This document shows positions 1 through 64,000 of a stretch of 64,000 nt of DNA, one piece after another. A program made the translations under genes and the position numbers. The notes under the pieces are model-generated. The model did not search any database. It saw only the letters and a list, made by a program, of their open reading frames with translations, and was not told the DNA's origin. Position 1 is the first letter of the stretch, and the number at the start of each line of letters is the position of its first letter. Source of the stretch: Ramlibacter sp. (GTDB lineage: Bacteria > Pseudomonadota > Gammaproteobacteria > Burkholderiales > Burkholderiaceae_C); the NCBI RefSeq assembly GCF_029866045.1, contig NZ_JARXAB010000023.1, positions 1 to 64,000 of the forward strand. Direction: 5' to 3'.

Positions 1-84
1 GTGGTCTGGGCCATCCGCGAAGGCCGCCAGGCGGCGCGGGCGGTGGACGAGTTCCTGATGGGGGCGAGCGTCCTGCCGCGTTGA
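1..84 (+). CDS. gltD: Glutamate synthase small subunit, C-terminal end (partial)
   Basis: Only the last 27 residues are present. The frame is open from the first base and ends in TGA at 82-84. The segment WAIREGRQAARAVDEFLMG is the conserved C-terminal helix of GltD, the FAD/NADPH subunit that feeds electrons to GltB for glutamate synthesis from glutamine and 2-oxoglutarate. The first GTG is an internal valine, not a start. A gltBD operon just upstream of an mla operon is familiar in Burkholderiales, which supports the call. Identity rests on a short segment. Confidence 0.75.
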   Translation: MVWAIREGRQAARAVDEFLMGASVLPR

Positions 85-131
85 GGACCTGCTAAGGGCG
101 GGTCCAGCTCGAGAGCCTATCCCTTGATGGG

Positions 132-965
132 TCAGCGCGCCAAAAAGCCCCGCGCCTTCAAAGCCTCGGCCAGCCGGTCGCGCCCCCTCATGGCTTCCGG
201 GCCGCGAACGCGGTGCAGCGAGTGTTCGGCCCAATCGCCGTTGGTCTTCATCTGTTGTGACTTGTAGAAGTCCGCCATCGTGGCCACGTAGCGGTCGACG
301 GGCTCGCCCTGGGCTGCCGTGTCGTAGCGTTCCCGGTGGAGCACGGCATCGATCGGCAGGCGTGGTTTGATGGAGGTTGGCCGCGCCGGGTCGGGGTAGC
401 CCACGCACATGCCAAAGACGGCGACGGTGCGTGGCGGCAGGCCCAGTTCGGCGGCCACTTCTTCTGGCCTGTCACGCATGCCGCCGATGTAGACCACCCC
501 CAAGCCCTGCGCCTCGGCGGCCACCGCGGCGTTTTGCGAGGCCAGTGCGGCGTCCATCGCGCCGACCAAAAGCAGCTCGAGGTAGTCCAGCCCGTCACGC
601 GGTCGATTGCGTCGCTCCCCCACTGCCTCAAGCCGAGCGAGATCTGCCAGCCAGACCAGGTACAGCGGGCACTCGCGGATATGGCGCTGGTCTCCCCCCA
701 GGCGTGACAGCCGCTCCTTGGCGGCCGGATCCTCCACCGCCACCACGCTCCAGGTTTGCAGGTTGGACGAGGTCGACGCCGACTGGGCGGCGGCAATCAT
801 CATTTCAAGCGCCTGCGCCGGTACCGGCTGCGGCGTGTAGGCGCGCACCGAACGGTGACTCAGAAGCAAGGCGAGCGCGGGATCTTCCGCGACGTCCGGC
901 AGTGAAGGGGCATCGGCGCCGTAGCGCGCCTGGAGCAGGGAGTTGATGTCGGTCTGGGTTGTCAT
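132..965 (-). CDS. NADPH-dependent nitroreductase/FMN reductase family protein
   Basis: 277 residues. The N-terminal part (about 30-70) carries the nitroreductase signature: LLSHRSVRAYTPQPVP followed by an alpha-helical segment and SASTSSNLQTWSVV, the FMN-phosphate contact region of the NfsA/Frp group. GLGVVYIGGMRD and a C-terminal MADFYKSQQMKTNGDWAEH region also fit NfsA-like proteins. The expected role is two-electron reduction of nitro compounds, quinones or flavin with NADPH; the substrate cannot be told. It is the last gene of a three-gene minus-strand operon, 58 bases after the Bug receptor gene. The ATG at 963-965 is used as start. Confidence 0.85.
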   Translation of the reverse strand: MTTQTDINSLLQARYGADAPSLPDVAEDPALALLLSHRSVRAYTPQPVPAQALEMMIAAAQSASTSSNLQTWSVVAVEDPAAKERLSRLGGDQRHIRECPLYLVWLADLARLEAVGERRNRPRDGLDYLELLLVGAMDAALASQNAAVAAEAQGLGVVYIGGMRDRPEEVAAELGLPPRTVAVFGMCVGYPDPARPTSIKPRLPIDAVLHRERYDTAAQGEPVDRYVATMADFYKSQQMKTNGDWAEHSLHRVRGPEAMRGRDRLAEALKARGFLAR

Positions 966-1023
966 GGGGTCAGATTTCAGCGAGGCATGCGGACGGGCCG
1001 TTGGTGGGCCGTGTCAAGGTGGA

Positions 1024-2010
1024 TCAGCGCGGCGCCATGGTGGACGGCTTGATCAGCCGCTTCCAGCGCACCACTTCGTCGCGGATGAACGATTCGAATT
1101 CCTGCGGACTGGAGGTCCGTACATCTCCGTCGATCACCGCCAGGCGCTTCTTCACTTCCTGGTCGGCCAGGCTGGTGCGCAGTGCTTGGTGGATCTTGTC
1201 GACCACTTCCTTGGGCGTGCCGGCGGGGGCCAGCAAGCCCCACCAGACCACCGCGTTGAACCCGGGCACGCCTTGCTCGGCCACCGTCTTGGCGTCGGGC
1301 GCGGACTTGAGTCGGTACTGGCCGGTCGAGGCGATCACCTTCACACGCTTGGCGTCGATCAGGGGCTGCACCTGGGACATGCCTGTGAAGGTGAGGTCGA
1401 TGTGCCCTGCGGCCACATCGGAGATGGCCGGGCCGGCGCCGCGGTAGGGAATGGTCTGGATGTTGGTGCCGGTGGCCTCCTTGAACAACTCGGCGGCCAG
1501 GTGCGCGCCGGAGCCGTCGCCCGAGGTCGAGATATTGAGCTTGCCCGGGTTCTTCTTCGCCAGGGCAATCACCTCCTGCACGGAGTTGGCCTCCAGCGTC
1601 GTGCGCGCCACCATCGCGAAGGGGTAGGAGATGACGTGGCTGATGGGGGCGAAATCTTCCGGCGTGCGGTATTTCAGGTTGGGGACCAGCGAGGGGTTGG
1701 TCGACAGCGCCGTGCTTGCAAACAGCAGCGTGTAGCCGTCGGGCGTGGCACGCGCGACGAACTCCGAGCCCGTCACGGTGTTGCCGCCACCCCGGTTCTC
1801 GATCACCACCGGCTGGCCCAGGGCGGCGGAGAAGTTCTCGGCCCAGCTCCGTACGATGAAGTCGCCACCGCCGCCGGCAGCAAAGGGCACGACGATGCGC
1901 ACGGGGCGGGTGGGCCAGGGGTCTGCCGCGAACACCGGCAGGGCGGCGGCCGCCAGGGCGGCGCACAGCGCACGCCGGGTGAAAGAATTCAGCAGTTGGG
2001 CTTTTTTCAT
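1024..2010 (-). CDS. Bug-family (tripartite tricarboxylate transporter) periplasmic binding protein
   Basis: 328 residues. A signal peptide covers about 1-28 (a basic start, then RRALCAALAAAALPVFA). The mature protein opens with WPTRPVRIVVPFAAGGGGD, the classic Bug/TctC motif, and later has VIENRGGGNTVTGSEFVARA and PDGYTLLFAS. These proteins bind carboxylates or aromatic acids in the periplasm. No TctA/TctB membrane genes are nearby, as is common for the expanded Bug families of Burkholderiales. Its place between citryl-CoA lyase and a nitroreductase suggests a citrate-like ligand, but that is inference. A purine-rich GGAGACC lies just upstream of the ATG. Confidence 0.9.
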   Translation of the reverse strand: MKKAQLLNSFTRRALCAALAAAALPVFAADPWPTRPVRIVVPFAAGGGGDFIVRSWAENFSAALGQPVVIENRGGGNTVTGSEFVARATPDGYTLLFASTALSTNPSLVPNLKYRTPEDFAPISHVISYPFAMVARTTLEANSVQEVIALAKKNPGKLNISTSGDGSGAHLAAELFKEATGTNIQTIPYRGAGPAISDVAAGHIDLTFTGMSQVQPLIDAKRVKVIASTGQYRLKSAPDAKTVAEQGVPGFNAVVWWGLLAPAGTPKEVVDKIHQALRTSLADQEVKKRLAVIDGDVRTSSPQEFESFIRDEVVRWKRLIKPSTMAPR

Positions 2011-2048
2011 TTGCAGGTCTCCTTTTTTGTGTCAATCGGGTGGGCGCT

Positions 2049-2831
2049 TCAGGCCGGCGGCCGGTGGTGGGCGGTCGCCATCTCCTCAACCATGGTCTTC
2101 ATCTCGCGCGCCAGGGGGTCGCGCAACTCCTCCAGCACATGGGCTACCAGGCCGATGGCCCGGGCCATCACGCCAATGCCTCGGACGATCTCCCAGGGCA
2201 GTCCGAGCTCGCAGGCGATGGCAGCAATGGCGCCGGTGGCGTTGACTGGCAGGCTCTTGCCCAGGCGCCTGCCGGCCTCCTCGGCGACCGCCTGCATCAG
2301 TGCGACGTAGGGCCCCTCAAAGCCTTGTTCACGGGCGATGGCAAAGAGCGCGGGGGCCCGCGGGTCCACCGGCTTGTGAATGTGGTGGCCGATGCCTGGA
2401 ACGTTGCCGCCGGCGGCCATCTCGCGCTCCACCAGATCGCGCGCCAGCGCAGCGATGTCTGCGTCGGGATCCGGCTGGGGCATGGCCTGCTGAAGCAGCC
2501 GGGCCGCGTCCTCCATGCTGCCGACGAACACGCTGCCCAGACCGCACAAGCCCGCGCCCACCGCGGCCTGCATGGCCTCGGGTGCCCCGGCGATCGTCAG
2601 CCGAGTGACCAGTGCGCTGGGGGTCAGGCCGTGCTCGACGAGGCAGACCGCGATGGCGTTGAACATCACCGATTCGCGCGGTGTCGGCAGCCGGTCGGTC
2701 ATCTCGAGAAAAGCCATGTCACCCAGAGACACCTTGCCCAGGATGTCCTTGCAGACGTCCAGGCCTTTGACGGTGATGGTGTCGGTGGTGCTCCAGGCGA
2801 TGTTCGTCTGGATGGTCTTTCGCTTTGCCAT
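2049..2831 (-). CDS. Citryl-CoA lyase / small citrate synthase-family protein
   Basis: 260 residues from the ATG at 2829-2831; a TTG five codons upstream is a possible but weaker start. The protein is shorter than citrate synthase (about 430) but keeps its core: GDMAFLEMTDRLPTPRE near the N-terminus, an Ala/Gly-rich AAVGAGLCGLGSVFVG stretch, the active-site-type PGIGHHIHKPVDPRAPAL around 150, and NATGAIAAIACELGLP. This matches proteins annotated as citryl-CoA lyase (citryl-CoA to acetyl-CoA plus oxaloacetate). First gene of the minus-strand operon. Substrate assignment is by family only. Confidence 0.75.
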   Translation of the reverse strand: MAKRKTIQTNIAWSTTDTITVKGLDVCKDILGKVSLGDMAFLEMTDRLPTPRESVMFNAIAVCLVEHGLTPSALVTRLTIAGAPEAMQAAVGAGLCGLGSVFVGSMEDAARLLQQAMPQPDPDADIAALARDLVEREMAAGGNVPGIGHHIHKPVDPRAPALFAIAREQGFEGPYVALMQAVAEEAGRRLGKSLPVNATGAIAAIACELGLPWEIVRGIGVMARAIGLVAHVLEELRDPLAREMKTMVEEMATAHHRPPA

Positions 2832-3069
2832 GGGTACTTTTGACAATGGTGGGCAGCGTGCCGCCGAAATTCAGGGTGTCGCTTTGCTCGCAAATGTAAA
2901 CCGGACCCGGACTCGCCCGTTACTTCGTCCGGCACCTCGTCCGGTGTCACCCCGCTGTGTGGCCATCTATTGGCACCACCCGAGGCAGCGCTGCTTGACC
3001 CGATGCCACCGTATCATTGGGGAGAAAGTTCCCGCCGGTCATCTTCATGCCGCCGGCCTCATCGCGTCC

Positions 3070-3906
3070 ATGCCCCTGACTGCCCCTTCCCCCTTGGTGG
3101 AATGCCGAGACTTGCGTTTCGGCTACGGTAACCGCCCCATCCTCGATGGGGTGAGCTTTACCGTGCCGCAGGGCAAGGTGACGGCCCTCATGGGCGCCTC
3201 AGGCGGCGGCAAGACCACCGTCTTGCGCCTGATCGGTGGCCAGGTCCGCCCTCAGGGCGGCAGCCTGCGCTTCGAGGGGCAGGAGGTGGCGGCGCTCGAC
3301 CGCTCCGGCCTCTACGCCATCCGTCGACGCATGGGCATGCTGTTCCAGTTCGGCGCGCTGTTCACAGACTTGTCGGTGTTCGATAACGTGGCCTTTCCCC
3401 TGCGCGAGCACACCCACCTGCCCGAGGCGCTGGTGCGCGACATCGTGCTCATGAAGTTGCAAGCGGTCGGCCTGCGCGGCGCGCGTGACCTGATGCCCAG
3501 CGAGATTTCCGGCGGCATGGCCCGTCGCGTCGCCCTGGCCCGCGCCATCGCCCTGGATCCAGCGCTCGTCATGTATGACGAACCCTTTGCTGGCCTCGAC
3601 CCGATCTCCCTGGGCACTGCCGCCCAGCTCATTCGGCAGCTCAACGACGCTCTGGGCATTACCAGCCTCGTCGTCTCGCACGACTTGGAGGAGACCTTCC
3701 GCATTGCCGACCAGGTCATCATCCTGGCCGGCGGCAAGATCGCTGCCCAGGGCTCGCCGGCCGAGGTGATGGCCTCTGAAGACCCGCTGGTGCGCCAGTT
3801 CGTCCATGCCCAGGCCGACGGCCCGGTCCGATTCCATTACCCCGGTCCCACCGTGGACCAGGACTTTGGCCCAGCCGGCGCGCCAAGCCGGGGAGGGCAG
3901 CGATGA
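3070..3906 (+). CDS. mlaF: Mla phospholipid transport ATPase MlaF
   Basis: 278 residues. ABC ATPase with Walker [10 protein letters not shown] (42-50), Q-loop in LFQFGALF (about 91-98), signature EISGGMARR (145-153; the SGGMARR form is typical of MlaF) and Walker B ALVMYDEP (165-172). It powers retrograde or anterograde phospholipid movement between the inner and outer membranes with MlaE, MlaD and MlaB. The ATG at 3070 gives the usual N-terminus; the frame is open further upstream but that part is not conserved. It overlaps mlaE by ATGA, so translation is coupled. The 238 bases upstream hold a TTGACC (2995-3000) and a TATCAT (3012-3017), but the 11-base spacing is too short for one promoter. 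Confidence 0.95.
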
Positions 3907-4685
3907 GGTTCCTGCACCCCGCACGGGTGGGCTACGCCGTCCGCGGCCAGGTGGCGGACCTGGGCCGCGCCGCTCGCCTCTTCGGTCGCCTGATGCGTCT
4001 GTCGGGCCCAACCCTGGCCCGCTTCGGCCTGGTGCGCGACCAGATCCACTTCCTGGGCAACTACTCCCTTGCCATCATCGCCATCTCCGGGCTCTTCGTC
4101 GGATTTGTGCTGGGCCTGCAGGGCTACTACATCCTCCAGCGCTACGGCTCTGCCGAAGCCCTGGGCCAGCTGGTGGCCCTGACCCTGGTGCGCGAGCTCG
4201 GGCCGGTGGTCACCGCCTTGCTCTTTGCCGGCCGTGCCGGCACCTCGCTTACTGCCGAGATTGGTCTGATGAAGGCCGGCGAGCAGCTGGCGGCGATGGA
4301 AATGATGGCGGTGGACCCGGTGCGCCGCATCTTGGCGCCCCGGCTGTGGGGCGGCATCATCGCGATGCCGCTCCTCGGCGCGGTGTTCAGTGCGGTCGGT
4401 ATCCTCGGCGGATGGGTCGTGGGCGTGGTCATGATCGGAGTCGACTCCGGCTCTTTCTGGAGCCAAATGCAGGGTGGGGTCGAGGTCTGGAAGGATGTTG
4501 GCAATGGCCTGGTCAAGAGCTTCGTGTTCGGCATTGCGGTGACCTTCATCGCCCTGTGGCAGGGCTACGAGGCGCACCCCACGCCCGAGGGTGTGTCTCG
4601 CGCGACCACCCGCACGGTGGTGAGCGCCTCCCTGACGGTGCTGGGCCTGGACTTCATCCTCACCGCAATGATGTTCAGCCTGTGA
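3903..4685 (+). CDS. mlaE: Mla permease MlaE
   Basis: 260 residues, the usual MlaE length. Hydrophobic throughout with about five membrane segments; [37 protein letters not shown] and the conserved [19 protein letters not shown] loop (coupling region to MlaF) are diagnostic of the MlaE/YrbE family. It forms the inner-membrane core of MlaFEDB. The start overlaps the mlaF stop by four bases. Confidence 0.95.
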
Positions 4686-4715
4686 GTTGGGCGAACAGTT
4701 AGAAGGATTTGCAAG

Positions 4716-5228
4716 ATGGAACGTTCTAAGAATGATGTGTGGGTGGGTCTCTTCGTCCTGGTGGGCGCGGCGGCGATCCTTTTTCTCGCCCTGCAGTCGG
4801 CCAATCTGCTGACCTTGAGCTTCCAGTCCACCTATCCGGTGGTCGCCAAGTTCGACAACATCGGCGGCCTCAAGGCCCGTGCTGCGGTCAAGAGCGCTGG
4901 CGTGGTGGTCGGTCGGGTGCAGTCGATCACTTTCGATGACAAAAGTTTCCAGGCCAGGGTGACTTTGGCGCTCGAGTCGCGCTACGCTTTCCCCAAGGAC
5001 AGCTCCCTCAAAATCCTGACCAGCGGCCTGTTGGGTGAGCAGTACATCGGAATCGAAGCCGGCGCCGAAGAAAAAAACCTCGGCACGGGTGATCAGGTGT
5101 CCAGCACCCAGTCGGCCGTGGTCCTCGAGAACCTGATTGGACAGTTTCTCTATAACAAGGCCTCCGATGCCGGCGGCTCTGCTGGCAAGCCCGCGGCTGC
5201 CGGTACCCCGGCCGCGACTCTCAAGTAA
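4716..5228 (+). CDS. mlaD: Mla lipid-binding protein MlaD (MCE domain)
   Basis: 170 residues. A single N-terminal membrane anchor (about 9-31, VWVGLFVLVGAAAILFLAL) is followed by an MCE domain (about 38-116) with FDNIGGLKARAAVKSAGVVVG and SGLLGEQYIGIEAG, both hallmark segments. MlaD forms a hexameric periplasmic ring that accepts phospholipid from MlaC. The last 20-odd residues are Gly/Ala/Pro-rich and probably unstructured. The gene lies 30 bases after mlaE and 3 bases before mlaA. Confidence 0.95.
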   Translation: MERSKNDVWVGLFVLVGAAAILFLALQSANLLTLSFQSTYPVVAKFDNIGGLKARAAVKSAGVVVGRVQSITFDDKSFQARVTLALESRYAFPKDSSLKILTSGLLGEQYIGIEAGAEEKNLGTGDQVSSTQSAVVLENLIGQFLYNKASDAGGSAGKPAAAGTPAATLK

Positions 5229-5231
5229 TCC

Positions 5232-6101
5232 ATGCGTTTTAAGTCGTCCTTCCATCGTCTGCTGCGCGCCGGGGCCCTGGCCCTGGTAGCGGCCTGGCTG
5301 GCGGGCTGCGCGAGCCTGGTCGGGGATCCAACCCACCCGGTTGATCCCTTCGAGCCCATCAACCGCAAGGTGATGGCGTTCAACGACGACCTGGATTCGG
5401 CCGTGCTCAGGCCGGTGGCCGTGGCCTACCGCGACCACATGCCCCGGCCGGTCCGGCATGGCGTGAGCAATGTCCTGGGCAACATTGCCGATGTCTGGTC
5501 CTTCTTCAACAGCACCTTGCAGCTCAAGCTCCGCCAGGCCGCCGAATTGGGAGGCCGGGTGGTCATCAACTCCTTGTGGGGTCTGGGCGGCCTGGTGGAC
5601 GTGGCCAGCGACCTTGGCCTTGAGCATCGCTCCGAGGACTTTGGCCAGACTCTGGGCCGCTGGGGCGTACCTTCGGGGCCTTATCTGGTGCTGCCGGTGC
5701 TGGGCCCCTCCAGCGTCCGTGACGCCGCCGCCACCCTGACCCTAGACCGCTACATGGACCCGCTGACCCACATTGACCATCTCCCGGTCCGGTTGTCGAT
5801 GTTCGGCCTGCGCGCGGTCGACACCCGCACCAACCTCCTCAAAGTGACTAACGTTCTAGACGATATCGCGCTGGACCGTTACACCTTCACCCGTGACGCC
5901 TACCTGCAGCGGCGGTTCGCCGAGGTCAGCCGGGGTCGACCCGCGCTGCCGCCCCTCGACCCGGGCGACACGTGGGACGGGCGTGACGACAGCCCGGCGC
6001 CCGCCGTGCCTGCCGCGACCACCCCTCCGGTTGGCGCTCAAGTCAGCCCGGCCTTGCCACCACCAGGGCTGCCCGCGCCAGAGCACAATCCGAAGCCATG
6101 A
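5232..6101 (+). CDS. mlaA: Outer-membrane lipoprotein MlaA (VacJ)
   Basis: 289 residues. Lipoprotein signal peptide with lipobox LAGC (Cys26). The VacJ domain follows: DPFEPINRKVMAFNDDLD, then RHGVSNVLGNIADVWSFFN, GGRVVINSLWGLGGLVDVA, GQTLGRWGVPSGPYLVLP and DRYMDPL. MlaA extracts misplaced outer-leaflet phospholipid and hands it to MlaC. In E. coli mlaA is unlinked; here it sits in the operon between mlaD and mlaC, as is usual in betaproteobacteria. The C-terminal 50 residues are Pro/Ala-rich. It overlaps mlaC by ATGA. Confidence 0.95.
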   Translation: MRFKSSFHRLLRAGALALVAAWLAGCASLVGDPTHPVDPFEPINRKVMAFNDDLDSAVLRPVAVAYRDHMPRPVRHGVSNVLGNIADVWSFFNSTLQLKLRQAAELGGRVVINSLWGLGGLVDVASDLGLEHRSEDFGQTLGRWGVPSGPYLVLPVLGPSSVRDAAATLTLDRYMDPLTHIDHLPVRLSMFGLRAVDTRTNLLKVTNVLDDIALDRYTFTRDAYLQRRFAEVSRGRPALPPLDPGDTWDGRDDSPAPAVPAATTPPVGAQVSPALPPPGLPAPEHNPKP

Positions 6102-6787
6102 GCACTCCCGACTTCTCCCTCGCGCTTTCCCGGACCCGCCGCCAGCTGCTGACTCTGGCTGTCCTGCCGCTGTTCCTCGCCCTGGCTACCTCACTGGCCC
6201 TCCTGCCAGGTGCCGCCCGTGCGGCCGAGGAATCGCCCGACGCGTTGGTTCGGTCCCTCTCGGAAGAGATGCTCAAGACCATCCGCGCCGACCCCGCACT
6301 GCGCTCCGGCGATATGCGCCGGATCATGGCCTTGGTCGATGCGAAGGTCATGCCCAATGTGAACTTCCAGCGCATGACCGCGCTGGCGGTGGGTCCCACC
6401 TGGCGGCAGGCCTCCCCCGAGCAGCGCAAGCGCCTGCAGGAGGAGTTCAAGACCCTGCTGGTGCGCACCTACGCAGGCGCGCTCACCCAGATCCAGGATG
6501 AGACGGTGGTGGTCCGACCGGTCCGTCTGTCACCCGGTGACACCGAGGTGGTGGTCCGCACCGAAATCCGTGGCCGTGGGGACCCGATCCAGTTGGACTA
6601 CCGTCTGGAGAAAACGCCCGGTGAGGGCGCAGGCTGGAAGATCTTCAACCTCAATGTCCTCGGTGTCTGGCTGGTCGAGACCTACCGCAGCCAATTCGCC
6701 CAAGAGATCAATGCCCGTGGCCTCGACGGCTTGGTCAACGCCCTGGCCGAACGCAACCGGACGGCTGGCAGCCGCCCGCGCAACTGA
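6098..6787 (+). CDS. mlaC: Periplasmic phospholipid carrier MlaC
   Basis: 229 residues. A signal peptide (about 1-42) has an unusually long basic and hydrophobic region ending in AARA. The mature MlaC/Ttg2 domain shows VRSLSEEMLKTIRADP, MRRIMALVDAKVMPNVNFQRM, LQEEFKTLLVRTYAGAL and DYRLEKTPGEGAGWKIFN. It ferries phospholipid between MlaA and MlaD. The last codons and stop (6772-6787) are repeated, with one mismatch, 25 bases downstream (6797-6812). Confidence 0.93.
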   Translation: MSTPDFSLALSRTRRQLLTLAVLPLFLALATSLALLPGAARAAEESPDALVRSLSEEMLKTIRADPALRSGDMRRIMALVDAKVMPNVNFQRMTALAVGPTWRQASPEQRKRLQEEFKTLLVRTYAGALTQIQDETVVVRPVRLSPGDTEVVVRTEIRGRGDPIQLDYRLEKTPGEGAGWKIFNLNVLGVWLVETYRSQFAQEINARGLDGLVNALAERNRTAGSRPRN

Positions 6788-6812
6788 AGGGCACAACCGC
6801 CCGCGTAACTGA
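6772..6812 (+). repeat. Short direct duplication of the mlaC stop region
   Basis: A 16-base unit at 6772-6787, ending in the mlaC TGA, recurs at 6797-6812 with a single C-to-T difference. This is read directly. It looks like a small local duplication; the second copy is outside any gene. Confidence 0.7.
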
Positions 6813-6895
6813 TTGGCTGGACAGATCGGTTCGACGGATCGGCCCACCCCAGACCTTCTCTCGCCCTGCGCGCGACCACCTCACACTCGAAGCCC

Positions 6896-7204
6896 ATGCC
6901 GACCCTGGCCCTGCCCTCCACACTGACCCACGCTGAGGTGCCTGCCTGCCTGCAGGCCCTGGCTGCGGCCTGCGCCCCGACGGATGCAGGAGCGGGCGTG
7001 GGTGTGGGTGGTGCCGCAGCCCAGACCCTGGTGGCCGATGCATCGGCCTTGGCGCACTTCGACTCCTCGGCCCTGGCGATCCTGCTCGAGGCCCGTCGGC
7101 TGGCCGCAGCCCGCGGCCTGAGCTTTTCAGTGCAGGGCCTGCCCGTGCGCCTGGCTGGTCTGGCCGCGCTTTACGGCGTGGGCGACCTTCTGTCCGGCCA
7201 ATAG
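6896..7204 (+). CDS. mlaB: STAS-domain protein MlaB
   Basis: 102 residues, the size of a lone STAS domain. VADASALAHFDSSALAILLEARRLA (around 42-66) matches the STAS loop with the conserved D-S/T of MlaB, and the C-terminal GLPVRLAGLAALYGVGDLL is typical. MlaB binds MlaF and stabilises the MlaFE complex. There are 108 bases between mlaC and mlaB with no clear promoter; operon position supports the call more than sequence alone. Confidence 0.85.
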   Translation: MPTLALPSTLTHAEVPACLQALAAACAPTDAGAGVGVGGAAAQTLVADASALAHFDSSALAILLEARRLAAARGLSFSVQGLPVRLAGLAALYGVGDLLSGQ

Positions 7205-7217
7205 CAGCCTAGCCGCC

Positions 7218-7223
7218 TAAAAT
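7218..7223 (+). promoter_or_regulatory. Possible -10 box before the YadG-like ABC gene
   Basis: TAAAAT lies 11 bases before the ATG at 7235. No good -35 is visible at 16-18 bases upstream. If used, the transcript would be almost leaderless. Confidence 0.25.
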
Positions 7224-7234
7224 GGCGGGTTCCC

Positions 7235-8200
7235 ATGCCCGTTGCCATCTCCTTTCAATCCGTCTCCAAGACCTACCGCTCCGCCGACCGTGAGCTGCGG
7301 GCCTTGGATCAAGTCAGTTTTGACATCCAGCCCGGCGAGTTCTTTGGCCTGCTGGGACCCAATGGCGCGGGCAAGACCACCCTGATCAGCATCCTGGCTG
7401 GCTTGGTGCGTCCCACCTCGGGCCAGGTCACCGTCCATGGCCACGATGTGCAGGCCGATTACGCCCAGGCGCGCCGCCAGCTGGGCATCGTGCCGCAGGA
7501 GCTGGTCTTCGACCCCTTCTTCAATGTCCGCGAGGCGCTTCGCTTCCAGTCAGGCTACTTTGGCGTCAAGCACAACGAGGCCTGGATCGACGAACTGCTC
7601 GAAAGCCTGGGGCTTGCCGACAAGGCGGGCAGCAATATGCGCCAGCTCTCTGGCGGCATGAAGCGCCGGGTGCTGGTGGCCCAAGCATTGGTGCACAAGC
7701 CGCCGGTCATCGTGTTGGATGAGCCCACGGCCGGCGTGGACGTGGAGTTGCGCCAGACGCTGTGGCAGTTCATCGCCAAGCTCAATCGCGAAGGCCACAC
7801 GGTGCTCCTGACCACCCACTACCTTGAAGAAGCCGAGGCCCTGTGCAGCCGACTGGCCATGCTCAAGTCGGGCCAGGTGGTGGCGCTCGAGCGCACCTCC
7901 GAGCTGCTGCGCGCGGCCTCGAGTAACGTGCTGCGCTTCAAGACCGACGGGCATGCCCTGCCGCCGGCCCTCGCAGCCAAGGCCCGCATCACCGGCCGCA
8001 TCGTGCAACTGCCGGCCCATGACGCGCGCGAGATCGAGGCCTATTTGGCCGCGGTGCGTGAGGCGGGTCTGGTGGCCGAAGACGTAGAAATTCGCAAGGC
8101 CGACTTGGAGGACGTCTTCCTCGACGTGATGGCCGACCGGCAGAAGGCGGGCGCCGCGCCGGCGGCGTCGAGCCCGGCTTCGCTGGAGGCGGCGCCATGA
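7235..8200 (+). CDS. ABC transporter ATP-binding protein (YadG-like)
   Basis: 321 residues. Walker A GPNGAGKTT at about 43-51, signature LSGGMKRR near 142-149, Walker B VIVLDEPTAGVD near 162-173 and the H-loop in LLTTHYLEEAE. The C-terminal 90 residues form the DUF4162-like extension seen in ABC-2 drug or polysaccharide exporters. The gene overlaps its permease (8197) by four bases. The YadGH pair between mlaB and bolA is a conserved arrangement in Burkholderiales; the substrate is unknown. The Ala/Pro-rich C-terminal tail is likely disordered. Confidence 0.9.
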   Translation: MPVAISFQSVSKTYRSADRELRALDQVSFDIQPGEFFGLLGPNGAGKTTLISILAGLVRPTSGQVTVHGHDVQADYAQARRQLGIVPQELVFDPFFNVREALRFQSGYFGVKHNEAWIDELLESLGLADKAGSNMRQLSGGMKRRVLVAQALVHKPPVIVLDEPTAGVDVELRQTLWQFIAKLNREGHTVLLTTHYLEEAEALCSRLAMLKSGQVVALERTSELLRAASSNVLRFKTDGHALPPALAAKARITGRIVQLPAHDAREIEAYLAAVREAGLVAEDVEIRKADLEDVFLDVMADRQKAGAAPAASSPASLEAAP

Positions 8201-8952
8201 CCGGTTGGCAGACCCTGTTCTACAAGGAAGTGCTGCGCTTTTGGAAGGTCGGTTTCCAGACCGTGGCGGCGCCGGTGATCACTGCGCTGCTCTATTTGAT
8301 GATCTTCGGGCATGTGCTCGAGGGCCATGTCAAGGTCTACGACCGCATCGAGTACACCGCCTTCCTCGTTCCCGGGCTGGTGATGATGTCGGTGCTGCAA
8401 AACGCCTTTGCCAACAGCTCCTCGTCGCTGATTCAAAGCAAGATCATGGGCAACCTGGTCTTTGTGTTGCTCACGCCGCTATCGCACTGGGCTTGGTTCC
8501 TGGCCTACGTGGGATCGTCCGTCGCTCGCGGACTGGCGGTGGGCACCGGCGTGCTGGTGGTCACCTCGTTTTTCGTGCGGCCGGAGTTCACCTACCCGCT
8601 GTGGATCCTGCTGTTTGCCCTGCTGGGTGCGGGCATGCTGGGCGCGCTGGGGCTGATCGCCGGCTTGTGGGCAGAGAAGTTCGACCAGATGGCCGCCTTC
8701 CAGAACTTCATCATCATGCCGATGACGTTCCTCTCGGGCGTGTTCTATTCCATTCATTCCCTGCCGGGCTTTTGGCAGCAGGTGAGTCACCTCAACCCCT
8801 TCTTCTACATGATCGACGGCTTCCGCTACGGCTTCTTTGGCCAGAGCGATGTGTCGCCCTGGATCAGTTTGACCATCGTGGGCAGCGCCTTCCTGGTCGT
8901 CTCTGCGGTGGCGGTGCGTCTTCTGCGCATCGGCTACAAGATCCGCAGTTGA
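8197..8952 (+). CDS. ABC-2 type permease (YadH-like)
   Basis: 251 residues with six predicted membrane segments. ALLYLMIFGHVLEGHV, FLVPGLVMMSVLQNAFANSS and MPMTFLSGVFYSIHSLPGFW match the ABC-2 membrane family and YadH in particular. It forms an exporter with the ATPase just upstream (ATGA overlap). Confidence 0.9.
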   Translation: MTGWQTLFYKEVLRFWKVGFQTVAAPVITALLYLMIFGHVLEGHVKVYDRIEYTAFLVPGLVMMSVLQNAFANSSSSLIQSKIMGNLVFVLLTPLSHWAWFLAYVGSSVARGLAVGTGVLVVTSFFVRPEFTYPLWILLFALLGAGMLGALGLIAGLWAEKFDQMAAFQNFIIMPMTFLSGVFYSIHSLPGFWQQVSHLNPFFYMIDGFRYGFFGQSDVSPWISLTIVGSAFLVVSAVAVRLLRIGYKIRS

Positions 8953-8988
8953 AGTCCGCCTCCTTTTTCTTTTTTCCAGCGCAAACCC

Positions 8989-10502
<1,514 letters not shown>

Positions 10503-10512
10503 GGGCCTTGCA

Positions 10513-11187
10513 ATGAGCGACACCAACGTCACCTCTAGCTCCGTGACCCTCGCCCTGTCAAAGGGCCGCATCTTCGACGAGACCCTGCCCCTGCTTCGGG
10601 CCGCCGGTATCGAGGTGCTGGAAGACCCCGAGAAGTCGCGCAAGCTCATTCTTGCGACGAACCAAGCGCAGGTGCGCGTGGTCTTGGTGCGCGCCTCTGA
10701 TGTACCCACTTACGTGCAGTACGGGGGCGCCGATCTGGGCGTGACCGGGCTCGACACCCTGATCGAGCACGGCAGCCTGGGCCTGTACACCCCGCTGGAC
10801 CTGGGCATCGCCAAGTGCCGGGTGAGCGTCGCGGTACGCGCCGACTTCGACTACGCCCGCGCGGTGCGCCAGGGCGCTCGCCTGCGGGTGGCGACCAAGT
10901 ACACAGGCATCGCTCGCGAGTTCTTCGCCACCAAGGGCGTGCATGTGGACATGATCAAGCTCTATGGCAGCATGGAGCTGGCGCCGCTCACCGGCTTGGC
11001 CGACGCCATCGTGGACCTGGTCTCCACTGGCAATACGCTCAAGGCGAACCACCTGGTCGAGGTCGAACGCATCATGGACATCAGCTCCCGATTGGTGGTC
11101 AACCAGGCCGCCCTCAAGCTTAAGCAGGCGCCGATCCGGCGCCTGATCCAGGCCTTCGCCACCGCCACCGGCGGCAAGGCGTCCTGA
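10513..11187 (+). CDS. hisG: ATP phosphoribosyltransferase, short catalytic form
   Basis: 224 residues, so this is the short HisG that lacks the C-terminal regulatory domain and needs HisZ as partner. [19 protein letters not shown] at the N-terminus, [16 protein letters not shown] and [18 protein letters not shown] (the PRPP-binding segment) are clear. It catalyses the first step of histidine synthesis (ATP plus PRPP). No hisZ is in this window; in related bacteria it sits near purA. It starts 10 bases after murA, so murA and the his genes probably share a transcript. Confidence 0.96.
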
Positions 11188-11224
11188 TTCACGCCACCCG
11201 CCCCCGTTCCACTCCGCTTTTCTC

Positions 11225-12541
11225 ATGAGCTTTTCTGCCCGCCCCCTGCGACTTGCCACCTCGGACGCCGGCTTTGACGCGGCCTTCCAGGCGCGCCTGC
11301 ATTGGTCGGCCGACACCGACGCCCAGGTCGAAAACCGCGTGGCCGAAATTCTGGCGGCGGTGCGCCAGTCCGGCGACGCCGCGGTGCTCGAGTACACCGC
11401 CCGCTTCGACCATTTGCCCGCCCACACCCTGGGCGAGCTGGAGCTGACCCAGTCCGAGCTCAAGGCCGCCTTCGAAGGTCTGCCCGCCGACCAGCGCAGC
11501 GCCCTGGAGCAGGCGGCCGCCCGCGTGCGCAGCTACCACGAGGCGCAAAAAAAGGCCTCGGGCGAAAGCTGGAGCTACCGCGACGCCGACGGCACCTTGC
11601 TGGGACAAAAAGTCACCCCGCTCGACCGGGTCGGCATCTACGTACCCGGCGGCAAGGCCGCTTACCCCTCCTCGGTGCTGATGAATGCCATCCCCGCCCA
11701 TGTGGCGGGCGTGGGCGAAATCATCATGGTCGTGCCCACCCCGCGCGGCGAGAAAAACCCGCTGGTGCTGGCCGCCGCGTATGTGGCCGGGGTCACCCGC
11801 GCCTTCCAGATCGGCGGTGCGCAAGCCGTGGGCGCTCTGGCCTATGGCACGGCCACCGTGCCCCGGGTCGACAAGATCACCGGCCCGGGCAATGCCTATG
11901 TGGCCGCCGCCAAGAGGCGGGTGTTTGGCCAAGTGGGCATCGACATGATCGCTGGGCCCAGTGAAATCCTGGTGCTGGCCGACGGCAGCACCCCGGCCGA
12001 CTGGGTGGCGATGGATCTCTTTTCGCAGGCCGAGCACGACGAGCTGGCCCAGAGCATCCTGCTGTGTCCGGATGCCGCCTACATCGACCGGGTGCAGGCC
12101 GAGATTGACCGCCTGCTGCCGCAGATGCCGCGCGCCGAGATCATTGCCAAATCGCTCACCGGTCGCGGCGCGCTGATTCACACCCGCAGCATGGACGAGG
12201 CCTGCGCCATCAGCAACCGTATCGCGCCCGAGCACCTCGAGATTGCTTCGAACGAGCCGCACCGCTGGGAGCCGCAGCTCAAACACGCAGGCGCCATCTT
12301 CCTGGGTGGCTTCACCAGCGAGTCGCTGGGCGACTACTGCGCCGGCCCCAACCATGTGCTGCCCACCAGCAGCACCGCGCGCTTTTCCAGCCCGCTGGGC
12401 GTCTACGACTTTCAAAAGCGCTCCAGCCTGATCGAGGTCAGCGAGCAGGGCGCCCAGGTGCTGGGCAAGATCGCCTCGGTCCTGGCCCACGGCGAGGGCT
12501 TGCAGGCCCACGCCCGGGCGGCCGAAATGAGGCTGAAGTAA
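11225..12541 (+). CDS. hisD: Histidinol dehydrogenase
   Basis: 438 residues. The family signatures are present: [66 protein letters not shown] (zinc ligands Gln/His) and [19 protein letters not shown]. It carries out the last two NAD-dependent oxidations to histidine. The next his gene, hisC, is displaced by about 700 bases by a toxin-antitoxin pair; hisD and hisC are normally adjacent. Confidence 0.97.
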
Positions 12542-12544
12542 CTA

Positions 12545-12573
12545 CACGAATTTCGTGTTGCACGGGATTCGTG
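12545..12573 (+). promoter_or_regulatory. Paired palindromes ahead of the antitoxin gene (putative autoregulatory operator)
   Basis: CACGAATTTCGTG (12545-12557) is a perfect inverted repeat with a one-base centre. A related copy, CACGGGATTCGTG (12561-12573), follows 16 bases on; it keeps the outer CACG/CGTG arms and matches 10 of 13 bases. A TAGACT that could act as a -10 box lies at 12577-12582, just before the ATG at 12589. Two spaced palindromes over the start are typical operators for RHH antitoxin-toxin complexes. The palindromes are seen; the function is inferred. Confidence 0.6.
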
Positions 12574-12588
12574 GGTTAGACTGGGTGC

Positions 12589-12825
12589 ATGAAGAACGTC
12601 ACCATCACCGTCGAGGACGAGGCCCTGGAGTGGGCTCGTATCGAGGCGGCCAAGCGCAATACCAGCGTGTCGCGGCTGGTGGGCGAGTTGCTGGCCGATC
12701 GCATGCGCCAAGAAGATGCCTACGAGCTGGCTATGCGCGAGGCGCTGAACTTCCCGTCCTGGGGTAAATCGGAAGGCCCCTACCTGACCCGCGACGAACT
12801 CTATGACCGCGCTCGTTTTCGTTGA
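12589..12825 (+). CDS. RHH-type antitoxin (VapB-like)
   Basis: 78 residues. The start, MKNVTITVEDEALEWARIEA, gives the DNA-binding beta strand and first helix of a ribbon-helix-helix protein; AAKRNTSVSRLVGELLADRM is the second helix. The C-terminal part (about 45-78) would wrap the toxin. It overlaps the PIN-domain toxin gene by 23 bases, the classic antitoxin-first arrangement. Palindromes immediately upstream suggest autorepression. It sits inside the his gene run, between hisD and hisC. Confidence 0.85.
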   Translation: MKNVTITVEDEALEWARIEAAKRNTSVSRLVGELLADRMRQEDAYELAMREALNFPSWGKSEGPYLTRDELYDRARFR

Positions 12826-13252
12826 CACCAACGTCCTGCTCTACACCCATGACGAGCGGGACCTGGACAAGCAGGCCCGTGCCCGTGAGTGGGTGGGCTG
12901 GTGCTGGCGCCAACGTGCCGGCCGTATCAGCACCCAAGTGCTCAATGAGTTCTACAACAACGCGATCACCAAGTTTCGCAAGTCGGTCACCTTGCAGGAG
13001 GCGCGCCACCAAGTGACCCGCCTGCGGCTGTGGCAGCCGCCCCACTTGGATGTCTATACCGTCGATGGCGCCTGGGCCTTGCAAGACCGCTACCCCCTGA
13101 GTTATTGGGATGCGCTGATCGTTTCCTCGGCTCACCAGCAAGGCTGTGCCTGCCTGCTTTCCGAGGATCTTCAGCACGGCCAACTGCTTGACGCTGTGCG
13201 TGTGGTGAACCCCTTTCAGGCCTTGCCCGCCGATCTCCCCGCCCTGACATGA
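12803..13252 (+). CDS. PIN-domain toxin (VapC-like ribonuclease)
   Basis: 149 residues. The PIN acidic residues are visible: Asp8 in VFVDTNVLLY, a Glu in STQVLNEFYNN, and Asp in SYWDALIVSSAHQQGC, followed by CLLSEDLQHGQ. These bind Mg2+ for RNA cleavage; VapC toxins usually cut tRNA or rRNA. Its stop overlaps the hisC ATG (ATGA at 13249-13252), so hisC translation may be coupled to toxin translation. The toxin is intact by sequence. Confidence 0.88.
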   Translation: MTALVFVDTNVLLYTHDERDLDKQARAREWVGWCWRQRAGRISTQVLNEFYNNAITKFRKSVTLQEARHQVTRLRLWQPPHLDVYTVDGAWALQDRYPLSYWDALIVSSAHQQGCACLLSEDLQHGQLLDAVRVVNPFQALPADLPALT

Positions 13253-14340
13253 GCCAGCCCTTGCCCCCTCCGATCGACCCCCGCATCGCCCGCCTGATCC
13301 GCCTCGACGTACAGTCCATGCACGCCTACGTGGTGCAGGACGCCGCCGGCTTCGTCAAGCTCGACGCCATGGAGAACCCCTACCGGCTCTCTCCCGAGCT
13401 CCAGGCCCAGTTGGGTGAGCGCCTGGGCCAGGTGGCGATCAACCGCTACCCGGGTCCGCGCATCGACGAACTCAAGGCCGCCTTGGCTGCCCACGCCGGG
13501 CTTCCCGCCGGCTGCAGCCTGATCCTGGGCAATGGGTCAGACGAGCTCATCTCCCTGCTGGCCCTGGCCTGCGCCCGGCCCGGCGCCACCGTCCTCGCGC
13601 CGCTGCCTGGCTTCGTGATGTACGCGATGAGCGCACAACTGCAGGGCCTGCGGTTTGTCGGCGTCGACCTCACCGCGGATTTCGCGCTTGACCTGCCGGC
13701 CATGCTGGCCGCCATCGAGCAGCACCAGCCGGCCATCATCTACCTGGCCTATCCGAACAACCCGACGGCCAATCTGTGGGACGTCGCCGCCATGGACGCC
13801 ATCGTCGCCGCCGCGCCAGGCCTGGTGGTGATTGACGAGGCCTACCAGCCCTTTGCTAGCCGCAACTACCTGGGCGGCCTGGCCGCCCATCCCCATGTGG
13901 TTTTGATGCGGACTCTGAGCAAATTTGGGCTGGCCGGCATCCGTCTGGGCTACATGATGGGTGCCAGCGCCCTCATCGCCGAGATCGACAAGGTGCGCCC
14001 GCCCTACAACGTGAGCGTGCTTAATGCCGAGGCGGCGCTCTTCGCCCTCGAGCATGCCGACGTCTACGAGGCCCAGGCCCGCGAGCTGCGCGAAGAGCGG
14101 CAGATGCTGCTGGAGCGCCTGGCGCAGATGCCAGGGGTCCTGCCCTTCCCGAGCGACGCCAACATGATCTTGGTACGGGTGCCCGATGCCAAGGCTGTTT
14201 TCGAAGGTATGAAGCGCCGAGGGGTACTGATCAAGAACATTTCTACAATGCACCCCTTGCTGGCCCAGTGCCTGCGCCTGACTGTCGGCAACCCCGAAGA
14301 GAACGTGCGTATGCTCGCCGCCTTGCAGGCCTCACTATGA
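13249..14340 (+). CDS. hisC: Histidinol-phosphate aminotransferase
   Basis: 363 residues, fold type I PLP enzyme. [15 protein letters not shown] at the N-terminus, [12 protein letters not shown] (PLP phosphate loop), [24 protein letters not shown] (Asp contacting the PLP ring) and [17 protein letters not shown] (PLP lysine) are all present. It overlaps the toxin gene upstream and hisB downstream (14337) by four bases each, so it has no free leader of its own. Confidence 0.96.
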
Positions 14341-14963
14341 CCACCACTTCCGCCCCTACGGCCACGACGCCGGCCGCCCGCACCGCCGAAGTCTCGCGCA
14401 ATACCGCCGAGACCAAGATCCGCGTGCGCGTCAACCTGGACGGCACCGGCCAGGCCAAGCTGTCCACCGGCATCGGCTTTTTCGACCACATGCTCGAGCA
14501 GATCGCCCGCCACGGCATGATCGACCTTGAAATTGAGGCCCAGGGCGACCTGCACATCGACGGCCACCACACGGTCGAAGACGTGGGCATCACCCTTGGT
14601 CAGGCTTTCGCGAAGGCGATGGGCGACAAAAAAGGCATTCGCCGTTACGGCCATGCCTATGTGCCGCTGGACGAGGCGCTCTCTCGCGTGGTGGTCGACT
14701 TCTCTGGCCGCCCGGGCCTGGAGATGCATGTCCCCTTCAAGAGCGGAATGATCGGCGCCTTCGACACGCAGTTGGCCTTTGAGTTCTTTCAGGGTTTTGT
14801 GAACCACGCCTTCGTCACCCTGCACATCGACAACCTGCGCGGTGAGAACGCCCATCACCAGTGCGAAACCGTCTTCAAGGCCTTCGCCCGCGCCCTGCGC
14901 GCCGCGGTGGAGGCAGACCCGCGCGCGGCCGGCATCATTCCCTCCACCAAGGGCTCGCTCTAA
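14337..14963 (+). CDS. hisB: Imidazoleglycerol-phosphate dehydratase (monofunctional HisB)
   Basis: 208 residues; only the dehydratase domain, without the phosphatase domain of enteric His[34 protein letters not shown] and [18 protein letters not shown] hold the conserved His/Glu metal ligands. Histidinol-phosphate phosphatase must be encoded elsewhere. The ATG at 14337 overlaps the hisC stop; the first 20 residues are Ala/Thr-rich and not conserved. Confidence 0.96.
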
Positions 14964-15014
14964 GCCGCCCCTGCGGCAGATGGCGCGAGCGGTGAGCGGA
15001 CAGGCAAAGAACGA

Positions 15015-15659
15015 ATGAAAACCGTCGCCGTCGTTGACTACGGCATGGGTAACCTGCGCTCTGTCACCCAGGCTGTTATGCATGTGGCCTCGGGCAGCGG
15101 GGTAGAGGTTGTCTGGGCTCGCCGCCCCGAGGAGGTGCTCGCTGCCGACCGGGTGGTGCTGCCTGGCCAAGGCGCGATGCGCGACTGCATGCGCGAACTG
15201 CACGCCAGCGGCATGCATGCGGCAGTGCTGCATGCCGCAGCGCACAAGCCGCTCATGGGTGTCTGCGTCGGTATGCAAATGCTGCTCGATCGCTCCGAAG
15301 AGGGCCCGACCGAATCCCTGGGCCTGATCCCGGGCGAGGTGGTGCGCTTCCAGCTGGCCGGTCGGCACCAGGCCGACGGCAGCCGTTTCAAGGTGCCCCA
15401 GATTGGGTGGAACCAGGTGCGCCAGAGCCGCCCCCACCCGGTCTGGGCGGGGGTGGAAGACGGCAGCTGGTTCTATTTCGTCCACAGCTACTACGCCCGA
15501 ACGTCGGATGCCCGCCACAGCGTAGGGGAGGCCGACTACGGTGGCGGCTTTACGGCAGCGGTTGCCCGGGATAATATTTTCGCTACCCAGTTCCACCCTG
15601 AAAAAAGTGCGCAGGCCGGCCTCGCTCTGTACCGCAACTTCTTGCTCTGGAATCCCTGA
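15015..15659 (+). CDS. hisH: Imidazole glycerol phosphate synthase, glutaminase subunit
   Basis: 214 residues. Class I glutaminase: [16 protein letters not shown] at the start, the nucleophile loop [19 protein letters not shown] (cysteine within GVCVGMQ), and the His-Glu pair in [14 protein letters not shown]. It passes ammonia to HisF. 51 bases separate it from hisB. Confidence 0.96.
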
Positions 15660-15742
15660 TTTCCCAGCGCCCTGCGATCCGCCGCACCCGCCCACCTTTT
15701 GAGCCCGTCGCACCGTTTCATCCACCCCCGCCGCCGTTTCAC

Positions 15743-16483
15743 ATGCTCCTGATCCCCGCCATCGACCTGAAAGACGGTCAATGCGTGCGCCTCAAGCAAG
15801 GCGACATGGACCAATCCACCGTCTTCAGCGAGGACCCGGCCGCCATGGCCAAGTCTTGGCTAGACAAGGGCGCCCGTCGGCTGCACCTGGTTGATTTGAA
15901 CGGCGCCTTCGCCGGCAAGCCGCAGAACTTTGCGGCCATCAAGACCATCCTCAAAGCGGTGGGAGATGACATTCCGGTGCAGCTCGGGGGCGGCATCCGC
16001 GACCTCGACACCATCGAGAAATACATCGACGGCGGTTTGCGCTACGTCATCATCGGCACCGCTGCGGTCAAGAACCCGGGTTTCCTCAAGGATGCTTGCA
16101 CCGCCTTTGGCGGGCACATCATCGTCGGCCTCGACGCCAAGGACGGCAAGGTCGCAACGGACGGCTGGAGCAAGCTCACCGGCCACGAGGTGGTCGACCT
16201 GGCCAAGAAATTCGAGGACTGGGGCGTCGAGTCCATCATCTACACCGACATCGGCCGCGACGGCATGCTCTCGGGCGTCAATGTTGAGGCCACCGTCAAG
16301 CTGGCCCAGGCGCTCACCATTCCGGTCATCGCCTCTGGCGGCCTGGCCGGCATGGCCGACATCGAGGCCCTGTGCGCGGTGCAAGACGAAGGCATCGAGG
16401 GCGTCATCTGCGGCCGAGCGATCTACTCCGGCGACCTCGACTTCGCCCAGGGCCAGGCCCGCGCCGACGAGCTGGCCGGCTGA
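15743..16483 (+). CDS. hisA: ProFAR isomerase
   Basis: 246 residues. TIM barrel of the HisA/HisF family: [18 protein letters not shown] carries the catalytic Asp8; [31 protein letters not shown] and [13 protein letters not shown] (the second catalytic Asp region) follow. It isomerises ProFAR to PRFAR. Confidence 0.96.
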
Positions 16484-16537
16484 CCCTCCCGCATTTGATC
16501 CCGCCCACCGGCCGCCTGGCCTCCTGAAGGTTCCCGC

Positions 16538-17317
16538 TTGCTTGCCAAACGCATCATCCCTTGCCTCGACGTCACCGGAGGCCGGGTCGTCAAGGGCGTC
16601 AACTTCGTCGAGCTGCGTGACGCTGGCGACCCGGTGGAAATCGCTGCCCGCTACAACGAGCAGGGTGCCGACGAACTCACCTTCCTGGACATCACTGCCA
16701 CCAGCGACGGGCGCGACCTCATCTTGCACATCATCGAGGCGGTGGCTTCGCAGGTCTTCATCCCCCTCACCGTGGGCGGTGGGGTCCGCACCGTCGAAGA
16801 CGTGCGCCGCCTGCTCAACGCCGGCGCCGACAAGACCAGCTTCAATTCGGCGGCTATTGCCAATCCGCAGGTCATCTCCGACGCCTCGGACCGCTATGGC
16901 TCCCAGTGCATCGTGGTGGCCATCGACGCCAAGCGCCGTGTGGGCGACGATCTGGCTGCCCGTGGCGAGGGCTGGGATGTCTACAGCCATGGCGGTCGCA
17001 AGAACACCGGCCTTGACGCGGTGCAGTGGGCGTTTGACATGGCCCGCCGCGGCGCGGGTGAAATTCTCCTCACCAGCATGGACCGCGACGGCACCAAGAG
17101 CGGCTTCGACCTGGCCCTCACCCGCGCCGTGGCCGACGCGGTGGAGGTGCCGGTCATTGCCTCCGGCGGGGTGGGTAACCTCGAGCATCTGGCCGATGGC
17201 GTGCAGCAGGGCGGCGCCGACGCGGTGCTGGCTGCCAGCATCTTTCACTACGGTGAGTACACCGTGGCCCAAGCCAAAGAGGCCATGCGCGCCCGGGGTA
17301 TCCCGGTGCGGCTCTGA
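16538..17317 (+). CDS. hisF: Imidazole glycerol phosphate synthase, cyclase subunit
   Basis: 259 residues starting at a TTG (16538), which gives [19 protein letters not shown], the exact conserved N-terminus with catalytic Asp11; no ATG is available nearby and a GAAGG ribosome site lies about 8 bases upstream. [22 protein letters not shown] and [15 protein letters not shown] (second catalytic Asp) are present. Works with HisH. Confidence 0.96.
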
Positions 17318-17449
17318 GCCCAGCCCGCAACCGTCTGGCGCGGGGGTGACCGCCCTGGTGATGGCGGCCGCGACGCACGTGGCGCCGCAGGCGGCTGCGG
17401 AGGCGGCAAGCGCGTCGCCGCTCCTCGCGCCATCAGCGACAATGCCAGC

Positions 17450-17839
17450 ATGGAGTGGCTGGATCAGATCAAGTGGGATGCGCAAGGCCTCGTGCCCGTC
17501 ATCGCCCAGGAGGCGACCACCGGCGACGTGCTGATGTTCGCCTGGATGACCCGCGAGGCGCTGGCGCTGACCGCGCGTGAGGGCCGGGCGGTTTATTACA
17601 GCCGCTCGCGTCAGCGCCTGTGGTTCAAGGGCGAGGAGTCCGGTCACGTCCAGCAGGTGCACGAGCTGCGCCTGGACTGTGACCGCGATGTGGTGCTGCT
17701 CAAGGTCACCCAGACCGGCCATGAGCCTGGCATCGCCTGCCACACCGGCCGCCATAGCTGCTTTTTCCAGGTCCTCAAGGACGGGCAGTGGCAGGCGGTT
17801 GACCCGGTCCTCAAAGACCCGGAGAGCATCTACAAGTGA
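17450..17839 (+). CDS. hisI: Phosphoribosyl-AMP cyclohydrolase
   Basis: 129 residues. Conserved [51 protein letters not shown] and the metal-binding [11 protein letters not shown]. Separate from HisE, unlike the enteric HisIE fusion. Its stop overlaps the GTG start of hisE. 132 bases separate it from hisF; an A/C-rich stretch there shows no clear regulatory element. Confidence 0.95.
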
Positions 17840-18225
17840 ACCCATCTTCCAACGATTCGCTGGCCCGCCTGGCTGCTGTCATCGAGAGCCGAAAGCCGGC
17901 CGCCGGGGGCGACCCCGAGAAAAGCTATGTCGCCCGCCTGCTTCACAAGGGGCCCGACGCATTCCTCAAAAAGGTCGGCGAAGAGGCCACTGAGGTGGTC
18001 ATGGCGGCCAAGGACCTGGCCCATGGCCCGGTCGATGCCGCAGCCAGCCGGGCCGCCCTAGTCGGCGAAGTGGCCGACCTCTGGTTCCACACCATGATCG
18101 CGCTGGCCCATTTCGGGCTGTCGCCGGCCGATGTCGTGGCGGAGCTTGAGCGCCGCGAGGGCCTCTCTGGTCTGGAGGAAAAGGCCCTGCGCAAGGCCCA
18201 GGCCCGCGAGGCCGGGCAGACTTAA
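17836..18225 (+). CDS. hisE: Phosphoribosyl-ATP pyrophosphatase
   Basis: 129 residues from a GTG at 17836 that overlaps the hisI stop (GTGA). MazG-like helices: [31 protein letters not shown] contains the EExxE metal-binding core, and [13 protein letters not shown] the second acidic helix. Last gene of the histidine set here. Confidence 0.95.
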
Positions 18226-18310
18226 CGCTGGCCAAGACGCGACCCCCTCAAAGCGCCACCCTTCGCACCTTTGACCCCACCGCCTGGGTGGGTGTTCCCG
18301 GAGCTCCCTT

Positions 18311-18670
18311 ATGACCCACGACCCAAACTGCCTCTTTTGCAAGATCGTCGCCGGTACGATTCCCTCGCGTAAGGTTTACGAGGACGAGGAGATCTTCGCC
18401 TTCCACGACATTCACCCTTGGGCCCCGGTGCACTTCCTCATGATCCCCAAGGCCCACATCCCCTCCATGGCCCAACTCGGGCCTGAGCATGCCAACCTCA
18501 TGGGCCGGCTGATGACGCTGGCCCCGCGCCTGGCCCTGGAGCAGGGCTGCAACCCCTACCCCCAGGGGGGGTTTCGCATCGTTGCCAATACCGGCGGCGA
18601 GGGCGGCCAAGAGGTCCACCACCTGCATATCCATGTGATGGGCGGTCCGCGGCCCTGGCTCAGGGGCTGA
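18311..18670 (+). CDS. HIT-family purine nucleoside phosphoramidase (HinT)
   Basis: 119 residues. CLFCKIVAGTIPSRKVYED at the N-terminus and the histidine triad HHLHIHVMGG near the C-terminus define the HIT family. Such proteins hydrolyse AMP-phosphoramidates. A small hairpin (18276-18281 with 18287-18292) lies just before the gene. Position between hisE and tatA is normal for betaproteobacteria. Confidence 0.93.
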   Translation: MTHDPNCLFCKIVAGTIPSRKVYEDEEIFAFHDIHPWAPVHFLMIPKAHIPSMAQLGPEHANLMGRLMTLAPRLALEQGCNPYPQGGFRIVANTGGEGGQEVHHLHIHVMGGPRPWLRG

Positions 18671-18743
18671 GGGCCCGACACGCGCCGCAGGGTCGGCGAG
18701 CGCTGCAATCCCCGTCCGCGAGACCGGCCCGGGCGCGCAGGAC

Positions 18744-18749
18744 TAGAAT
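18744..18749 (+). promoter_or_regulatory. Possible -10 box for tatA
   Basis: TAGAAT lies 28 bases before the tatA ATG, between hinT and tatA. The -35 region is GC-rich and unconvincing. Confidence 0.35.
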
Positions 18750-18776
18750 CAGGCTAAGTTCTTTCAGGAGTTTTCC

Positions 18777-19043
18777 ATGGGTTCCTTTTCCATTTGGCAC
18801 TGGCTGATCGTGCTGGCGATCGTGGTGCTCGTGTTCGGCACCAAGAAGCTGAAGAACATCGGCTCTGACCTCGGCGGCGCAGTCAAAGGCTTCAAAGACG
18901 GCGTGCGTGACGGCACCACCCCCGCGGAGCAGGCCCAGCCGGCTGCGCCGGCCGCCCCCGCCCAGCAGGTTTCTGCGTCTGCCACGGTCGACGCCAAGAA
19001 CGATGGCAAGACCATCGACGTCGAGGCCAAGAGCAAGTCCTGA
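18777..19043 (+). CDS. tatA: Sec-independent translocase subunit TatA
   Basis: 88 residues. A short N-terminal membrane helix ([21 protein letters not shown]), then an amphipathic helix with [21 protein letters not shown], the TatA hallmark. The C-terminal half is Ala/Pro-rich and charged. TatA forms the protein-conducting pore of the twin-arginine pathway. A GGAG ribosome site precedes the ATG. Confidence 0.96.
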
Positions 19044-19122
19044 CCTGGCCACCCGGATTCGGCCCGCCTCTCCTGCGGGCCGCCCCTGACGTGCACCCCC
19101 GGGCCTCTTCCCCCTTCCCCTC

Positions 19123-19584
19123 GTGATCGACATCGGCATTTCCAAGATAGCGCTTATCGGCGCGGTGGCGTTGATCGTCATCGGGCCGGACAAGTTGCCG
19201 CGCCTCGCCCGCACGATCGGCGCGCTCTTGGGCAAAGCCCAGCGCTATGTTGCCGATGTGAAGGCCGAGGTCAATCGGTCGATTGACCTCGACGAGCTGC
19301 GCAAGATGAAGGACTCGGTCGAGACGGCCGCCCGGGACGTGGAGACTGCGGTGCACGAGACCACCTCCGGTATCGAGCGTGACCTCGGAGCCATCGTCGA
19401 CGAGTCCACCTCCGCCTCAGAGCCCCTGGCCACGCCAGTCCCCGAGTACAAGAACCCCGGCAAAAACTGGCGCCTTAAGCAGGGCGCCATGCCGCAGTGG
19501 TACAAAGCCCGCGCCGGTGTGCGCCGGCATGTGCTCTCCGGGGCCGCCCGCGTGGCGCGCTACCGGCCCAAGAAATTCAGCTGA
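19123..19584 (+). CDS. tatB: Sec-independent translocase subunit TatB
   Basis: 153 residues from a GTG at 19123. [32 protein letters not shown] contains the Glu/Gly-Pro hinge form typical of TatB (GPDKLP), followed by an extended amphipathic helix to about residue 90. It forms the substrate receptor with TatC. Its stop overlaps the tatC start. Confidence 0.95.
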
Positions 19585-20558
19585 TGGCCGCAACTGACAA
19601 AGAAGACGAACTGGCCGGTACCGAGCAACCCTTCGTCTCCCACCTGATCGAGCTGCGCGACCGCCTGGTGAAGGCGCTGATCGCAGTCGTTGTCGCCGGC
19701 GCCGTGCTGGCGCTGTGGCCGGGACCTGGCCGCCTCTACGACTTCCTGGCCGCCCCCCTGATTGCCACGCTGCCCCAGGGCGCGACGCTCATCGCCACCT
19801 CGGTGATCTCGCCCTTTTTGGTGCCACTCAAGATCTTGCTGATGGCGGCCTTCCTGATAGCGCTGCCGGTCGTTCTCTACCAGGTCTGGGCCTTCGTTGC
19901 CCCCGGCCTCTACAACCACGAGAAGCGGCTGGTGCTTCCGCTGGTGGTCTCGAGCACCTTGCTGTTCTTCATCGGCGTGGCTTTTTGCTACTACTTCGTC
20001 TTCGGCCAGGTGTTCAAGTTCATCCAGAGCTTCGCCCCCAAGAGCATCACTGCTGCGCCTGATATCGAGGCTTACCTGAGCTTCGTGCTGACCATGTTCC
20101 TGGCCTTCGGCCTGGCTTTCGAGGTTCCCATCGTGGTGGTAGTCCTGGCTCGCATGGGCGTCGTGACCATCGAGAAGCTCAAGGCCTTTCGCAGCTATTT
20201 CATCGTGCTGGCCTTCGTCATCGCCGCGGTGGTGACGCCGCCGGACGTGGTGTCGCAGTTGGCCCTGGCCATTCCGATGTGCATCCTCTACGAGGTGGGC
20301 ATCGTGGCGGCCAAGTTCTTCATGACCTACACCAAGGCGCCCGAGGAGCCTACCGACGGCGCGGCCGCAGACCAGACGGCTGGCCAGGGCGCGCAGGCCG
20401 CGCCCACTCCCGCTGACGGGTCTACAGCCACCGCTGACGGGCCTACGACGCCTGCCGGTCAGTCGCCCAGTGAGGTCACAGTTGCTGGAGAAGCCCCTCC
20501 TGGCGCAAGCGGTGACACGCTTGCGGCGACGGGTCCAACCGAACCACCTCGGCCCTGA
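19584..20558 (+). CDS. tatC: Sec-independent translocase subunit TatC
   Basis: 324 residues, about 70 longer than typical. The core (about 15-255) has six membrane segments with FVSHLIELRDRLVKAL at the N-terminus and FFIGVAFCYYFV, FGLAFEVPIVVVVL, and FRSYFIVLAFVIAAVVTPPDV. After about 260 comes a low-complexity Ala/Thr/Pro/Gly/Gln tail of about 65 residues, probably cytoplasmic and disordered. The ATG at 19584 shares a base with the tatB TGA. Confidence 0.95.
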   Translation: MAATDKEDELAGTEQPFVSHLIELRDRLVKALIAVVVAGAVLALWPGPGRLYDFLAAPLIATLPQGATLIATSVISPFLVPLKILLMAAFLIALPVVLYQVWAFVAPGLYNHEKRLVLPLVVSSTLLFFIGVAFCYYFVFGQVFKFIQSFAPKSITAAPDIEAYLSFVLTMFLAFGLAFEVPIVVVVLARMGVVTIEKLKAFRSYFIVLAFVIAAVVTPPDVVSQLALAIPMCILYEVGIVAAKFFMTYTKAPEEPTDGAAADQTAGQGAQAAPTPADGSTATADGPTTPAGQSPSEVTVAGEAPPGASGDTLAATGPTEPPRP

Positions 20559-20655
20559 TCCGGGAGGCTTGCTTGGCATCTGGCGCCTGGCCAGGTCTAA
20601 GCTTTGCGCGAGCGCCCAGCGCAAGGGTTCCCGGTCCCGGATGTGGGGCGGCTGC

Positions 20656-21837
20656 CTAGCGCGGCCCCTGCGGCCCCTGCGGCCCCTGTGACCCTTGAGA
20701 CATAGGCGGCCGAGGCCGCAGGCCTGGCGTGATTTTCAGCGCTAGCTCGTCCGCGCGGCGCTGCACTTTGAACACGGTCTCAACCCCGGGTTTGAGCGCC
20801 GCCACTTGGCTCAGCAACTCGGGCACGTTGCCCACCCGCTGGCCGCCGACCTCCTCGATGACGTCGCCGGGCCGAATGCCCGCCTTGGCGGCTGGGCCAC
20901 TTTGCAGCACGCCGGTAATCAAGACGCCGCGCGCCGCCTGTGCGCGGAAAGTCTCGCGCAGCTCGGGCGTGAGGTCGGCAGGCTCCACCCCGATCCAGCC
21001 ACGGCGCACGGACCCCTCTTTCACGATGCTCTCCAGGATCTGACGCGCGGTAGCCACGGGAATCGCAAAGCCAATGCCCATGCTGCCGCCTGAGCGGGAG
21101 TAAATGGCGGTGTTGATACCCACCAGGTGGCCCTGGATGTCGACTAGCGCGCCGCCGGAGTTGCCAGGGTTGATCGCGGCGTCGGTCTGGATGAAGTTCT
21201 CGAAGGTGTTGATCCCCAGCTGGTTGCGGCCCAGGGCGCTGACGATGCCGCTGGTCACCGTCTGACCCACGCCGAAGGGGTTGCCGATCGCCAGCACCTG
21301 GTCGCCCACCTGCAGTGCGTCGGAGCTGCCCAGGGTGATCGCTGGCAGCTTGTCCAGGGTGATGCGCAGCACAGCAAGATCGCTCTCCGGGTCGGTGCCG
21401 ATCACCTTGGCCCGGGCGCTGCGGCTGTCGTTGAGAACCACCTGAATCTCATCGGCGCCCTCCACCACATGGTTGTTGGTGAGGATGTAGCCCTCGGGGC
21501 TGATGATCACCCCGCTGCCCAGGGCCGCCTGCGGCTGGTTGCCCTGGTCGCCGAAGAAGAAGCGAAACCAGGGCTCGTTCGCGTGCGGCCCCTGTCCGGC
21601 GGCCTTGGATGTGTTGATGCTCACCACCGCCGCAGCGCCCCGCTGGGCCGCCTGCCGGAAGCTCCCCGGGGGTGCGGCGCCGCCAGAGGAGGGCGCCGCC
21701 TCCAGCAGGGCCACGCCGGAGCTTCGGCCCAGCCCTGGCGCCTGGCGCAGCCAGTCCGGTTGCAGGGTGGTGACCACGAAATAGGCCGCCAGCAGGACCG
21801 TTACCGACTGGGAAAAGAGGAGCCAAAAGCGTCGCAT
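20656..21837 (-). CDS. DegS/DegQ-type periplasmic serine protease with one PDZ domain
   Basis: 393 residues from the ATG at 21837; ATG (21864) and TTG (21870) codons upstream are alternatives but the latter would overlap the divergent gene. N-terminal membrane anchor (about 5-25). Trypsin-like triad His123 (NNHVVEGAD), Asp153 (ESDLAVLRI) and Ser227 (NPGNSGGAL). One PDZ domain about 285-375 with GVEPADLTPEL and GVLITGVLQSGPAAKAGIRPGD. The single PDZ and anchor fit DegS/AlgW, which starts the sigma-E cascade. The C-terminus ends in collagen-like Gly-Pro-Gln triplets. Confidence 0.9.
   Translation of the reverse strand: MRRFWLLFSQSVTVLLAAYFVVTTLQPDWLRQAPGLGRSSGVALLEAAPSSGGAAPPGSFRQAAQRGAAAVVSINTSKAAGQGPHANEPWFRFFFGDQGNQPQAALGSGVIISPEGYILTNNHVVEGADEIQVVLNDSRSARAKVIGTDPESDLAVLRITLDKLPAITLGSSDALQVGDQVLAIGNPFGVGQTVTSGIVSALGRNQLGINTFENFIQTDAAINPGNSGGALVDIQGHLVGINTAIYSRSGGSMGIGFAIPVATARQILESIVKEGSVRRGWIGVEPADLTPELRETFRAQAARGVLITGVLQSGPAAKAGIRPGDVIEEVGGQRVGNVPELLSQVAALKPGVETVFKVQRRADELALKITPGLRPRPPMSQGSQGPQGPQGPR
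20661..20687 (-). repeat. Triplicated 9-base unit at the 3' end of the protease gene
   Basis: GCGGCCCCT occurs three times in tandem (20661-20669, 20670-20678, 20679-20687), with a diverged fourth unit after it. On the coding strand it gives the GPQ triplets near the C-terminus. Such units change copy number by slippage. Confidence 0.8.
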
Positions 21838-21890
21838 GGCCGGAGAATAACGCCGGTCGATCATCGACAATGCGCCTCGAACGGATTCCC

Positions 21891-22667
21891 ATGGCCACCC
21901 TGCAACAACTTATTCAAGCCTGCGACGGCCTGCTCCAGCCCGAGCGCTTCCGCGATTACGGCCCCAACGGCTTGCAAGTCGAGGGGCGCCCGCAGGTGCA
22001 CAAGCTGGTTTCTGGCGTCACCGCCAGCCTGGACCTGATCGACGCAGCGATCGCAGCCGGCGCCGACGCGGTTCTGGTGCACCATGGCTTGTTCTGGCGC
22101 GGCCAGGACGGCCGGGTCACCGGCTGGATGCGCCAGCGTCTGGCCCGCCTGCTGGCCCACGACATCAGCGTGCTGGCCTACCACCTCCCTTTGGACGCAC
22201 ACCCGGAGTTGGGCAACAACGCCCAGCTCGGTCGGGTCCTGGGCCTGCTGGCTGACGCCCGATTCGGGGAGCAAGACCTGGGCTTTCTCGGTGGACCGGC
22301 CGACGGCCAGGCCTTTGCCGACACTGCGGCCCTCAGGGCCCGTGTGGAGCAGGCGCTGGGGCGTCAGGTCACGGTGGTCGAGGGCCGCAACGCCCAGGGC
22401 GCAGCGCCCGCATCCTTGACTCGCATCGCTTGGTGCAGCGGCGGAGCCCAGGGCTACTTTGAGGCCGCCATCGCCGCCGGCGCCCAGGCCTTCCTCACCG
22501 GCGAGATTTCCGAGCCTCAGGCCCATTACGCGCGCGAATGCGGCGTGAGCTTCTTGGCCTGCGGCCATCACGCCACCGAGCGCTACGGAGCGCCGGCGGT
22601 GGCCGCTCGTGTGGCGCAGGACCTGGGCCTGGCGCACGAGTTCATCGACATCCCGAACCCCGCATGA
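21891..22667 (+). CDS. Nif3-like dinuclear metal-center protein (YbgI family)
   Basis: 258 residues. LLQPERFRDYGPNGLQVEG and VLVHHGLFWRG carry the His pair of the dinuclear metal site; the C-terminal LACGHHATERYGAPAVAARV contributes further ligands. Often called GTP cyclohydrolase I type 2, but the biological function is unsettled. The ATG at 21891 gives the conserved N-terminus; an ATG at 21870 is in frame. It overlaps the next gene by ATGA and is divergent from the protease. Confidence 0.88.
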   Translation: MATLQQLIQACDGLLQPERFRDYGPNGLQVEGRPQVHKLVSGVTASLDLIDAAIAAGADAVLVHHGLFWRGQDGRVTGWMRQRLARLLAHDISVLAYHLPLDAHPELGNNAQLGRVLGLLADARFGEQDLGFLGGPADGQAFADTAALRARVEQALGRQVTVVEGRNAQGAAPASLTRIAWCSGGAQGYFEAAIAAGAQAFLTGEISEPQAHYARECGVSFLACGHHATERYGAPAVAARVAQDLGLAHEFIDIPNPA

Positions 22668-23719
22668 GCACGCACCTCCCGATCGCGCTGACCATGGGCG
22701 ACGCCGCTGGCATCGGTGGAGAGGTTCTGGTCAAGGCCTTTGCCACCGAGCCCGCGCTGATGGCCGGCTGCTTTGTCGCTGGCGACCTGGCGCACCTGCG
22801 CCGGGCTGCCGCCGCTGTGGCGGCGACCGGTGTCGGGCCGGCCCCGGGCATGGCACTGCCGGTGGCCCTGATCGAGGGGCCCGAGCAGGCCCACGCGGTG
22901 CCCGCAGGCTGTCTGCCTGTCGTTCAGGTCGGCGCGCCGTCGGCCACCCTGGTCCCCTGGGGCCAGGTGGACGCCCAGGCCGGTCGCATGGCAGCCGAGT
23001 CTGTCATCTGGGCCGCTCGGCAGGCGCTGCGCGGCGAGGTGGCGGCGGTGGTCACCGCGCCCCTGCACAAGGAGGCGCTGGCGGCTGCAGGCGTGGCCTT
23101 TCCGGGACACACCGAGCTGCTGCAGGCCGAGGCCGCCGCGCACCTGGGCCGGTCGATCGCCGAGGTGCCGGTGCGGATGATGCTGGCCAGCCCCGCCCTG
23201 CGCGTCGTGCTCGTGAGCATCCATGTCTCCCTGCGTCAGGCCATCGAGGCGGTGACGTTCGAAAACGTGCTGCAAACCCTGCGCATCACCCACGCCGCCC
23301 TGTCCCGGGCCCTCGGCCATCCCCCGCGCATCGCGGTGGCGGGCCTCAACCCCCATGCCGGGGAGGGCGGCCTGTTCGGCCGCGAGGAGATCGATTTCAT
23401 TGCACCGGCGGTTACAGCAGCGCGCGCCGAGGGCATGCAGGTCGAGGGGCCTAGGGCGCCCGACACCATTTTCATGCGCGCCCGCCACGCGCCAGACCAC
23501 CCCGGCGAGTTCGATGTCGTCGTGGCGATGTACCACGACCAGGGACTCATCCCGGTGAAGTACCTGGGCCTCGATGAGGGTGTCAACGTGACCCTGGGCC
23601 TGCCCCTGGTGCGTACCAGTCCCGACCACGGTACTGCTTTCGATATCGCCGGCAGCGGCCGTGCCGACCCCGCCAGCTTGCTGGCGGCGGTGCGAAGCGC
23701 ACGCAGCCTCGTGCTTTGA
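22664..23719 (+). CDS. PdxA-family 4-phospho-hydroxyacid dehydrogenase
   Basis: 351 residues. IALTMGDAAGIGGEVLVKAF at the start, VVTAPLHKEALAAAGVAFPGHTELL in the middle, AGLNPHAGEGGLFGREE and VAMYHDQGLIPVKYLGLDEGVNVTLG toward the end are PdxA motifs with the metal-binding histidines. The MGDxAGIG start resembles the PdxA2 group (acting on 4-phospho-threonate or -erythronate) as much as true 4-hydroxythreonine-4-phosphate dehydrogenase. No pyridoxine gene is adjacent, so which one it is remains open. Confidence 0.8.
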   Translation: MSTHLPIALTMGDAAGIGGEVLVKAFATEPALMAGCFVAGDLAHLRRAAAAVAATGVGPAPGMALPVALIEGPEQAHAVPAGCLPVVQVGAPSATLVPWGQVDAQAGRMAAESVIWAARQALRGEVAAVVTAPLHKEALAAAGVAFPGHTELLQAEAAAHLGRSIAEVPVRMMLASPALRVVLVSIHVSLRQAIEAVTFENVLQTLRITHAALSRALGHPPRIAVAGLNPHAGEGGLFGREEIDFIAPAVTAARAEGMQVEGPRAPDTIFMRARHAPDHPGEFDVVVAMYHDQGLIPVKYLGLDEGVNVTLGLPLVRTSPDHGTAFDIAGSGRADPASLLAAVRSARSLVL

Positions 23720-23786
23720 ATCCTTCCGTACCACCCGGTCTGGCGCCCGCTGTCTCCACACATCGAGGCGGGCTGAAATGGTTCGC

Positions 23787-23792
23787 TACAAT
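23787..23792 (+). promoter_or_regulatory. Possible -10 box for the petABC operon
   Basis: TACAAT in the 116-base gap before petA, 44 bases ahead of the ATG. The -35 region is weak (TCGAGG or CATCGA at suitable distance). Location is right for the bc1 operon promoter. Confidence 0.4.
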
Positions 23793-23835
23793 CGCGGGTT
23801 GTCCCTAATCCAAGCATCTTCCGTCGAGGACCCCC

Positions 23836-24432
23836 ATGAGTAGCACCCCAGTGGACGCCAGCAAACGGACGTGGTTGATCGCGTCTGGCTGTGCCGGCGC
23901 AGTGGGCGGCGCGTTCGTCGCCGTTCCCTTCGTGAGCAGCTTCCAGCCTTCCGAGCGCGCCAAGGCCGCAGGCGCTGCCGTGGAGGTCGACATCTCCGCC
24001 CTCCAGCCCGGCGAAAAAGTCACTGTCGAGTGGCGAGGCAAGCCGGTCTGGATCATGAAGCGCACGCCGGAACAATTGGCCGCCCTGCCCAAGTTCGATG
24101 GTCAGCTGGCCGACCCCAAGTCCGATCGCACCGCGTACCCCACTCCGGACTACGCCAAGAACACCCACCGTTCGATCAAGCCCGAAATTTTTGTGGGTGT
24201 GGGCATCTGCTCCCACCTGGGCTGCTCGCCCAGCGACAAGTTTCAGGCGGGGCCGCAGCCTTCGCTGCCCGATGACTGGCAAGGCGGCTTCCTCTGCCCC
24301 TGCCACGGTTCCACCTTCGACCTGGCCGGCCGCGTGTTCAAGAACAAGCCCGCGCCTGACAACCTCGAGGTGCCGCCGCACATGTATGTGTCCGACACCA
24401 AGCTGGTGATCGGCGAAGACAAGAAGGCGTGA
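23836..24432 (+). CDS. petA: Ubiquinol-cytochrome c reductase Rieske iron-sulfur subunit
   Basis: 198 residues. An N-terminal KRTWLIASGCAGAVGGAFVAV segment is the membrane anchor, with a KR in place of the usual twin arginine of the Tat signal. The 2Fe-2S ligands lie in CSHLGCSP and CPCHGSTFDLAG. It moves electrons from ubiquinol to cytochrome c1. First gene of the bc1 operon; 8 bases separate it from petB. Confidence 0.96.
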   Translation: MSSTPVDASKRTWLIASGCAGAVGGAFVAVPFVSSFQPSERAKAAGAAVEVDISALQPGEKVTVEWRGKPVWIMKRTPEQLAALPKFDGQLADPKSDRTAYPTPDYAKNTHRSIKPEIFVGVGICSHLGCSPSDKFQAGPQPSLPDDWQGGFLCPCHGSTFDLAGRVFKNKPAPDNLEVPPHMYVSDTKLVIGEDKKA

Positions 24433-24440
24433 GACAGACC

Positions 24441-25853
24441 ATGGCTCAATTCAAGGAAATTTCCCCCAATGCCTCGGCCTCCGAGAAGCTGACCAACTGG
24501 TTCGACAACCGCTTCCCGACCGCCTTTGCCGCGTACCGCGACCACCTGTCCGAGTACTACGCACCGAAGAACTTCAACTTCTGGTACTTCTTCGGCTCGC
24601 TGGCGCTCCTGGTGCTGGTGATCCAGATCGTCACCGGCATCTTTCTGGTGATGAACTACAAACCCGACGCGAACACTGCCTTCGCTTCGGTCGAGTACAT
24701 CATGCGTGATGTGCCCTGGGGCTGGCTGATCCGCTACATGCATTCCACCGGCGCCTCGGCCTTTTTCGTCGTGGTCTACCTGCACATGTTCCGCGGCCTG
24801 ATCTACGGCAGCTACAGAAAGCCCAGGGAGCTGGTCTGGATCTTCGGCTGCGCGATCTTCCTGTGCCTGATGGCTGAGGCCTTCATGGGCTACCTGCTCC
24901 CCTGGGGGCAAATGTCTTACTGGGGTGCGCAGGTGATCGTGAACCTGTTCGCCGCCATTCCCTTCATCGGCCCTGACCTGGCGCTGCTTATTCGCGGCGA
25001 CTACGTGGTGTCCGACGCTACCCTGAACCGCTTCTTCAGCTTCCACGTGATCGCGGTGCCCCTGGTTCTGCTGGGCCTGGTGGTGGCGCACATCCTGGCG
25101 CTGCATGACGTCGGCTCGAACAACCCGGATGGCGTCGAGATCAAGGGCCCCAACGCCCCCAAGGATGCCAACGGAAAGCCCCTTGACGGCATTCCCTTCC
25201 ATCCGTACTACACCGTTCACGACATCTTGGGCGTGTCTGTCTTCCTGTTGGTGTTCTCCGCCATCGTGTTCTTTGCGCCTGAATTCGGCGGCTACTTCCT
25301 GGAGTACAACAACTTCATCCCAGCCGACCCGCTCAAAACCCCGGCGCACATCGCCCCGGTGTGGTACTTCACGCCGTATTACTCAATGCTGCGCGCCATT
25401 ACCTCCGAGATGGTCTACGTGCTGGTGCTGTGCGTGGTAGCAGCCGCTGCCCTGGTGTCACTGCGCTCCAAGCTGCCCACCTTCATCAAGGGCGGTATCG
25501 TGATCGGCGCCGTGGTCGGCATCGCCCTGCTGCTGGGTATTGATGCCAAGTTCTGGGGTGTGGTCGTGATGGGTGGCGCCGTGATCATCATGTTCTTCCT
25601 GCCCTGGCTCGATCACAGCCCGGTGCGCTCCATCCGCTACCGCCCGAGCTGGCACAAATACGTCTACGGCGTGTTCGTCGTCAACTTCTTCGTTCTGGGC
25701 TATCTTGGCGTGCAGCCGCCCTCGCCGATCGGTGAGCGCGTCTCGCAGGTGGGCACCTTGTTCTATTTCGGCTTCTTCCTGCTGATGCCGTGGTGGAGCC
25801 GCCTGGGTGAGCCCAAACCGGTGCCCGAGCGCATCACCTTCGCGCCCCACTGA
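24441..25853 (+). CDS. petB: Cytochrome b of the bc1 complex
   Basis: 470 residues with eight or more membrane segments. LVLVIQIVTGIFLVMNYKPD, the heme-ligand helices around MHSTGASAFFVVVYLHMFRG and FSFHVIAVPLVLLGLVVAHI, and the Qo-site segment GYLLPWGQMSYWGAQV are clear. The ATG at 24441 is used; a GTG 12 bases upstream is unlikely. Confidence 0.97.
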   Translation: MAQFKEISPNASASEKLTNWFDNRFPTAFAAYRDHLSEYYAPKNFNFWYFFGSLALLVLVIQIVTGIFLVMNYKPDANTAFASVEYIMRDVPWGWLIRYMHSTGASAFFVVVYLHMFRGLIYGSYRKPRELVWIFGCAIFLCLMAEAFMGYLLPWGQMSYWGAQVIVNLFAAIPFIGPDLALLIRGDYVVSDATLNRFFSFHVIAVPLVLLGLVVAHILALHDVGSNNPDGVEIKGPNAPKDANGKPLDGIPFHPYYTVHDILGVSVFLLVFSAIVFFAPEFGGYFLEYNNFIPADPLKTPAHIAPVWYFTPYYSMLRAITSEMVYVLVLCVVAAAALVSLRSKLPTFIKGGIVIGAVVGIALLLGIDAKFWGVVVMGGAVIIMFFLPWLDHSPVRSIRYRPSWHKYVYGVFVVNFFVLGYLGVQPPSPIGERVSQVGTLFYFGFFLLMPWWSRLGEPKPVPERITFAPH

Positions 25854-25874
25854 AGTCAAGGCAGGGACCATTCC

Positions 25875-26654
25875 ATGAAAAAGACCCTCTCTTCCCTGTT
25901 CCTGGCGCTGGTCACGGCCCTGAGCTTGGGGCTCGCCGGCACGGCAGCCCATGCGGCGGGCGGCGACACCATCGCCTGGGACAAGGCACCCAACAAGGTC
26001 AACGACCTGCCCGCCCTGCAAGAAGGCGCGAAGCTGTTTGTCAACTACTGCCTGAACTGCCACTCTGCTGCCTACATGCGCTACAACCGCCTGCAGGACA
26101 TCGGCCTGACCGAGCAGCAGATCAAGGACAACCTGCTGTTCGCCACCGACAAGATCGGTGACACGATGAAGTCCAACATCGACCCGAAGCAGGCCAAGGA
26201 GTGGTTTGGTGGCCTGCCGCCTGACCTGACCCTCGTCGCCCGTTCGCGCGCTGGCCACGGCGGCACTGGCGCAGATTACCTGTACACCTACCTGCGTACC
26301 TACTACCGTGACCCGACCAAGGCCACCGGCTGGAACAACCTGGCCTTCCCGAATGTCGGCATGCCGCATGTGCTCTACCAACTGCAGGGCGAGCGTGAGC
26401 CAATCTACGAAACCGTGAAGGCTCACGGCCAGGACACCCAAGTCTTCAAGGGCTGGAAGCAGATCACCCCCGGCACGATGACGCCCCTGCAGTACGACCA
26501 GGCGATGGCCAATCTGGTGGGCTACATGCAGTGGATGGCGGAGCCTGCGCAGAACACCCGCGTACGGGTGGGTGTTTGGGTCCTGCTGTTTTTGGCGGTA
26601 TTCACTGTTTTTGCCTGGCGCCTCAACGCCGCTTTCTGGAAGAATGTCCGCTGA
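25875..26654 (+). CDS. petC: Cytochrome c1
   Basis: 259 residues. Signal peptide 1-27 ending in AHA. Heme attachment CLNCH in LFVNYCLNCHSAAYMRYN, with a methionine ligand likely in the GMPHVL segment. C-terminal anchor WVLLFLAVFTVFAWRLN. Third gene of the bc1 operon; followed by a strong terminator-like hairpin at 26749. Confidence 0.97.
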   Translation: MKKTLSSLFLALVTALSLGLAGTAAHAAGGDTIAWDKAPNKVNDLPALQEGAKLFVNYCLNCHSAAYMRYNRLQDIGLTEQQIKDNLLFATDKIGDTMKSNIDPKQAKEWFGGLPPDLTLVARSRAGHGGTGADYLYTYLRTYYRDPTKATGWNNLAFPNVGMPHVLYQLQGEREPIYETVKAHGQDTQVFKGWKQITPGTMTPLQYDQAMANLVGYMQWMAEPAQNTRVRVGVWVLLFLAVFTVFAWRLNAAFWKNVR

Positions 26655-26748
26655 CGCGGCGTGCTGAATGGACAAGGCCGCTCACGCGGTGTCCTGAAGT
26701 ACACCGGGGTTTGGGCGCATAACGCGCCCGAACCCAGCGAATCCCCCT

Positions 26749-26781
26749 GGAGTGGGCCGCCTCGCGGGCCCGCTCCTTTTT
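26749..26781 (+). terminator. Intrinsic terminator or attenuator between petC and sspA
   Basis: A 10-pair stem (26749-26758 with 26767-26776, one T-G wobble) and 8-base loop is followed by five T residues. It lies 19 bases before the sspA ATG, so it can end the pet transcript or limit read-through into sspA. Confidence 0.75.
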
Positions 26782-26800
26782 GATTTAAGGAGCCACCGAC

Positions 26801-27412
26801 ATGATGGTGCTGTACTCGGGCACAACCTGCCCTTTCTCCCACCGCTGCCGCTTTGTCCTGTTCGAAAAAGGCATGGACTTCGAGATCCGCGACGTGGATC
26901 TGTACAACAAGCCCGAAGACATCAGCGTGATGAATCCCTACGGCCAGGTGCCTATCCTGGTCGAGCGTGACCTCATCTTGTATGAGTCCAACATCATCAA
27001 CGAGTACATCGACGAGCGCTTCCCGCATCCGCAGCTGATGCCCGGTGACCCGGTCGACCGTGCCCGGGTGCGCCTGTTCCTGCTGAACTTCGAAAAAGAA
27101 CTGTTCGTTCACGTGAGCACGCTGGAGTCACGCGCTGCCAAGGGCAATGAGAAGGCGCTGGAGAAGGCCCGCGCGCACATTCGCGACCGCCTGACCCAAC
27201 TCGCGCCGGTGTTCCTGAAGAACAAGTACATGCTCGGCGACAACTTCTCCATGCTCGACGTGGCCATTGCCCCTCTGCTGTGGCGCATGGACTATTACGG
27301 CATTGAGCTGTCCAAGAACGCATCGCCCTTGCTCAAGTACGCCGAGCGCATCTTCTCCCGTCCGGCTTACATCGAGGCGCTCACGCCCTCGGAGAAGGTG
27401 ATGCGCAAGTAA
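26801..27412 (+). CDS. sspA: Stringent starvation protein A homologue
   Basis: 203 residues; glutathione-S-transferase fold. MVLYSGTTCPFSHRCRFVL, EIRDVDLYNKPEDISVMNPYGQVPILVERDL and LILYESNIINEYIDERFPHPQLMP match SspA, which binds RNA polymerase rather than acting as an enzyme. Two ATG codons in a row (26801, 26804) can serve as start. A TAAGGAG ribosome site precedes. Followed by sspB, as usual. Confidence 0.95.
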   Translation: MMVLYSGTTCPFSHRCRFVLFEKGMDFEIRDVDLYNKPEDISVMNPYGQVPILVERDLILYESNIINEYIDERFPHPQLMPGDPVDRARVRLFLLNFEKELFVHVSTLESRAAKGNEKALEKARAHIRDRLTQLAPVFLKNKYMLGDNFSMLDVAIAPLLWRMDYYGIELSKNASPLLKYAERIFSRPAYIEALTPSEKVMRK

Positions 27413-27463
27413 GCGGTCTTTCCGCACGCCTTGCGCTCGCCCGGCCACGTTGCGATCTGCCGC

Positions 27464-28036
27464 ATGAACGCCATCGAGTCCACCTCCACGCGCCCGTACC
27501 TCATTCGTGCGCTGTACGACTGGTGCACGGACAACGGTCTCACCCCCTATGTGGCGGTGGCGGTGGATGACAGCGTGCAGGTGCCGCGTGACTATGTGAA
27601 GAACGGCGAGATCGTTCTGAACATCAGCTTCGACGCCACCAGCTCGCTCAAGCTGGGCAACGATTTCATTGAGTTCAAGGCGCGCTTTGCGGGCGTTGCC
27701 CGCGACATCATGGTGCCGGTGGGCCGGGTTTTGGCCATCTACGCCCGGGAGAACGGCCAGGGCATGGCCTTCCCGGTCGACACCTCGGCCGACAGTCTGC
27801 AAGCTGGCGAGGCGGGGGCGGCCGGTGCCGCCGGCGAAGCGAGTGGTGCGGATGGCACGGGCGTGGGTCGCGGCCGCAGCTCCGCGCTGACCCGCGTGCC
27901 CGCTGCAGAAGGCGATCGGCCCCAGTTGGTTCCCCTGGATTCGCCCGCATCAGCGCCGGAGTTGGCCGGTGACGAGGAACCGCCGCCGCGTCCTGCTGGC
28001 GGTGGACCGCGCCCCGCGCTCAAGCGGGTGAAGTAA
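27464..28036 (+). CDS. sspB: ClpXP adaptor SspB
   Basis: 190 residues. The substrate-binding domain (about 1-110) shows STRPYLIRALYDWCTDNGLTPYVAV and NGEIVLNISFDATSSLKLGND. A long flexible linker rich in Gly/Ala/Pro leads to the C-terminal RPALKRVK, the ClpX-docking motif. It delivers ssrA-tagged proteins to ClpXP. The ATG at 27464 gives the conserved start. Confidence 0.95.
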   Translation: MNAIESTSTRPYLIRALYDWCTDNGLTPYVAVAVDDSVQVPRDYVKNGEIVLNISFDATSSLKLGNDFIEFKARFAGVARDIMVPVGRVLAIYARENGQGMAFPVDTSADSLQAGEAGAAGAAGEASGADGTGVGRGRSSALTRVPAAEGDRPQLVPLDSPASAPELAGDEEPPPRPAGGGPRPALKRVK

Positions 28037-28067
28037 TGGCATCCGTCCTGGTGGAGGTGTCAGTCCC

Positions 28068-28095
28068 TTCAACCGCCTCGCTCAGGCCCTAGAAT
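28068..28095 (+). promoter_or_regulatory. Probable tRNA-Thr promoter
   Basis: TAGAAT at 28090-28095 lies 9 bases before the tRNA 5' end, right for transcription starting near the mature end. A weak -35 (TTCAAC, 28068-28073) is 16 bases upstream of it. Confidence 0.45.
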
Positions 28096-28104
28096 TTCAG
28101 AGTC

Positions 28105-28180
28105 GCCGGTTTAGCTCAGTTGGTAGAGCACCCGCCTTGTAAGCGGAAGGTCGTCAGTTCGATTCCGACAACCGGCACCA
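28105..28180 (+). tRNA. tRNA-Thr (anticodon TGT)
   Basis: 76 bases, cloverleaf readable by eye: acceptor GCCGGTT/AACCGGC, D arm GCTC...GAGC, anticodon loop CTTGTAA giving UGU, T loop TTCGATT, and encoded ACCA 3' end. The first anticodon-stem pair (27-43) is C-A, and the T stem has an A-C at 52-62, the same as in the E. coli tRNA-Thr I recall. A terminator follows 10 bases later. Confidence 0.95.
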
Positions 28181-28189
28181 CACGTCCCC

Positions 28190-28228
28190 AACCCTGCTGA
28201 GTCACTGGCTCAGCAGGGTTGATCTTTT
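28190..28228 (+). terminator. Intrinsic terminator after tRNA-Thr
   Basis: A perfect 12-base stem (28190-28201 with 28209-28220), 7-base loop, then GATCTTTT. Could also work on the opposite strand, though no minus-strand gene ends here. Confidence 0.85.
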
Positions 28229-28310
28229 CGGGCGACACTCGTCTCCCACGGTGGTGGATCCCGATCGGCTGATCGATCCCGTACCGGGCAAGAATCAGGC
28301 TGGACATTCG

Positions 28311-28973
28311 ATGCACTTCACCCCTCTTCACGGTCGCCCGGCGGCCCAGGCCGCCCGGTCGTTACTGCCCCTGCGCCCTGATCTATTTGCCAAGGGTTTG
28401 CTGGCGTTTGCGTTGGGTATCGGGTCAGCCGTCGCTGCGACACCTGCCGCCCCCCCGATGGCCGCCTCCGCGCGGGCCCCTGCGGCCAGTGCCTGCCCCC
28501 CCCTGCTCCAGCACAGTTTTCCGCGGCTTCAGGACAACCAGCCCCAGGCCCTGTGCCAGTACAGCGGCAAGGTGGTGCTGGTGGTCAACACCGCCAGCTA
28601 CTGCGGTTTCACCTCGCAGTTCGAGGGCCTAGAGGCGCTCAACGCCAAGTACGCGGCACGTGGCTTGGTGGTGCTGGGCTTTCCTTCCGGCGACTTCAAG
28701 CAGGAAGACGCCGACGCCCGTAAGACGGCCGAGGTCTGCTTCAATACCTACGGGGTGAAGTTCCCCATGTTCACCGACACCCGCGTGCGGGGCAGTCAGG
28801 CCCACCCGCTCTTTGCCGAGCTCGCCCGGGCTACGGGCTCGCAGCCGAGTTGGAACTTCAACAAGTACCTGGTGGGTCGTGATGGCCGGCCCATTGCGCA
28901 CTTTGGCAGCATGACGGCGCCCGACAACCGCAAGTTCACCGCCGCCATCGAGGCCGCGCTCGCAGCGCGTTGA
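28311..28973 (+). CDS. Glutathione peroxidase family protein, exported
   Basis: 220 residues. An N-terminal segment (about 1-43) with LLAFALGIGSAVAA looks like a signal peptide, then an Ala/Pro linker. The thiol peroxidase domain has NTASYCGFTSQFEGLE (catalytic Cys98), VLGFPSGDFKQED in place of the usual FPCNQF, and PSWNFNKYLVGRDG with the Trp-Asn of the tetrad. It reduces peroxides, probably in the periplasm with thioredoxin-like donors. No good ribosome site is visible before the ATG. Confidence 0.85.
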   Translation: MHFTPLHGRPAAQAARSLLPLRPDLFAKGLLAFALGIGSAVAATPAAPPMAASARAPAASACPPLLQHSFPRLQDNQPQALCQYSGKVVLVVNTASYCGFTSQFEGLEALNAKYAARGLVVLGFPSGDFKQEDADARKTAEVCFNTYGVKFPMFTDTRVRGSQAHPLFAELARATGSQPSWNFNKYLVGRDGRPIAHFGSMTAPDNRKFTAAIEAALAAR

Positions 28974-28991
28974 GAGCTGGGCCAGCCGGCC

Positions 28992-29315
28992 TCAGGTGCC
29001 GCGGCTGGTCAAGACCTTCAGCCGGATCGCCTCCACCGCCATCCCGCGTTGACGCAGGTGGGTCTGCAGTGTGGGCAGCATCTGTCGCAGCTTGGCCGCT
29101 GCGGCGCTGCTCTTGACCAGCAGGCACCAGTCGCCCCCCTCCAACGGACCGGCCTCCACCTGGCTCGCCAGTGCGCCAGGCAAAAGCGGGCGCACCGCCG
29201 CCAGGCGCTGGGTCGAAGCCTCGGCCCTGGCCGCCAGGGTGGCCAGTTGCGGCGAGGCTTCGGCAGCCTGAAGCACGCTCAAGGCCTGGCGCAGGCGGGG
29301 GGTTTCGGGATTCAT
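28992..29315 (-). CDS. DciA-like (DUF721) protein
   Basis: 107 residues from the ATG at 29315 (a second ATG at 29327 is in frame). A KH-like DUF721 core is suggested by GDWCLLVKSSAAAAKLRQMLPTL after a helical N-terminus. DciA loads the replicative helicase in bacteria lacking DnaC. Divergent from secA; small DUF721 proteins are often found here. Similarity is modest by eye. Confidence 0.65.
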   Translation of the reverse strand: MNPETPRLRQALSVLQAAEASPQLATLAARAEASTQRLAAVRPLLPGALASQVEAGPLEGGDWCLLVKSSAAAAKLRQMLPTLQTHLRQRGMAVEAIRLKVLTSRGT

Positions 29316-29383
29316 GGTGACCAGCATATCCCGAACCGGCGTGCGCCCATCGTGTCAGGCGCTGCCGAGGGCCCCCACCGGGC

Positions 29384-29389
29384 TAAAAT
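29384..29389 (+). promoter_or_regulatory. Possible -10 box for secA
   Basis: TAAAAT in the divergent dciA-secA gap, 164 bases before the secA ATG, which would give a leader of about 155 bases. No good -35 is visible. Confidence 0.35.
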
Positions 29390-29553
29390 GCCGTGTTTGT
29401 CCGCACTGCCATGCAGGCAGCGCCGCGCACTGGGTTCTCGTGCGGGTATCCGCGCTGATGCGGCGTCCCGCGCAAAACTCACGGCAGCACTCGTGTTGAC
29501 GAGTGTGGTCGGCGGGCTGTTTGCGGGCTTGTTCCGTCCGGGCTTTCCACTTC

Positions 29554-32313
<2,760 letters not shown>

Positions 32314-32536
32314 GCGCCTGTTGGGCTGGGCCCGGTGACTGTTCTGTTGATAACAGCGCCGCGCCTCTGAGGCACGCGGTTGCGGCGTGCTTCGCCGCCC
32401 ACAGGACTCGCTCGAATCTCGGTGTCCACCCGTGAGGGATGGCAGTCGAGACTGGTAGTCCTGCCAGGGCTGCTTGTAACCAAATTTTTTTCCCGAATTG
32501 AATGAGGGGGTGTTCCCGAACCTTAGGAGGCCTCCC

Positions 32537-34006
32537 ATGAGCGAGCAGCTCAATATCCAGGCGCCGGCACGACCTGCCAGCCTTGGATTGGCAGTGTCCG
32601 GTGGTATCCCCACCCGGGTCCTGCCCCTGCAGTCCCTTGCCCCGCGCAGTGCGGGTCCACAGTCAGCCGGTCTGCTCGGTGCAGTTCCCCACCCTGGCCT
32701 CTCCGAGGCCCTGCGCGCGCGCATTGCGCGAGATTTCATGCCCCGCTGGACCCACGAGTGGGGTGGGCGCTTCTTTGCCGAGGGGCGTGTGCCAGGCCCC
32801 CAGGCGGTACGTCTAGACGGCAACGACTACCTGTCAATCGCTGGCCATCCCAAGATCGTCTCCGCCCAGATCGACGCCCTGCGTCGGCACGCCAGCTTCA
32901 TGGTCCAGTCTGGCATCTTCCAGAAAACCGATTCGCCGGGCCTGCGGCTGGAGGCGGATCTGGCGGCTTGGCTGCAGGCCCAGGGCGTGGTCCTCTGCCA
33001 GTCGGGCTATGCGGCCAACCTGGGTCTGCTGCAGGTGATCGCTGAGCCGGATACCCCGGTGTATATCGACGCCTTGGCGCATATGTCACTGTGGGAAGGC
33101 ATTCGCGCCGCGCGTGCGCAGCCTCGGCCCTTCCGGCACAACCAGCCCGACCATCTGGCACGCTGCATCCGCGAGCATGGGCCGGGTGTGGTCGTGGTGG
33201 ACGCTGTCTACAGCACGACCGGGGCTCTGTGCCCTCTGGAAGAAATGGTCCGTGTCGCTGAAGAGGGGGGCTGCATGATCGTGGTCGATGAGTCGCACTC
33301 GCTCGGCACGCATGGCCCACAGGGGCGCGGCCTGTGTGTCGGGCTGGGTCTGGCGCACCGGGTGCACTTCATCACCGCCAGCCTGGCCAAGGCATTTGCG
33401 GGGCGGGCGGGTTTCTTCACCGTCCCCGACGAGTTGCGGCCCTACCTGAGCCTCAACAGTTTCCCCAGTGTCTTCAGTTCCTGCCTCTTGCCCTACGAGG
33501 TGATTGGTCTGCAGGAGACGCTCGCCGTGGTGCAGGCTTCAGACGACGCTCGGCTTCGTTTACGGCAAATCACCCTTCGCCTGCGCCGCCACCTCACCCT
33601 CTTGGGCTACCCGGTGGGGCAGGGCACCGAGCAGATCATTGCCCTGGAGACCGGCCGTGAAGCCGACACGCTGGCGCTACGTGACGCGCTTGAGGCGCAG
33701 GATATCTTTGGCGCCATGTTCTGTGCCCCGGCCACTGCGCGGGATCGGGCCATGGTGCGCCTGACCCTGACCGCGGGCCTCACGGACTCTGAGATCACGC
33801 GGGTGGAGTCCGTGCTGGCCGCCATGGCGCCTGAACTGCGCCCCTGGGATTGGCCGGCCGCCCGGCGCCAGCGCGCAGCGGAGGTCCGGGCGTCCGCGCT
33901 TGGGTCGGGTCTGGGGCGCGATCAGAGCGCCGTCGCCATGCCCCAGGCGGTGAATCCGAAGGCGGTGATGCCTGAGCCAGCTATGCCCGAGCCAGCGTTA
34001 CGCTAG
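32537..34006 (+). CDS. CqsA/LqsA-type alpha-hydroxyketone autoinducer synthase
   Basis: 489 residues, about 100 more than V. cholerae CqsA. PLP fold-type I alpha-oxoamine synthase. The core (about 90-440) shows LDGNDYLSIAGHP, CQSGYAANLGLLQ, IDALAHMSLWEGIR (His182), VVVDAVYSTTGALCPLEE, VDESHSLGTHGPQG (Asp251, His254) and the PLP lysine in ITASLAKAF (Lys285). AHMSLWEG and SLGTHGP are the versions found in CqsA, not in BioF, KBL or ALAS. CqsA joins an acyl-CoA to an amino-acid-derived donor to make CAI-1-type signals. Strong TAGGAGG ribosome site at 32524-32530. The N-terminal 60 and C-terminal 50 residues are extra. The stop shares CTAG with the opposing regulator gene. Confidence 0.9.
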   Translation: MSEQLNIQAPARPASLGLAVSGGIPTRVLPLQSLAPRSAGPQSAGLLGAVPHPGLSEALRARIARDFMPRWTHEWGGRFFAEGRVPGPQAVRLDGNDYLSIAGHPKIVSAQIDALRRHASFMVQSGIFQKTDSPGLRLEADLAAWLQAQGVVLCQSGYAANLGLLQVIAEPDTPVYIDALAHMSLWEGIRAARAQPRPFRHNQPDHLARCIREHGPGVVVVDAVYSTTGALCPLEEMVRVAEEGGCMIVVDESHSLGTHGPQGRGLCVGLGLAHRVHFITASLAKAFAGRAGFFTVPDELRPYLSLNSFPSVFSSCLLPYEVIGLQETLAVVQASDDARLRLRQITLRLRRHLTLLGYPVGQGTEQIIALETGREADTLALRDALEAQDIFGAMFCAPATARDRAMVRLTLTAGLTDSEITRVESVLAAMAPELRPWDWPAARRQRAAEVRASALGSGLGRDQSAVAMPQAVNPKAVMPEPAMPEPALR

Positions 34007-35001
34007 TCGCCCAAGCCCTGGATGCGGCGCGCGCCCTGCGCTGCGAGCCAGGATCGGTAGCCTTGTATTGGCTCTGGCAAGGCCTCTGTCGGTAAGGGAA
34101 ACAGGGCTGCCAGTAGTTGGCCGCCCTCGTCGAGCGTAAAGGCCTGCTGGAACGGGCCCGGACCGTTCAAACCCAGGCTCTGGTGAACCTCCGGCGCCAC
34201 GAGCACATCGCCCTGCTCCAAGAGCCCCCGATAGTCCCCTGGTAAGCCGCTCTCGGGCGCTGTGGTGAGCTCATGCACCCGCTGTGGCAGCGCCTCGCGC
34301 GCTTGCAGTTGCAGCCAGCTGGCACGGCCCTCGGCGTCCAGGCCCAGCACGCCAAAGGGGTCTCCGCACACCACATACTCCACCCACTCCCGGTCCATCA
34401 GCGCCTTGAGCGCGCGACCCGCACCGCCTTGGCGGAGCAGGGCCATCTGTTGCGGCCGCAGCGTGGCGCGCCAGATAGCGTCGTGCCGGTCGTGGCAATG
34501 GTCGGCCAGGCGCTCCAGGCTTCGCGCAAGCAGGCTGGCCATCTCGGCGGACTGTTTGGCGATGTACTGGTCGATCAGGCCGTGATTGAAGGCGTCGACC
34601 GCCACTCGCTCATCGGCCTGCCCCGTGAGTAGCACGCGCGCGCCTGGCCAGCCGGTGCGCAGCTGGCCGAACACTTCGAGTCCGCTCAGCCCCGGCATCA
34701 TGTGGTCACTGACCCCGACATGCGTCAGACCATACCGTTGGGAATGCCGCGCCCAGTAGCGGAGCATCTGTGGGATGAGAGGGCGCCCCTGGCGCCAGAG
34801 GTCGACCACGGTCTCCTGTCGGTAGCAGTCGGCGGCCCAGTCCTTTTGCTCCTCCCGCATATGTTGCAAGCAGCCATGCGGCCGCAGGAAGAGGCGCACA
34901 TGGCGCTCGGGCGGCAGCAGCAAGGCCATCAGGTCGAGGTAATCAGGGTCGTCGTCGAGCAGGAAGATGCTGCCGGGGCGTCGGAACAGGTGAAAGCTCA
35001 T
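34003..35001 (-). CDS. Response regulator of the Cqs/Lqs-type system (LqsR/JqsR-like)
   Basis: 332 residues. Receiver domain with the acidic cluster DDD (16-18), likely phosphoacceptor Asp99 in VGVSDHMMPGLSG, Thr126 in VLLTGQADERVAVDAFNHGLID and Lys149. An insertion of about 40 residues lies between the first helix and the phosphoacceptor strand (roughly 45-88), making the receiver long. The C-terminal half (about 190-332) has no recognisable DNA-binding or enzymatic motif. It starts inside the sensor kinase stop (ATGA), so the two are translationally coupled. The layout fits LqsR/JqsR from memory. Confidence 0.8.
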   Translation of the reverse strand: MSFHLFRRPGSIFLLDDDPDYLDLMALLLPPERHVRLFLRPHGCLQHMREEQKDWAADCYRQETVVDLWRQGRPLIPQMLRYWARHSQRYGLTHVGVSDHMMPGLSGLEVFGQLRTGWPGARVLLTGQADERVAVDAFNHGLIDQYIAKQSAEMASLLARSLERLADHCHDRHDAIWRATLRPQQMALLRQGGAGRALKALMDREWVEYVVCGDPFGVLGLDAEGRASWLQLQAREALPQRVHELTTAPESGLPGDYRGLLEQGDVLVAPEVHQSLGLNGPGPFQQAFTLDEGGQLLAALFPLPTEALPEPIQGYRSWLAAQGARRIQGLGD

Positions 35002-36473
35002 ATGACTTTGTTCGGCGTGCTGGGGCGCATCTGGGTCGCCCGAGACTTCGCTGCGGTTGATTTGCGGGAGGCGGCCGAGACCGGCAGCTCGATGATGAAG
35101 GTGGCGCCTTCTCCGAGCGCCGACTCGACCCGCAGGCGGCCGCCGCCTCGGTGAACCACCCGCTGGCAAAAGGCCAGGCCCAGGCCGTGTCCGCTGGCAT
35201 GGTGGCTGGAGACGAAGGGCTGGAACAGGCGCGCCTGCAGATGCGGTGGGATGCCAATGCCGCGGTCGATGACCCGTATGCGGCCCCAGCGCGGGGAGGT
35301 TTGCTCAATTTCCACCCGCAGGTCGCCAGGCACAGGGCCTTCTGGCAGGCTGGCCAGGGCGCGCAACGCGTTGCGCAGGAGGTTGTCTACGACCTGGAGG
35401 AACAGGCTGCGCACAGTGTCGAATTCGAAGTCGCTGTGCACCACCAACTCGACACATTGGCGCTCACGTTCATGGCGGAAGGGGTGTGACGCCATGGCTT
35501 CCCGCAGCAGGCAGGCGGCGCTCACACTCTCGGTGGCTGGTGGCAGCCGGAGCAGGCGTGCATTGGTGATTTGGGTGTCGATTTGCCGGTGCATATTGCG
35601 CACCAGGTTGAGTAGCCGATGGGCCAGGTGTTCGACCTGCTCACGGCGCAGGGGCGTTGCGGTGCGGGCCTCCTGCCGCATGGCCTCACCGATGAGATTC
35701 ATCGTGGCCAGCGGGGTGCGCAGCTCATGGGCCATGATGCCCATGGTGTCCAACGCCTGCTTGAGTTGTTCCCGCCGCAGGTTCGAGGTGGACATGCCGA
35801 GCATCAGCCCGGTGGCGGCGCAAAACACAAAGACCACCGCCTGCGCCTGGACGGCTTCGGTGGGCAGCGACAGCGTGTCGGGGCCGAACCCGGCGAACAG
35901 CATCCAGCCGGCCGGTAGCCCGGTCACGAGGCCCAGGCTCGCCAGCCGCCAGTCGGTCAGGTTGAGATAGATGAGCAGCATTGCCGCGGCGGAGGCAAAC
36001 CAGACCGCATTGCCGCCGTTGCACAGGTACATCCAGGTGAAGTAGACGGGCAAGGTGATCCAGAAGATCACCGACGTGACCAAGGTGGCGGTTCGTGTGG
36101 GCGGGCAATGAGAAAGGGCTGGTGTGACGATGAGCACCAGGCCGAGGCCGCTCATCGCGAGACGCTGCCAGGGGTCGTCATAGGGCTGGGGCGTCCAGCG
36201 CGTCCACAGAAGGTGGAACAGGGGGTGCCCTACCGCTGTGAAAAGGCCGAGTGCCCGTACCCGGCGGGGCAGTGGGCTCTGCAGCGGGTCGAACAGCGGC
36301 GCCAGCAGGGTTTCACCCCACGAGGAGAACCATGAGGAGACCCTCGACGCGAACCATGCAGCAGCCCGGCCAATGGCCCATGAAGCCGGGATACCTGACC
36401 ACCCCTGTCGCCAGGACCTGGCCGTCGTGCGCGAGCGGGTTGATGCCATCGTTTGTAGTGCTATCGTTCTCAT
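34998..36473 (-). CDS. CqsS/LqsS-type membrane sensor histidine kinase
   Basis: 491 residues from the ATG at 36473; an ATG at 36449 is equally possible. Multi-span N-terminal domain (about 73-228, six or so segments) with GHPLFHLLWTRWTPQPYDD, which lines up with the first sensor segment of CqsS, and LPVYFTWMYLCNGGNAVW. H-box IMAHELRTPLATMN (His249), N-box VVDNLLRNALRAL, G1 IDRGIGIPP, F-box LFQPF and G2 GHGLGLAF. No fused receiver, unlike Vibrio CqsS; the separate regulator downstream fills that role. It should sense the product of the synthase. Confidence 0.85.
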   Translation of the reverse strand: MRTIALQTMASTRSRTTARSWRQGWSGIPASWAIGRAAAWFASRVSSWFSSWGETLLAPLFDPLQSPLPRRVRALGLFTAVGHPLFHLLWTRWTPQPYDDPWQRLAMSGLGLVLIVTPALSHCPPTRTATLVTSVIFWITLPVYFTWMYLCNGGNAVWFASAAAMLLIYLNLTDWRLASLGLVTGLPAGWMLFAGFGPDTLSLPTEAVQAQAVVFVFCAATGLMLGMSTSNLRREQLKQALDTMGIMAHELRTPLATMNLIGEAMRQEARTATPLRREQVEHLAHRLLNLVRNMHRQIDTQITNARLLRLPPATESVSAACLLREAMASHPFRHERERQCVELVVHSDFEFDTVRSLFLQVVDNLLRNALRALASLPEGPVPGDLRVEIEQTSPRWGRIRVIDRGIGIPPHLQARLFQPFVSSHHASGHGLGLAFCQRVVHRGGGRLRVESALGEGATFIIELPVSAASRKSTAAKSRATQMRPSTPNKVI

Positions 36474-36497
36474 TTTCGAGGACGTACGACAAACACC

Positions 36498-37166
36498 ATG
36501 GGAGATCCTGTTAACTTCTACAGCGTGTGCCTGGACGGCATCCTGAGCGACTGGCTGGCCACCTTGCGCGAATTTGCCGTCGAGGCGGTGGTTGTGCTCG
36601 GGCCCGACCCGCTGGGCGGCGCCGACGACCGCCAGGTCGTTTGTGTCCATCCGCCGATGGCGTCTGACACCGCCAGCGCGCTGGCGGCCAGCACTGATTT
36701 CAGCGGCGCCTGGCGCGACTCCGACGCACCCTTGGTGGCCTGGCAGCACATCGCCCGGGGCGCGGCCCTGCACGACACCGGCTGGCGCGGCCTGGCGCGC
36801 GCCCATGGCTTTCAGTCCATGGTTCGAGTGGAGTTTCCCTTGCCGGCACAGCGCTCCTTCGAATGCTTCATGTTCAGCCCGCGCGAGCTGATCGACCGCA
36901 CCGAGGCAGCGCTGCTGGCCTGGTCGACCCTGAGCGTATGGCCCCTGGTACGCCGCTCCATCGCCGACGAACGCTCGGCGCTGAGCCCGCGTGAACGCCA
37001 ATGCCTCTCGCTGGCCTTTGACGGCCACACCGCCCGGGAGAGCGCCTCGCGCCTGTCTTGCACCGAGCGAACGGTCAATTACCACCTGGCCAATGCCATG
37101 GCTAAGCTCAAGGTGGAGAACAAGCTGGCGGCAATCCAGCGTGCAAGCTGGATCGGTGCCATCTGA
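36498..37166 (+). CDS. LuxR-type transcriptional regulator
   Basis: 222 residues. The C-terminal GerE-type helix-turn-helix (about 158-215) shows LSPRERQCLSLAFDGHTARESA and CTERTVNYHLANAMAKLKVENK. The N-terminal part loosely resembles an autoinducer domain (WQHIARGAALHDTGWRGLA, HGFQSMVRVEFPL) but lacks most conserved acyl-homoserine-lactone contacts. No luxI gene is in the window. It is divergent from the sensor kinase with only 24 bases between start codons, so promoters must lie within the coding ends. Probably the output or a co-regulator of the signalling cassette. Confidence 0.8.
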   Translation: MGDPVNFYSVCLDGILSDWLATLREFAVEAVVVLGPDPLGGADDRQVVCVHPPMASDTASALAASTDFSGAWRDSDAPLVAWQHIARGAALHDTGWRGLARAHGFQSMVRVEFPLPAQRSFECFMFSPRELIDRTEAALLAWSTLSVWPLVRRSIADERSALSPRERQCLSLAFDGHTARESASRLSCTERTVNYHLANAMAKLKVENKLAAIQRASWIGAI

Positions 37167-37265
37167 TTGCTGCAGCTTCGGTCTCTGCTCCGGCGCTGGC
37201 CCTGGTCCTCAGCGCAGTGTGACAATGCCGGTTTTGCTGACCAACGGTTTTCCCGAAAGACCCGC

Positions 37266-38048
37266 ATGCTGCTTGCCATCGACGTGGGGAACACGCGCCT
37301 GAAGTGGGCGCTCTATCCATACGCCCGTCCCGGTGCCCAGCCCCTTGCCCAGGGCGCCGAATTTCTCGAAAACATCGACAAGCTCGCGGAGGGCCCCTGG
37401 CGCGAGCTGCCGGCGCCCCGGCAGATGATCGGATGCACCGTAGCGGCCGACGCCATCAAGCAACGGGTCCAGGAGCAGATCGAAGAACTGTGGGATTTGG
37501 CGCCGCGCTGGGTCCATGCCAATGCGGCGGAGGCGGGGCTGGTCAACGGCTACGACCACCCTGCCCGCTTGGGGTCCGACCGCTGGGTCGCCATGATCGG
37601 CGGCTGGCATCGCATGCGTGCTGCTTGCGCCGAAGGTCCGGCTCGGCCGCTGGTGGTCGTCATGGTGGGTACCGCGGTCACCGTGGAGGCGGTCAGTCCC
37701 GAGGGCCACTTCCTGGGCGGCCTGATCCTTCCGGGGCACGGCATCATGCTGCGCGCGCTGGAGTCTGGCACCGCCGGCCTGCACGTGCCCACCGGCGAGG
37801 TGCGGCCCTTTCCCACCAATACCAGCGACGCGCTCACCAGCGGCGGCACCTATGCGATCGCCGGCGCCATCGAGCGCATGGTGATGCACCAGCGCCAGCA
37901 GTTCGGGTTGGAGCCCCTGTGCTACATGACTGGCGGCGCGGGCTGGAAGATGGCGCCGCATCTGACCATGCCTTTTGAGTTGGTCGACAGCCTCATCTTC
38001 GACGGCCTTTTGCAGGTGGCCCAAGCGCGGGCATTGCTACCGGCTTGA
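37266..38048 (+). CDS. coaX: Type III pantothenate kinase
   Basis: 260 residues. [16 protein letters not shown] at the start holds the catalytic Asp; [40 protein letters not shown] and [15 protein letters not shown] are CoaX motifs. First step of coenzyme A synthesis. The ATG at 37266 gives the conserved N-terminus; the gap after the LuxR gene is 99 bases. Confidence 0.93.
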
Positions 38049-38088
38049 GTCGGCTCTCCAGCCGTAGGGTGTCAGCCGAGCGTGCGCT

Positions 38089-38130
38089 CCAGGCTTCAGA
38101 GGGTGCGCCCCAGGCTTCAGAGGGTGCGCC
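38089..38130 (+). repeat. Perfect tandem 2 x 21-base repeat
   Basis: A 21-base unit (beginning CCAGGCTTCAGAGGG) occurs twice back to back at 38089-38109 and 38110-38130, in the 118-base gap between coaX and the amidohydrolase gene. Flanking sequence repeats parts of it (GTGCGCTCCAGGC, GCGCCTCAGGC). No gene is seen in it. Confidence 0.9.
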
Positions 38131-38166
38131 GAGCCTGCGCCTCAGGCTGTGCGCCGGGTCAGTGCC

Positions 38167-39363
38167 TCAGGCCGCCGGGCGGGCGAACCAAGCCTCGGCC
38201 AGCCGCACCCAGTAGGTGGCGCCGAGGGGGATCAGGTCGTCGTTGAAGTCGTAGCTCGTGTTGTGCAGCATGCAGGGCCCGCCGCCATGGCCGATCTCCC
38301 GGTGGGCGCCGTCGCCGTTGCCAATGAAGCAATAGGCGCCCGGCTTGGCCTGCAGCATGTAGGCGAAGTCTTCTGCGCCCATAGTGGGTTCTTGGACTTG
38401 CACATTGTCTGCGCCGACGATGTCGGCCATCACCTCGCGCGCGAAGTTGGCCTCGTGTACAGCGTTGATCGTTGGCGGGTAGTTGCGCTCGAAGGCGAAT
38501 TCGCAGACGCAGTCATGGGCGGCGCACAGATGCTCGGCAATCTGGCGCATTCGCCGCTCGATCAGGTCCAGCACCGGTGTGGTGAAGGTGCGCACCGTGC
38601 CCTGGATCTCGCAGTTGTCCGGTACCACGTTGGTGGCCTCGCCGGCGTGGATCATGGTCACCGAGATCACCGCCGTGTCGATCGGCTTTTTGTTACGGGT
38701 GATGATGGTCTGGAAGGCCTGCACCATCTGGCAGGCCACGGGAACGGGATCGATCGTGTTGTGCGGCAGCGCCGCATGGCCACTTTTGCCCCGAATGGTG
38801 ATCTTGAATTCGTTGGACGAAGCCATGACCGGACCGGGGCTGGCCGCGAAGCTGCCCACGGGTGCGCCTGGCCAGTTGTGCATGCCGAACACCGCCTCCA
38901 TCGGAAACTGCTCGAACAGGCCGTCCTTGATCATCTCCCGGGCGCCGCCCCCGCCCTCTTCGGCCGGCTGGAAGATCAGGTAGACGGTGCCGTCGAACGG
39001 GCGGTTGCGCGCCAAGTGCTGGCCCGCGGCGAGCAGCATCGCGGTATGGCCATCGTGGCCGCAGGCGTGCATCTTCCCCGGATGGCGGCTGGCATGCGCG
39101 AAGGTGTTGAACTCCTGCATCGGCAGGGCATCCATGTCGGCCCGCAGGCCGATGGCGCGCGGCGAGTCGCCCCCTTTGACAATCCCCACCACGCCGGTGC
39201 GGCCCAGGCCGCGGTGGATGGGAATGCCCCACTCGGTGAGCCGCGCGGCCACCAGGTCGGCGGTGCGGTGCTCCTCGTAGCAAAGCTCAGGATGGGCGTG
39301 CAGGTCGCGGCGGAGGGCAGCGATGCCGGCCGACTGGGTGACGAGAGAGTCGATCAGTTTCAT
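38167..39363 (-). CDS. M20-family amidohydrolase (hippurate hydrolase-like)
   Basis: 398 residues. LRRDLHAHPELCYEEHRTADLV at the N-terminus, metal-binding MHACGHDGHTAMLLAAGQ, FQPAEEGGGGAREMIKDG and the dimerisation-domain GKSGHAALPHNTIDP are all M20D features; MGAEDFAYMLQAKPGAYCFIG is the C-terminal catalytic part. It likely cleaves N-acyl or N-aroyl amino acids. Monocistronic, convergent with coaX. Confidence 0.93.
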   Translation of the reverse strand: MKLIDSLVTQSAGIAALRRDLHAHPELCYEEHRTADLVAARLTEWGIPIHRGLGRTGVVGIVKGGDSPRAIGLRADMDALPMQEFNTFAHASRHPGKMHACGHDGHTAMLLAAGQHLARNRPFDGTVYLIFQPAEEGGGGAREMIKDGLFEQFPMEAVFGMHNWPGAPVGSFAASPGPVMASSNEFKITIRGKSGHAALPHNTIDPVPVACQMVQAFQTIITRNKKPIDTAVISVTMIHAGEATNVVPDNCEIQGTVRTFTTPVLDLIERRMRQIAEHLCAAHDCVCEFAFERNYPPTINAVHEANFAREVMADIVGADNVQVQEPTMGAEDFAYMLQAKPGAYCFIGNGDGAHREIGHGGGPCMLHNTSYDFNDDLIPLGATYWVRLAEAWFARPAA

Positions 39364-39487
39364 GGCGGGTCAGGCTCCACCGGCATCGGCGCAGCAGACC
39401 CCAGGCCCGCCCCGGCGCCGGCGCCGGTCAAGTTCCCAGTCTAGCGGGGGATGTGCCGGCGGTCGACGGCTGGTCCAAAATCCCCTC

Positions 39488-41638
39488 ATGGCCAACTCCC
39501 TTGCCGCCCCTGGCGCCTTGCCCCTGCCGCATACCGGACCTACTGCCTTGTCCGGTACCGCTGCCTCGCCTGCCGATTTCCGCCCGGGCGCGAGCAGCAC
39601 CGTGCGGGGCGCCTGCCCGCATGACTGCCCCGACACCTGTGCCCTGGTGACCACCGTCGAGGGCGGCCGTGCCGTGCGGGTCCAGGGCAACCCAGACCAC
39701 CCAATGACCGAGGGCGTGCTCTGCACCAAGGTGTCCCGCTACACCGAGCGCACCTATCACGCTGAGCGTGTGCTCACCCCGCTGCGCCGGGTGGGCCCCA
39801 AGGGCGCGGGTCGCTTCATTCCCTGCAGTTGGGAGGACGCGCTCACCGACATCGCCGCCCGGCTGGCGGGCATCGCGGCCCGTGACCCGCAGGCCATCGT
39901 CCCGTACAGCTACGCCGGCACCATGGGCCTGGTGCAGGGCGAGGCCATGGCGGCCCGATTTTTCAACAAGCTGGGCGCTTCCCTCCTTGATCGCACCATC
40001 TGCGCATCCGCAGGCGGTGAGGGTTTGGTCACCACGCTCGGCGGCAGGGTTGGCATGCGAATGGAGCAATTCGCCCATTCGAAGCTGATCCTCATCTGGG
40101 GAAGCAATTCGATCGCCAGCAACCTGCATTTCTGGCGCCTGGCGCAAGAGGCCAAGCGCCAGGGCGCGCGCCTGGTCTGCATCGACCCCCGCCGCACCGA
40201 GACCGCCGAGAAGTGCCATGAGCACATCGCACTTTTGCCCGGTACCGACGCCGCGCTTGCCCTGGCTCTGATGCACGAGCTGGTGGTCAACGACTGGCTG
40301 GACCACGACTACATTGCCCGCCACACCCTGGGTTTCGAGCCGCTACGCGAGCGGGCGCTGCAATGGCCTCCCGAGCGCGCGGCCGAGGTCTGCGGGGTAC
40401 CGGCCGAACAGATTCGGCGCCTCGCCCGCGACTACGCCCACACCCGGCCGGCAGCCATTCGCCTGAACTACGGCATGCAGCGCGCCCGTGGCGGCGGGAA
40501 CGCGGTGCGGGCCGTGGCCTGCCTGCCGGCGCTGGTGGGCGCCTGGCGGCATCCGGCCGGCGGCCTGCTGCTGTCCAACTCTGGACGTTTTCCGGTGCGC
40601 AGCGAGGCCCTGCAGCGCCCCGACCTCCTGGCGGGGCGTCGGCCGCGCACGATCAATATGAGCACCATCGGCGATGACCTGTTGCGCGAGGCCTCAGCGG
40701 ACTTCGGTCCGCGAATCGAGGCTCTGGTGGTCTACAACAGCAACCCGGTCGCGGTCGCGCCCCAGTCCTCAAAGGTCGCGCGGGGTTTTGCCCGCGAAGA
40801 CCTGTTCACCGTGGTGCTCGAGCATTTCCTCACCGACACCGCTGACCACGCCGATTACGTGTTGCCCGCCACCACCCAGTTGGAGCACTGGGACATTCAT
40901 CTGTCCTACGGTCATACCGACGTCTTGCTCAATCGGCCAGCCATCGCGCCGGTCGGGCAGGCCCTGCCGAATTCCGAAATCTTCCGCCGGCTGGCCCACG
41001 CCATGGGCTGGGCCGACCCCTACTTCGGCGAGGACGACGAGTCGCTCTGCCGTGCAGCTTATGGCGAGGCGGTGGACTGGCAGCGCTTGATGGCGCAAGG
41101 GTTCGCAGCGCTCTCAGTGCCCCAGGCGCCATTTGCGGAAGGGGGCTTTCCAACCCCCTCGGGCCGCTGCGAGTTCTACAGCCAACGCCTGGCGGCCCAG
41201 GGCCTGGACGGCCTGCCCGATTGGCTTCCCAACCATGAGCCTGCCGGCAGCGACCTGCGACATCCCTTGGCCATGATCTCGCCGCCGGCGCGCAACTTCC
41301 TCAATTCGACGTTCGTCAATGTGAAGAGTCTGCGTGACATCGAGGGGCGGCCCTTGCTGGAGATCCACCCACAGGACGCAGCCCCGCGCGGCATCGACAG
41401 CGGGACCCTGGTGCGGGTGTTCAACGAGCGCGGCGAGTACCACTGCGAGGCCGAGGTCAGCACGCGGGCGCGGCCCGGGGTGGTGCATGGTCTGGGGATC
41501 TGGTGGCGCAAGCTGGGCCCGCGCGGGACCAATGTGAACGAACTCACCAGCCAGAAGCTCACCGACCTGGGGCGGGCGCCGGTGTTCTACGACTGCCTGG
41601 TGCAGGTCGAGGCGGCTGGAGACGAGGCAGCGTCATGA
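39488..41638 (+). CDS. Molybdopterin-dependent oxidoreductase, single subunit
   Basis: 716 residues, DMSO-reductase superfamily. A 4Fe-4S site is given by Cys43, Cys47 and Cys51 (CPHDCPDTC) and Cys79 (GVLCTKV). Cofactor-binding segments include IWGSNSIASNLHFWR, CIDPRRTETAEKCHEHI, LPGTDAALALALMHEL and RNFLNSTFVN near the C-terminus (molydopterin-dinucleotide domain about 595-710). No signal peptide, so cytoplasmic. No partner electron-transfer subunit is adjacent and the substrate is unknown. It overlaps the next gene by ATGA. Confidence 0.9.
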   Translation: MANSLAAPGALPLPHTGPTALSGTAASPADFRPGASSTVRGACPHDCPDTCALVTTVEGGRAVRVQGNPDHPMTEGVLCTKVSRYTERTYHAERVLTPLRRVGPKGAGRFIPCSWEDALTDIAARLAGIAARDPQAIVPYSYAGTMGLVQGEAMAARFFNKLGASLLDRTICASAGGEGLVTTLGGRVGMRMEQFAHSKLILIWGSNSIASNLHFWRLAQEAKRQGARLVCIDPRRTETAEKCHEHIALLPGTDAALALALMHELVVNDWLDHDYIARHTLGFEPLRERALQWPPERAAEVCGVPAEQIRRLARDYAHTRPAAIRLNYGMQRARGGGNAVRAVACLPALVGAWRHPAGGLLLSNSGRFPVRSEALQRPDLLAGRRPRTINMSTIGDDLLREASADFGPRIEALVVYNSNPVAVAPQSSKVARGFAREDLFTVVLEHFLTDTADHADYVLPATTQLEHWDIHLSYGHTDVLLNRPAIAPVGQALPNSEIFRRLAHAMGWADPYFGEDDESLCRAAYGEAVDWQRLMAQGFAALSVPQAPFAEGGFPTPSGRCEFYSQRLAAQGLDGLPDWLPNHEPAGSDLRHPLAMISPPARNFLNSTFVNVKSLRDIEGRPLLEIHPQDAAPRGIDSGTLVRVFNERGEYHCEAEVSTRARPGVVHGLGIWWRKLGPRGTNVNELTSQKLTDLGRAPVFYDCLVQVEAAGDEAAS

Positions 41639-42786
41639 TGCGCGGCTGGACGACTGTCGGCAGGCGAGGACGCTTGACGGCGTCGGCGATCGCTCTGGTT
41701 GCGGGGCTGGCCGCCTGCGCCCATACGCCGCCTGGTGCGGAGCCGGTCGAGGCGCCGCTTGCCTATTACTGGCAGTCGGCAGAGGGGCACCTGCGCCTGC
41801 TGGCGGCCGCCCGGCCGGTCAACGATTGGCTGGTGGAGGAGGGCGCTCCCGCGCAGCTCAAGGCCCAGTTGCGGCTCGCCCAGCGACTGCGCGAATTCGC
41901 CAGCCAAGCGCTGGCACTCCCCGACAACGCCAGCTACACCCGGTACGCAGACCTGCGCCGGTCGGCGGCCTTGTGGAATCTGGTGGCTGCGCCGCCTCTG
42001 TCCCTGCAGCTGCGGACTTGGTGCCACCCAGTGACGGGCTGCGTTGGCTACCAGGGCTGGTTCGACGAGGCCAGGGCCGGCGAGGCGGCGGCCCGTCTTG
42101 CGGGCCGAGGGCTGGATGTAGCGGTCTACCCGGTCCCGGCCTATTCCACGCTCGGCTGGTCAAACTGGTTGGGCGGCGACCCGCTCCTCAACACCTTTGT
42201 CCAGGGCGGCGAGATCGAACTGGCCCGCCTTATCTTTCACGAACTGGCCCACCAGCTGTTCTATGTCAAGGACGACACCGCGTTCAACGAATCCTTTGCG
42301 ACCGCAGTCGAGCGCTTGGGTCTCGCGCGTTGGCTGGCGGGTTCTGCCGACGAGCGCCTGCGCCAGGCCTATCACGAAGCCGAGCGACGACGACAGGCAT
42401 TTCGGGCCCTCAAGCGTGAGACGCGAGAGCGTCTGGCGGATGTCTATGCCCAGACCGGGCTGTCCGACTCGGAGAGGCTCGGCCGCAAGGCCCAGGTACT
42501 CGCGGACTTGCGCGGAGCCTATCGGCAGCTTCGTGCGGGCTGGGGCCTCGATCCGGCGCGGGTTTTTCCCGCCGACCGTTGGGTGGAAGAGGCCAACAAC
42601 GCCAGCCTGGCCGCCGAGGGTGCCTATGACCAATGGGTGCCAGCGTTTGAGGCGCTGTTCGCGCGCGAGGTCGGTGGCGGTACCGACTGGCGGCCGTTCT
42701 ACGCCGCTGTGCGCCGGCTGGCCGACCTGCCAGTGCCGGCGCGCCGCGATGCGCTGGAGGCCTTGCTCAGGACAGGGAGTCGATGA
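41635..42786 (+). CDS. Predicted zinc aminopeptidase, lipoprotein (COG4324-like)
   Basis: 383 residues. Lipoprotein-type signal with LAAC (Cys about 32). Zinc-protease motif HELAHQLFYVKDDTAFNESFAT gives HExxH plus a downstream Glu. Conserved CHPVTGCVGYQGWFDE precedes. The family is predicted from sequence; no substrate is known. It follows the molybdoenzyme with a four-base overlap and its 3' end overlaps the acbp gene on the other strand by 20 bases. Confidence 0.85.
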   Translation: MMRGWTTVGRRGRLTASAIALVAGLAACAHTPPGAEPVEAPLAYYWQSAEGHLRLLAAARPVNDWLVEEGAPAQLKAQLRLAQRLREFASQALALPDNASYTRYADLRRSAALWNLVAAPPLSLQLRTWCHPVTGCVGYQGWFDEARAGEAAARLAGRGLDVAVYPVPAYSTLGWSNWLGGDPLLNTFVQGGEIELARLIFHELAHQLFYVKDDTAFNESFATAVERLGLARWLAGSADERLRQAYHEAERRRQAFRALKRETRERLADVYAQTGLSDSERLGRKAQVLADLRGAYRQLRAGWGLDPARVFPADRWVEEANNASLAAEGAYDQWVPAFEALFAREVGGGTDWRPFYAAVRRLADLPVPARRDALEALLRTGSR

Positions 42787-43021
42787 GGTCCACGTACTGC
42801 TGCATCGCGTCTTCCTGCGGCAGGCCGTTGAGCTTGTTCCACGCGTCCCATTTGGCGCGGCCCACCAGGTCGCCAAATCCCGGCTTGTCGCCGGTGACAT
42901 CGCCTTCGGTGGCCTGCTTGTAGAGGGCGTAGATCTGCAGCAGGGTGCTGTTGTCGGGCCGCTGCGAAATGTTGCGGCTGTTGGAAACTGCGGCCTGGAA
43001 GCGGCTACTGAGGTCAGACAT
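42767..43021 (-). CDS. Acyl-CoA-binding protein
   Basis: 84 residues, the size of ACBP. FQAAVSNSRNISQRPDNSTLLQIYALYKQATEGDV and GRAKWDAWNKLNGLPQEDAM are the four-helix ACBP signature with the conserved YxxYKQAT and KWxAW. It binds long-chain acyl-CoA in the cytosol. Convergent with the peptidase gene, overlapping its end. Confidence 0.93.
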   Translation of the reverse strand: MSDLSSRFQAAVSNSRNISQRPDNSTLLQIYALYKQATEGDVTGDKPGFGDLVGRAKWDAWNKLNGLPQEDAMQQYVDLIDSLS

Positions 43022-43306
43022 GGGGGTGACGCACGGCGTGGAAGGAGTGCGCCAGTATCGTGCATCAGCGGTTCCCGTGGCGCGTCGCCCATCCTTGAGC
43101 CTACGCGCTGCGGTCCTTGTGTTCCTTGACAGTTCCGGGGCTGGCCAATGGGTGATTTGTGCCTTAATAGCGGGCGATGCCGCCCCCTTGGGAGAGCGGT
43201 ATGTGGAGTCCGTATCGGGATCCGTTTTGGGGCGTGCAGTGCAGTGTGTTTGCGCGTTGCACGGCTTGAATTTTCTGGAGGTGAGCCTCTGTGGGGATAG
43301 GCGTCT

Positions 43307-44413
43307 ATGGGTGAACAGGCAGTATCGGCAGCGTGGATCGCGGGCGTTGTGGCGTTTGCCACCAGCCTGCTGATCGTGCTCACCCGTCACTGGCATGGCC
43401 GCTTCACTCTGGACGGCACCCAGGGCGTGCAGAAATTTCATGCTGCGCCCACGCCGCGCATCGGAGGCCTCGCGGTCGTCCTGGGCTTGGTGATTTCCCT
43501 CAACGTTCTGGCGCCGGCGGTCGCACAGATCCTGGGTGCGCTTCTGCTCTGCGCGGTCCCTGCTTTTTTCTCCGGCTTGGGCGAGGACCTCACCCGCCGC
43601 GTCAGCGTCCGCACCCGCCTGCTGGCCACACTGGCCAGTGGCGCGCTGGCCTGGTGGCTGGCCGATGCCGCGCTGCGCCGGCTGGACATCCCCGTGCTCG
43701 ACTCTTGGCTGGCCTGGGCACCTGTTTCCCTGCTCTTCACCGCGTTTGCGGTCGGGGGTGTCGCCAACGCCATCAATATCGTTGACGGCTTCAACGGACT
43801 GGCCGCCGGCATCGTGCTCATCGCACTGGCGGGCCTGGGTCTGCTGGCCCAGGGAGCTGGCGACACCGCAGTCGCCTCGGTATGCCTGGTTGTTGGCGCA
43901 GCAGTCCTCGGCTTTGCGCTGGTCAACTTTCCTCTGGGCAAGATCTTCCTTGGCGATGGCGGTGCGTACCTGCTCGGGTATCTCCTGGCGGCGCTGGCGG
44001 TCCTGGTCAGCACGCGCAACCCCCAAATCTCACCCTGGGCCGCCCTCATGGCCTGCGCCTATCCCATCTTGGAGGTCGCTTTCAGCGTGGTGCGGCGCAT
44101 CCGCAGACAGCATCCGGCCGGTCATCCAGACCGCCTGCACCTTCACAGCCTGATCAACCGGCGGATCATTCGCAAGCGCTTTGCGCCCCTGTCGGCCACC
44201 CTCCAGAATTCCGCCGTTTCGCCCATCGTCTGGGGGCTGGCAGCGGCCCCTGCCGCCTGCGGGCTCCTGTTTCGGGACAGTACCCCGCGCCTGATGACGG
44301 CGACGCTGCTCTTTGCCTTGCTCTACGCGATCGCTTATCTGCGGCTGGTTCGCTTCTCATGGTCCTGGCGTGCACGCCGCCCAGTTCTGCCTGGCGCAGT
44401 GAGCAGCCGCTGA
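43307..44413 (+). CDS. WecA/MraY-type undecaprenyl-phosphate sugar-phosphate transferase
   Basis: 368 residues, about ten membrane segments. KFHAAPTPRIGGLAVVLG, ANAINIVDGFNGLAAG (catalytic Asp pair), FLGDGGAYLLGYLLAALAV and HPDRLHLHSLINRR are family 4 motifs. It starts a lipid-linked glycan by moving a sugar-1-phosphate to undecaprenyl phosphate. 285 bases upstream have no gene; they include a TTGACA at 43136-43141 without a convincing -10. Only one more polysaccharide gene follows. Confidence 0.9.
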   Translation: MGEQAVSAAWIAGVVAFATSLLIVLTRHWHGRFTLDGTQGVQKFHAAPTPRIGGLAVVLGLVISLNVLAPAVAQILGALLLCAVPAFFSGLGEDLTRRVSVRTRLLATLASGALAWWLADAALRRLDIPVLDSWLAWAPVSLLFTAFAVGGVANAINIVDGFNGLAAGIVLIALAGLGLLAQGAGDTAVASVCLVVGAAVLGFALVNFPLGKIFLGDGGAYLLGYLLAALAVLVSTRNPQISPWAALMACAYPILEVAFSVVRRIRRQHPAGHPDRLHLHSLINRRIIRKRFAPLSATLQNSAVSPIVWGLAAAPAACGLLFRDSTPRLMTATLLFALLYAIAYLRLVRFSWSWRARRPVLPGAVSSR

Positions 44414-44422
44414 GCGCACACC

Positions 44423-45439
44423 ATGACTGCCCGCCCGACTGACCCCGGCATTCACGGCTTGGCCGTGGCCGCCGTTGATGGCGGCTTCGATGGCAACCGC
44501 GCTCGAGATGCCGATCGCGATTCCGCTCGCGATGCCGATCCCGCTGCTGATCCCGCTGCTGATCCCGAATTGGGCCTAGCAGACCTGCTCCTGGTCCTCG
44601 CAGAGAACGCCCGCTTGCTCGTGATCGGCCCCGTGCTTGCGGCGCTGGTCGCTCTGGCCCTTGGCAGCCTGCTTCCCCAGCGCTGGGAGAGCGTCACCCT
44701 TTTGCGGGGCGCCTCGCCGACGCTGGTCACGGTGGTCACGAGTCCGGCGGTCCTGCTACCGGTGGCCCGCGCCCAGGGGCTGGCGGCGGGCCAGTCCACT
44801 GATGAGGCGGTCGAGAAGCTGCGCGGCCGCATCAAGGCGAGCTTCAACCCCAAGGATCTGGTGCTCACGCTGGCCGTTGTCGGCGATTCGCCTCTGGCGG
44901 CCCAGGCCCTCGGCCTTCGTATCTTCGAGCAGCTCAAAATTGCCTCGGCACCCGCAGGCTCCGAGAAGGCGCGTTTCGAGACCCAAATGGCCGACATCAA
45001 CCGCCGCGAAGAGCAGATCGACGGCCCGATTGCGGCGCTCTCGGCCCGCCTGCGTGATACGCCACCTGCCGTTGCATCGGAACTCTCCCGCAGCTTCGGC
45101 CAGCTGATTTCAACGGCCCACCAGCTCAACTCCGATCGCATGGCAATCGCCAAGCAGCTGGCTGGCGTCGACGAGTCCCATCTGCTGCAGGCGCCCTCCC
45201 TGCCGGATCGGGCGCAGGGCCGCAAGCTCGCGCTGGTGGCTCTGGCCGCCGCACTGGGCGTTTTTTGCCTGCTGCTGGTCGTGGCCTTTTTTCGCCTTGC
45301 GCTGCGCGCAGCAGAGGGCGACCCCGCGTCAGCGCCCAAGCTGCTTCTGGCGCGTGAAGCCTGGCGCCGCGCCATCGGGCGGGAGGGGGCCGCGCCTGGC
45401 AGGCGTAGGCCGACTGGGCCTCGAGCGCGCCCGCGCTGA
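44423..45439 (+). CDS. Wzz/chain-length-determinant-like membrane protein
   Basis: 338 residues. Two membrane segments: about 65-85 (LVIGPVLAALVALALGSLL) and about 270-295 (LALVALAAALGVFCLLLVVAF), with a periplasmic coiled-coil-like region between. This is the polysaccharide co-polymerase layout, though the Pro-rich motif before the second helix is weak. The N-terminal 45 residues carry Asp-Ala-Asp repeats. It starts 9 bases after the transferase gene. No tyrosine kinase domain. Confidence 0.65.
   Translation: MTARPTDPGIHGLAVAAVDGGFDGNRARDADRDSARDADPAADPAADPELGLADLLLVLAENARLLVIGPVLAALVALALGSLLPQRWESVTLLRGASPTLVTVVTSPAVLLPVARAQGLAAGQSTDEAVEKLRGRIKASFNPKDLVLTLAVVGDSPLAAQALGLRIFEQLKIASAPAGSEKARFETQMADINRREEQIDGPIAALSARLRDTPPAVASELSRSFGQLISTAHQLNSDRMAIAKQLAGVDESHLLQAPSLPDRAQGRKLALVALAAALGVFCLLLVVAFFRLALRAAEGDPASAPKLLLAREAWRRAIGREGAAPGRRRPTGPRARPR
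44541..44564 (+). repeat. Tandem 2 x 12-base repeat in the Wzz-like gene
   Basis: CCGCTGCTGATC occurs twice in tandem (44541-44552, 44553-44564) and encodes the repeated ADPA run in the N-terminal tail; a looser repeat of the CTCGxGATGCCGATC type lies just before it (about 44502-44540). Multiples of three keep the frame. Confidence 0.8.
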
Positions 45440-45616
45440 ACCTGGTAGCTCATAGGCGAGCCAGCCAGATCCCGGCAGGCAAAGCGGCTCAATGGCGCCA
45501 CCTCAGCGGATCTCTCCCCAGCGTGATCTCCCGTTTTGATCTCCCGCCGCCTGCCGCTCCAACTGCGCCGCGCCCGACTAGACTCCTGTTTTTTAACGTC
45601 CGGATTCCCGCATCCC

Positions 45617-46477
45617 ATGAGCTCCGTCGACCTCCTCGTTCGCGCCCAGCCCTTCATCCAGCGCTTGCAGGGCAAGACCCTCGTCATCAAGTACGGCGGC
45701 AATGCCATGGCCGACCCGGCCCTGCAGCGCGCCTTTGCCGAGGACGTTGTTTTTCTCCAGATGGTGGGTATCCGGCCGGTGGTGGTTCACGGCGGGGGGC
45801 CGCAGATCGAAAAAGGCCTCGAGAAAATCGGTAAGAAGGGGCACTTCATCCAGGGCATGCGGGTCACCGACACCGAGACGATGCAGGTCGTCCAGTGGGT
45901 GCTGGCCGGCGAGGTTCAGCAGGAGATCGTGGGGCTCATTCTTCAGGCCGGCGCCCGAGCGGTCGGTCTGGCCGGGCCCGACGGTGGCTTGATCCGGGCC
46001 CGCAAGCTGCAACTGCCCGACGCGCAGGACCCGACCCTGCTGCACGACATCGGCCAAGTGGGTGATATCACCTCAATGGACACCGACATCATCCGCTCGC
46101 TCCAGAGCGCGGGCCTCATCCCTGTGGTTAGCCCCATCGGCTTCGGTGAGGCGGGCGAGATCTACAACATCAACGCCGACGTCGTCGCTTCCCGCCTGGC
46201 CACCGAGCTGCAGGCCGACAAACTGCTTCTTCTGACCAACATCGCCGGGGTGATGGACAAGGCCGGCCAGCTCCTGCCCGAGCTGAGCTCGCAGCGCATC
46301 GACGCCCTGTGCGCCGATGGCACCATTTCGGGCGGCATGATCCCCAAGATCGCTGGCGCTCTGGACGCGGCCAAGGCCGGCGTGGGCAATGTCCATATCA
46401 TCGACGGGCGCGTTCCCCATGCCTTGCTGCTGGCGGTCCTGACCGACGAAGCTATCGGAACAGTGATCCGCTCCTAG
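45617..46477 (+). CDS. argB: Acetylglutamate kinase
   Basis: 286 residues. [72 protein letters not shown] and [18 protein letters not shown] are ArgB signatures. Second step of arginine synthesis. The 177 bases upstream contain a possible -10 (TAGACT, 45579-45584). The ATG at 45617 matches the conserved start. Confidence 0.96.
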
Positions 46478-46507
46478 AGGTTCGCGGGCTAGGGGTTTGT
46501 TCATCAA

Positions 46508-46551
46508 AATTAGCTCTTAATATCTATATAAAGCTCTTCCAATTAGTCTTT
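46508..46551 (+). promoter_or_regulatory. AT-rich promoter region with direct repeats before the OmpR-type regulator
   Basis: AGCTCTT at 46512-46518 and 46532-46538 (20 bases apart), and AATTAG at 46508-46513 and 46541-46546 (33 bases apart), lie in a stretch rich in A and T that contains TATATA. Direct repeats at whole helical turns are typical OmpR-family binding sites. Repeats are seen; function is inferred. Confidence 0.5.
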
Positions 46552-46597
46552 TCGTCTGATACCTTTAAGCCTCCTAATGCTGTAGGGGGATCAGGCG

Positions 46598-47404
46598 ATG
46601 CGACTTTTGCTCGTGGAAGACGACGTGATGGTGGCCAGCGGCATCAAGCTGGGGCTCACTGGCGAGGGCTACGCGGTGGACTGGGTGGGCAGTGGGGAGC
46701 GGGCGGAGCAAGTGCTTCGGGCCGAAAGTTTCGACGCTGCCATCATTGACATCGGTCTGCCCAATATGGACGGGCTCGAATTGACCCGCAGGCTGCGCAA
46801 GCCGGACATGGCCAGTCACGGCATGCCGGTTCTCATACTCACCGCGCGCGACGCCCTCAATGACCGGGTGCAGGGCCTCGATCTGGGCGCTGACGACTAC
46901 CTGGTCAAACCCTTTGAGCTTCCCGAGTTGCTGGCCCGGCTGCGGGCCTTGCTCCGGCGATCGCAGGCGGCAACGTCCTCGGTGCTCTCCTTCGGGCAGG
47001 TGGAGCTTGACACCGCCACCCGCCGGGCCGGTGCCCGCAAGGACCCCGACATCTTCGTTCCCATCGAGCTGGGGCCGCGCGAATGGACGGTGCTCGAGTA
47101 CCTTCTGATGAACGCCCCCAAGCCCGCCAGCAAAGACAAGCTGCTGCAGGCCCTGACCGGCTGGGACAAGGAAATCACCCCGAATGCGGTTGAGGTCTAC
47201 ATCTCGCGGCTTCGCGCCAAGCTCGAGCCGCATGGCGTCGGCCTCAAGTCCATACGAGGCTTTGGCTATCGGCTGGAGGTGCGTGAGCCGTCAGTCCCGG
47301 CGCCTTCGGGAGCGATAGACGAAATGCCAGCACGGGATGCCACCGTGGCGGATACCTCCTTGGCGGTCCTGCCGACGCTGGGTGCGACTGGCGCAGGCGC
47401 CTAA
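46598..47404 (+). CDS. OmpR-family response regulator (TctD/QseB-like)
   Basis: 268 residues. Receiver about 1-118 with LLVEDDVMVASGIKLGL, phosphoacceptor Asp51 in AIIDIGLPNMDGLE, Thr in VLILTAR and Lys in DDYLVKPFELPELLAR. Winged-helix output about 145-228 with LGPREWTVLEYLLMNAP and NAVEVYISRLRAKLEPHGV. A tail of about 40 Ala/Pro/Ser-rich residues follows. The kinase gene is 45 bases downstream. Confidence 0.93.
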   Translation: MRLLLVEDDVMVASGIKLGLTGEGYAVDWVGSGERAEQVLRAESFDAAIIDIGLPNMDGLELTRRLRKPDMASHGMPVLILTARDALNDRVQGLDLGADDYLVKPFELPELLARLRALLRRSQAATSSVLSFGQVELDTATRRAGARKDPDIFVPIELGPREWTVLEYLLMNAPKPASKDKLLQALTGWDKEITPNAVEVYISRLRAKLEPHGVGLKSIRGFGYRLEVREPSVPAPSGAIDEMPARDATVADTSLAVLPTLGATGAGA

Positions 47405-47449
47405 TCGCGGGTCTGCCCGCGTTCAGCGCCGTCACCGCAACGCCCGTCT

Positions 47450-48265
47450 ATGCGGGAAATGTTCCTTTCCCTCAGGCGCCGGCTGCTCCATCGCCTGCTT
47501 GCGCCGCTCCTGGCCGAGCAGGCCGAGCACCAGCGCCGATTCATCGCCGACGCGGCGCACCAGTTGCGAACGCCGCTGGCCGGCTTGCAGTCCCAGGTAG
47601 AGGCCTGGGCCCAGGCGGCCCGGCGCATCGTGCCCCCTGGGGGCAGTGGCAGTCTGCTGGTCCCTGTCGACCAGGTCGACAAGCTTCGCAACGCCACCCG
47701 TCGCACCACACAACTGGCCAATCAGCTGCTGGCTCTCTCCCGCGCCGAGGCCCGAACCACCAGCGACCATCCGATGGAGCCTGTAGACCTTCGCGCACTG
47801 GCAGGGGGCGTCCTCGAAACCTACCTGGACCGGGCCGCTGCGCGACGCATCGACCTGGGAATGGCCCTGGAAGGCGATGGACCCGAGCCCGCCCGCGCCT
47901 GGGGTCAGGAGTGGTTGCTGAGGGAGCTCTTGGCCAACCTGGTGGACAACGCCATCAAGTACACCCCTGAAGGCGGCACCATCACCATTGGCGGCGGCCT
48001 GCGCCCGGGCGGCCCGGCCTGGCTTTCAGTCGAGGACGACGGCCCCGGTGTCCCGGAGGCGCTGCTGCCACGCCTCTTGGACCGCTTCTACCGGGTGCCC
48101 GGCAGCACCGGCGAGGGCACCGGCCTGGGCCTGGCCATCGTCGACGAAATTGCCCGGGTCCACCGCGGGCGGCTCCTCCTCGGTGCCGGCGCTGAAGGGC
48201 GCGGGCTGCGGGTGGTGATGGAATGGCCTGGCTCGCGGGCCCCTCTGGCCAGCGCCGAGCCCTGA
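47450..48265 (+). CDS. Histidine kinase lacking its sensor domain (TctE/QseC-like remnant)
   Basis: 271 residues; related kinases have about 450-480. After only 28 residues comes the H-box FIADAAHQLRTPLAGLQ (His at about 37). The ATPase domain has LLANLVDNAIKYTPEGG, VEDDGPGVPEALLPRLLDRFYR and GEGTGLGLAIVDEIARVHRG, all intact. The start, SLRRRLLHRLLAPLL, looks like the residues before the first membrane segment of a TctE-type kinase, and AEQAEHQRR like the end of its linker; the two membrane segments, periplasmic part and HAMP are missing. Possibly a soluble, signal-independent kinase. Confidence 0.8.
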   Translation: MREMFLSLRRRLLHRLLAPLLAEQAEHQRRFIADAAHQLRTPLAGLQSQVEAWAQAARRIVPPGGSGSLLVPVDQVDKLRNATRRTTQLANQLLALSRAEARTTSDHPMEPVDLRALAGGVLETYLDRAAARRIDLGMALEGDGPEPARAWGQEWLLRELLANLVDNAIKYTPEGGTITIGGGLRPGGPAWLSVEDDGPGVPEALLPRLLDRFYRVPGSTGEGTGLGLAIVDEIARVHRGRLLLGAGAEGRGLRVVMEWPGSRAPLASAEP

Positions 48266-48424
48266 TGGGCAGCGAGACCTGTCCCCGCCCTACTCCAGGC
48301 GGCCTAGAGCCGAGGCCAAAAGATACGCAGGTGAGCGCGCACTCATGACCTTTGCCGCACCGGGACAACCCGTGGCGAGAGCGTCTTTTGCCTGTGCGAG
48401 AATGCCCGAAACCAACCGTCTGCC

Positions 48425-49072
48425 ATGCCCGACGCCGAGTCCTCCCTGCCCTCTGACAACGACGCCCAGGCGCCGGCTGTTGCGCCTGCGCGCAAGCGCC
48501 CCAAGCCCGGTGAGCGGCGGGTCCAGATCCTTCAGGCGCTGGCCACCATGCTCGAGCAGCCGGGTGCCGAGCGCATCACCACCGCCGCGCTAGCAGCCAA
48601 GCTGTCGGTCAGCGAGGCAGCCCTTTATCGCCACTTCGCCAGCAAGGCGCAGATGTTCGAGGGGCTGATCGACTTCATCGAGGAGACAGTGTTCTCCTTG
48701 ATCAACCAGATCCAGTCCCGGCAGCCTGGCGATGCCTTGCGCCAGACCGCTGGCATCGTCTCCGTCGTGGTGCAGTTCGCCGAGCGCAACCCGGGCATGA
48801 CCCGCGTCATGGTAGGAGACGCCCTGGTCTTCGAGCACGAGCGGCTGCAGCAGCGCATGAACCAGTTCTTTGACAAGCTCGAGGCGGCCCTGCGCCAGTG
48901 CCTGCGCGAGGCCATGGAGGCCGCTGACACCGCCACGCCCACCGTCGACGCCCAGGTTCGGGCCTCCCTGCTTACCGCCTTCCTGCTCGGGCGCTTGCAG
49001 CGCTTTGCCCGCTCGGGCTACCGCAAGTCACCCTCCGAGCACCTCGACGCTTGCCTGGCCCGGATGCTCTGA
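48425..49072 (+). CDS. slmA: Nucleoid occlusion factor SlmA (TetR family)
   Basis: 215 residues. RRVQILQALATMLEQPGAERITTAALAAKLSVSEAALYRHFASKAQMFEGLIDFIEE is the SlmA DNA-binding domain; ERNPGMTRVMVGDALVFEHERLQQRMNQFFDKLEAALRQ matches the FtsZ-interacting and dimer region. SlmA blocks Z-ring assembly over the nucleoid. It lies downstream of argB, as in other betaproteobacteria, separated here by the two-component genes. The N-terminal 30 residues are extra and unstructured. Confidence 0.92.
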   Translation: MPDAESSLPSDNDAQAPAVAPARKRPKPGERRVQILQALATMLEQPGAERITTAALAAKLSVSEAALYRHFASKAQMFEGLIDFIEETVFSLINQIQSRQPGDALRQTAGIVSVVVQFAERNPGMTRVMVGDALVFEHERLQQRMNQFFDKLEAALRQCLREAMEAADTATPTVDAQVRASLLTAFLLGRLQRFARSGYRKSPSEHLDACLARML

Positions 49073-49175
49073 GTCCGTAGGCCCTGCTCCCCGCGCGCGC
49101 CGGCACGCTCGGTCGCCCACCGCCAAGTTCCCGAGCAAAGCAGGCATCGAACCTGTGGGAACCATGGTAAAAATA

Positions 49176-49190
49176 GAACGACCGTTCGTT
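49176..49190 (+). promoter_or_regulatory. Inverted repeat before the TetR gene (putative operator)
   Basis: AACGA (49177-49181) and TCGTT (49186-49190) pair around a CCGT centre; the wider run is GAACGACCGTTCGTT. It lies 23 bases before the TetR ATG in a local AT-rich stretch. TetR regulators of fatty acid genes commonly bind such 15-base sites and repress their own gene. Confidence 0.55.
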
Positions 49191-49212
49191 TTATTTCGTA
49201 GAGTCCGACGCC

Positions 49213-49878
49213 ATGGCCGATCCCGTCCTGTCTGAACCCCCCCCAGCTGACACCGCCGAGTCCAGGCCTGGACGCAACCTGCACAAGGGCCAGCAGACCA
49301 AGGCCGCCATTCTCGATGCCGCGCTGGCGCTGGCTGGCCAGGTCGGCCTTGAAGGCCTCTCCATCGGTGCCCTGGCGGAGGTCGCCGGCATGAGCAAGTC
49401 CGGCGTCTTCGCGCATTTCGGCTCGCGCGAAGAACTTCAGATTTCGGTGGTGCGCGAGTACCACCGCCGTTTTGAAGACGAGGTGTTTTTTCCGGCGATG
49501 AAGGCCTCCCGCGGCCTGCCACGCCTGCGCCAGTTGTTCGCCAACTGGATCTTGCGCACCTCGATCGAGATCGACTCGGGCTGCATCTACATCAGCGGCG
49601 CGGTCGAGTTCGACGACCGGCCGGGCCCGGTGCGCGACGCCCTCGTGGAGTCGGTGCGCATCTGGCATGCGGCGGTACATCGCGCCATTGCCGGTGCCAA
49701 GCAGGCCGGTCATCTGAAGGCCCAGACGGACGAGGACCAGCTGCTGATGGAGATCCATGGCCTGATCCTGGCCCTGCACTACGAGGCGCGCTTCCTGCGC
49801 AACCCCGGCTGCATTCCCCGCGCCCATCACGGATTTGACAACCTGCTGCGCCAGCATCTGACCGACGCGGCATCCTGA
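49213..49878 (+). CDS. TetR-family regulator of the adjacent beta-oxidation genes
   Basis: 221 residues. HTH region about 25-72: TKAAILDAALALAGQVGLEGLSIGALAEVAGMSKSGVFAHFGSREEL. The C-terminal half carries a TetR_C-type ligand domain (SGCIYISGAVEFDDRPGPVRDAL). It sits 49 bases before an acyl-CoA dehydrogenase gene on the same strand, so acyl-CoA is a plausible ligand. The first 25 residues are Pro-rich. Confidence 0.88.
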   Translation: MADPVLSEPPPADTAESRPGRNLHKGQQTKAAILDAALALAGQVGLEGLSIGALAEVAGMSKSGVFAHFGSREELQISVVREYHRRFEDEVFFPAMKASRGLPRLRQLFANWILRTSIEIDSGCIYISGAVEFDDRPGPVRDALVESVRIWHAAVHRAIAGAKQAGHLKAQTDEDQLLMEIHGLILALHYEARFLRNPGCIPRAHHGFDNLLRQHLTDAAS

Positions 49879-49927
49879 CCGTATCCCCCAATCTGTCCCA
49901 TATTTCCCCGTTTCCAAGGAGATCCCC

Positions 49928-51724
49928 ATGCCCAGCTACGTTCCGCCCCTGCGCGACATGCAGTTTGTTCTGCACGAGGTTTTGCAGGTCGCCGGCGAAT
50001 TCAAGGCCCTGCCGGCCCATGCCGAGGTTGACGAGGGCACGGTCAACGCCATCCTGGAGGAGGGCGGTAAGTTCGCCAGCGAGGTGATCGCGCCCCTCAA
50101 CCGCGTTGGCGACGAGGAGGGCTGCACGCTCGACCGCGCCACCCATGAAGTCACCACCCCCACCGGCTTCAAGGCGGCGTTTGCCAAGTACGTGGAAGGC
50201 GGCTGGCCCGCCCTCTCGGCCGACCCGGCCTACGGCGGCCAGGGTCTGCCGATCGTGCTGAACCAGTGCTTCTACGAAATGCTCAACAGCGCCAACCAGG
50301 CCTGGACCATGTACCCGGGCCTGACCCACGGCGCCTACGAGTGCCTGCACGCCCATGGCACGGAAGCGCAAAAGCAGATGTACCTGCCCAAGCTCACCAA
50401 CGGCGAGTGGACCGGCACCATGTGCCTGACCGAGCCGCACTGTGGCACGGACCTGGGCATGCTGCGTACCAAGGCTGAGCCCCAGCCCGATGGCAGCTAC
50501 CGCCTCACCGGCCAGAAGATTTTCATCTCCGCCGGGGAGCACGACTTTGTCTCCAACATCGTCCACCTGGTGCTGGCCCGCCTGCCCGACGCGCCGGCCG
50601 GCAGCAAGGGCATCAGCCTGTTCATCGTGCCCAAGTACCTGGTGAACCCCGACGGGTCGCTGGGCGCGCGCAACGGCATTTATTGCGGCGGCCTCGAACA
50701 CAAGATGGGCATTCACGGCAATGCCACCGCCCAGATGGTGCTCGATGGCGCCGTCGGCACGCTGGTGGGTCAGCCGCACAAAGGCCTGGCGGCGATGTTC
50801 ATCATGATGAACGCCGCCCGCATCGGCGTGGGCATGCAGTCCCTGGGCCTGACCGAAGTGGCCTACCAAAACGCCCTGGCCTACGCCAAAGACCGCCTGC
50901 AATCGCGCAGCCTGTCTGGCCCCAAGATGAAGGACAAGCCGGCCGACTCCATCCTGGTGCACCCCGACGTGCGCAAGATGATCCTCACCGCCAAGGCCTA
51001 TGCCGAGGGTGGCCGCGCGCTCAACCTGTTTTGCGCGCTGTTGATCGACCGTGAGCTCAATCACCCCGACGAGAAGGTGCGCAAGGACGCCGCCGAGCTC
51101 GTGGCCCTGCTCACGCCCATCGTCAAGGCCTTCATCACCGATAACGGCCACATCGCCACCAACGCCTGCATGCAGGTCTTCGGCGGTCACGGCTTTATCA
51201 AGGAATGGGGCATGGAGCAGTTCGTGCGGGACAACCGTATCAACATGATCTACGAGGGCACCAACACCATCCAGTCGCTCGACCTGCTGGGGCGCAAGGT
51301 GCTGGGTAACCAGGGCGCCACGCTGAAAAAATTCGGCAAGCTGGTCGCGCAGTTGGTCGAGGAGGAAGGCGTCAACGAGAAGATGGCCGAGTTCATCAAC
51401 CCGCTGGCCTACCTGGGCGACAAGATGACCAAGTTCACCACCGAGCTGGGTTTTCGCGCCTTCCAGATCCCGGATGAAGTGGGCGGCGCCGCCGTCGACG
51501 ACCTCCGGGGGGCCGGCCACCTGGTGTTCGGCTACTTCTGGGCTCGCATGGCCCAGGTCGCTCTGCGCCAGATCGAGGCCGGCAACTCCGACCCCTTCTA
51601 CAAGGCCAAGCTGCAGACGGCGCGCTTTTACTTCGCCCGCCTGTTCCCCGAGACGGCCAGCCTGATGCTCACTGCCCGCAGCGGGGTGAAGGTGCTACTC
51701 GACACCGAGGAAGCGCTGGCCTGA
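49928..51724 (+). CDS. Acyl-CoA dehydrogenase (large, C-terminal extended type)
   Basis: 598 residues, about 200 longer than the basic family. MCLTEPHCGTDLGMLRTKA (FAD contact), KIFISAGEHDF, and NACMQVFGGHGFIKEWGMEQFVRDNRINMIYEGTNTIQSLDLLGRK hold the FAD and catalytic regions; the glutamate of IYEGTNTIQ is the usual base position. The C-terminal 130 residues are the extra domain of DmdC/FadE-like enzymes. Oxidises acyl-CoA to enoyl-CoA. AAGGAG lies before the ATG. Confidence 0.94.
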   Translation: MPSYVPPLRDMQFVLHEVLQVAGEFKALPAHAEVDEGTVNAILEEGGKFASEVIAPLNRVGDEEGCTLDRATHEVTTPTGFKAAFAKYVEGGWPALSADPAYGGQGLPIVLNQCFYEMLNSANQAWTMYPGLTHGAYECLHAHGTEAQKQMYLPKLTNGEWTGTMCLTEPHCGTDLGMLRTKAEPQPDGSYRLTGQKIFISAGEHDFVSNIVHLVLARLPDAPAGSKGISLFIVPKYLVNPDGSLGARNGIYCGGLEHKMGIHGNATAQMVLDGAVGTLVGQPHKGLAAMFIMMNAARIGVGMQSLGLTEVAYQNALAYAKDRLQSRSLSGPKMKDKPADSILVHPDVRKMILTAKAYAEGGRALNLFCALLIDRELNHPDEKVRKDAAELVALLTPIVKAFITDNGHIATNACMQVFGGHGFIKEWGMEQFVRDNRINMIYEGTNTIQSLDLLGRKVLGNQGATLKKFGKLVAQLVEEEGVNEKMAEFINPLAYLGDKMTKFTTELGFRAFQIPDEVGGAAVDDLRGAGHLVFGYFWARMAQVALRQIEAGNSDPFYKAKLQTARFYFARLFPETASLMLTARSGVKVLLDTEEALA

Positions 51725-51792
51725 AGGGCCTCTTCCCCTCTGCGCATCATCGCCACCGACCCGAACCCAAGACGCCCTATTTGGAGACCTGT

Positions 51793-52245
51793 ATGAACGC
51801 TCCCAACCGCTTCGCTCGCCTGCTCGCCGCTTTTTCGCTCGCCGCCACCGGCAGCGCCTGGGCCCAGATGACCCCGGTAGGCACCTGGCACAACATCGAC
51901 GACAAGACCGGAGAGATCAAGTCCGAGATCCGCGTCTACGAGGCCGACGGGGGCGCTGTCCATGGTCGTGTCGAAAAGCTGCTTCGAAAAGACGCCAAGC
52001 CCGACAGCCGTTGCATGGACTGCGAAGGTGACCGCAAGGACAAGCTGATCGTCGGCCTGGAGATCATTCGCGGCGTCCGCAAGGTGGCCGGCAAGGACGT
52101 CTGGGAAGGCGGCAAGATTCTCGATCCGGAAAATGGTCGCGAATACAGCCTGCGCATTACCCCGATCGAGGGTGGTCGCAAGCTCGAGGTGCGTGGCTCT
52201 ATCGCCTTTATTGGCCGCACCCAGACCTGGGTGCGGGTACCGTGA
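51793..52245 (+). CDS. DUF2147 exported protein
   Basis: 150 residues. Signal peptide 1-25 ending in SAWA. The mature part starts PVGTWHNIDDKTGEIKSEIRVYE and later has CMDCEGDRKDKLIVGLEII and GGKILDPENGREYSLRI, the DUF2147 signature, including two close cysteines. Function unknown. Placed between the dehydrogenase and FadB-like genes, in the same direction, so probably cotranscribed. Confidence 0.88.
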   Translation: MNAPNRFARLLAAFSLAATGSAWAQMTPVGTWHNIDDKTGEIKSEIRVYEADGGAVHGRVEKLLRKDAKPDSRCMDCEGDRKDKLIVGLEIIRGVRKVAGKDVWEGGKILDPENGREYSLRITPIEGGRKLEVRGSIAFIGRTQTWVRVP

Positions 52246-52259
52246 CCCGGGCGGACAAC

Positions 52260-54689
52260 ATGAACCAGTTCCAGGTCAGGAAGGTCGCCGTGCTTGGCGC
52301 CGGGGTGATGGGGGCGCAAATTGCTGCTCACCTCGTGAATGTGAAAGTGCCGGTGGTCCTGTTTGACCTGCCGGCCAAGGACCAGGACGGGGGACGGACC
52401 CCGTCCGCCAAGTCCTCGAAGAACGGCATCGTCACCAAGGCGATCGAGGCCTTGAAGAAGCAGAAGCCCTCGCCCTTGGGCATAGCAGCCGACGCCGACC
52501 TGATTCAGGCAGCCAATTACGAAGAGCATCTCAAGCTCCTGAAGGACTGCGACCTGGTGATCGAGGCAATCGCCGAGCGCATGGACTGGAAGCTCGACCT
52601 CTACGCAAAAATAGCGCCGCACCTGGGCCCGCGCACCATCGTCGCCTCCAACACCTCGGGCCTGTCTATCCGCAAGATGGCCGAGGCCCTGCCCGAAGCC
52701 GTGCGCCCGCGCTTTTGCGGTATCCACTTTTTCAACCCCCCCCGGTACATGTATCTGGTGGAGTTGATTGCCACCCCGTCGACCGACGCCCAGGTGCTGG
52801 ACGACCTGGAGACCTTTGTCACCAGCGGACTGGGCAAGGGCGTGGTGCGGGCCAAGGACTCGCCCAACTTCATCGCCAACCGGGTGGGCATTGCCGGCAT
52901 GCTGGCCACCATGGCCGAGGCCGACCGCTACGGCCTGAGCTATGACGTGGTGGACGACCTCACGGGCAAAAAGATGGGTCGCGCCGGCAGCGGCACCTTC
53001 CGCACCGCCGACGTGGTGGGCCTGGACACCATGGCGCATGTGATCAAGACGCTGCAGGACAACTTCAGCGAAGCCTCTGATCCCTTCTACCCGAGCTTTG
53101 CCACGCCCAAGGTGCTGCAGACGCTGCTCGAAAAGGGCAACCTCGGCCAGAAAACACAGGCGGGTTTTTACAAGAAGGTCGGCCGCGACGTGCTGCGCTT
53201 CGACGCAGCGCAGGGCGACTACGTCCCCGCCGGCCAGAAGTGCGACGAGGTCTACGCCCGCATGCTCAAAAAGCCTGCGGCCGAACGCCTGGCCCTGCTT
53301 CGCAAGGCCGAAGGGCCGCAAGGCCGCTTTCTCTGGGCCCTGCTTCGTAACGGCTTTCATTACGCCGCGGTGCACCTGGGCGGCATTGCCGACACCGCTC
53401 GTGACCTCGACCTCGCGCTGCGCTGGGGCTTTGGCATGAAGCAGGGGCCTTTCGAACTCTGGCAGGAGGCGGGCTGGTTGCAGGTGGCGCGTTGGGTGCA
53501 AGAAGACATCGACGCGGGCCTCGCCCTGTCGAAGGCGCCGCTGCCGAAATGGGTGTTCGAAGGCCCGGTGGCCGAGGCTGGTGGTGTGCACACGCCGCAA
53601 GGCTCCTTCAATCCCACGACAGGACGCTTCGAGCCGCCGCGCCGCCTGCCGGTACACGCGCGCCAGCTGTTCCCCGAGTCGGTCCTGGGTAGCGAGGCGC
53701 AGGGCTTCGAGACCGCGGGCCGCAGCCTGCACGAGGACAAGAACATCCGCCTCTGGACGCTGGACGAGGAGGTGCTCATCACCTCGCTCAAGACCAAGAT
53801 GCACGTCATCAGCCCCGAAGTGGCCGAAGGCCTGCAGAAGGCGGTGACGCTGGCCGAACAGCAGTTCAAGGCCCTGGTGATCTGGTCTGGCGACGAGCCC
53901 TTTTCTGCCGGTGCCGACCTGGAGTCCATGCTGCCCGCCTTCATGGCGGTGGGCGTGGCCGCGATCGAGGACGCCGAGGGCTTCTTGCAGCAAACGATGC
54001 TGCGCATTCGCTACGCCGGTGTGCCGGTGGTCAGTGCCATTCGTGGTCTGGCTCTGGGCGGTGGCTGCGAACTCGCCATCCACTCCGCACGTCGCGTCGC
54101 CGCAATGGAAAGCTACATCGGCCTGGTGGAGGTGGGCGTGGGTCTGGTGCCTGGCGCCGGCGGCCTGGCCTACATCGCCCGCCGTGCCGCCGAGAACATG
54201 GCGCTGTCGGCGCACAAGGACATCACGCCCTTCCTGACCGACGGTTTCGCCGCGGCCGCCATGGCCAAGGTGGGCACCAGCGCCATCGAATCACGCCAAC
54301 TCGGCTACCTGCTCGACTCGGACCTGATCGTTCCCAACAAGGACGAACTGCTGTGGGTCGCCCTGCGTGAGGCGCGGGCCCTGGCCGACGGTGGCTGGCG
54401 CGCGCCGCACCGCAGGCCCTTCCCGGTCGGCGGTCGCGCGCTCAAGGCGACGCTCCAGGGCCAGTTGGTGAACATGCGCGACGGCGGTTTCATCAGCGCG
54501 CACGACTTTCGCATCGCCAGCCACATTGCCCATGTACTGACGGGTGGCGATGTGGACCCGGGCACCTTGGTCACCGAGGAATACCTCATGACCCTCGAGC
54601 GCCAGGCCTTTTGCGCCCTGGTCGCGCACCCGAAGACGCAGGAACGCATCCTGGGCCTGCTGTCCACCGGCAAGCCCCTTCGCAATTGA
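52260..54689 (+). CDS. 3-hydroxyacyl-CoA dehydrogenase / enoyl-CoA hydratase fusion (FadB-like)
   Basis: 809 residues. The N-terminal half is the NAD-binding dehydrogenase: VAVLGAGVMGAQIAAHLVN (about 8-26), SNTSGLSIRKMAEALPE, FCGIHFFNPPRYMYLVELI. The C-terminal half (about 500-740) is a crotonase: PFSAGADLESMLPAF and RGLALGGGCELAIHSARR with GAGG further on. The domain order is the reverse of E. coli FadB. Catalyses hydration and oxidation steps of beta-oxidation. The ATG at 52260 gives the conserved start. Confidence 0.94.
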   Translation: MNQFQVRKVAVLGAGVMGAQIAAHLVNVKVPVVLFDLPAKDQDGGRTPSAKSSKNGIVTKAIEALKKQKPSPLGIAADADLIQAANYEEHLKLLKDCDLVIEAIAERMDWKLDLYAKIAPHLGPRTIVASNTSGLSIRKMAEALPEAVRPRFCGIHFFNPPRYMYLVELIATPSTDAQVLDDLETFVTSGLGKGVVRAKDSPNFIANRVGIAGMLATMAEADRYGLSYDVVDDLTGKKMGRAGSGTFRTADVVGLDTMAHVIKTLQDNFSEASDPFYPSFATPKVLQTLLEKGNLGQKTQAGFYKKVGRDVLRFDAAQGDYVPAGQKCDEVYARMLKKPAAERLALLRKAEGPQGRFLWALLRNGFHYAAVHLGGIADTARDLDLALRWGFGMKQGPFELWQEAGWLQVARWVQEDIDAGLALSKAPLPKWVFEGPVAEAGGVHTPQGSFNPTTGRFEPPRRLPVHARQLFPESVLGSEAQGFETAGRSLHEDKNIRLWTLDEEVLITSLKTKMHVISPEVAEGLQKAVTLAEQQFKALVIWSGDEPFSAGADLESMLPAFMAVGVAAIEDAEGFLQQTMLRIRYAGVPVVSAIRGLALGGGCELAIHSARRVAAMESYIGLVEVGVGLVPGAGGLAYIARRAAENMALSAHKDITPFLTDGFAAAAMAKVGTSAIESRQLGYLLDSDLIVPNKDELLWVALREARALADGGWRAPHRRPFPVGGRALKATLQGQLVNMRDGGFISAHDFRIASHIAHVLTGGDVDPGTLVTEEYLMTLERQAFCALVAHPKTQERILGLLSTGKPLRN

Positions 54690-54708
54690 GCCATTGACGG
54701 AGTCCGCC

Positions 54709-55917
54709 ATGAGCAAACAGATTCAGGACGCCTACATCGTCGCCGCCACCCGCACGCCCATTGGGCGCTCGCACCGGGGCTTTTTTCGCCAGACCCGTCC
54801 CGACGACCTGCTGGCCCATACCTTGCGCGCTGCCCTGGCCCAGGTCCCTGGGCTCGACCCGGCGGCGGTAGAGGACATCGTCTGCGGCTGCGCCATCCCC
54901 GAGGCCCAGCAGGGCCTGAACGTGGCGCGGGTCGCCGCCGTGCTGGCGGGGCTCCCGAAGTCGGTGGGCGGCGTCACCGTCAACCGCTTCTGCGCCTCGG
55001 GCCTGTCGGCGGTGCAGATGGCGGCCGACCGCATCCGGGTGGGAGAGGCCGAAGTGATGATCGCCGCTGGCGTCGAGAGCATGAGCATGGTGCCGATGAT
55101 GGGCAATTCGCCCTCGCTTTCACCCGCCATCTTCAAGGACCCCGACGACCTTGAGGCCTACGGCATCGCTTACGGCATGGGCCTCACCGCCGAGAAGGTG
55201 GCGCAGCAGTGGAAGGTCTCCCGCGAAGCGCAGGACCAGTTTGCCTACCAGTCGCACATGCGCGCGCTTGCCGCGATGAAGGCCGGCGAGTTCGACGCCG
55301 AAATCACCCCAGTGACGGTGGAAGAGCGCAGCGTCGACCTGGCCAGCGCCAAGGTCACGGTCACCCCCCGCACCGTGAGCCTGGACGAGGGCGCTCGACC
55401 CGACACCACGCCCGAGGGCCTGGCGAAGCTCAAGACCGTGTTCGCCGCGCGCGGCAGCGTCACCGCCGGCAACAGCTCGCAGACGTCTGACGGCGCCGGC
55501 GCACTCATCTTGGCCAGCGAGTCTGCTGTCAAGCGCTTCGGCCTCACGCCGCTCGCCCGCTTCGTGAGTTACGCCAGCCGGGGCGTGCCGCCGCACATCA
55601 TGGGCATCGGCCCGGTCGAGGCGATTCCCGCTGCGCTCAAGGCCGCGGGTCTCAAGCAAGACGCACTGGACTGGATCGAGCTCAATGAAGCCTTCGCTGC
55701 GCAGTCGCTGGCGGTGATGAACACACTCGGCCTCGACCCCGCCAAGGTCAACCCCATGGGCGGCGCCATCGCCCTGGGTCACCCCCTGGGCGCCACCGGC
55801 GCGATCCGCGCGGCCACGGTGGTCCATGCGCTGCGCCGTAAGAACCTGCGGTACGGCATGGTCACCATGTGCGTCGGCATGGGGCAGGGCGCAGCCGGTA
55901 TCTTCGAGCGGGTCTGA
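54709..55917 (+). CDS. Acetyl-CoA C-acyltransferase (thiolase)
   Basis: 402 residues. Catalytic Cys95 in VNRFCASGLSAVQM, GGAIALGHPLGATGA with the active-site His, and MCVGMGQGAAGIFE with the second Cys. AYIVAATRTPIGRSHRG is the thiolase N-terminus. Last step of the beta-oxidation spiral. 19 bases after the FadB-like gene. Confidence 0.96.
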   Translation: MSKQIQDAYIVAATRTPIGRSHRGFFRQTRPDDLLAHTLRAALAQVPGLDPAAVEDIVCGCAIPEAQQGLNVARVAAVLAGLPKSVGGVTVNRFCASGLSAVQMAADRIRVGEAEVMIAAGVESMSMVPMMGNSPSLSPAIFKDPDDLEAYGIAYGMGLTAEKVAQQWKVSREAQDQFAYQSHMRALAAMKAGEFDAEITPVTVEERSVDLASAKVTVTPRTVSLDEGARPDTTPEGLAKLKTVFAARGSVTAGNSSQTSDGAGALILASESAVKRFGLTPLARFVSYASRGVPPHIMGIGPVEAIPAALKAAGLKQDALDWIELNEAFAAQSLAVMNTLGLDPAKVNPMGGAIALGHPLGATGAIRAATVVHALRRKNLRYGMVTMCVGMGQGAAGIFERV

Positions 55918-55982
55918 AGCTGCGCGCTTGCGGCTGGCCCGGATATCCTTCACCTCAAACAAGCAGTCACGGAGAGACTTTC

Positions 55983-56747
55983 ATGAGCGACATCCTCGTC
56001 CACACCGAAGCGGGTGTGTGCACCCTCACCTTCAACCGCCCCGAGCGCAAGAACTCCATCACCGCCGCCATGTACGCCACGCTCGCCGACGCGCTGGAAG
56101 CGGCGGCGGCGGACCCCGCTGTGCGCGTCGCTGTCTTCCAAGGCAGTGAAACCGTGTTTTCTGCTGGCAACGACATCGGCGACTTTTTGAACAACAAGCC
56201 CAGTGGCGAGGAAGCGCCGGTGTTTCGCTTCATGCGCGCCCAGGCCATGTTCCCGAAGCCCTTGCTGGCCGCGGTGTGCGGGCCGGCGGTGGGCATCGGC
56301 ACCACGCTCCTGTTCCACTGCGACCTGGTCTACGCTGGCGACAACGCGGCTTTCTCCATGCCCTTCGTCAACCTGGGCCTGTGCGCCGAAAACGGCTCGA
56401 GCCTGCTGGCGCCGCGCTTGTTCGGCTACCAGCGCGCCGCCGAGGCGCTGCTGCTGGGCGAGCCCTTCATGGCCGAGGCGGCCCTGGAGGTCGGGCTGGT
56501 CAATCGTGTGGTGCCGCCTTCTGAAGCCAACGCCCTGGCCCAGGCTCAGGCGCGCAAGCTGGCGGCCAAGCCGCTGTCGGCATTGATCGAAACCAAGCGC
56601 CTGATGAAGCAGGGCGCCCAAGGCGAGGTGATGGCCCGCATCCGCGAAGAGGGTGAGAGCTTCCGTCGCATGCTGGCCGAACCGGCGGCGCGCGAGGCCT
56701 TCACCGCCTTCATGGAAAAACGCAAGCCCGATTTTTCCAAGGTCTGA
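55983..56747 (+). CDS. Enoyl-CoA hydratase/isomerase family protein
   Basis: 254 residues. Crotonase fold: CTLTFNRPERKNSITAAMYATL, FSAGNDIGDFLNNKPSGEE (oxyanion hole) and ICGPAVGIGTTLLFHCDLVYAG-type segment (VCGPAVGIGTTLLFH). The usual second Glu position is LGLCAENGSSLL, so one acidic residue is present. Last plus-strand gene of the beta-oxidation cluster. A GC hairpin (56748-56763) with no T-run lies at the convergent end. Confidence 0.92.
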   Translation: MSDILVHTEAGVCTLTFNRPERKNSITAAMYATLADALEAAAADPAVRVAVFQGSETVFSAGNDIGDFLNNKPSGEEAPVFRFMRAQAMFPKPLLAAVCGPAVGIGTTLLFHCDLVYAGDNAAFSMPFVNLGLCAENGSSLLAPRLFGYQRAAEALLLGEPFMAEAALEVGLVNRVVPPSEANALAQAQARKLAAKPLSALIETKRLMKQGAQGEVMARIREEGESFRRMLAEPAAREAFTAFMEKRKPDFSKV

Positions 56748-56756
56748 GCGCTGGGC

Positions 56757-57821
56757 TCAGCGCGGGTCGGACGGCCCGCGGTCCGTCATCAGCTGCCAGG
56801 CCACCAGGAACATGGCGGCGATCACTGGCCCGATGACGAAGCCGTTGATGCCAAACACCGCGATACCGCCGATCGTGGCGACCAGAACCAGGTAGTCGGG
56901 CAGCCCGGTGTCCTTGCCCACCAGGATCGGGCGCAGCAGGTTGTCTACCAGACCGATCACGCCCACGCCCCAGACGGTGAGGCCAATGGCCGCCGCCACC
57001 TGTCCGGTGACCAGCATGTAGACCGCCACCGGTCCCCAGACCAGGGCCGCCCCCACCGCTGGCAGCAGGGACAGTAGCGCCATCAGCGTGCCCCAGAGCA
57101 GGGCGGCTGGCAGGCCCAAGAACGCGAAGGCGATGCCGCCCAGCAGACCCTGCACCAGCGAGATGACGATGTTGCCCTTGACCGTCGCACGCACCACGGT
57201 GACGAACTGCCCGAGCAGGCGCTCGGTGTGCCGCGGATCGAGCGGGATCGAGCGCGCGATTCGGTCGGACAGGTCTCGCCCGTCGCGCAGCAGGAAGAAC
57301 AGCAGGTACACCATGATCGCCAGCGCCACGAGGAAGTCCAGCGTGTTCTGGCCGAGCCCGAGCAAGTGGGTGGTGATGAACTGGCCGCTGCCCGCCAGCA
57401 GCGCGGTGAGCTGGGCCTGCAGCGCCTCGAGGTTGACGATGCCCAGCCGATTGAGAATGGCCCGCGCCCAGCTTGGCAGCATGTCGACCATCTGCTGCAG
57501 GTAGACCGCGAAATTGAGCTCACCGCTACGCACCCGCTGCACTGCGGTGGCCGCTTCCTGGACCACCGCAATACCTACCAGCACCAGCGGCAAGATGACG
57601 ATGGCCACGATCAGGCCCAAGGTGAGCAGCGCGGCGACGGTCGGGCGCGAGCCGACCTGCAGGCGGACCCGGGCGTGCAGTGGCTCAAAGACGATGGCGA
57701 TGAACACCGCCCACAGCACCGCGCCGAGGAAGGGCAACAGAATCAGGGCAAAGCCGGCACCCAGCAGGGCCACCAGCAGGGCCAGCATGCGGCCCTGGTT
57801 CGGGGGCTGGTGCGCGCTCAT
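56757..57821 (-). CDS. AI-2E family transporter (PerM/YdiK-like)
   Basis: 354 residues, about eight membrane segments. MLALLVALLGAGFALILLPFLGAVLW at the start, then LLFFLLRDGRDLSDRIARSIPLD, VQGLLGGIAFAFLGLPAALLWGTLMALLSLLPAVGAALVWGPVAV and the C-terminal DNLLRPILVGKDTGLPDYLV are typical. Substrates vary in the family; the name does not prove AI-2 transport. It overlaps the thioesterase stop by ATGA. Confidence 0.88.
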   Translation of the reverse strand: MSAHQPPNQGRMLALLVALLGAGFALILLPFLGAVLWAVFIAIVFEPLHARVRLQVGSRPTVAALLTLGLIVAIVILPLVLVGIAVVQEAATAVQRVRSGELNFAVYLQQMVDMLPSWARAILNRLGIVNLEALQAQLTALLAGSGQFITTHLLGLGQNTLDFLVALAIMVYLLFFLLRDGRDLSDRIARSIPLDPRHTERLLGQFVTVVRATVKGNIVISLVQGLLGGIAFAFLGLPAALLWGTLMALLSLLPAVGAALVWGPVAVYMLVTGQVAAAIGLTVWGVGVIGLVDNLLRPILVGKDTGLPDYLVLVATIGGIAVFGINGFVIGPVIAAMFLVAWQLMTDRGPSDPR

Positions 57822-58231
57822 TGGTAGGCCTCCGGCGGCAGCGGTCGGGGGCGGCCGGCCTCGTCGATTGCCACATAGGTGAGAAAAGCCTCGGTCACCT
57901 TGGTCACGCGGCCGCCGTAGGCGTGCAGGCGTTCGGCGAAGACCTGCACCTTCACCGTGATGGAGGTACGCCCCACCTTGGTGATCACCGCGAAGAAGGA
58001 CAGCAGGTCGCCCACCTTGACCGGCTGCTTGAAGACGAATTCGTTGACCGCCACCGTCGCCATGCGCCCGCCCACCTTGCGCGCCGGCAGCACCGCGCCG
58101 GCCATGTCGACCTGGGCCATCACCCAGCCGCCGAAGATGTCGCCATTGGCGTTGGTGTCCGAAGGCATGGGGATCACCTTGAGCACCAGCTCCTGGTCGG
58201 TCGGCATGGTTTCGGGGGGGGCATCGGACAT
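57818..58231 (-). CDS. Acyl-CoA thioesterase, hotdog fold (YciA-like)
   Basis: 137 residues from the ATG at 58231; an upstream ATG (58276) would overlap the divergent gene. ELVLKVIPMPSDTNANGDIFGGWVMAQVDMAGAVLP is the YciA-type hotdog signature with the catalytic Asp-containing loop; VAVNEFVFKQPVKVGDLLSF follows. Hydrolyses acyl-CoA. Fits the fatty-acid context. Confidence 0.9.
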   Translation of the reverse strand: MSDAPPETMPTDQELVLKVIPMPSDTNANGDIFGGWVMAQVDMAGAVLPARKVGGRMATVAVNEFVFKQPVKVGDLLSFFAVITKVGRTSITVKVQVFAERLHAYGGRVTKVTEAFLTYVAIDEAGRPRPLPPEAYQ

Positions 58232-58274
58232 GGGCACAATCTCCGCTCGGACCTCAGAGCGGACATTGTCTCCC

Positions 58275-60098
58275 ATGCGCCACGCCGGCCACGCACAGCC
58301 CCTTCCTTCCCCCACCCTCCCGGGCGCCCCCCGAACCGACTGGGCGACCTTGCGCCGCCTGGCGCCCTACCTGTTGGAATACCGCTGGCGGGTACTGGCG
58401 GCGCTGGTGTTCATGGTGGGCGCCAAGCTGGCCAATGTGGGGGTGCCGGTCATCCTTAAGGAGATGGTCGACGCAATGACCCCGCGCCTGGGCCCGGCCA
58501 CTTTGCCCCTGCTGGTGCCCGCCGGCCTGCTCTTGGCCTACGGGCTGCTGCGCCTGTCAACCTCCCTCTTCACCGAGCTGCGCGAGCTGGTTTTTGCCAA
58601 AGCCACCCACGGCGCGGCGCGCAGCATCGCCCTGCGCACCTTCGAGCACCTGCATGCGCTCAGCCTGCGCTTCCACCTGGAGCGCCAGACCGGTGGCATG
58701 ACGCGCGACATCGAGCGCGGGGTGCGCGGCATCGAGTCGCTGATTTCCTATTCCCTCTACAGCGTGGTGCCCACCCTGATCGAGGTGGTGCTGGTGCTGT
58801 CGATCCTGGCGATCAAGTTCGACGTCTGGTTTGCCGGCATCACCGTGCTGGCGCTGGCCATCTACATCGTCTTCACTATCAGCATCACCGAGTGGCGCAC
58901 CCAGTTCCGTCGCGAGGCCAACGAGTTCGACTCGGTCGCCCATACCCGGGCGGTGGACTCGCTTCTGAACTACGAAACCGTCAAGTACTTTAACAACGAG
59001 GGCTTTGAGGCCCGCCGCTACGACGAGAGCCTGGAACGCCTGCGCCGCTCGCGCCTGAAGTCGCAGACCACTCTGTCGCTGCTCAACACCGGCCAGCAGC
59101 TGATCATTGCCATCGCCCTGGTGGCCATGCTCTGGCGCGCGACCCAGGGCGTGGTCGAGGGCCGGATGACGCTGGGCGATCTGGTCATGATCAACGCCTT
59201 CATGATTCAGCTCTACATCCCGCTCAACTTCCTGGGGGTGCTTTACCGGGAGATCAAGCAGAGCCTGACCGACCTCGACCGCATGTTCACCCTGATGGAC
59301 CGCGATCGCGAGGTTGCCGACGCGCCCGGGGCCCAGCCGCTGTCCGGTCTGGACCAGGCCAGCGTCACCTTCGACCGGGTGCGCTTTGCCTACGAGCCCT
59401 CACGCGAGATCCTGCACGAGGTAAGTTTCGAGATCCCGGCGGGCAAGACGGTGGCGGTGGTGGGGCCCTCGGGCTCGGGCAAGTCGACCCTGGCGCGCCT
59501 GCTTTACCGCTTTTATGACGTGCAGGCGGGCAGCATCCGCATCGGCGGCGAGGACATCCGCCAGGTCACCCAGGCCAGCGTGCGCCAGGCGATCGGCATC
59601 GTGCCCCAGGACACAGTGCTGTTCAACGACACCGTGGCCTACAACATCGCCTATGGGCGCCCCGGCGCCGGTCAGGACGAGGTCGAGACGGCGGCCCGTG
59701 CCGCCCACATCCACGACTTCATCGCTGGCACCCCCGAGGGCTACCAGACCCGTGTCGGCGAGCGCGGGCTCAAGCTTTCGGGCGGCGAGAAGCAGCGGGT
59801 GGCGATCGCTCGCACCCTGCTTAAGAACCCGCCCATCCTCATCTTCGACGAAGCCACCTCCGCGCTCGATTCGGCCAACGAGCGGGCGATCCAGGCCGAG
59901 CTGCAAAGCGTGGCCCGCAACAAGACCACCCTGGTCATCGCCCACCGCCTGTCCACCGTGGTGGACGCCCATGAAATTCTGGTGATGGACGCCGGCCGCA
60001 TCGTCGAGCGCGGCAACCATGCCGAGTTACTCGCCCGGGGCGGCCGCTACGCCGGCATGTGGGCGCTGCAGCAAGAGCGCGAGGACGTGCCGGGCTGA
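58275..60098 (+). CDS. ATM1/HMT1-type ABC transporter, half-transporter
   Basis: 607 residues. Membrane domain about 30-320 with six segments, including LVFAKATHGAARSIALRTFEHLHALSLRFHLERQTGG and NYETVKYFNNEGFEARRYD, which are characteristic of ATM1-like exporters. ATPase domain: Walker A GPSGSGKST, signature LSGGEKQRVAIARTLLK, Walker B LIFDEATSALDS. ATM1 types export glutathione-linked or metal-linked compounds. The ATG at 58275 is selected by the N-terminus. A GC hairpin (60108-60120) follows the gene. Confidence 0.93.
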   Translation: MRHAGHAQPLPSPTLPGAPRTDWATLRRLAPYLLEYRWRVLAALVFMVGAKLANVGVPVILKEMVDAMTPRLGPATLPLLVPAGLLLAYGLLRLSTSLFTELRELVFAKATHGAARSIALRTFEHLHALSLRFHLERQTGGMTRDIERGVRGIESLISYSLYSVVPTLIEVVLVLSILAIKFDVWFAGITVLALAIYIVFTISITEWRTQFRREANEFDSVAHTRAVDSLLNYETVKYFNNEGFEARRYDESLERLRRSRLKSQTTLSLLNTGQQLIIAIALVAMLWRATQGVVEGRMTLGDLVMINAFMIQLYIPLNFLGVLYREIKQSLTDLDRMFTLMDRDREVADAPGAQPLSGLDQASVTFDRVRFAYEPSREILHEVSFEIPAGKTVAVVGPSGSGKSTLARLLYRFYDVQAGSIRIGGEDIRQVTQASVRQAIGIVPQDTVLFNDTVAYNIAYGRPGAGQDEVETAARAAHIHDFIAGTPEGYQTRVGERGLKLSGGEKQRVAIARTLLKNPPILIFDEATSALDSANERAIQAELQSVARNKTTLVIAHRLSTVVDAHEILVMDAGRIVERGNHAELLARGGRYAGMWALQQEREDVPG

Positions 60099-60143
60099 TC
60101 GGCCGCCGGGGCGTCGCCCCTGTTCGGGCGCCCGTCGCCCTCC

Positions 60144-60149
60144 CATAAT
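60144..60149 (+). promoter_or_regulatory. Possible -10 box for the LysR gene
   Basis: CATAAT ends 7 bases before the LysR ATG, so transcription would be nearly leaderless. No clear -35. Confidence 0.25.
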
Positions 60150-60156
60150 CAGGCCC

Positions 60157-61107
60157 ATGGAAACCAAGTGGCTCGAGGACTTCGTGAGCCTGGCCGAGAC
60201 CCGCAGCTTCAGTCGGTCCGCCCAGCTGCGCCATGTCACCCAGCCGGCCTTTTCCCGCCGCATCCAGGCGCTGGAGGCCTGGGCCGGCTGTGATCTGGTC
60301 GACCGCAGCACCTACCCGACCCGGCTCACCCCGGCGGGCCAAACCCTGTACGAGCAGTCGCTGGAGATCCTCCAGGCCCTGCAAAGCACCCGGGCGATGC
60401 TGCGTGGGCAATCGGGCGCGAATCAGGGTCTGGTGGAGTTCGCCACCCCCCACACCCTGGCCTTCACGTTTTTTCCTGGCTGGCTATCGGGCCTGCGCGC
60501 TGGCTTTGGCCCCGTCAAGAGCCGGCTGACCGCCCTGAACGTGCACGACGCGATGCTGCGTCTGGTCGAGGGAAGCTGCGACCTGCTGATCGCCTACCAC
60601 CATGAGGCGCTGCCCCTGCCGCTGGAGGCCGAGCGGTACGAGATGGTCAGCCTCGGTCGCGAGACGGTCGCTCCCTACTGCCGACCCGACGCCGAAGGCC
60701 GCCCTACATTTCTTCTGCCTGGACGCGTCAGCCACCCCTTGCCCTACCTGGGCTACGCCAGCGGCGCCTACCTCGCCCAGGTGACTGAACTGCTGCAGCG
60801 GCAGTCGCTAGCACCCTTGCACCTGGACCGGGTCTACGAAACCGATATGGCCGAGGGTCTCAAAGTCATGGCGCTGGAGGGTCACGGCCTGGCTTTCTTG
60901 CCGACGAGCGCAGTGCGGGCCGAATTGGCCGCGGGGCGCCTGGTGCCGGCCGACGAGGGTGGGCTCGGTCCGCTGCGCATGACGCTCGAGATCCGGGCCT
61001 GGCGCCAGAAGCCGGGTCGCGAAGGCATGCGCCATGTCCAGGGCGCTGCGCAAGCGCTGTGGGACTACCTGGTGGCACAGGCCCCTGGCTCCGCCGCAGC
61101 CGGCTGA
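60157..61107 (+). CDS. LysR-family transcriptional regulator
   Basis: 316 residues. HTH about 1-65: WLEDFVSLAETRSFSRSAQLRHVTQPAFSRRIQALEAWAGCDLVDR. A LysR substrate domain follows (about 90-300), with VEFATPHTLAFTFFP and a C-terminal AEGLKVMALEGHGLAFLP. It precedes aspA on the same strand, so it may control aspartate use, but a divergent target is more usual for LysR proteins. Confidence 0.93.
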   Translation: METKWLEDFVSLAETRSFSRSAQLRHVTQPAFSRRIQALEAWAGCDLVDRSTYPTRLTPAGQTLYEQSLEILQALQSTRAMLRGQSGANQGLVEFATPHTLAFTFFPGWLSGLRAGFGPVKSRLTALNVHDAMLRLVEGSCDLLIAYHHEALPLPLEAERYEMVSLGRETVAPYCRPDAEGRPTFLLPGRVSHPLPYLGYASGAYLAQVTELLQRQSLAPLHLDRVYETDMAEGLKVMALEGHGLAFLPTSAVRAELAAGRLVPADEGGLGPLRMTLEIRAWRQKPGREGMRHVQGAAQALWDYLVAQAPGSAAAG

Positions 61108-61242
61108 CTGCTGCTCGCCCGGCGCTGTTTCAGATTCCTGACGGGCCATGCGGACCTGGCATGGGCCATTGCCGCCTCGGCATTGGCGCAGGCGATCGCG
61201 CAGACCTACATTGGGCCTCCGACTCACTCAGGAGGATGGCCC

Positions 61243-62664
61243 ATGAATGCCGACACCGCCGAACGATTTCGCACCGAGCAGGATTTCCTCGGCCCCCGTG
61301 ACATTCCCGCCGACGCCTACTGGGGCGTGCACACCGCGCGGGCAGTTGAGAACTTCCCGATTTCTGGCACCGCCCTGTCGGCCATGCCCGACCTGATTCG
61401 GGCCCTGGCCTTGGTCAAGAAGGCCGCCGCCCGCGCCAATCTGGCCCTGGGCGTGATCGATGCCAAGCGCTTCCATGCCATCACCCATGCCTGTGAGCAA
61501 CTCTCCGCCGGGCGCTTCCATGAGCAGTTCGTGGTCGACGTGATCCAGGGCGGTGCGGGCACCTCCACCAACATGAACGCCAACGAGGTCATCGCCAATC
61601 TGGCGCTCGAGCGCATGGGCTTTGACAAGGGCCGCTATGACGTGCTGCATCCCAACGACCATGTGAACGCTTCGCAGTCGACCAACGATGTCTATCCCAC
61701 CGCGGTGCGCCTGTCCCTCTGGTTCGGCATTGACCGGCTGCTGCTGTCCATGAGCCGCCTGCGTGAGTCGTTCGAGCGCAAGGCGACCGAGTTCCATGCG
61801 GTGCTCAAGATTGGCCGCACCCAGTTGCAGGATGCGGTGCCCATGACCCTGGGCCAGGAGTTTTCCACCTATGCGGTCATGCTCGAAGAGGACGAGGCCC
61901 GGCTGCGCGAGGCCCGGGCTTTGATCCAAGAAATCAACCTCGGCGCCACCGCCATCGGCACCGGCATCAACGCGCCCGCCGGCTACGCCGAGCTGGCCTG
62001 TCGGGAGCTGGCCGAGATCAGCGGCATTCCGGTCGTCAAGTCGAAGAACCTGATCGAGGCCACCCAAGACACGGGTGCTTTTGTTCAGCTCTCAGGGGTG
62101 CTCAAGCGGGTGGCCACCAAACTGTCCAAGACCTGCAACGACCTGCGCCTGCTCTCCAGCGGCCCCCAGGCGGGCTTTGGCGATATCAAGCTGCCGCCCC
62201 GGCAGGCCGGCTCGTCCATCATGCCGGGCAAGGTCAACCCGGTGATCCCGGAGGTGGTCAACCAGGTGGCCTTCGAGGTGATCGGCAATGACATGACGGT
62301 CACCTTGGCCTCGGAGGCTGGGCAGCTTCAGCTCAATGCCTTTGAACCCATCATGGGCTGGAGCCTGTTCAAGAGCATCAAGCACCTGGCCAATGCCTGC
62401 GACACCCTGCGCGAGCACTGCGTCGACGGCATCGTCCCCAACTACGAACTGCTGGCAAGGCGGGTGCGCGAGTCGGTGACCCTGGTCACCGCCCTCAACC
62501 CGGTGATCGGCTACGAGAAGGCGGCGCTCATCGCCAAGACGGCCATCGCCACCGGCGGTGCCATTGACGAGGTGGCCGAGTCGCTGGGCATTCTGACTCG
62601 CGAGCAAATCGAAGCCCTGCTGGTGCCCGAGCGGCTCACCCAGCCCGGGCGGTTGATGTCTTGA
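61243..62664 (+). CDS. aspA: Aspartate ammonia-lyase
   Basis: 473 residues. GVHTARAVENFPISG, GGAGTSTNMNANEVIANLALERMG, HPNDHVNASQSTNDVYPTAVR, GRTQLQDAVPMTLGQEFSTYAVML and the superfamily signature GSSIMPGKVNPVIPE are clear; the GxxS-type residues favour aspartase over fumarase C. Converts aspartate to fumarate and ammonia. AGGAGG at 61230-61235 precedes the ATG at 61243. The neighbouring glutamate/aspartate uptake genes support the assignment. Confidence 0.92.
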   Translation: MNADTAERFRTEQDFLGPRDIPADAYWGVHTARAVENFPISGTALSAMPDLIRALALVKKAAARANLALGVIDAKRFHAITHACEQLSAGRFHEQFVVDVIQGGAGTSTNMNANEVIANLALERMGFDKGRYDVLHPNDHVNASQSTNDVYPTAVRLSLWFGIDRLLLSMSRLRESFERKATEFHAVLKIGRTQLQDAVPMTLGQEFSTYAVMLEEDEARLREARALIQEINLGATAIGTGINAPAGYAELACRELAEISGIPVVKSKNLIEATQDTGAFVQLSGVLKRVATKLSKTCNDLRLLSSGPQAGFGDIKLPPRQAGSSIMPGKVNPVIPEVVNQVAFEVIGNDMTVTLASEAGQLQLNAFEPIMGWSLFKSIKHLANACDTLREHCVDGIVPNYELLARRVRESVTLVTALNPVIGYEKAALIAKTAIATGGAIDEVAESLGILTREQIEALLVPERLTQPGRLMS

Positions 62665-62863
62665 GGTGTCTCATCTCTCGCGGCCTTGGGGGCTGTGTCG
62701 TATGCCTGCCGCGGGTTGCCGTTGGGCATTGCCAGGCCAGAACGGTGGCCGGAGCCGCCGGTACGACTCGCGCACCGCGGGTTTACCCTGTGATTCCCCT
62801 TAAGCGCCGCAACGGCTCGGTGCGAAATGTCCTGTCTTGTGGCGGGATGACTGCAGCCATGCC

Positions 62864-62869
62864 TAGAAT
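62864..62869 (+). promoter_or_regulatory. Possible -10 box for the amino acid ABC operon
   Basis: TAGAAT in the 250-base gap between aspA and the receptor gene, 46 bases before the ATG. A TTGTGG at 62837-62842 is a weak -35 with 21-base spacing. The rest of the gap shows nothing recognisable. Confidence 0.4.
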
Positions 62870-62914
62870 CAGTGTTCTTTCCTTCCACTTTGCAATTTGC
62901 ACAGGAGATCTTTC

Positions 62915-63814
62915 ATGAAGAAGCATCTGTTGGCCTTCGCGGTCGCTGCCCTTGCTGCCGGTAGCGCCCTCGCCCAGGCCGGTGACACCTTGGCCAAGGT
63001 CAAGTCCTCTGGCGTGATCACCATGGGTGTGCGCGATTCCTCGGGTGCCCTGTCTTACACCCTGGGTGACGGCAAGTATGCCGGCTTCCACGTCGAGCTG
63101 TGCCAGCGCATCATCGGCAACGTTGAGAAAGCCGTCGGCCGCAAGGTGGATGTGAAGTACCAATCGGTCACCTCGCAAAACCGCATTCCCCTGGTGCAAA
63201 ACGGCACCGTCGACATCGAGTGCGGCTCCACCACCAACAACGCCGCCCGTCAGAAGGACGTGTCCTTCGCCGTCACGACGTTCGTGGAGGAAGTGCGCAT
63301 CGCGGTCAAGGCCAACTCCGGCATCACCAGCATCGCCCAGCTGAAGGACCGCAACGTGGCCACCACCACCGGCACCACCTCGGTCCAGCTGCTGCGCAGG
63401 CATGAGCGCGCCAACGGCGTCGACTTCAAGGAAATCTTTGGCAAGGACCACGCAGACAGCTTCCTGCTGCTCGAATCCGGCCGTGCCGACGCCTTCGTGA
63501 TGGACGGCCAGATCCTGGCTGGCAACATTGCCGCTTCCAAGAGCCCGGCTGATTTCCGTATCGTCGGCGAAGTGCTGAGCGTCGAGCCCATCGCCATCAT
63601 GATCCGTAAGGACGACCCGGCCTTCAAAAAGCTGGCGGATGACACCCTGCGTGACATGATGAAGTCCGGCGACATTGCCAAGCTGTATGACAAGTGGTTC
63701 GTGCAGCCCATTCCCCCGAAGAACACCCGCGTTGGCCTGCCGGTCAGCGAGGCCACCAAGGCGGTCTGGGCCAACCCCAACGACAAGCCGGTGGAAGACT
63801 ACGCCAAGAAGTAA
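62915..63814 (+). CDS. gltI: Glutamate/aspartate ABC transporter periplasmic binding protein
   Basis: 299 residues. Signal peptide 1-22 (KKHLLAFAVAALAAGSALAQ). DTLAKVKSSGVITMGVRDSSGALSY, GFHVELCQRIIGNV, VKYQSVTSQNRIPLVQNGTVDIECGSTTNN and FAVTTFVEEVRIAVK match GltI (amino acid receptor of family 3). Captures glutamate and aspartate. AGGAGA ribosome site before the ATG. A strong terminator follows, before the permease gene. Confidence 0.94.
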   Translation: MKKHLLAFAVAALAAGSALAQAGDTLAKVKSSGVITMGVRDSSGALSYTLGDGKYAGFHVELCQRIIGNVEKAVGRKVDVKYQSVTSQNRIPLVQNGTVDIECGSTTNNAARQKDVSFAVTTFVEEVRIAVKANSGITSIAQLKDRNVATTTGTTSVQLLRRHERANGVDFKEIFGKDHADSFLLLESGRADAFVMDGQILAGNIAASKSPADFRIVGEVLSVEPIAIMIRKDDPAFKKLADDTLRDMMKSGDIAKLYDKWFVQPIPPKNTRVGLPVSEATKAVWANPNDKPVEDYAKK

Positions 63815-63832
63815 GCTGACGACTTGAGCCAA

Positions 63833-63874
63833 CAAACCCCGCGGCGCCTGGCGTCCGCGGGGTTTGTGTTTTTT
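63833..63874 (+). terminator. Intrinsic terminator or attenuator between gltI and the permease gene
   Basis: A perfect 12-base stem (63833-63844 with 63855-63866), 10-base loop with its own small pairing, then TGTTTTTT. In receptor-first ABC operons such a hairpin gives more receptor than permease by partial termination and 3'-end protection. Confidence 0.85.
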
Positions 63875-63924
63875 GCAGCGACGCGTTACAACCGACGACC
63901 TTTTTTCCGCGGAGCCGATCCCCC

Positions 63925-64000
63925 ATGACCCTGGACTGGCAGGTATTTCTCACCGACGACGGCGGCGGCCGCACTTATCTCGAATGGATGATGGAGGCTT
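63925..64000 (+). CDS. gltJ: Amino acid ABC transporter permease, N-terminal fragment
   Basis: Only the first 25 residues are present: MTLDWQVFLTDDGGGRTYLEWM and on, cut by the window end. This is the GltJ-type N-terminus, expected after gltI. Identity leans on context. Confidence 0.7.
   Translation, partial: MTLDWQVFLTDDGGGRTYLEWMMEA

What the first reader, a model, noticed from the sequence alone, without database searches (positions are those of the whole stretch)
32537..37166. Complete Cqs/Lqs-like alpha-hydroxyketone quorum-sensing cassette between secA and coaX
Seen: a synthase with CqsA-specific motifs (AHMSLWEG, SLGTHGP, SLAK), a multi-span kinase whose first sensor segment reads like CqsS (GHPLFHLLWTRWTPQPYDD), a receiver protein coupled to it, and a LuxR-type regulator. 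Known: Vibrio CqsA/CqsS, Legionella LqsA/R/S and Janthinobacterium JqsA/R/S use 3-hydroxyketones such as CAI-1 and LAI-1. Inferred: this strain makes and senses its own signal. The order (synthase facing regulator-kinase, LuxR divergent) is not one I recall from those systems.
Basis: partly seen in the sequence, partly recalled or inferred. Interest (0 to 1): 0.88.

Follow-up and report, generated by a model that had tools for sequence, protein, structure and literature searches.

The report
Hydroxyketone quorum sensing wired to LuxR
Four neighbouring genes in a Ramlibacter-like bacterium encode a predicted hydroxyketone cell-to-cell signalling system that in its close relatives is inherited together with a LuxR-family gene regulator; this regulator likely switches on the signal-making gene and would explain how the Legionella-type response protein, which has no known output part, reaches DNA.

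Summary
A CqsA/LqsA-type synthase (32537-34006 +) faces an LqsR-type receiver and a CqsS/LqsS-type kinase (34003 to about 36449, -); a LuxR-type gene (36498-37166 +) is divergent. Synthase, kinase and receiver are new members of a known kind; the LuxR link is the new part. The four-gene order holds in 75 of the 80 best-matching public loci. The receiver is present in 39 of 40 LuxR genomes, and the receiver-LuxR pair stays adjacent in eight genomes without the synthase. The LuxR model has the fold of the AHL receptors QscR, RhlR and TraR, but two positions recalled as lactone contacts are not aromatic. Upstream of the synthase, 69 of 77 loci carry CCCCTGTCA-N4-TGACAGGGG, which fits the lux-box pattern CT-N12-AG and in 66 of those 69 lies 38-40 bp before a TTCAATG-like element. 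A second copy lies in luxR codons 4-9 with strong codon bias. One locus lost both LuxR and dyad. The window keeps both sites only in diverged form. Most likely, hydroxyketone signalling here ends in a LuxR-family activator that closes a feedback loop, with the LqsR-type receiver as its partner. Signal, ligand and binding are untested.

The parts
32537..34006 (+). Alpha-hydroxyketone autoinducer synthase (CqsA/LqsA/JqsA type), 489 aa with a poorly conserved N-terminal extension of about 50 aa
   Evidence: NF005526 525.9 bits over cut-off 428; PDB 3hqt CqsA E 5.9e-96, next non-CqsA 4.2e-37; tree
34003..35001 (-). LqsR-type response regulator (receiver plus C-terminal domain without a Pfam match)
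34998..36449 (-). CqsS/LqsS-type sensor histidine kinase without a fused receiver; start uncertain (36449 or 36473)
   Evidence: HATPase_c 84.4 bits over cut-off; HisKA 22.7, under its cut-off of 26.9; aligns with V. campbellii CqsS over sensor and kinase; H184 invariant in 18 rows
36498..37166 (+). LuxR-family regulator, 222 aa, N-terminal domain with AHL-receptor fold, C-terminal GerE HTH
32452..32467 (.). Diverged lux-box-type dyad CTGGTA-GTCC-TGCCAG upstream of the synthase (CT-N12-AG kept)
   Evidence: Aligned with L001 and L002; lies 38 bp before TTGAATG, as the canonical dyad lies 38-40 bp before a TTCAATG-like element in 66 of 69 relatives; 7 of 18 mismatches to the relatives' dyad, so recognised by position
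32498..32504 (+). TTGAATG, counterpart of the conserved TTCAATG element; predicted start of the synthase transcript
36507..36524 (.). Second dyad CCTGTTAACTTCTACAGC inside luxR codons 4-9 (4 of 14 mismatches, CT-N12-AG kept)
   Evidence: Codon bias and mismatch test over 69 luxR genes

Best explanation
This is a four-gene hydroxyketone-type quorum-sensing cassette in which a LuxR-family regulator is a built-in part, likely acting as the activator that switches on the synthase gene from a lux-box-like dyad in its promoter. Shown: the synthase, sensor kinase, LqsR-type receiver and LuxR genes and their conserved order; the AHL-receptor fold of the LuxR model; the dyad at a near-fixed distance from a conserved promoter element in relatives; a codon-constrained second copy inside luxR; the absence of both LuxR and dyad in one locus whose sister has both; and the survival of the receiver-LuxR pair where the synthase is absent. 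Inferred: the synthase makes a hydroxyketone; the kinase senses it and changes receiver phosphorylation; the receiver, which has no recognised DNA-binding domain, acts by touching LuxR; LuxR then activates the synthase (positive feedback) and a few other operons, and controls its own gene from the internal site.
For: Order in 75 of 80 loci. LuxR is in 31 of 34 synthase genomes and the receiver in 39 of 40 LuxR genomes, of 349 searched. LuxR and receiver stay adjacent in eight genomes without the synthase; the LuxR tree needs at least 5 changes of the synthase label, 2 forced by starred branches (its ten synthase-free rows include two plasmids). LqsR-type homologues also sit beside other LuxR genes: in operon with luxI and divergent from luxR in G035 and G132, and in a kinase-receiver-LuxR row in G355. 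Dyad with at most 3 of 18 mismatches in 69 of 77 upstream regions, 50 of them distinct, against 0 of 385 shuffles; all 80 dyads with at most 2 mismatches in 113 synthase loci (1.91 Mb, some genomes twice) lie upstream of the synthase; 38-40 bp to a TTCAATG-like element in 66 of 69. L044, sister of L037 on the synthase tree, lacks LuxR and dyad; L037 has both. Near-perfect dyads in 24 of 40 LuxR genomes and 11 of 309 others, p 2e-18. Internal luxR site: CCT in 69 of 69 (8% elsewhere), GTG in 0 of 54 (57% elsewhere).
Against: The window's own upstream site is diverged (7 of 18 mismatches); a plain scan of that region prefers another place with 6, no better than chance. Its genome has no dyad with at most 1 mismatch, and its hits with at most 3 are not at the synthase. 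16 of 40 LuxR genomes lack a near-perfect dyad, and four of the 11 dyads in genomes without this LuxR are perfect (G127, G235, G303, G304). Nine genomes have a receiver without this LuxR, including L142 and L144 with kinase and receiver, so the receiver can work another way. In nine stretches from other Burkholderiales families synthase, receiver and kinase come with no LuxR found nearby. The 69 luxR sites are few distinct sequences (12 among the 65 public genes). Genome searches scored only the best 8 LuxR and 6 receiver candidates per genome. No binding or ligand data exist. The LuxR tree used a quick method and related rows inflate the p values.
Confidence: 0.6

Rival explanations
1. The LuxR is itself a cytoplasmic hydroxyketone receptor, parallel to the membrane kinase, and needs no contact with the receiver.
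For: AHL-receptor fold; the D and W of the AHL pocket are kept at the usual 15-residue spacing (D67 38 of 40, W82 38 of 40) and G104 in 40 of 40, while the positions equivalent to TraR W57 and Y61 are aromatic in 0 of 40 rows, as expected for a non-lactone ligand.
Against: The pair survives without a synthase; pocket residues were placed by spacing and by an hhalign match with low confidence in that region. Numbering and roles of TraR residues are recalled.
Confidence: 0.3
2. An ordinary Lqs-type cassette next to an unrelated LuxR gene that belongs to the secA-coaX neighbourhood.
For: secA or coaX flanks the cassette in many loci; the LuxR and receiver pair stays between secA and coaX in G272 and G055.
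Against: In 9 of the 75 full-order loci neither secA nor coaX lies in the fetched stretch and LuxR still follows the kinase; two Polaromonas plasmids carry LuxR with the receiver; the dyad tracks LuxR.
Confidence: 0.12
3. The dyad is bound by another regulator or works as an RNA hairpin in the synthase leader.
For: A 9-bp stem with a 4-base loop can form in RNA; in 52 distinct dyads the commonest inner change is C to T on the left (9), which keeps a G-U pair, against 2 changes on the right that break it. 11 of 309 genomes without this LuxR have one near-perfect dyad.
Against: The conserved element lies 39-46 bases beyond the dyad centre, so the dyad would be upstream of the transcript start if that element marks it; spacer letters vary while length is 4 in 70 of 72; 26 of 34 further genomic sites are intergenic by a crude gene call.
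Confidence: 0.18

Closest known systems
Lqs system of Legionella pneumophila (lqsA-lqsR-hdeD-lqsS)
   Same: Synthase, separate kinase and separate LqsR-type receiver; the receiver model matches LqsR 6sy9 over its length
   Different: hdeD is present there, and no LuxR gene is named among the components in the passages seen of PMC3376566 and PMC5289986; gene order differs
Jqs system of Janthinobacterium/Duganella (jqsA, jqsS, jqsR)
   Same: Synthase, kinase and receiver; a conserved palindrome upstream of jqsA and of most regulated genes (PMC5080296, passages)
   Different: Published JAI-1 motif is TTGA-N6/7-TCAA, not CCCCTGTCA-N4-TGACAGGGG; that paper mentions luxR solos in some strains but the passages seen name no LuxR gene in the cluster
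CqsA/CqsS of Vibrio
   Same: Synthase and sensor kinase homologous; V. campbellii CqsS matches the kinase profile over sensor and kinase, 188.6 bits
   Different: The V. campbellii CqsS ORF is 690 aa against about 483 here; it is recalled as a hybrid kinase with a fused receiver; V. cholerae has no LqsR homologue in the cluster (PMC3566124, passage)
LuxR-type AHL receptors (QscR, RhlR, SdiA, TraR) and LuxR solos
   Different: No Autoind_bind match; two pocket aromatics missing; encoded in a hydroxyketone cassette rather than with luxI

Membership tests
Alpha-hydroxyketone synthase (CqsA/LqsA/JqsA) | Curated NF005526 score over cut-off | tested here: met
   525.9 against 428
Alpha-hydroxyketone synthase (CqsA/LqsA/JqsA) | Groups with CqsA and away from related PLP enzymes | tested here: met
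   Tree split 100/100 from 5 outgroups, three of them SPT and two not scanned; BioF, KBL and ALAS by score only
Alpha-hydroxyketone synthase (CqsA/LqsA/JqsA) | Makes a 3-hydroxyketone or amino precursor | not testable with these tools
   Needs mass spectrometry
CqsS/LqsS sensor kinase | Homology across the membrane sensor as well as the kinase domain | tested here: met
   V. campbellii CqsS matches profile positions 14-410; aligned sensor motif
CqsS/LqsS sensor kinase | Number and topology of membrane helices | not tested
   No membrane-helix prediction was run
CqsS/LqsS sensor kinase | Binds a hydroxyketone | not testable with these tools
   No assay
LqsR-type response regulator | Whole-length LqsR fold and phospho-acceptor Asp | tested here: met
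LuxR-type regulator with AHL-receptor fold | GerE HTH plus N-terminal receptor fold | tested here: met
AHL receptor | Autoind_bind domain and the conserved lactone-pocket residues | tested here: not met
   No PF03472 match; W57 and Y61 equivalents aromatic in 0 of 40, D70, W85 and G113 equivalents kept (residue roles recalled, placement by spacing)
LuxR-controlled promoter | Dyad fitting CT-N12-AG about 42 bp before the transcript start | tested here: inconclusive
   Met by sequence in relatives; transcript start is inferred and the window's site is diverged; the CT-N12-AG rule and -42 geometry are recalled

The most novel reading that the evidence does not exclude
LqsR-family response regulators, whose output has been unexplained, are phospho-switched partners of LuxR-family transcription factors: hydroxyketone and acyl-homoserine-lactone quorum sensing thus meet in one adaptor-plus-LuxR output module, which in Comamonadaceae controls the hydroxyketone synthase through a lux box and on plasmids persists as a listener without a synthase.
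Probability: 0.42. Interest if true: 0.86.

Novelty: new variant of a known kind. Interest (0 to 1): 0.72.

Why it matters
LqsR's C-terminal part was described as unlike any known output domain (PMC3376566, passage), so how hydroxyketone signalling reaches gene expression is an open question; the later LqsR structure paper is known to me here only as a reference. A conserved LuxR partner with a defined candidate operator makes the question directly testable in harmless environmental bacteria. It would join two kinds of quorum sensing usually treated as separate, give the many Ramlibacter, Polaromonas, Hydrogenophaga and Variovorax cassettes a predicted wiring, and suggest a non-lactone ligand or protein partner for a LuxR solo.

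Tried and rejected
LuxR as a plain AHL receptor: not filed so, because Autoind_bind is not matched and two pocket aromatics are missing. The genome's PF00765 hit is marginal, 26.4 bits in a 325-aa frame, so no convincing luxI. LuxR as mere coaX neighbour: see rivals. Dyad as secA terminator: it occurs where no secA lies upstream, and TTTT follows within 12 bases in only 3 of 69. Dyad in the kinase-luxR gap: none (5-9 mismatches in 72 loci), though the gap holds a TATTGTC-like element 28-40 bp before luxR in 51 of 65 loci, unexplained. A first alignment with AHL-type LuxR proteins used wrong reading frames and was redone. The HTH gene next to the JS666 plasmid kinase is not a LuxR relative. LuxR model searches also list GAF-like domains at lower rank.
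Full report
What is there. The window holds a synthase (32537-34006 +), an LqsR-type receiver (34003-35001 -), a sensor kinase (34998 to 36449 or 36473, -) and a LuxR-type gene (36498-37166 +), between secA and coaX. Synthase and receiver genes overlap tail to tail in CTAG; kinase stop and receiver start overlap in ATGA. The genome is an unnamed assembly of 3.85 Mb in 182 contigs, 93% complete, 5% contaminated. The closest public record is labelled Ramlibacter sp., synthase 97% identical.

The LuxR gene belongs to the set. One search found 164 relatives of the synthase and kept the best 80; in 75 of these the order synthase +, receiver -, kinase -, luxR + is the same. Three of the other five are cut by contig ends, L044 lacks LuxR, and L055 has the synthase without the other three. 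In 349 genomes drawn evenly from the family, the synthase over cut-off is in 34, the LuxR profile (E up to 1e-25) in 40 and the receiver profile (E up to 1e-20) in 48 (only the best 8 LuxR and 6 receiver candidates per genome were scored). The receiver is in 39 of the 40 LuxR genomes, and LuxR in 31 of the 34 synthase genomes. The 40th LuxR genome, G279, shows only pieces of luxR. The window's LuxR is 53-98% identical to the other 29 rows of alignment A3.

The pair that stays. Nine LuxR genomes have no synthase. In eight of them the LqsR-type receiver lies directly beside luxR, with no cassette-type kinase in the fetched stretch; one of the eight, G070, has the most distant LuxR, 115 bits, on a long branch. 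On the LuxR tree the synthase label needs at least five changes, two of them forced by starred branches (quick method; the ten synthase-free rows include two plasmids). In G272 a dyad remains between receiver and secA, where the synthase would be. All 23 receivers in alignment A4, the eight orphans included, keep D16, D17, D99, T126 and K149. On plasmids, P. naphthalenivorans CJ2 pPNAP01 carries LuxR and receiver, and Polaromonas P1-6 carries LuxR, a kinase read here in two pieces, and receiver; neither plasmid is among the seven records with a synthase match. Three further genomes show LqsR-type proteins beside other LuxR genes: G035 and G132 have luxI, an LqsR-like protein with a degenerate receiver, and a divergent AHL-type luxR; G355 has kinase, receiver and LuxR in a row. 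Against this, nine genomes have a receiver without this LuxR, and in nine of 20 stretches from other Burkholderiales families synthase, receiver and kinase come with no LuxR found nearby.

The dyads. Upstream of the synthase, 69 of 77 public loci have CCCCTGTCA-N4-TGACAGGGG with at most 3 of 18 mismatches, 50 of them distinct; of 385 shuffled sequences none does. The eight that fail are L013, L019 and L049 (4), L002 and L078 (5), L044 and L055 (6) and L001 (7). L044 and L055 are the two loci without LuxR that are not cut by a contig end. L044 is the sister of L037, which has LuxR and a perfect dyad. All 80 dyads with at most 2 mismatches found in 113 synthase loci (1.91 Mb, some genomes held twice) lie upstream of the synthase. 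The dyad fits the LuxR-family pattern CT-N12-AG (recalled). A TTCAATG-like element starts 38-40 bp after its centre in 66 of 69 loci, which would put a transcript start near +42, as in LuxR-activated promoters (geometry recalled). In the window the orthologous place reads CTGGTA-GTCC-TGCCAG with TTGAATG 38 bp from its centre; L001 and L002 show 38 and 39. It has 7 of 18 mismatches to the relatives' dyad, more than the best chance match in the same region (6), so it was recognised by position and symmetry only.

The internal site. luxR codons 4-9 (mostly PVNFDS) read CCTGTyAACTTTGACAGy. Across 69 genes Pro is CCT in 69 of 69 (8% elsewhere in the gene), Val is never GTG (0 of 54; 57% elsewhere; the other 15 genes have Ala), Phe is TTT in 65 of 68 (30% elsewhere), Ser is AGT in 52 of 68 (9% elsewhere). 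With at most 3 of 14 mismatches the site is in 67 of 69 genes; none of 897 control windows reaches that. The genes are related: the 65 public ones hold 12 distinct sites. The window's copy has 4 mismatches.

Reach. A near-perfect dyad (at most 1 of 16 mismatches) is in 35 of 349 genomes: 24 of the 40 with LuxR and 11 of the 309 without, four of the latter perfect (relatedness inflates the p value). My sum of the rows is 54 sites in LuxR genomes and 11 in the rest; the reversed control pattern has 2 in all. Of 34 fetched sites away from the synthase, 26 are intergenic by a crude gene call. Neighbours include ShlB-type secretion pores (L272, L284 by Pfam; L277 and L301 similar in length, not scanned), PhnD-like binding proteins (L270, L283) and a TctC protein (L278). 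The window's own genome has no such dyad; with up to 3 mismatches it has 21 sites against 4 in the control, none at the synthase, which for a GC-rich inverted repeat says little.

Literature. The reviews and the Jqs papers, seen as passages, describe synthase, kinase and receiver without naming a LuxR gene as a cassette part, and an LqsR C-terminal part without known output function. The LqsR structure paper (Hochstrasser 2020) was seen only as a reference. The Jqs work found a different palindrome, TTGA-N6/7-TCAA, upstream of jqsA and shows by a 49-bp deletion that the region matters for vioA (PMC5080296, passages). Ten searches of the held library listed no paper on this LuxR or dyad as far as titles and abstract starts show; two lists were cut (25 of 85, 15 of 333), and subscription papers are mostly not held.

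Verdict. The core is known in kind. The LuxR link, its dyads and the persistent receiver-LuxR pair are a new variant, and they give the open question of LqsR output a direct test. Shown: genes, order, folds of models, co-inheritance, dyads. Inferred: signal, binding, activation, receiver contact.

Noticed in passing
L143 7106-10139 (G035), L145 6673-9690 (G132): LuxI (PF00765), an LqsR-like protein with a degenerate receiver, and a divergent AHL-type LuxR (PF03472) in one locus: an AHL system with an LqsR relative.
   Followed up: partly
L205 2480-5987 (P. naphthalenivorans CJ2 pPNAP01), L207 2795-5987 (Polaromonas P1-6 plasmid): Plasmid-borne LuxR and LqsR-type receiver (with kinase pieces in P1-6) without a synthase match on the plasmid: possible listening modules.
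   Followed up: partly
L204 3626-5987 (Polaromonas JS666 plasmid 1): Cassette-type kinase and receiver near BREX defence genes, with an unrelated HTH gene and no LuxR or synthase in the stretch.
   Followed up: no
G272:C1:37347-38543, G272:C1:636179-637405, G055:C71:8946-10142, G055:C139:12103-13278, G198:C1:2655977-2657152, G097:C24:154969-156144: More distant CqsS-like kinases matching the sensor part too, in frames of 838-924 aa, away from the cassette.
   Followed up: no
L182 5654-10202 (G355): Synthase divergent from a kinase-receiver-LuxR row, LuxR starting 12 bp after the receiver: an independent LuxR link in another family.
   Followed up: partly
window 36300-36497 and related loci: A TATTGTC-like element 28-40 bp before luxR in 51 of 65 public loci, often inside GGTGATATTGTCACAGCC; possibly the luxR promoter. 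Not evident in the window.
   Followed up: no
L272, L277, L284, L301: Near-perfect dyads just upstream of 592-605 aa genes in four genomes, ShlB-type secretion pores where scanned (L272, L284).
   Followed up: partly
L286, L287, L290, L291: In four genomes a perfect dyad lies just downstream of a gene whose N-terminus looks like an M16 peptidase (by eye, not scanned); role unclear.
   Followed up: no
L206 5001-5987 (Rhodoferax ferrireducens plasmid): LqsR-type receiver alone among PRTRC plasmid genes.
   Followed up: no
L005 13599-14244: luxR in Ramlibacter montanisoli B156 reads through a frame shift; sequencing error or pseudogene not decided.
   Followed up: no
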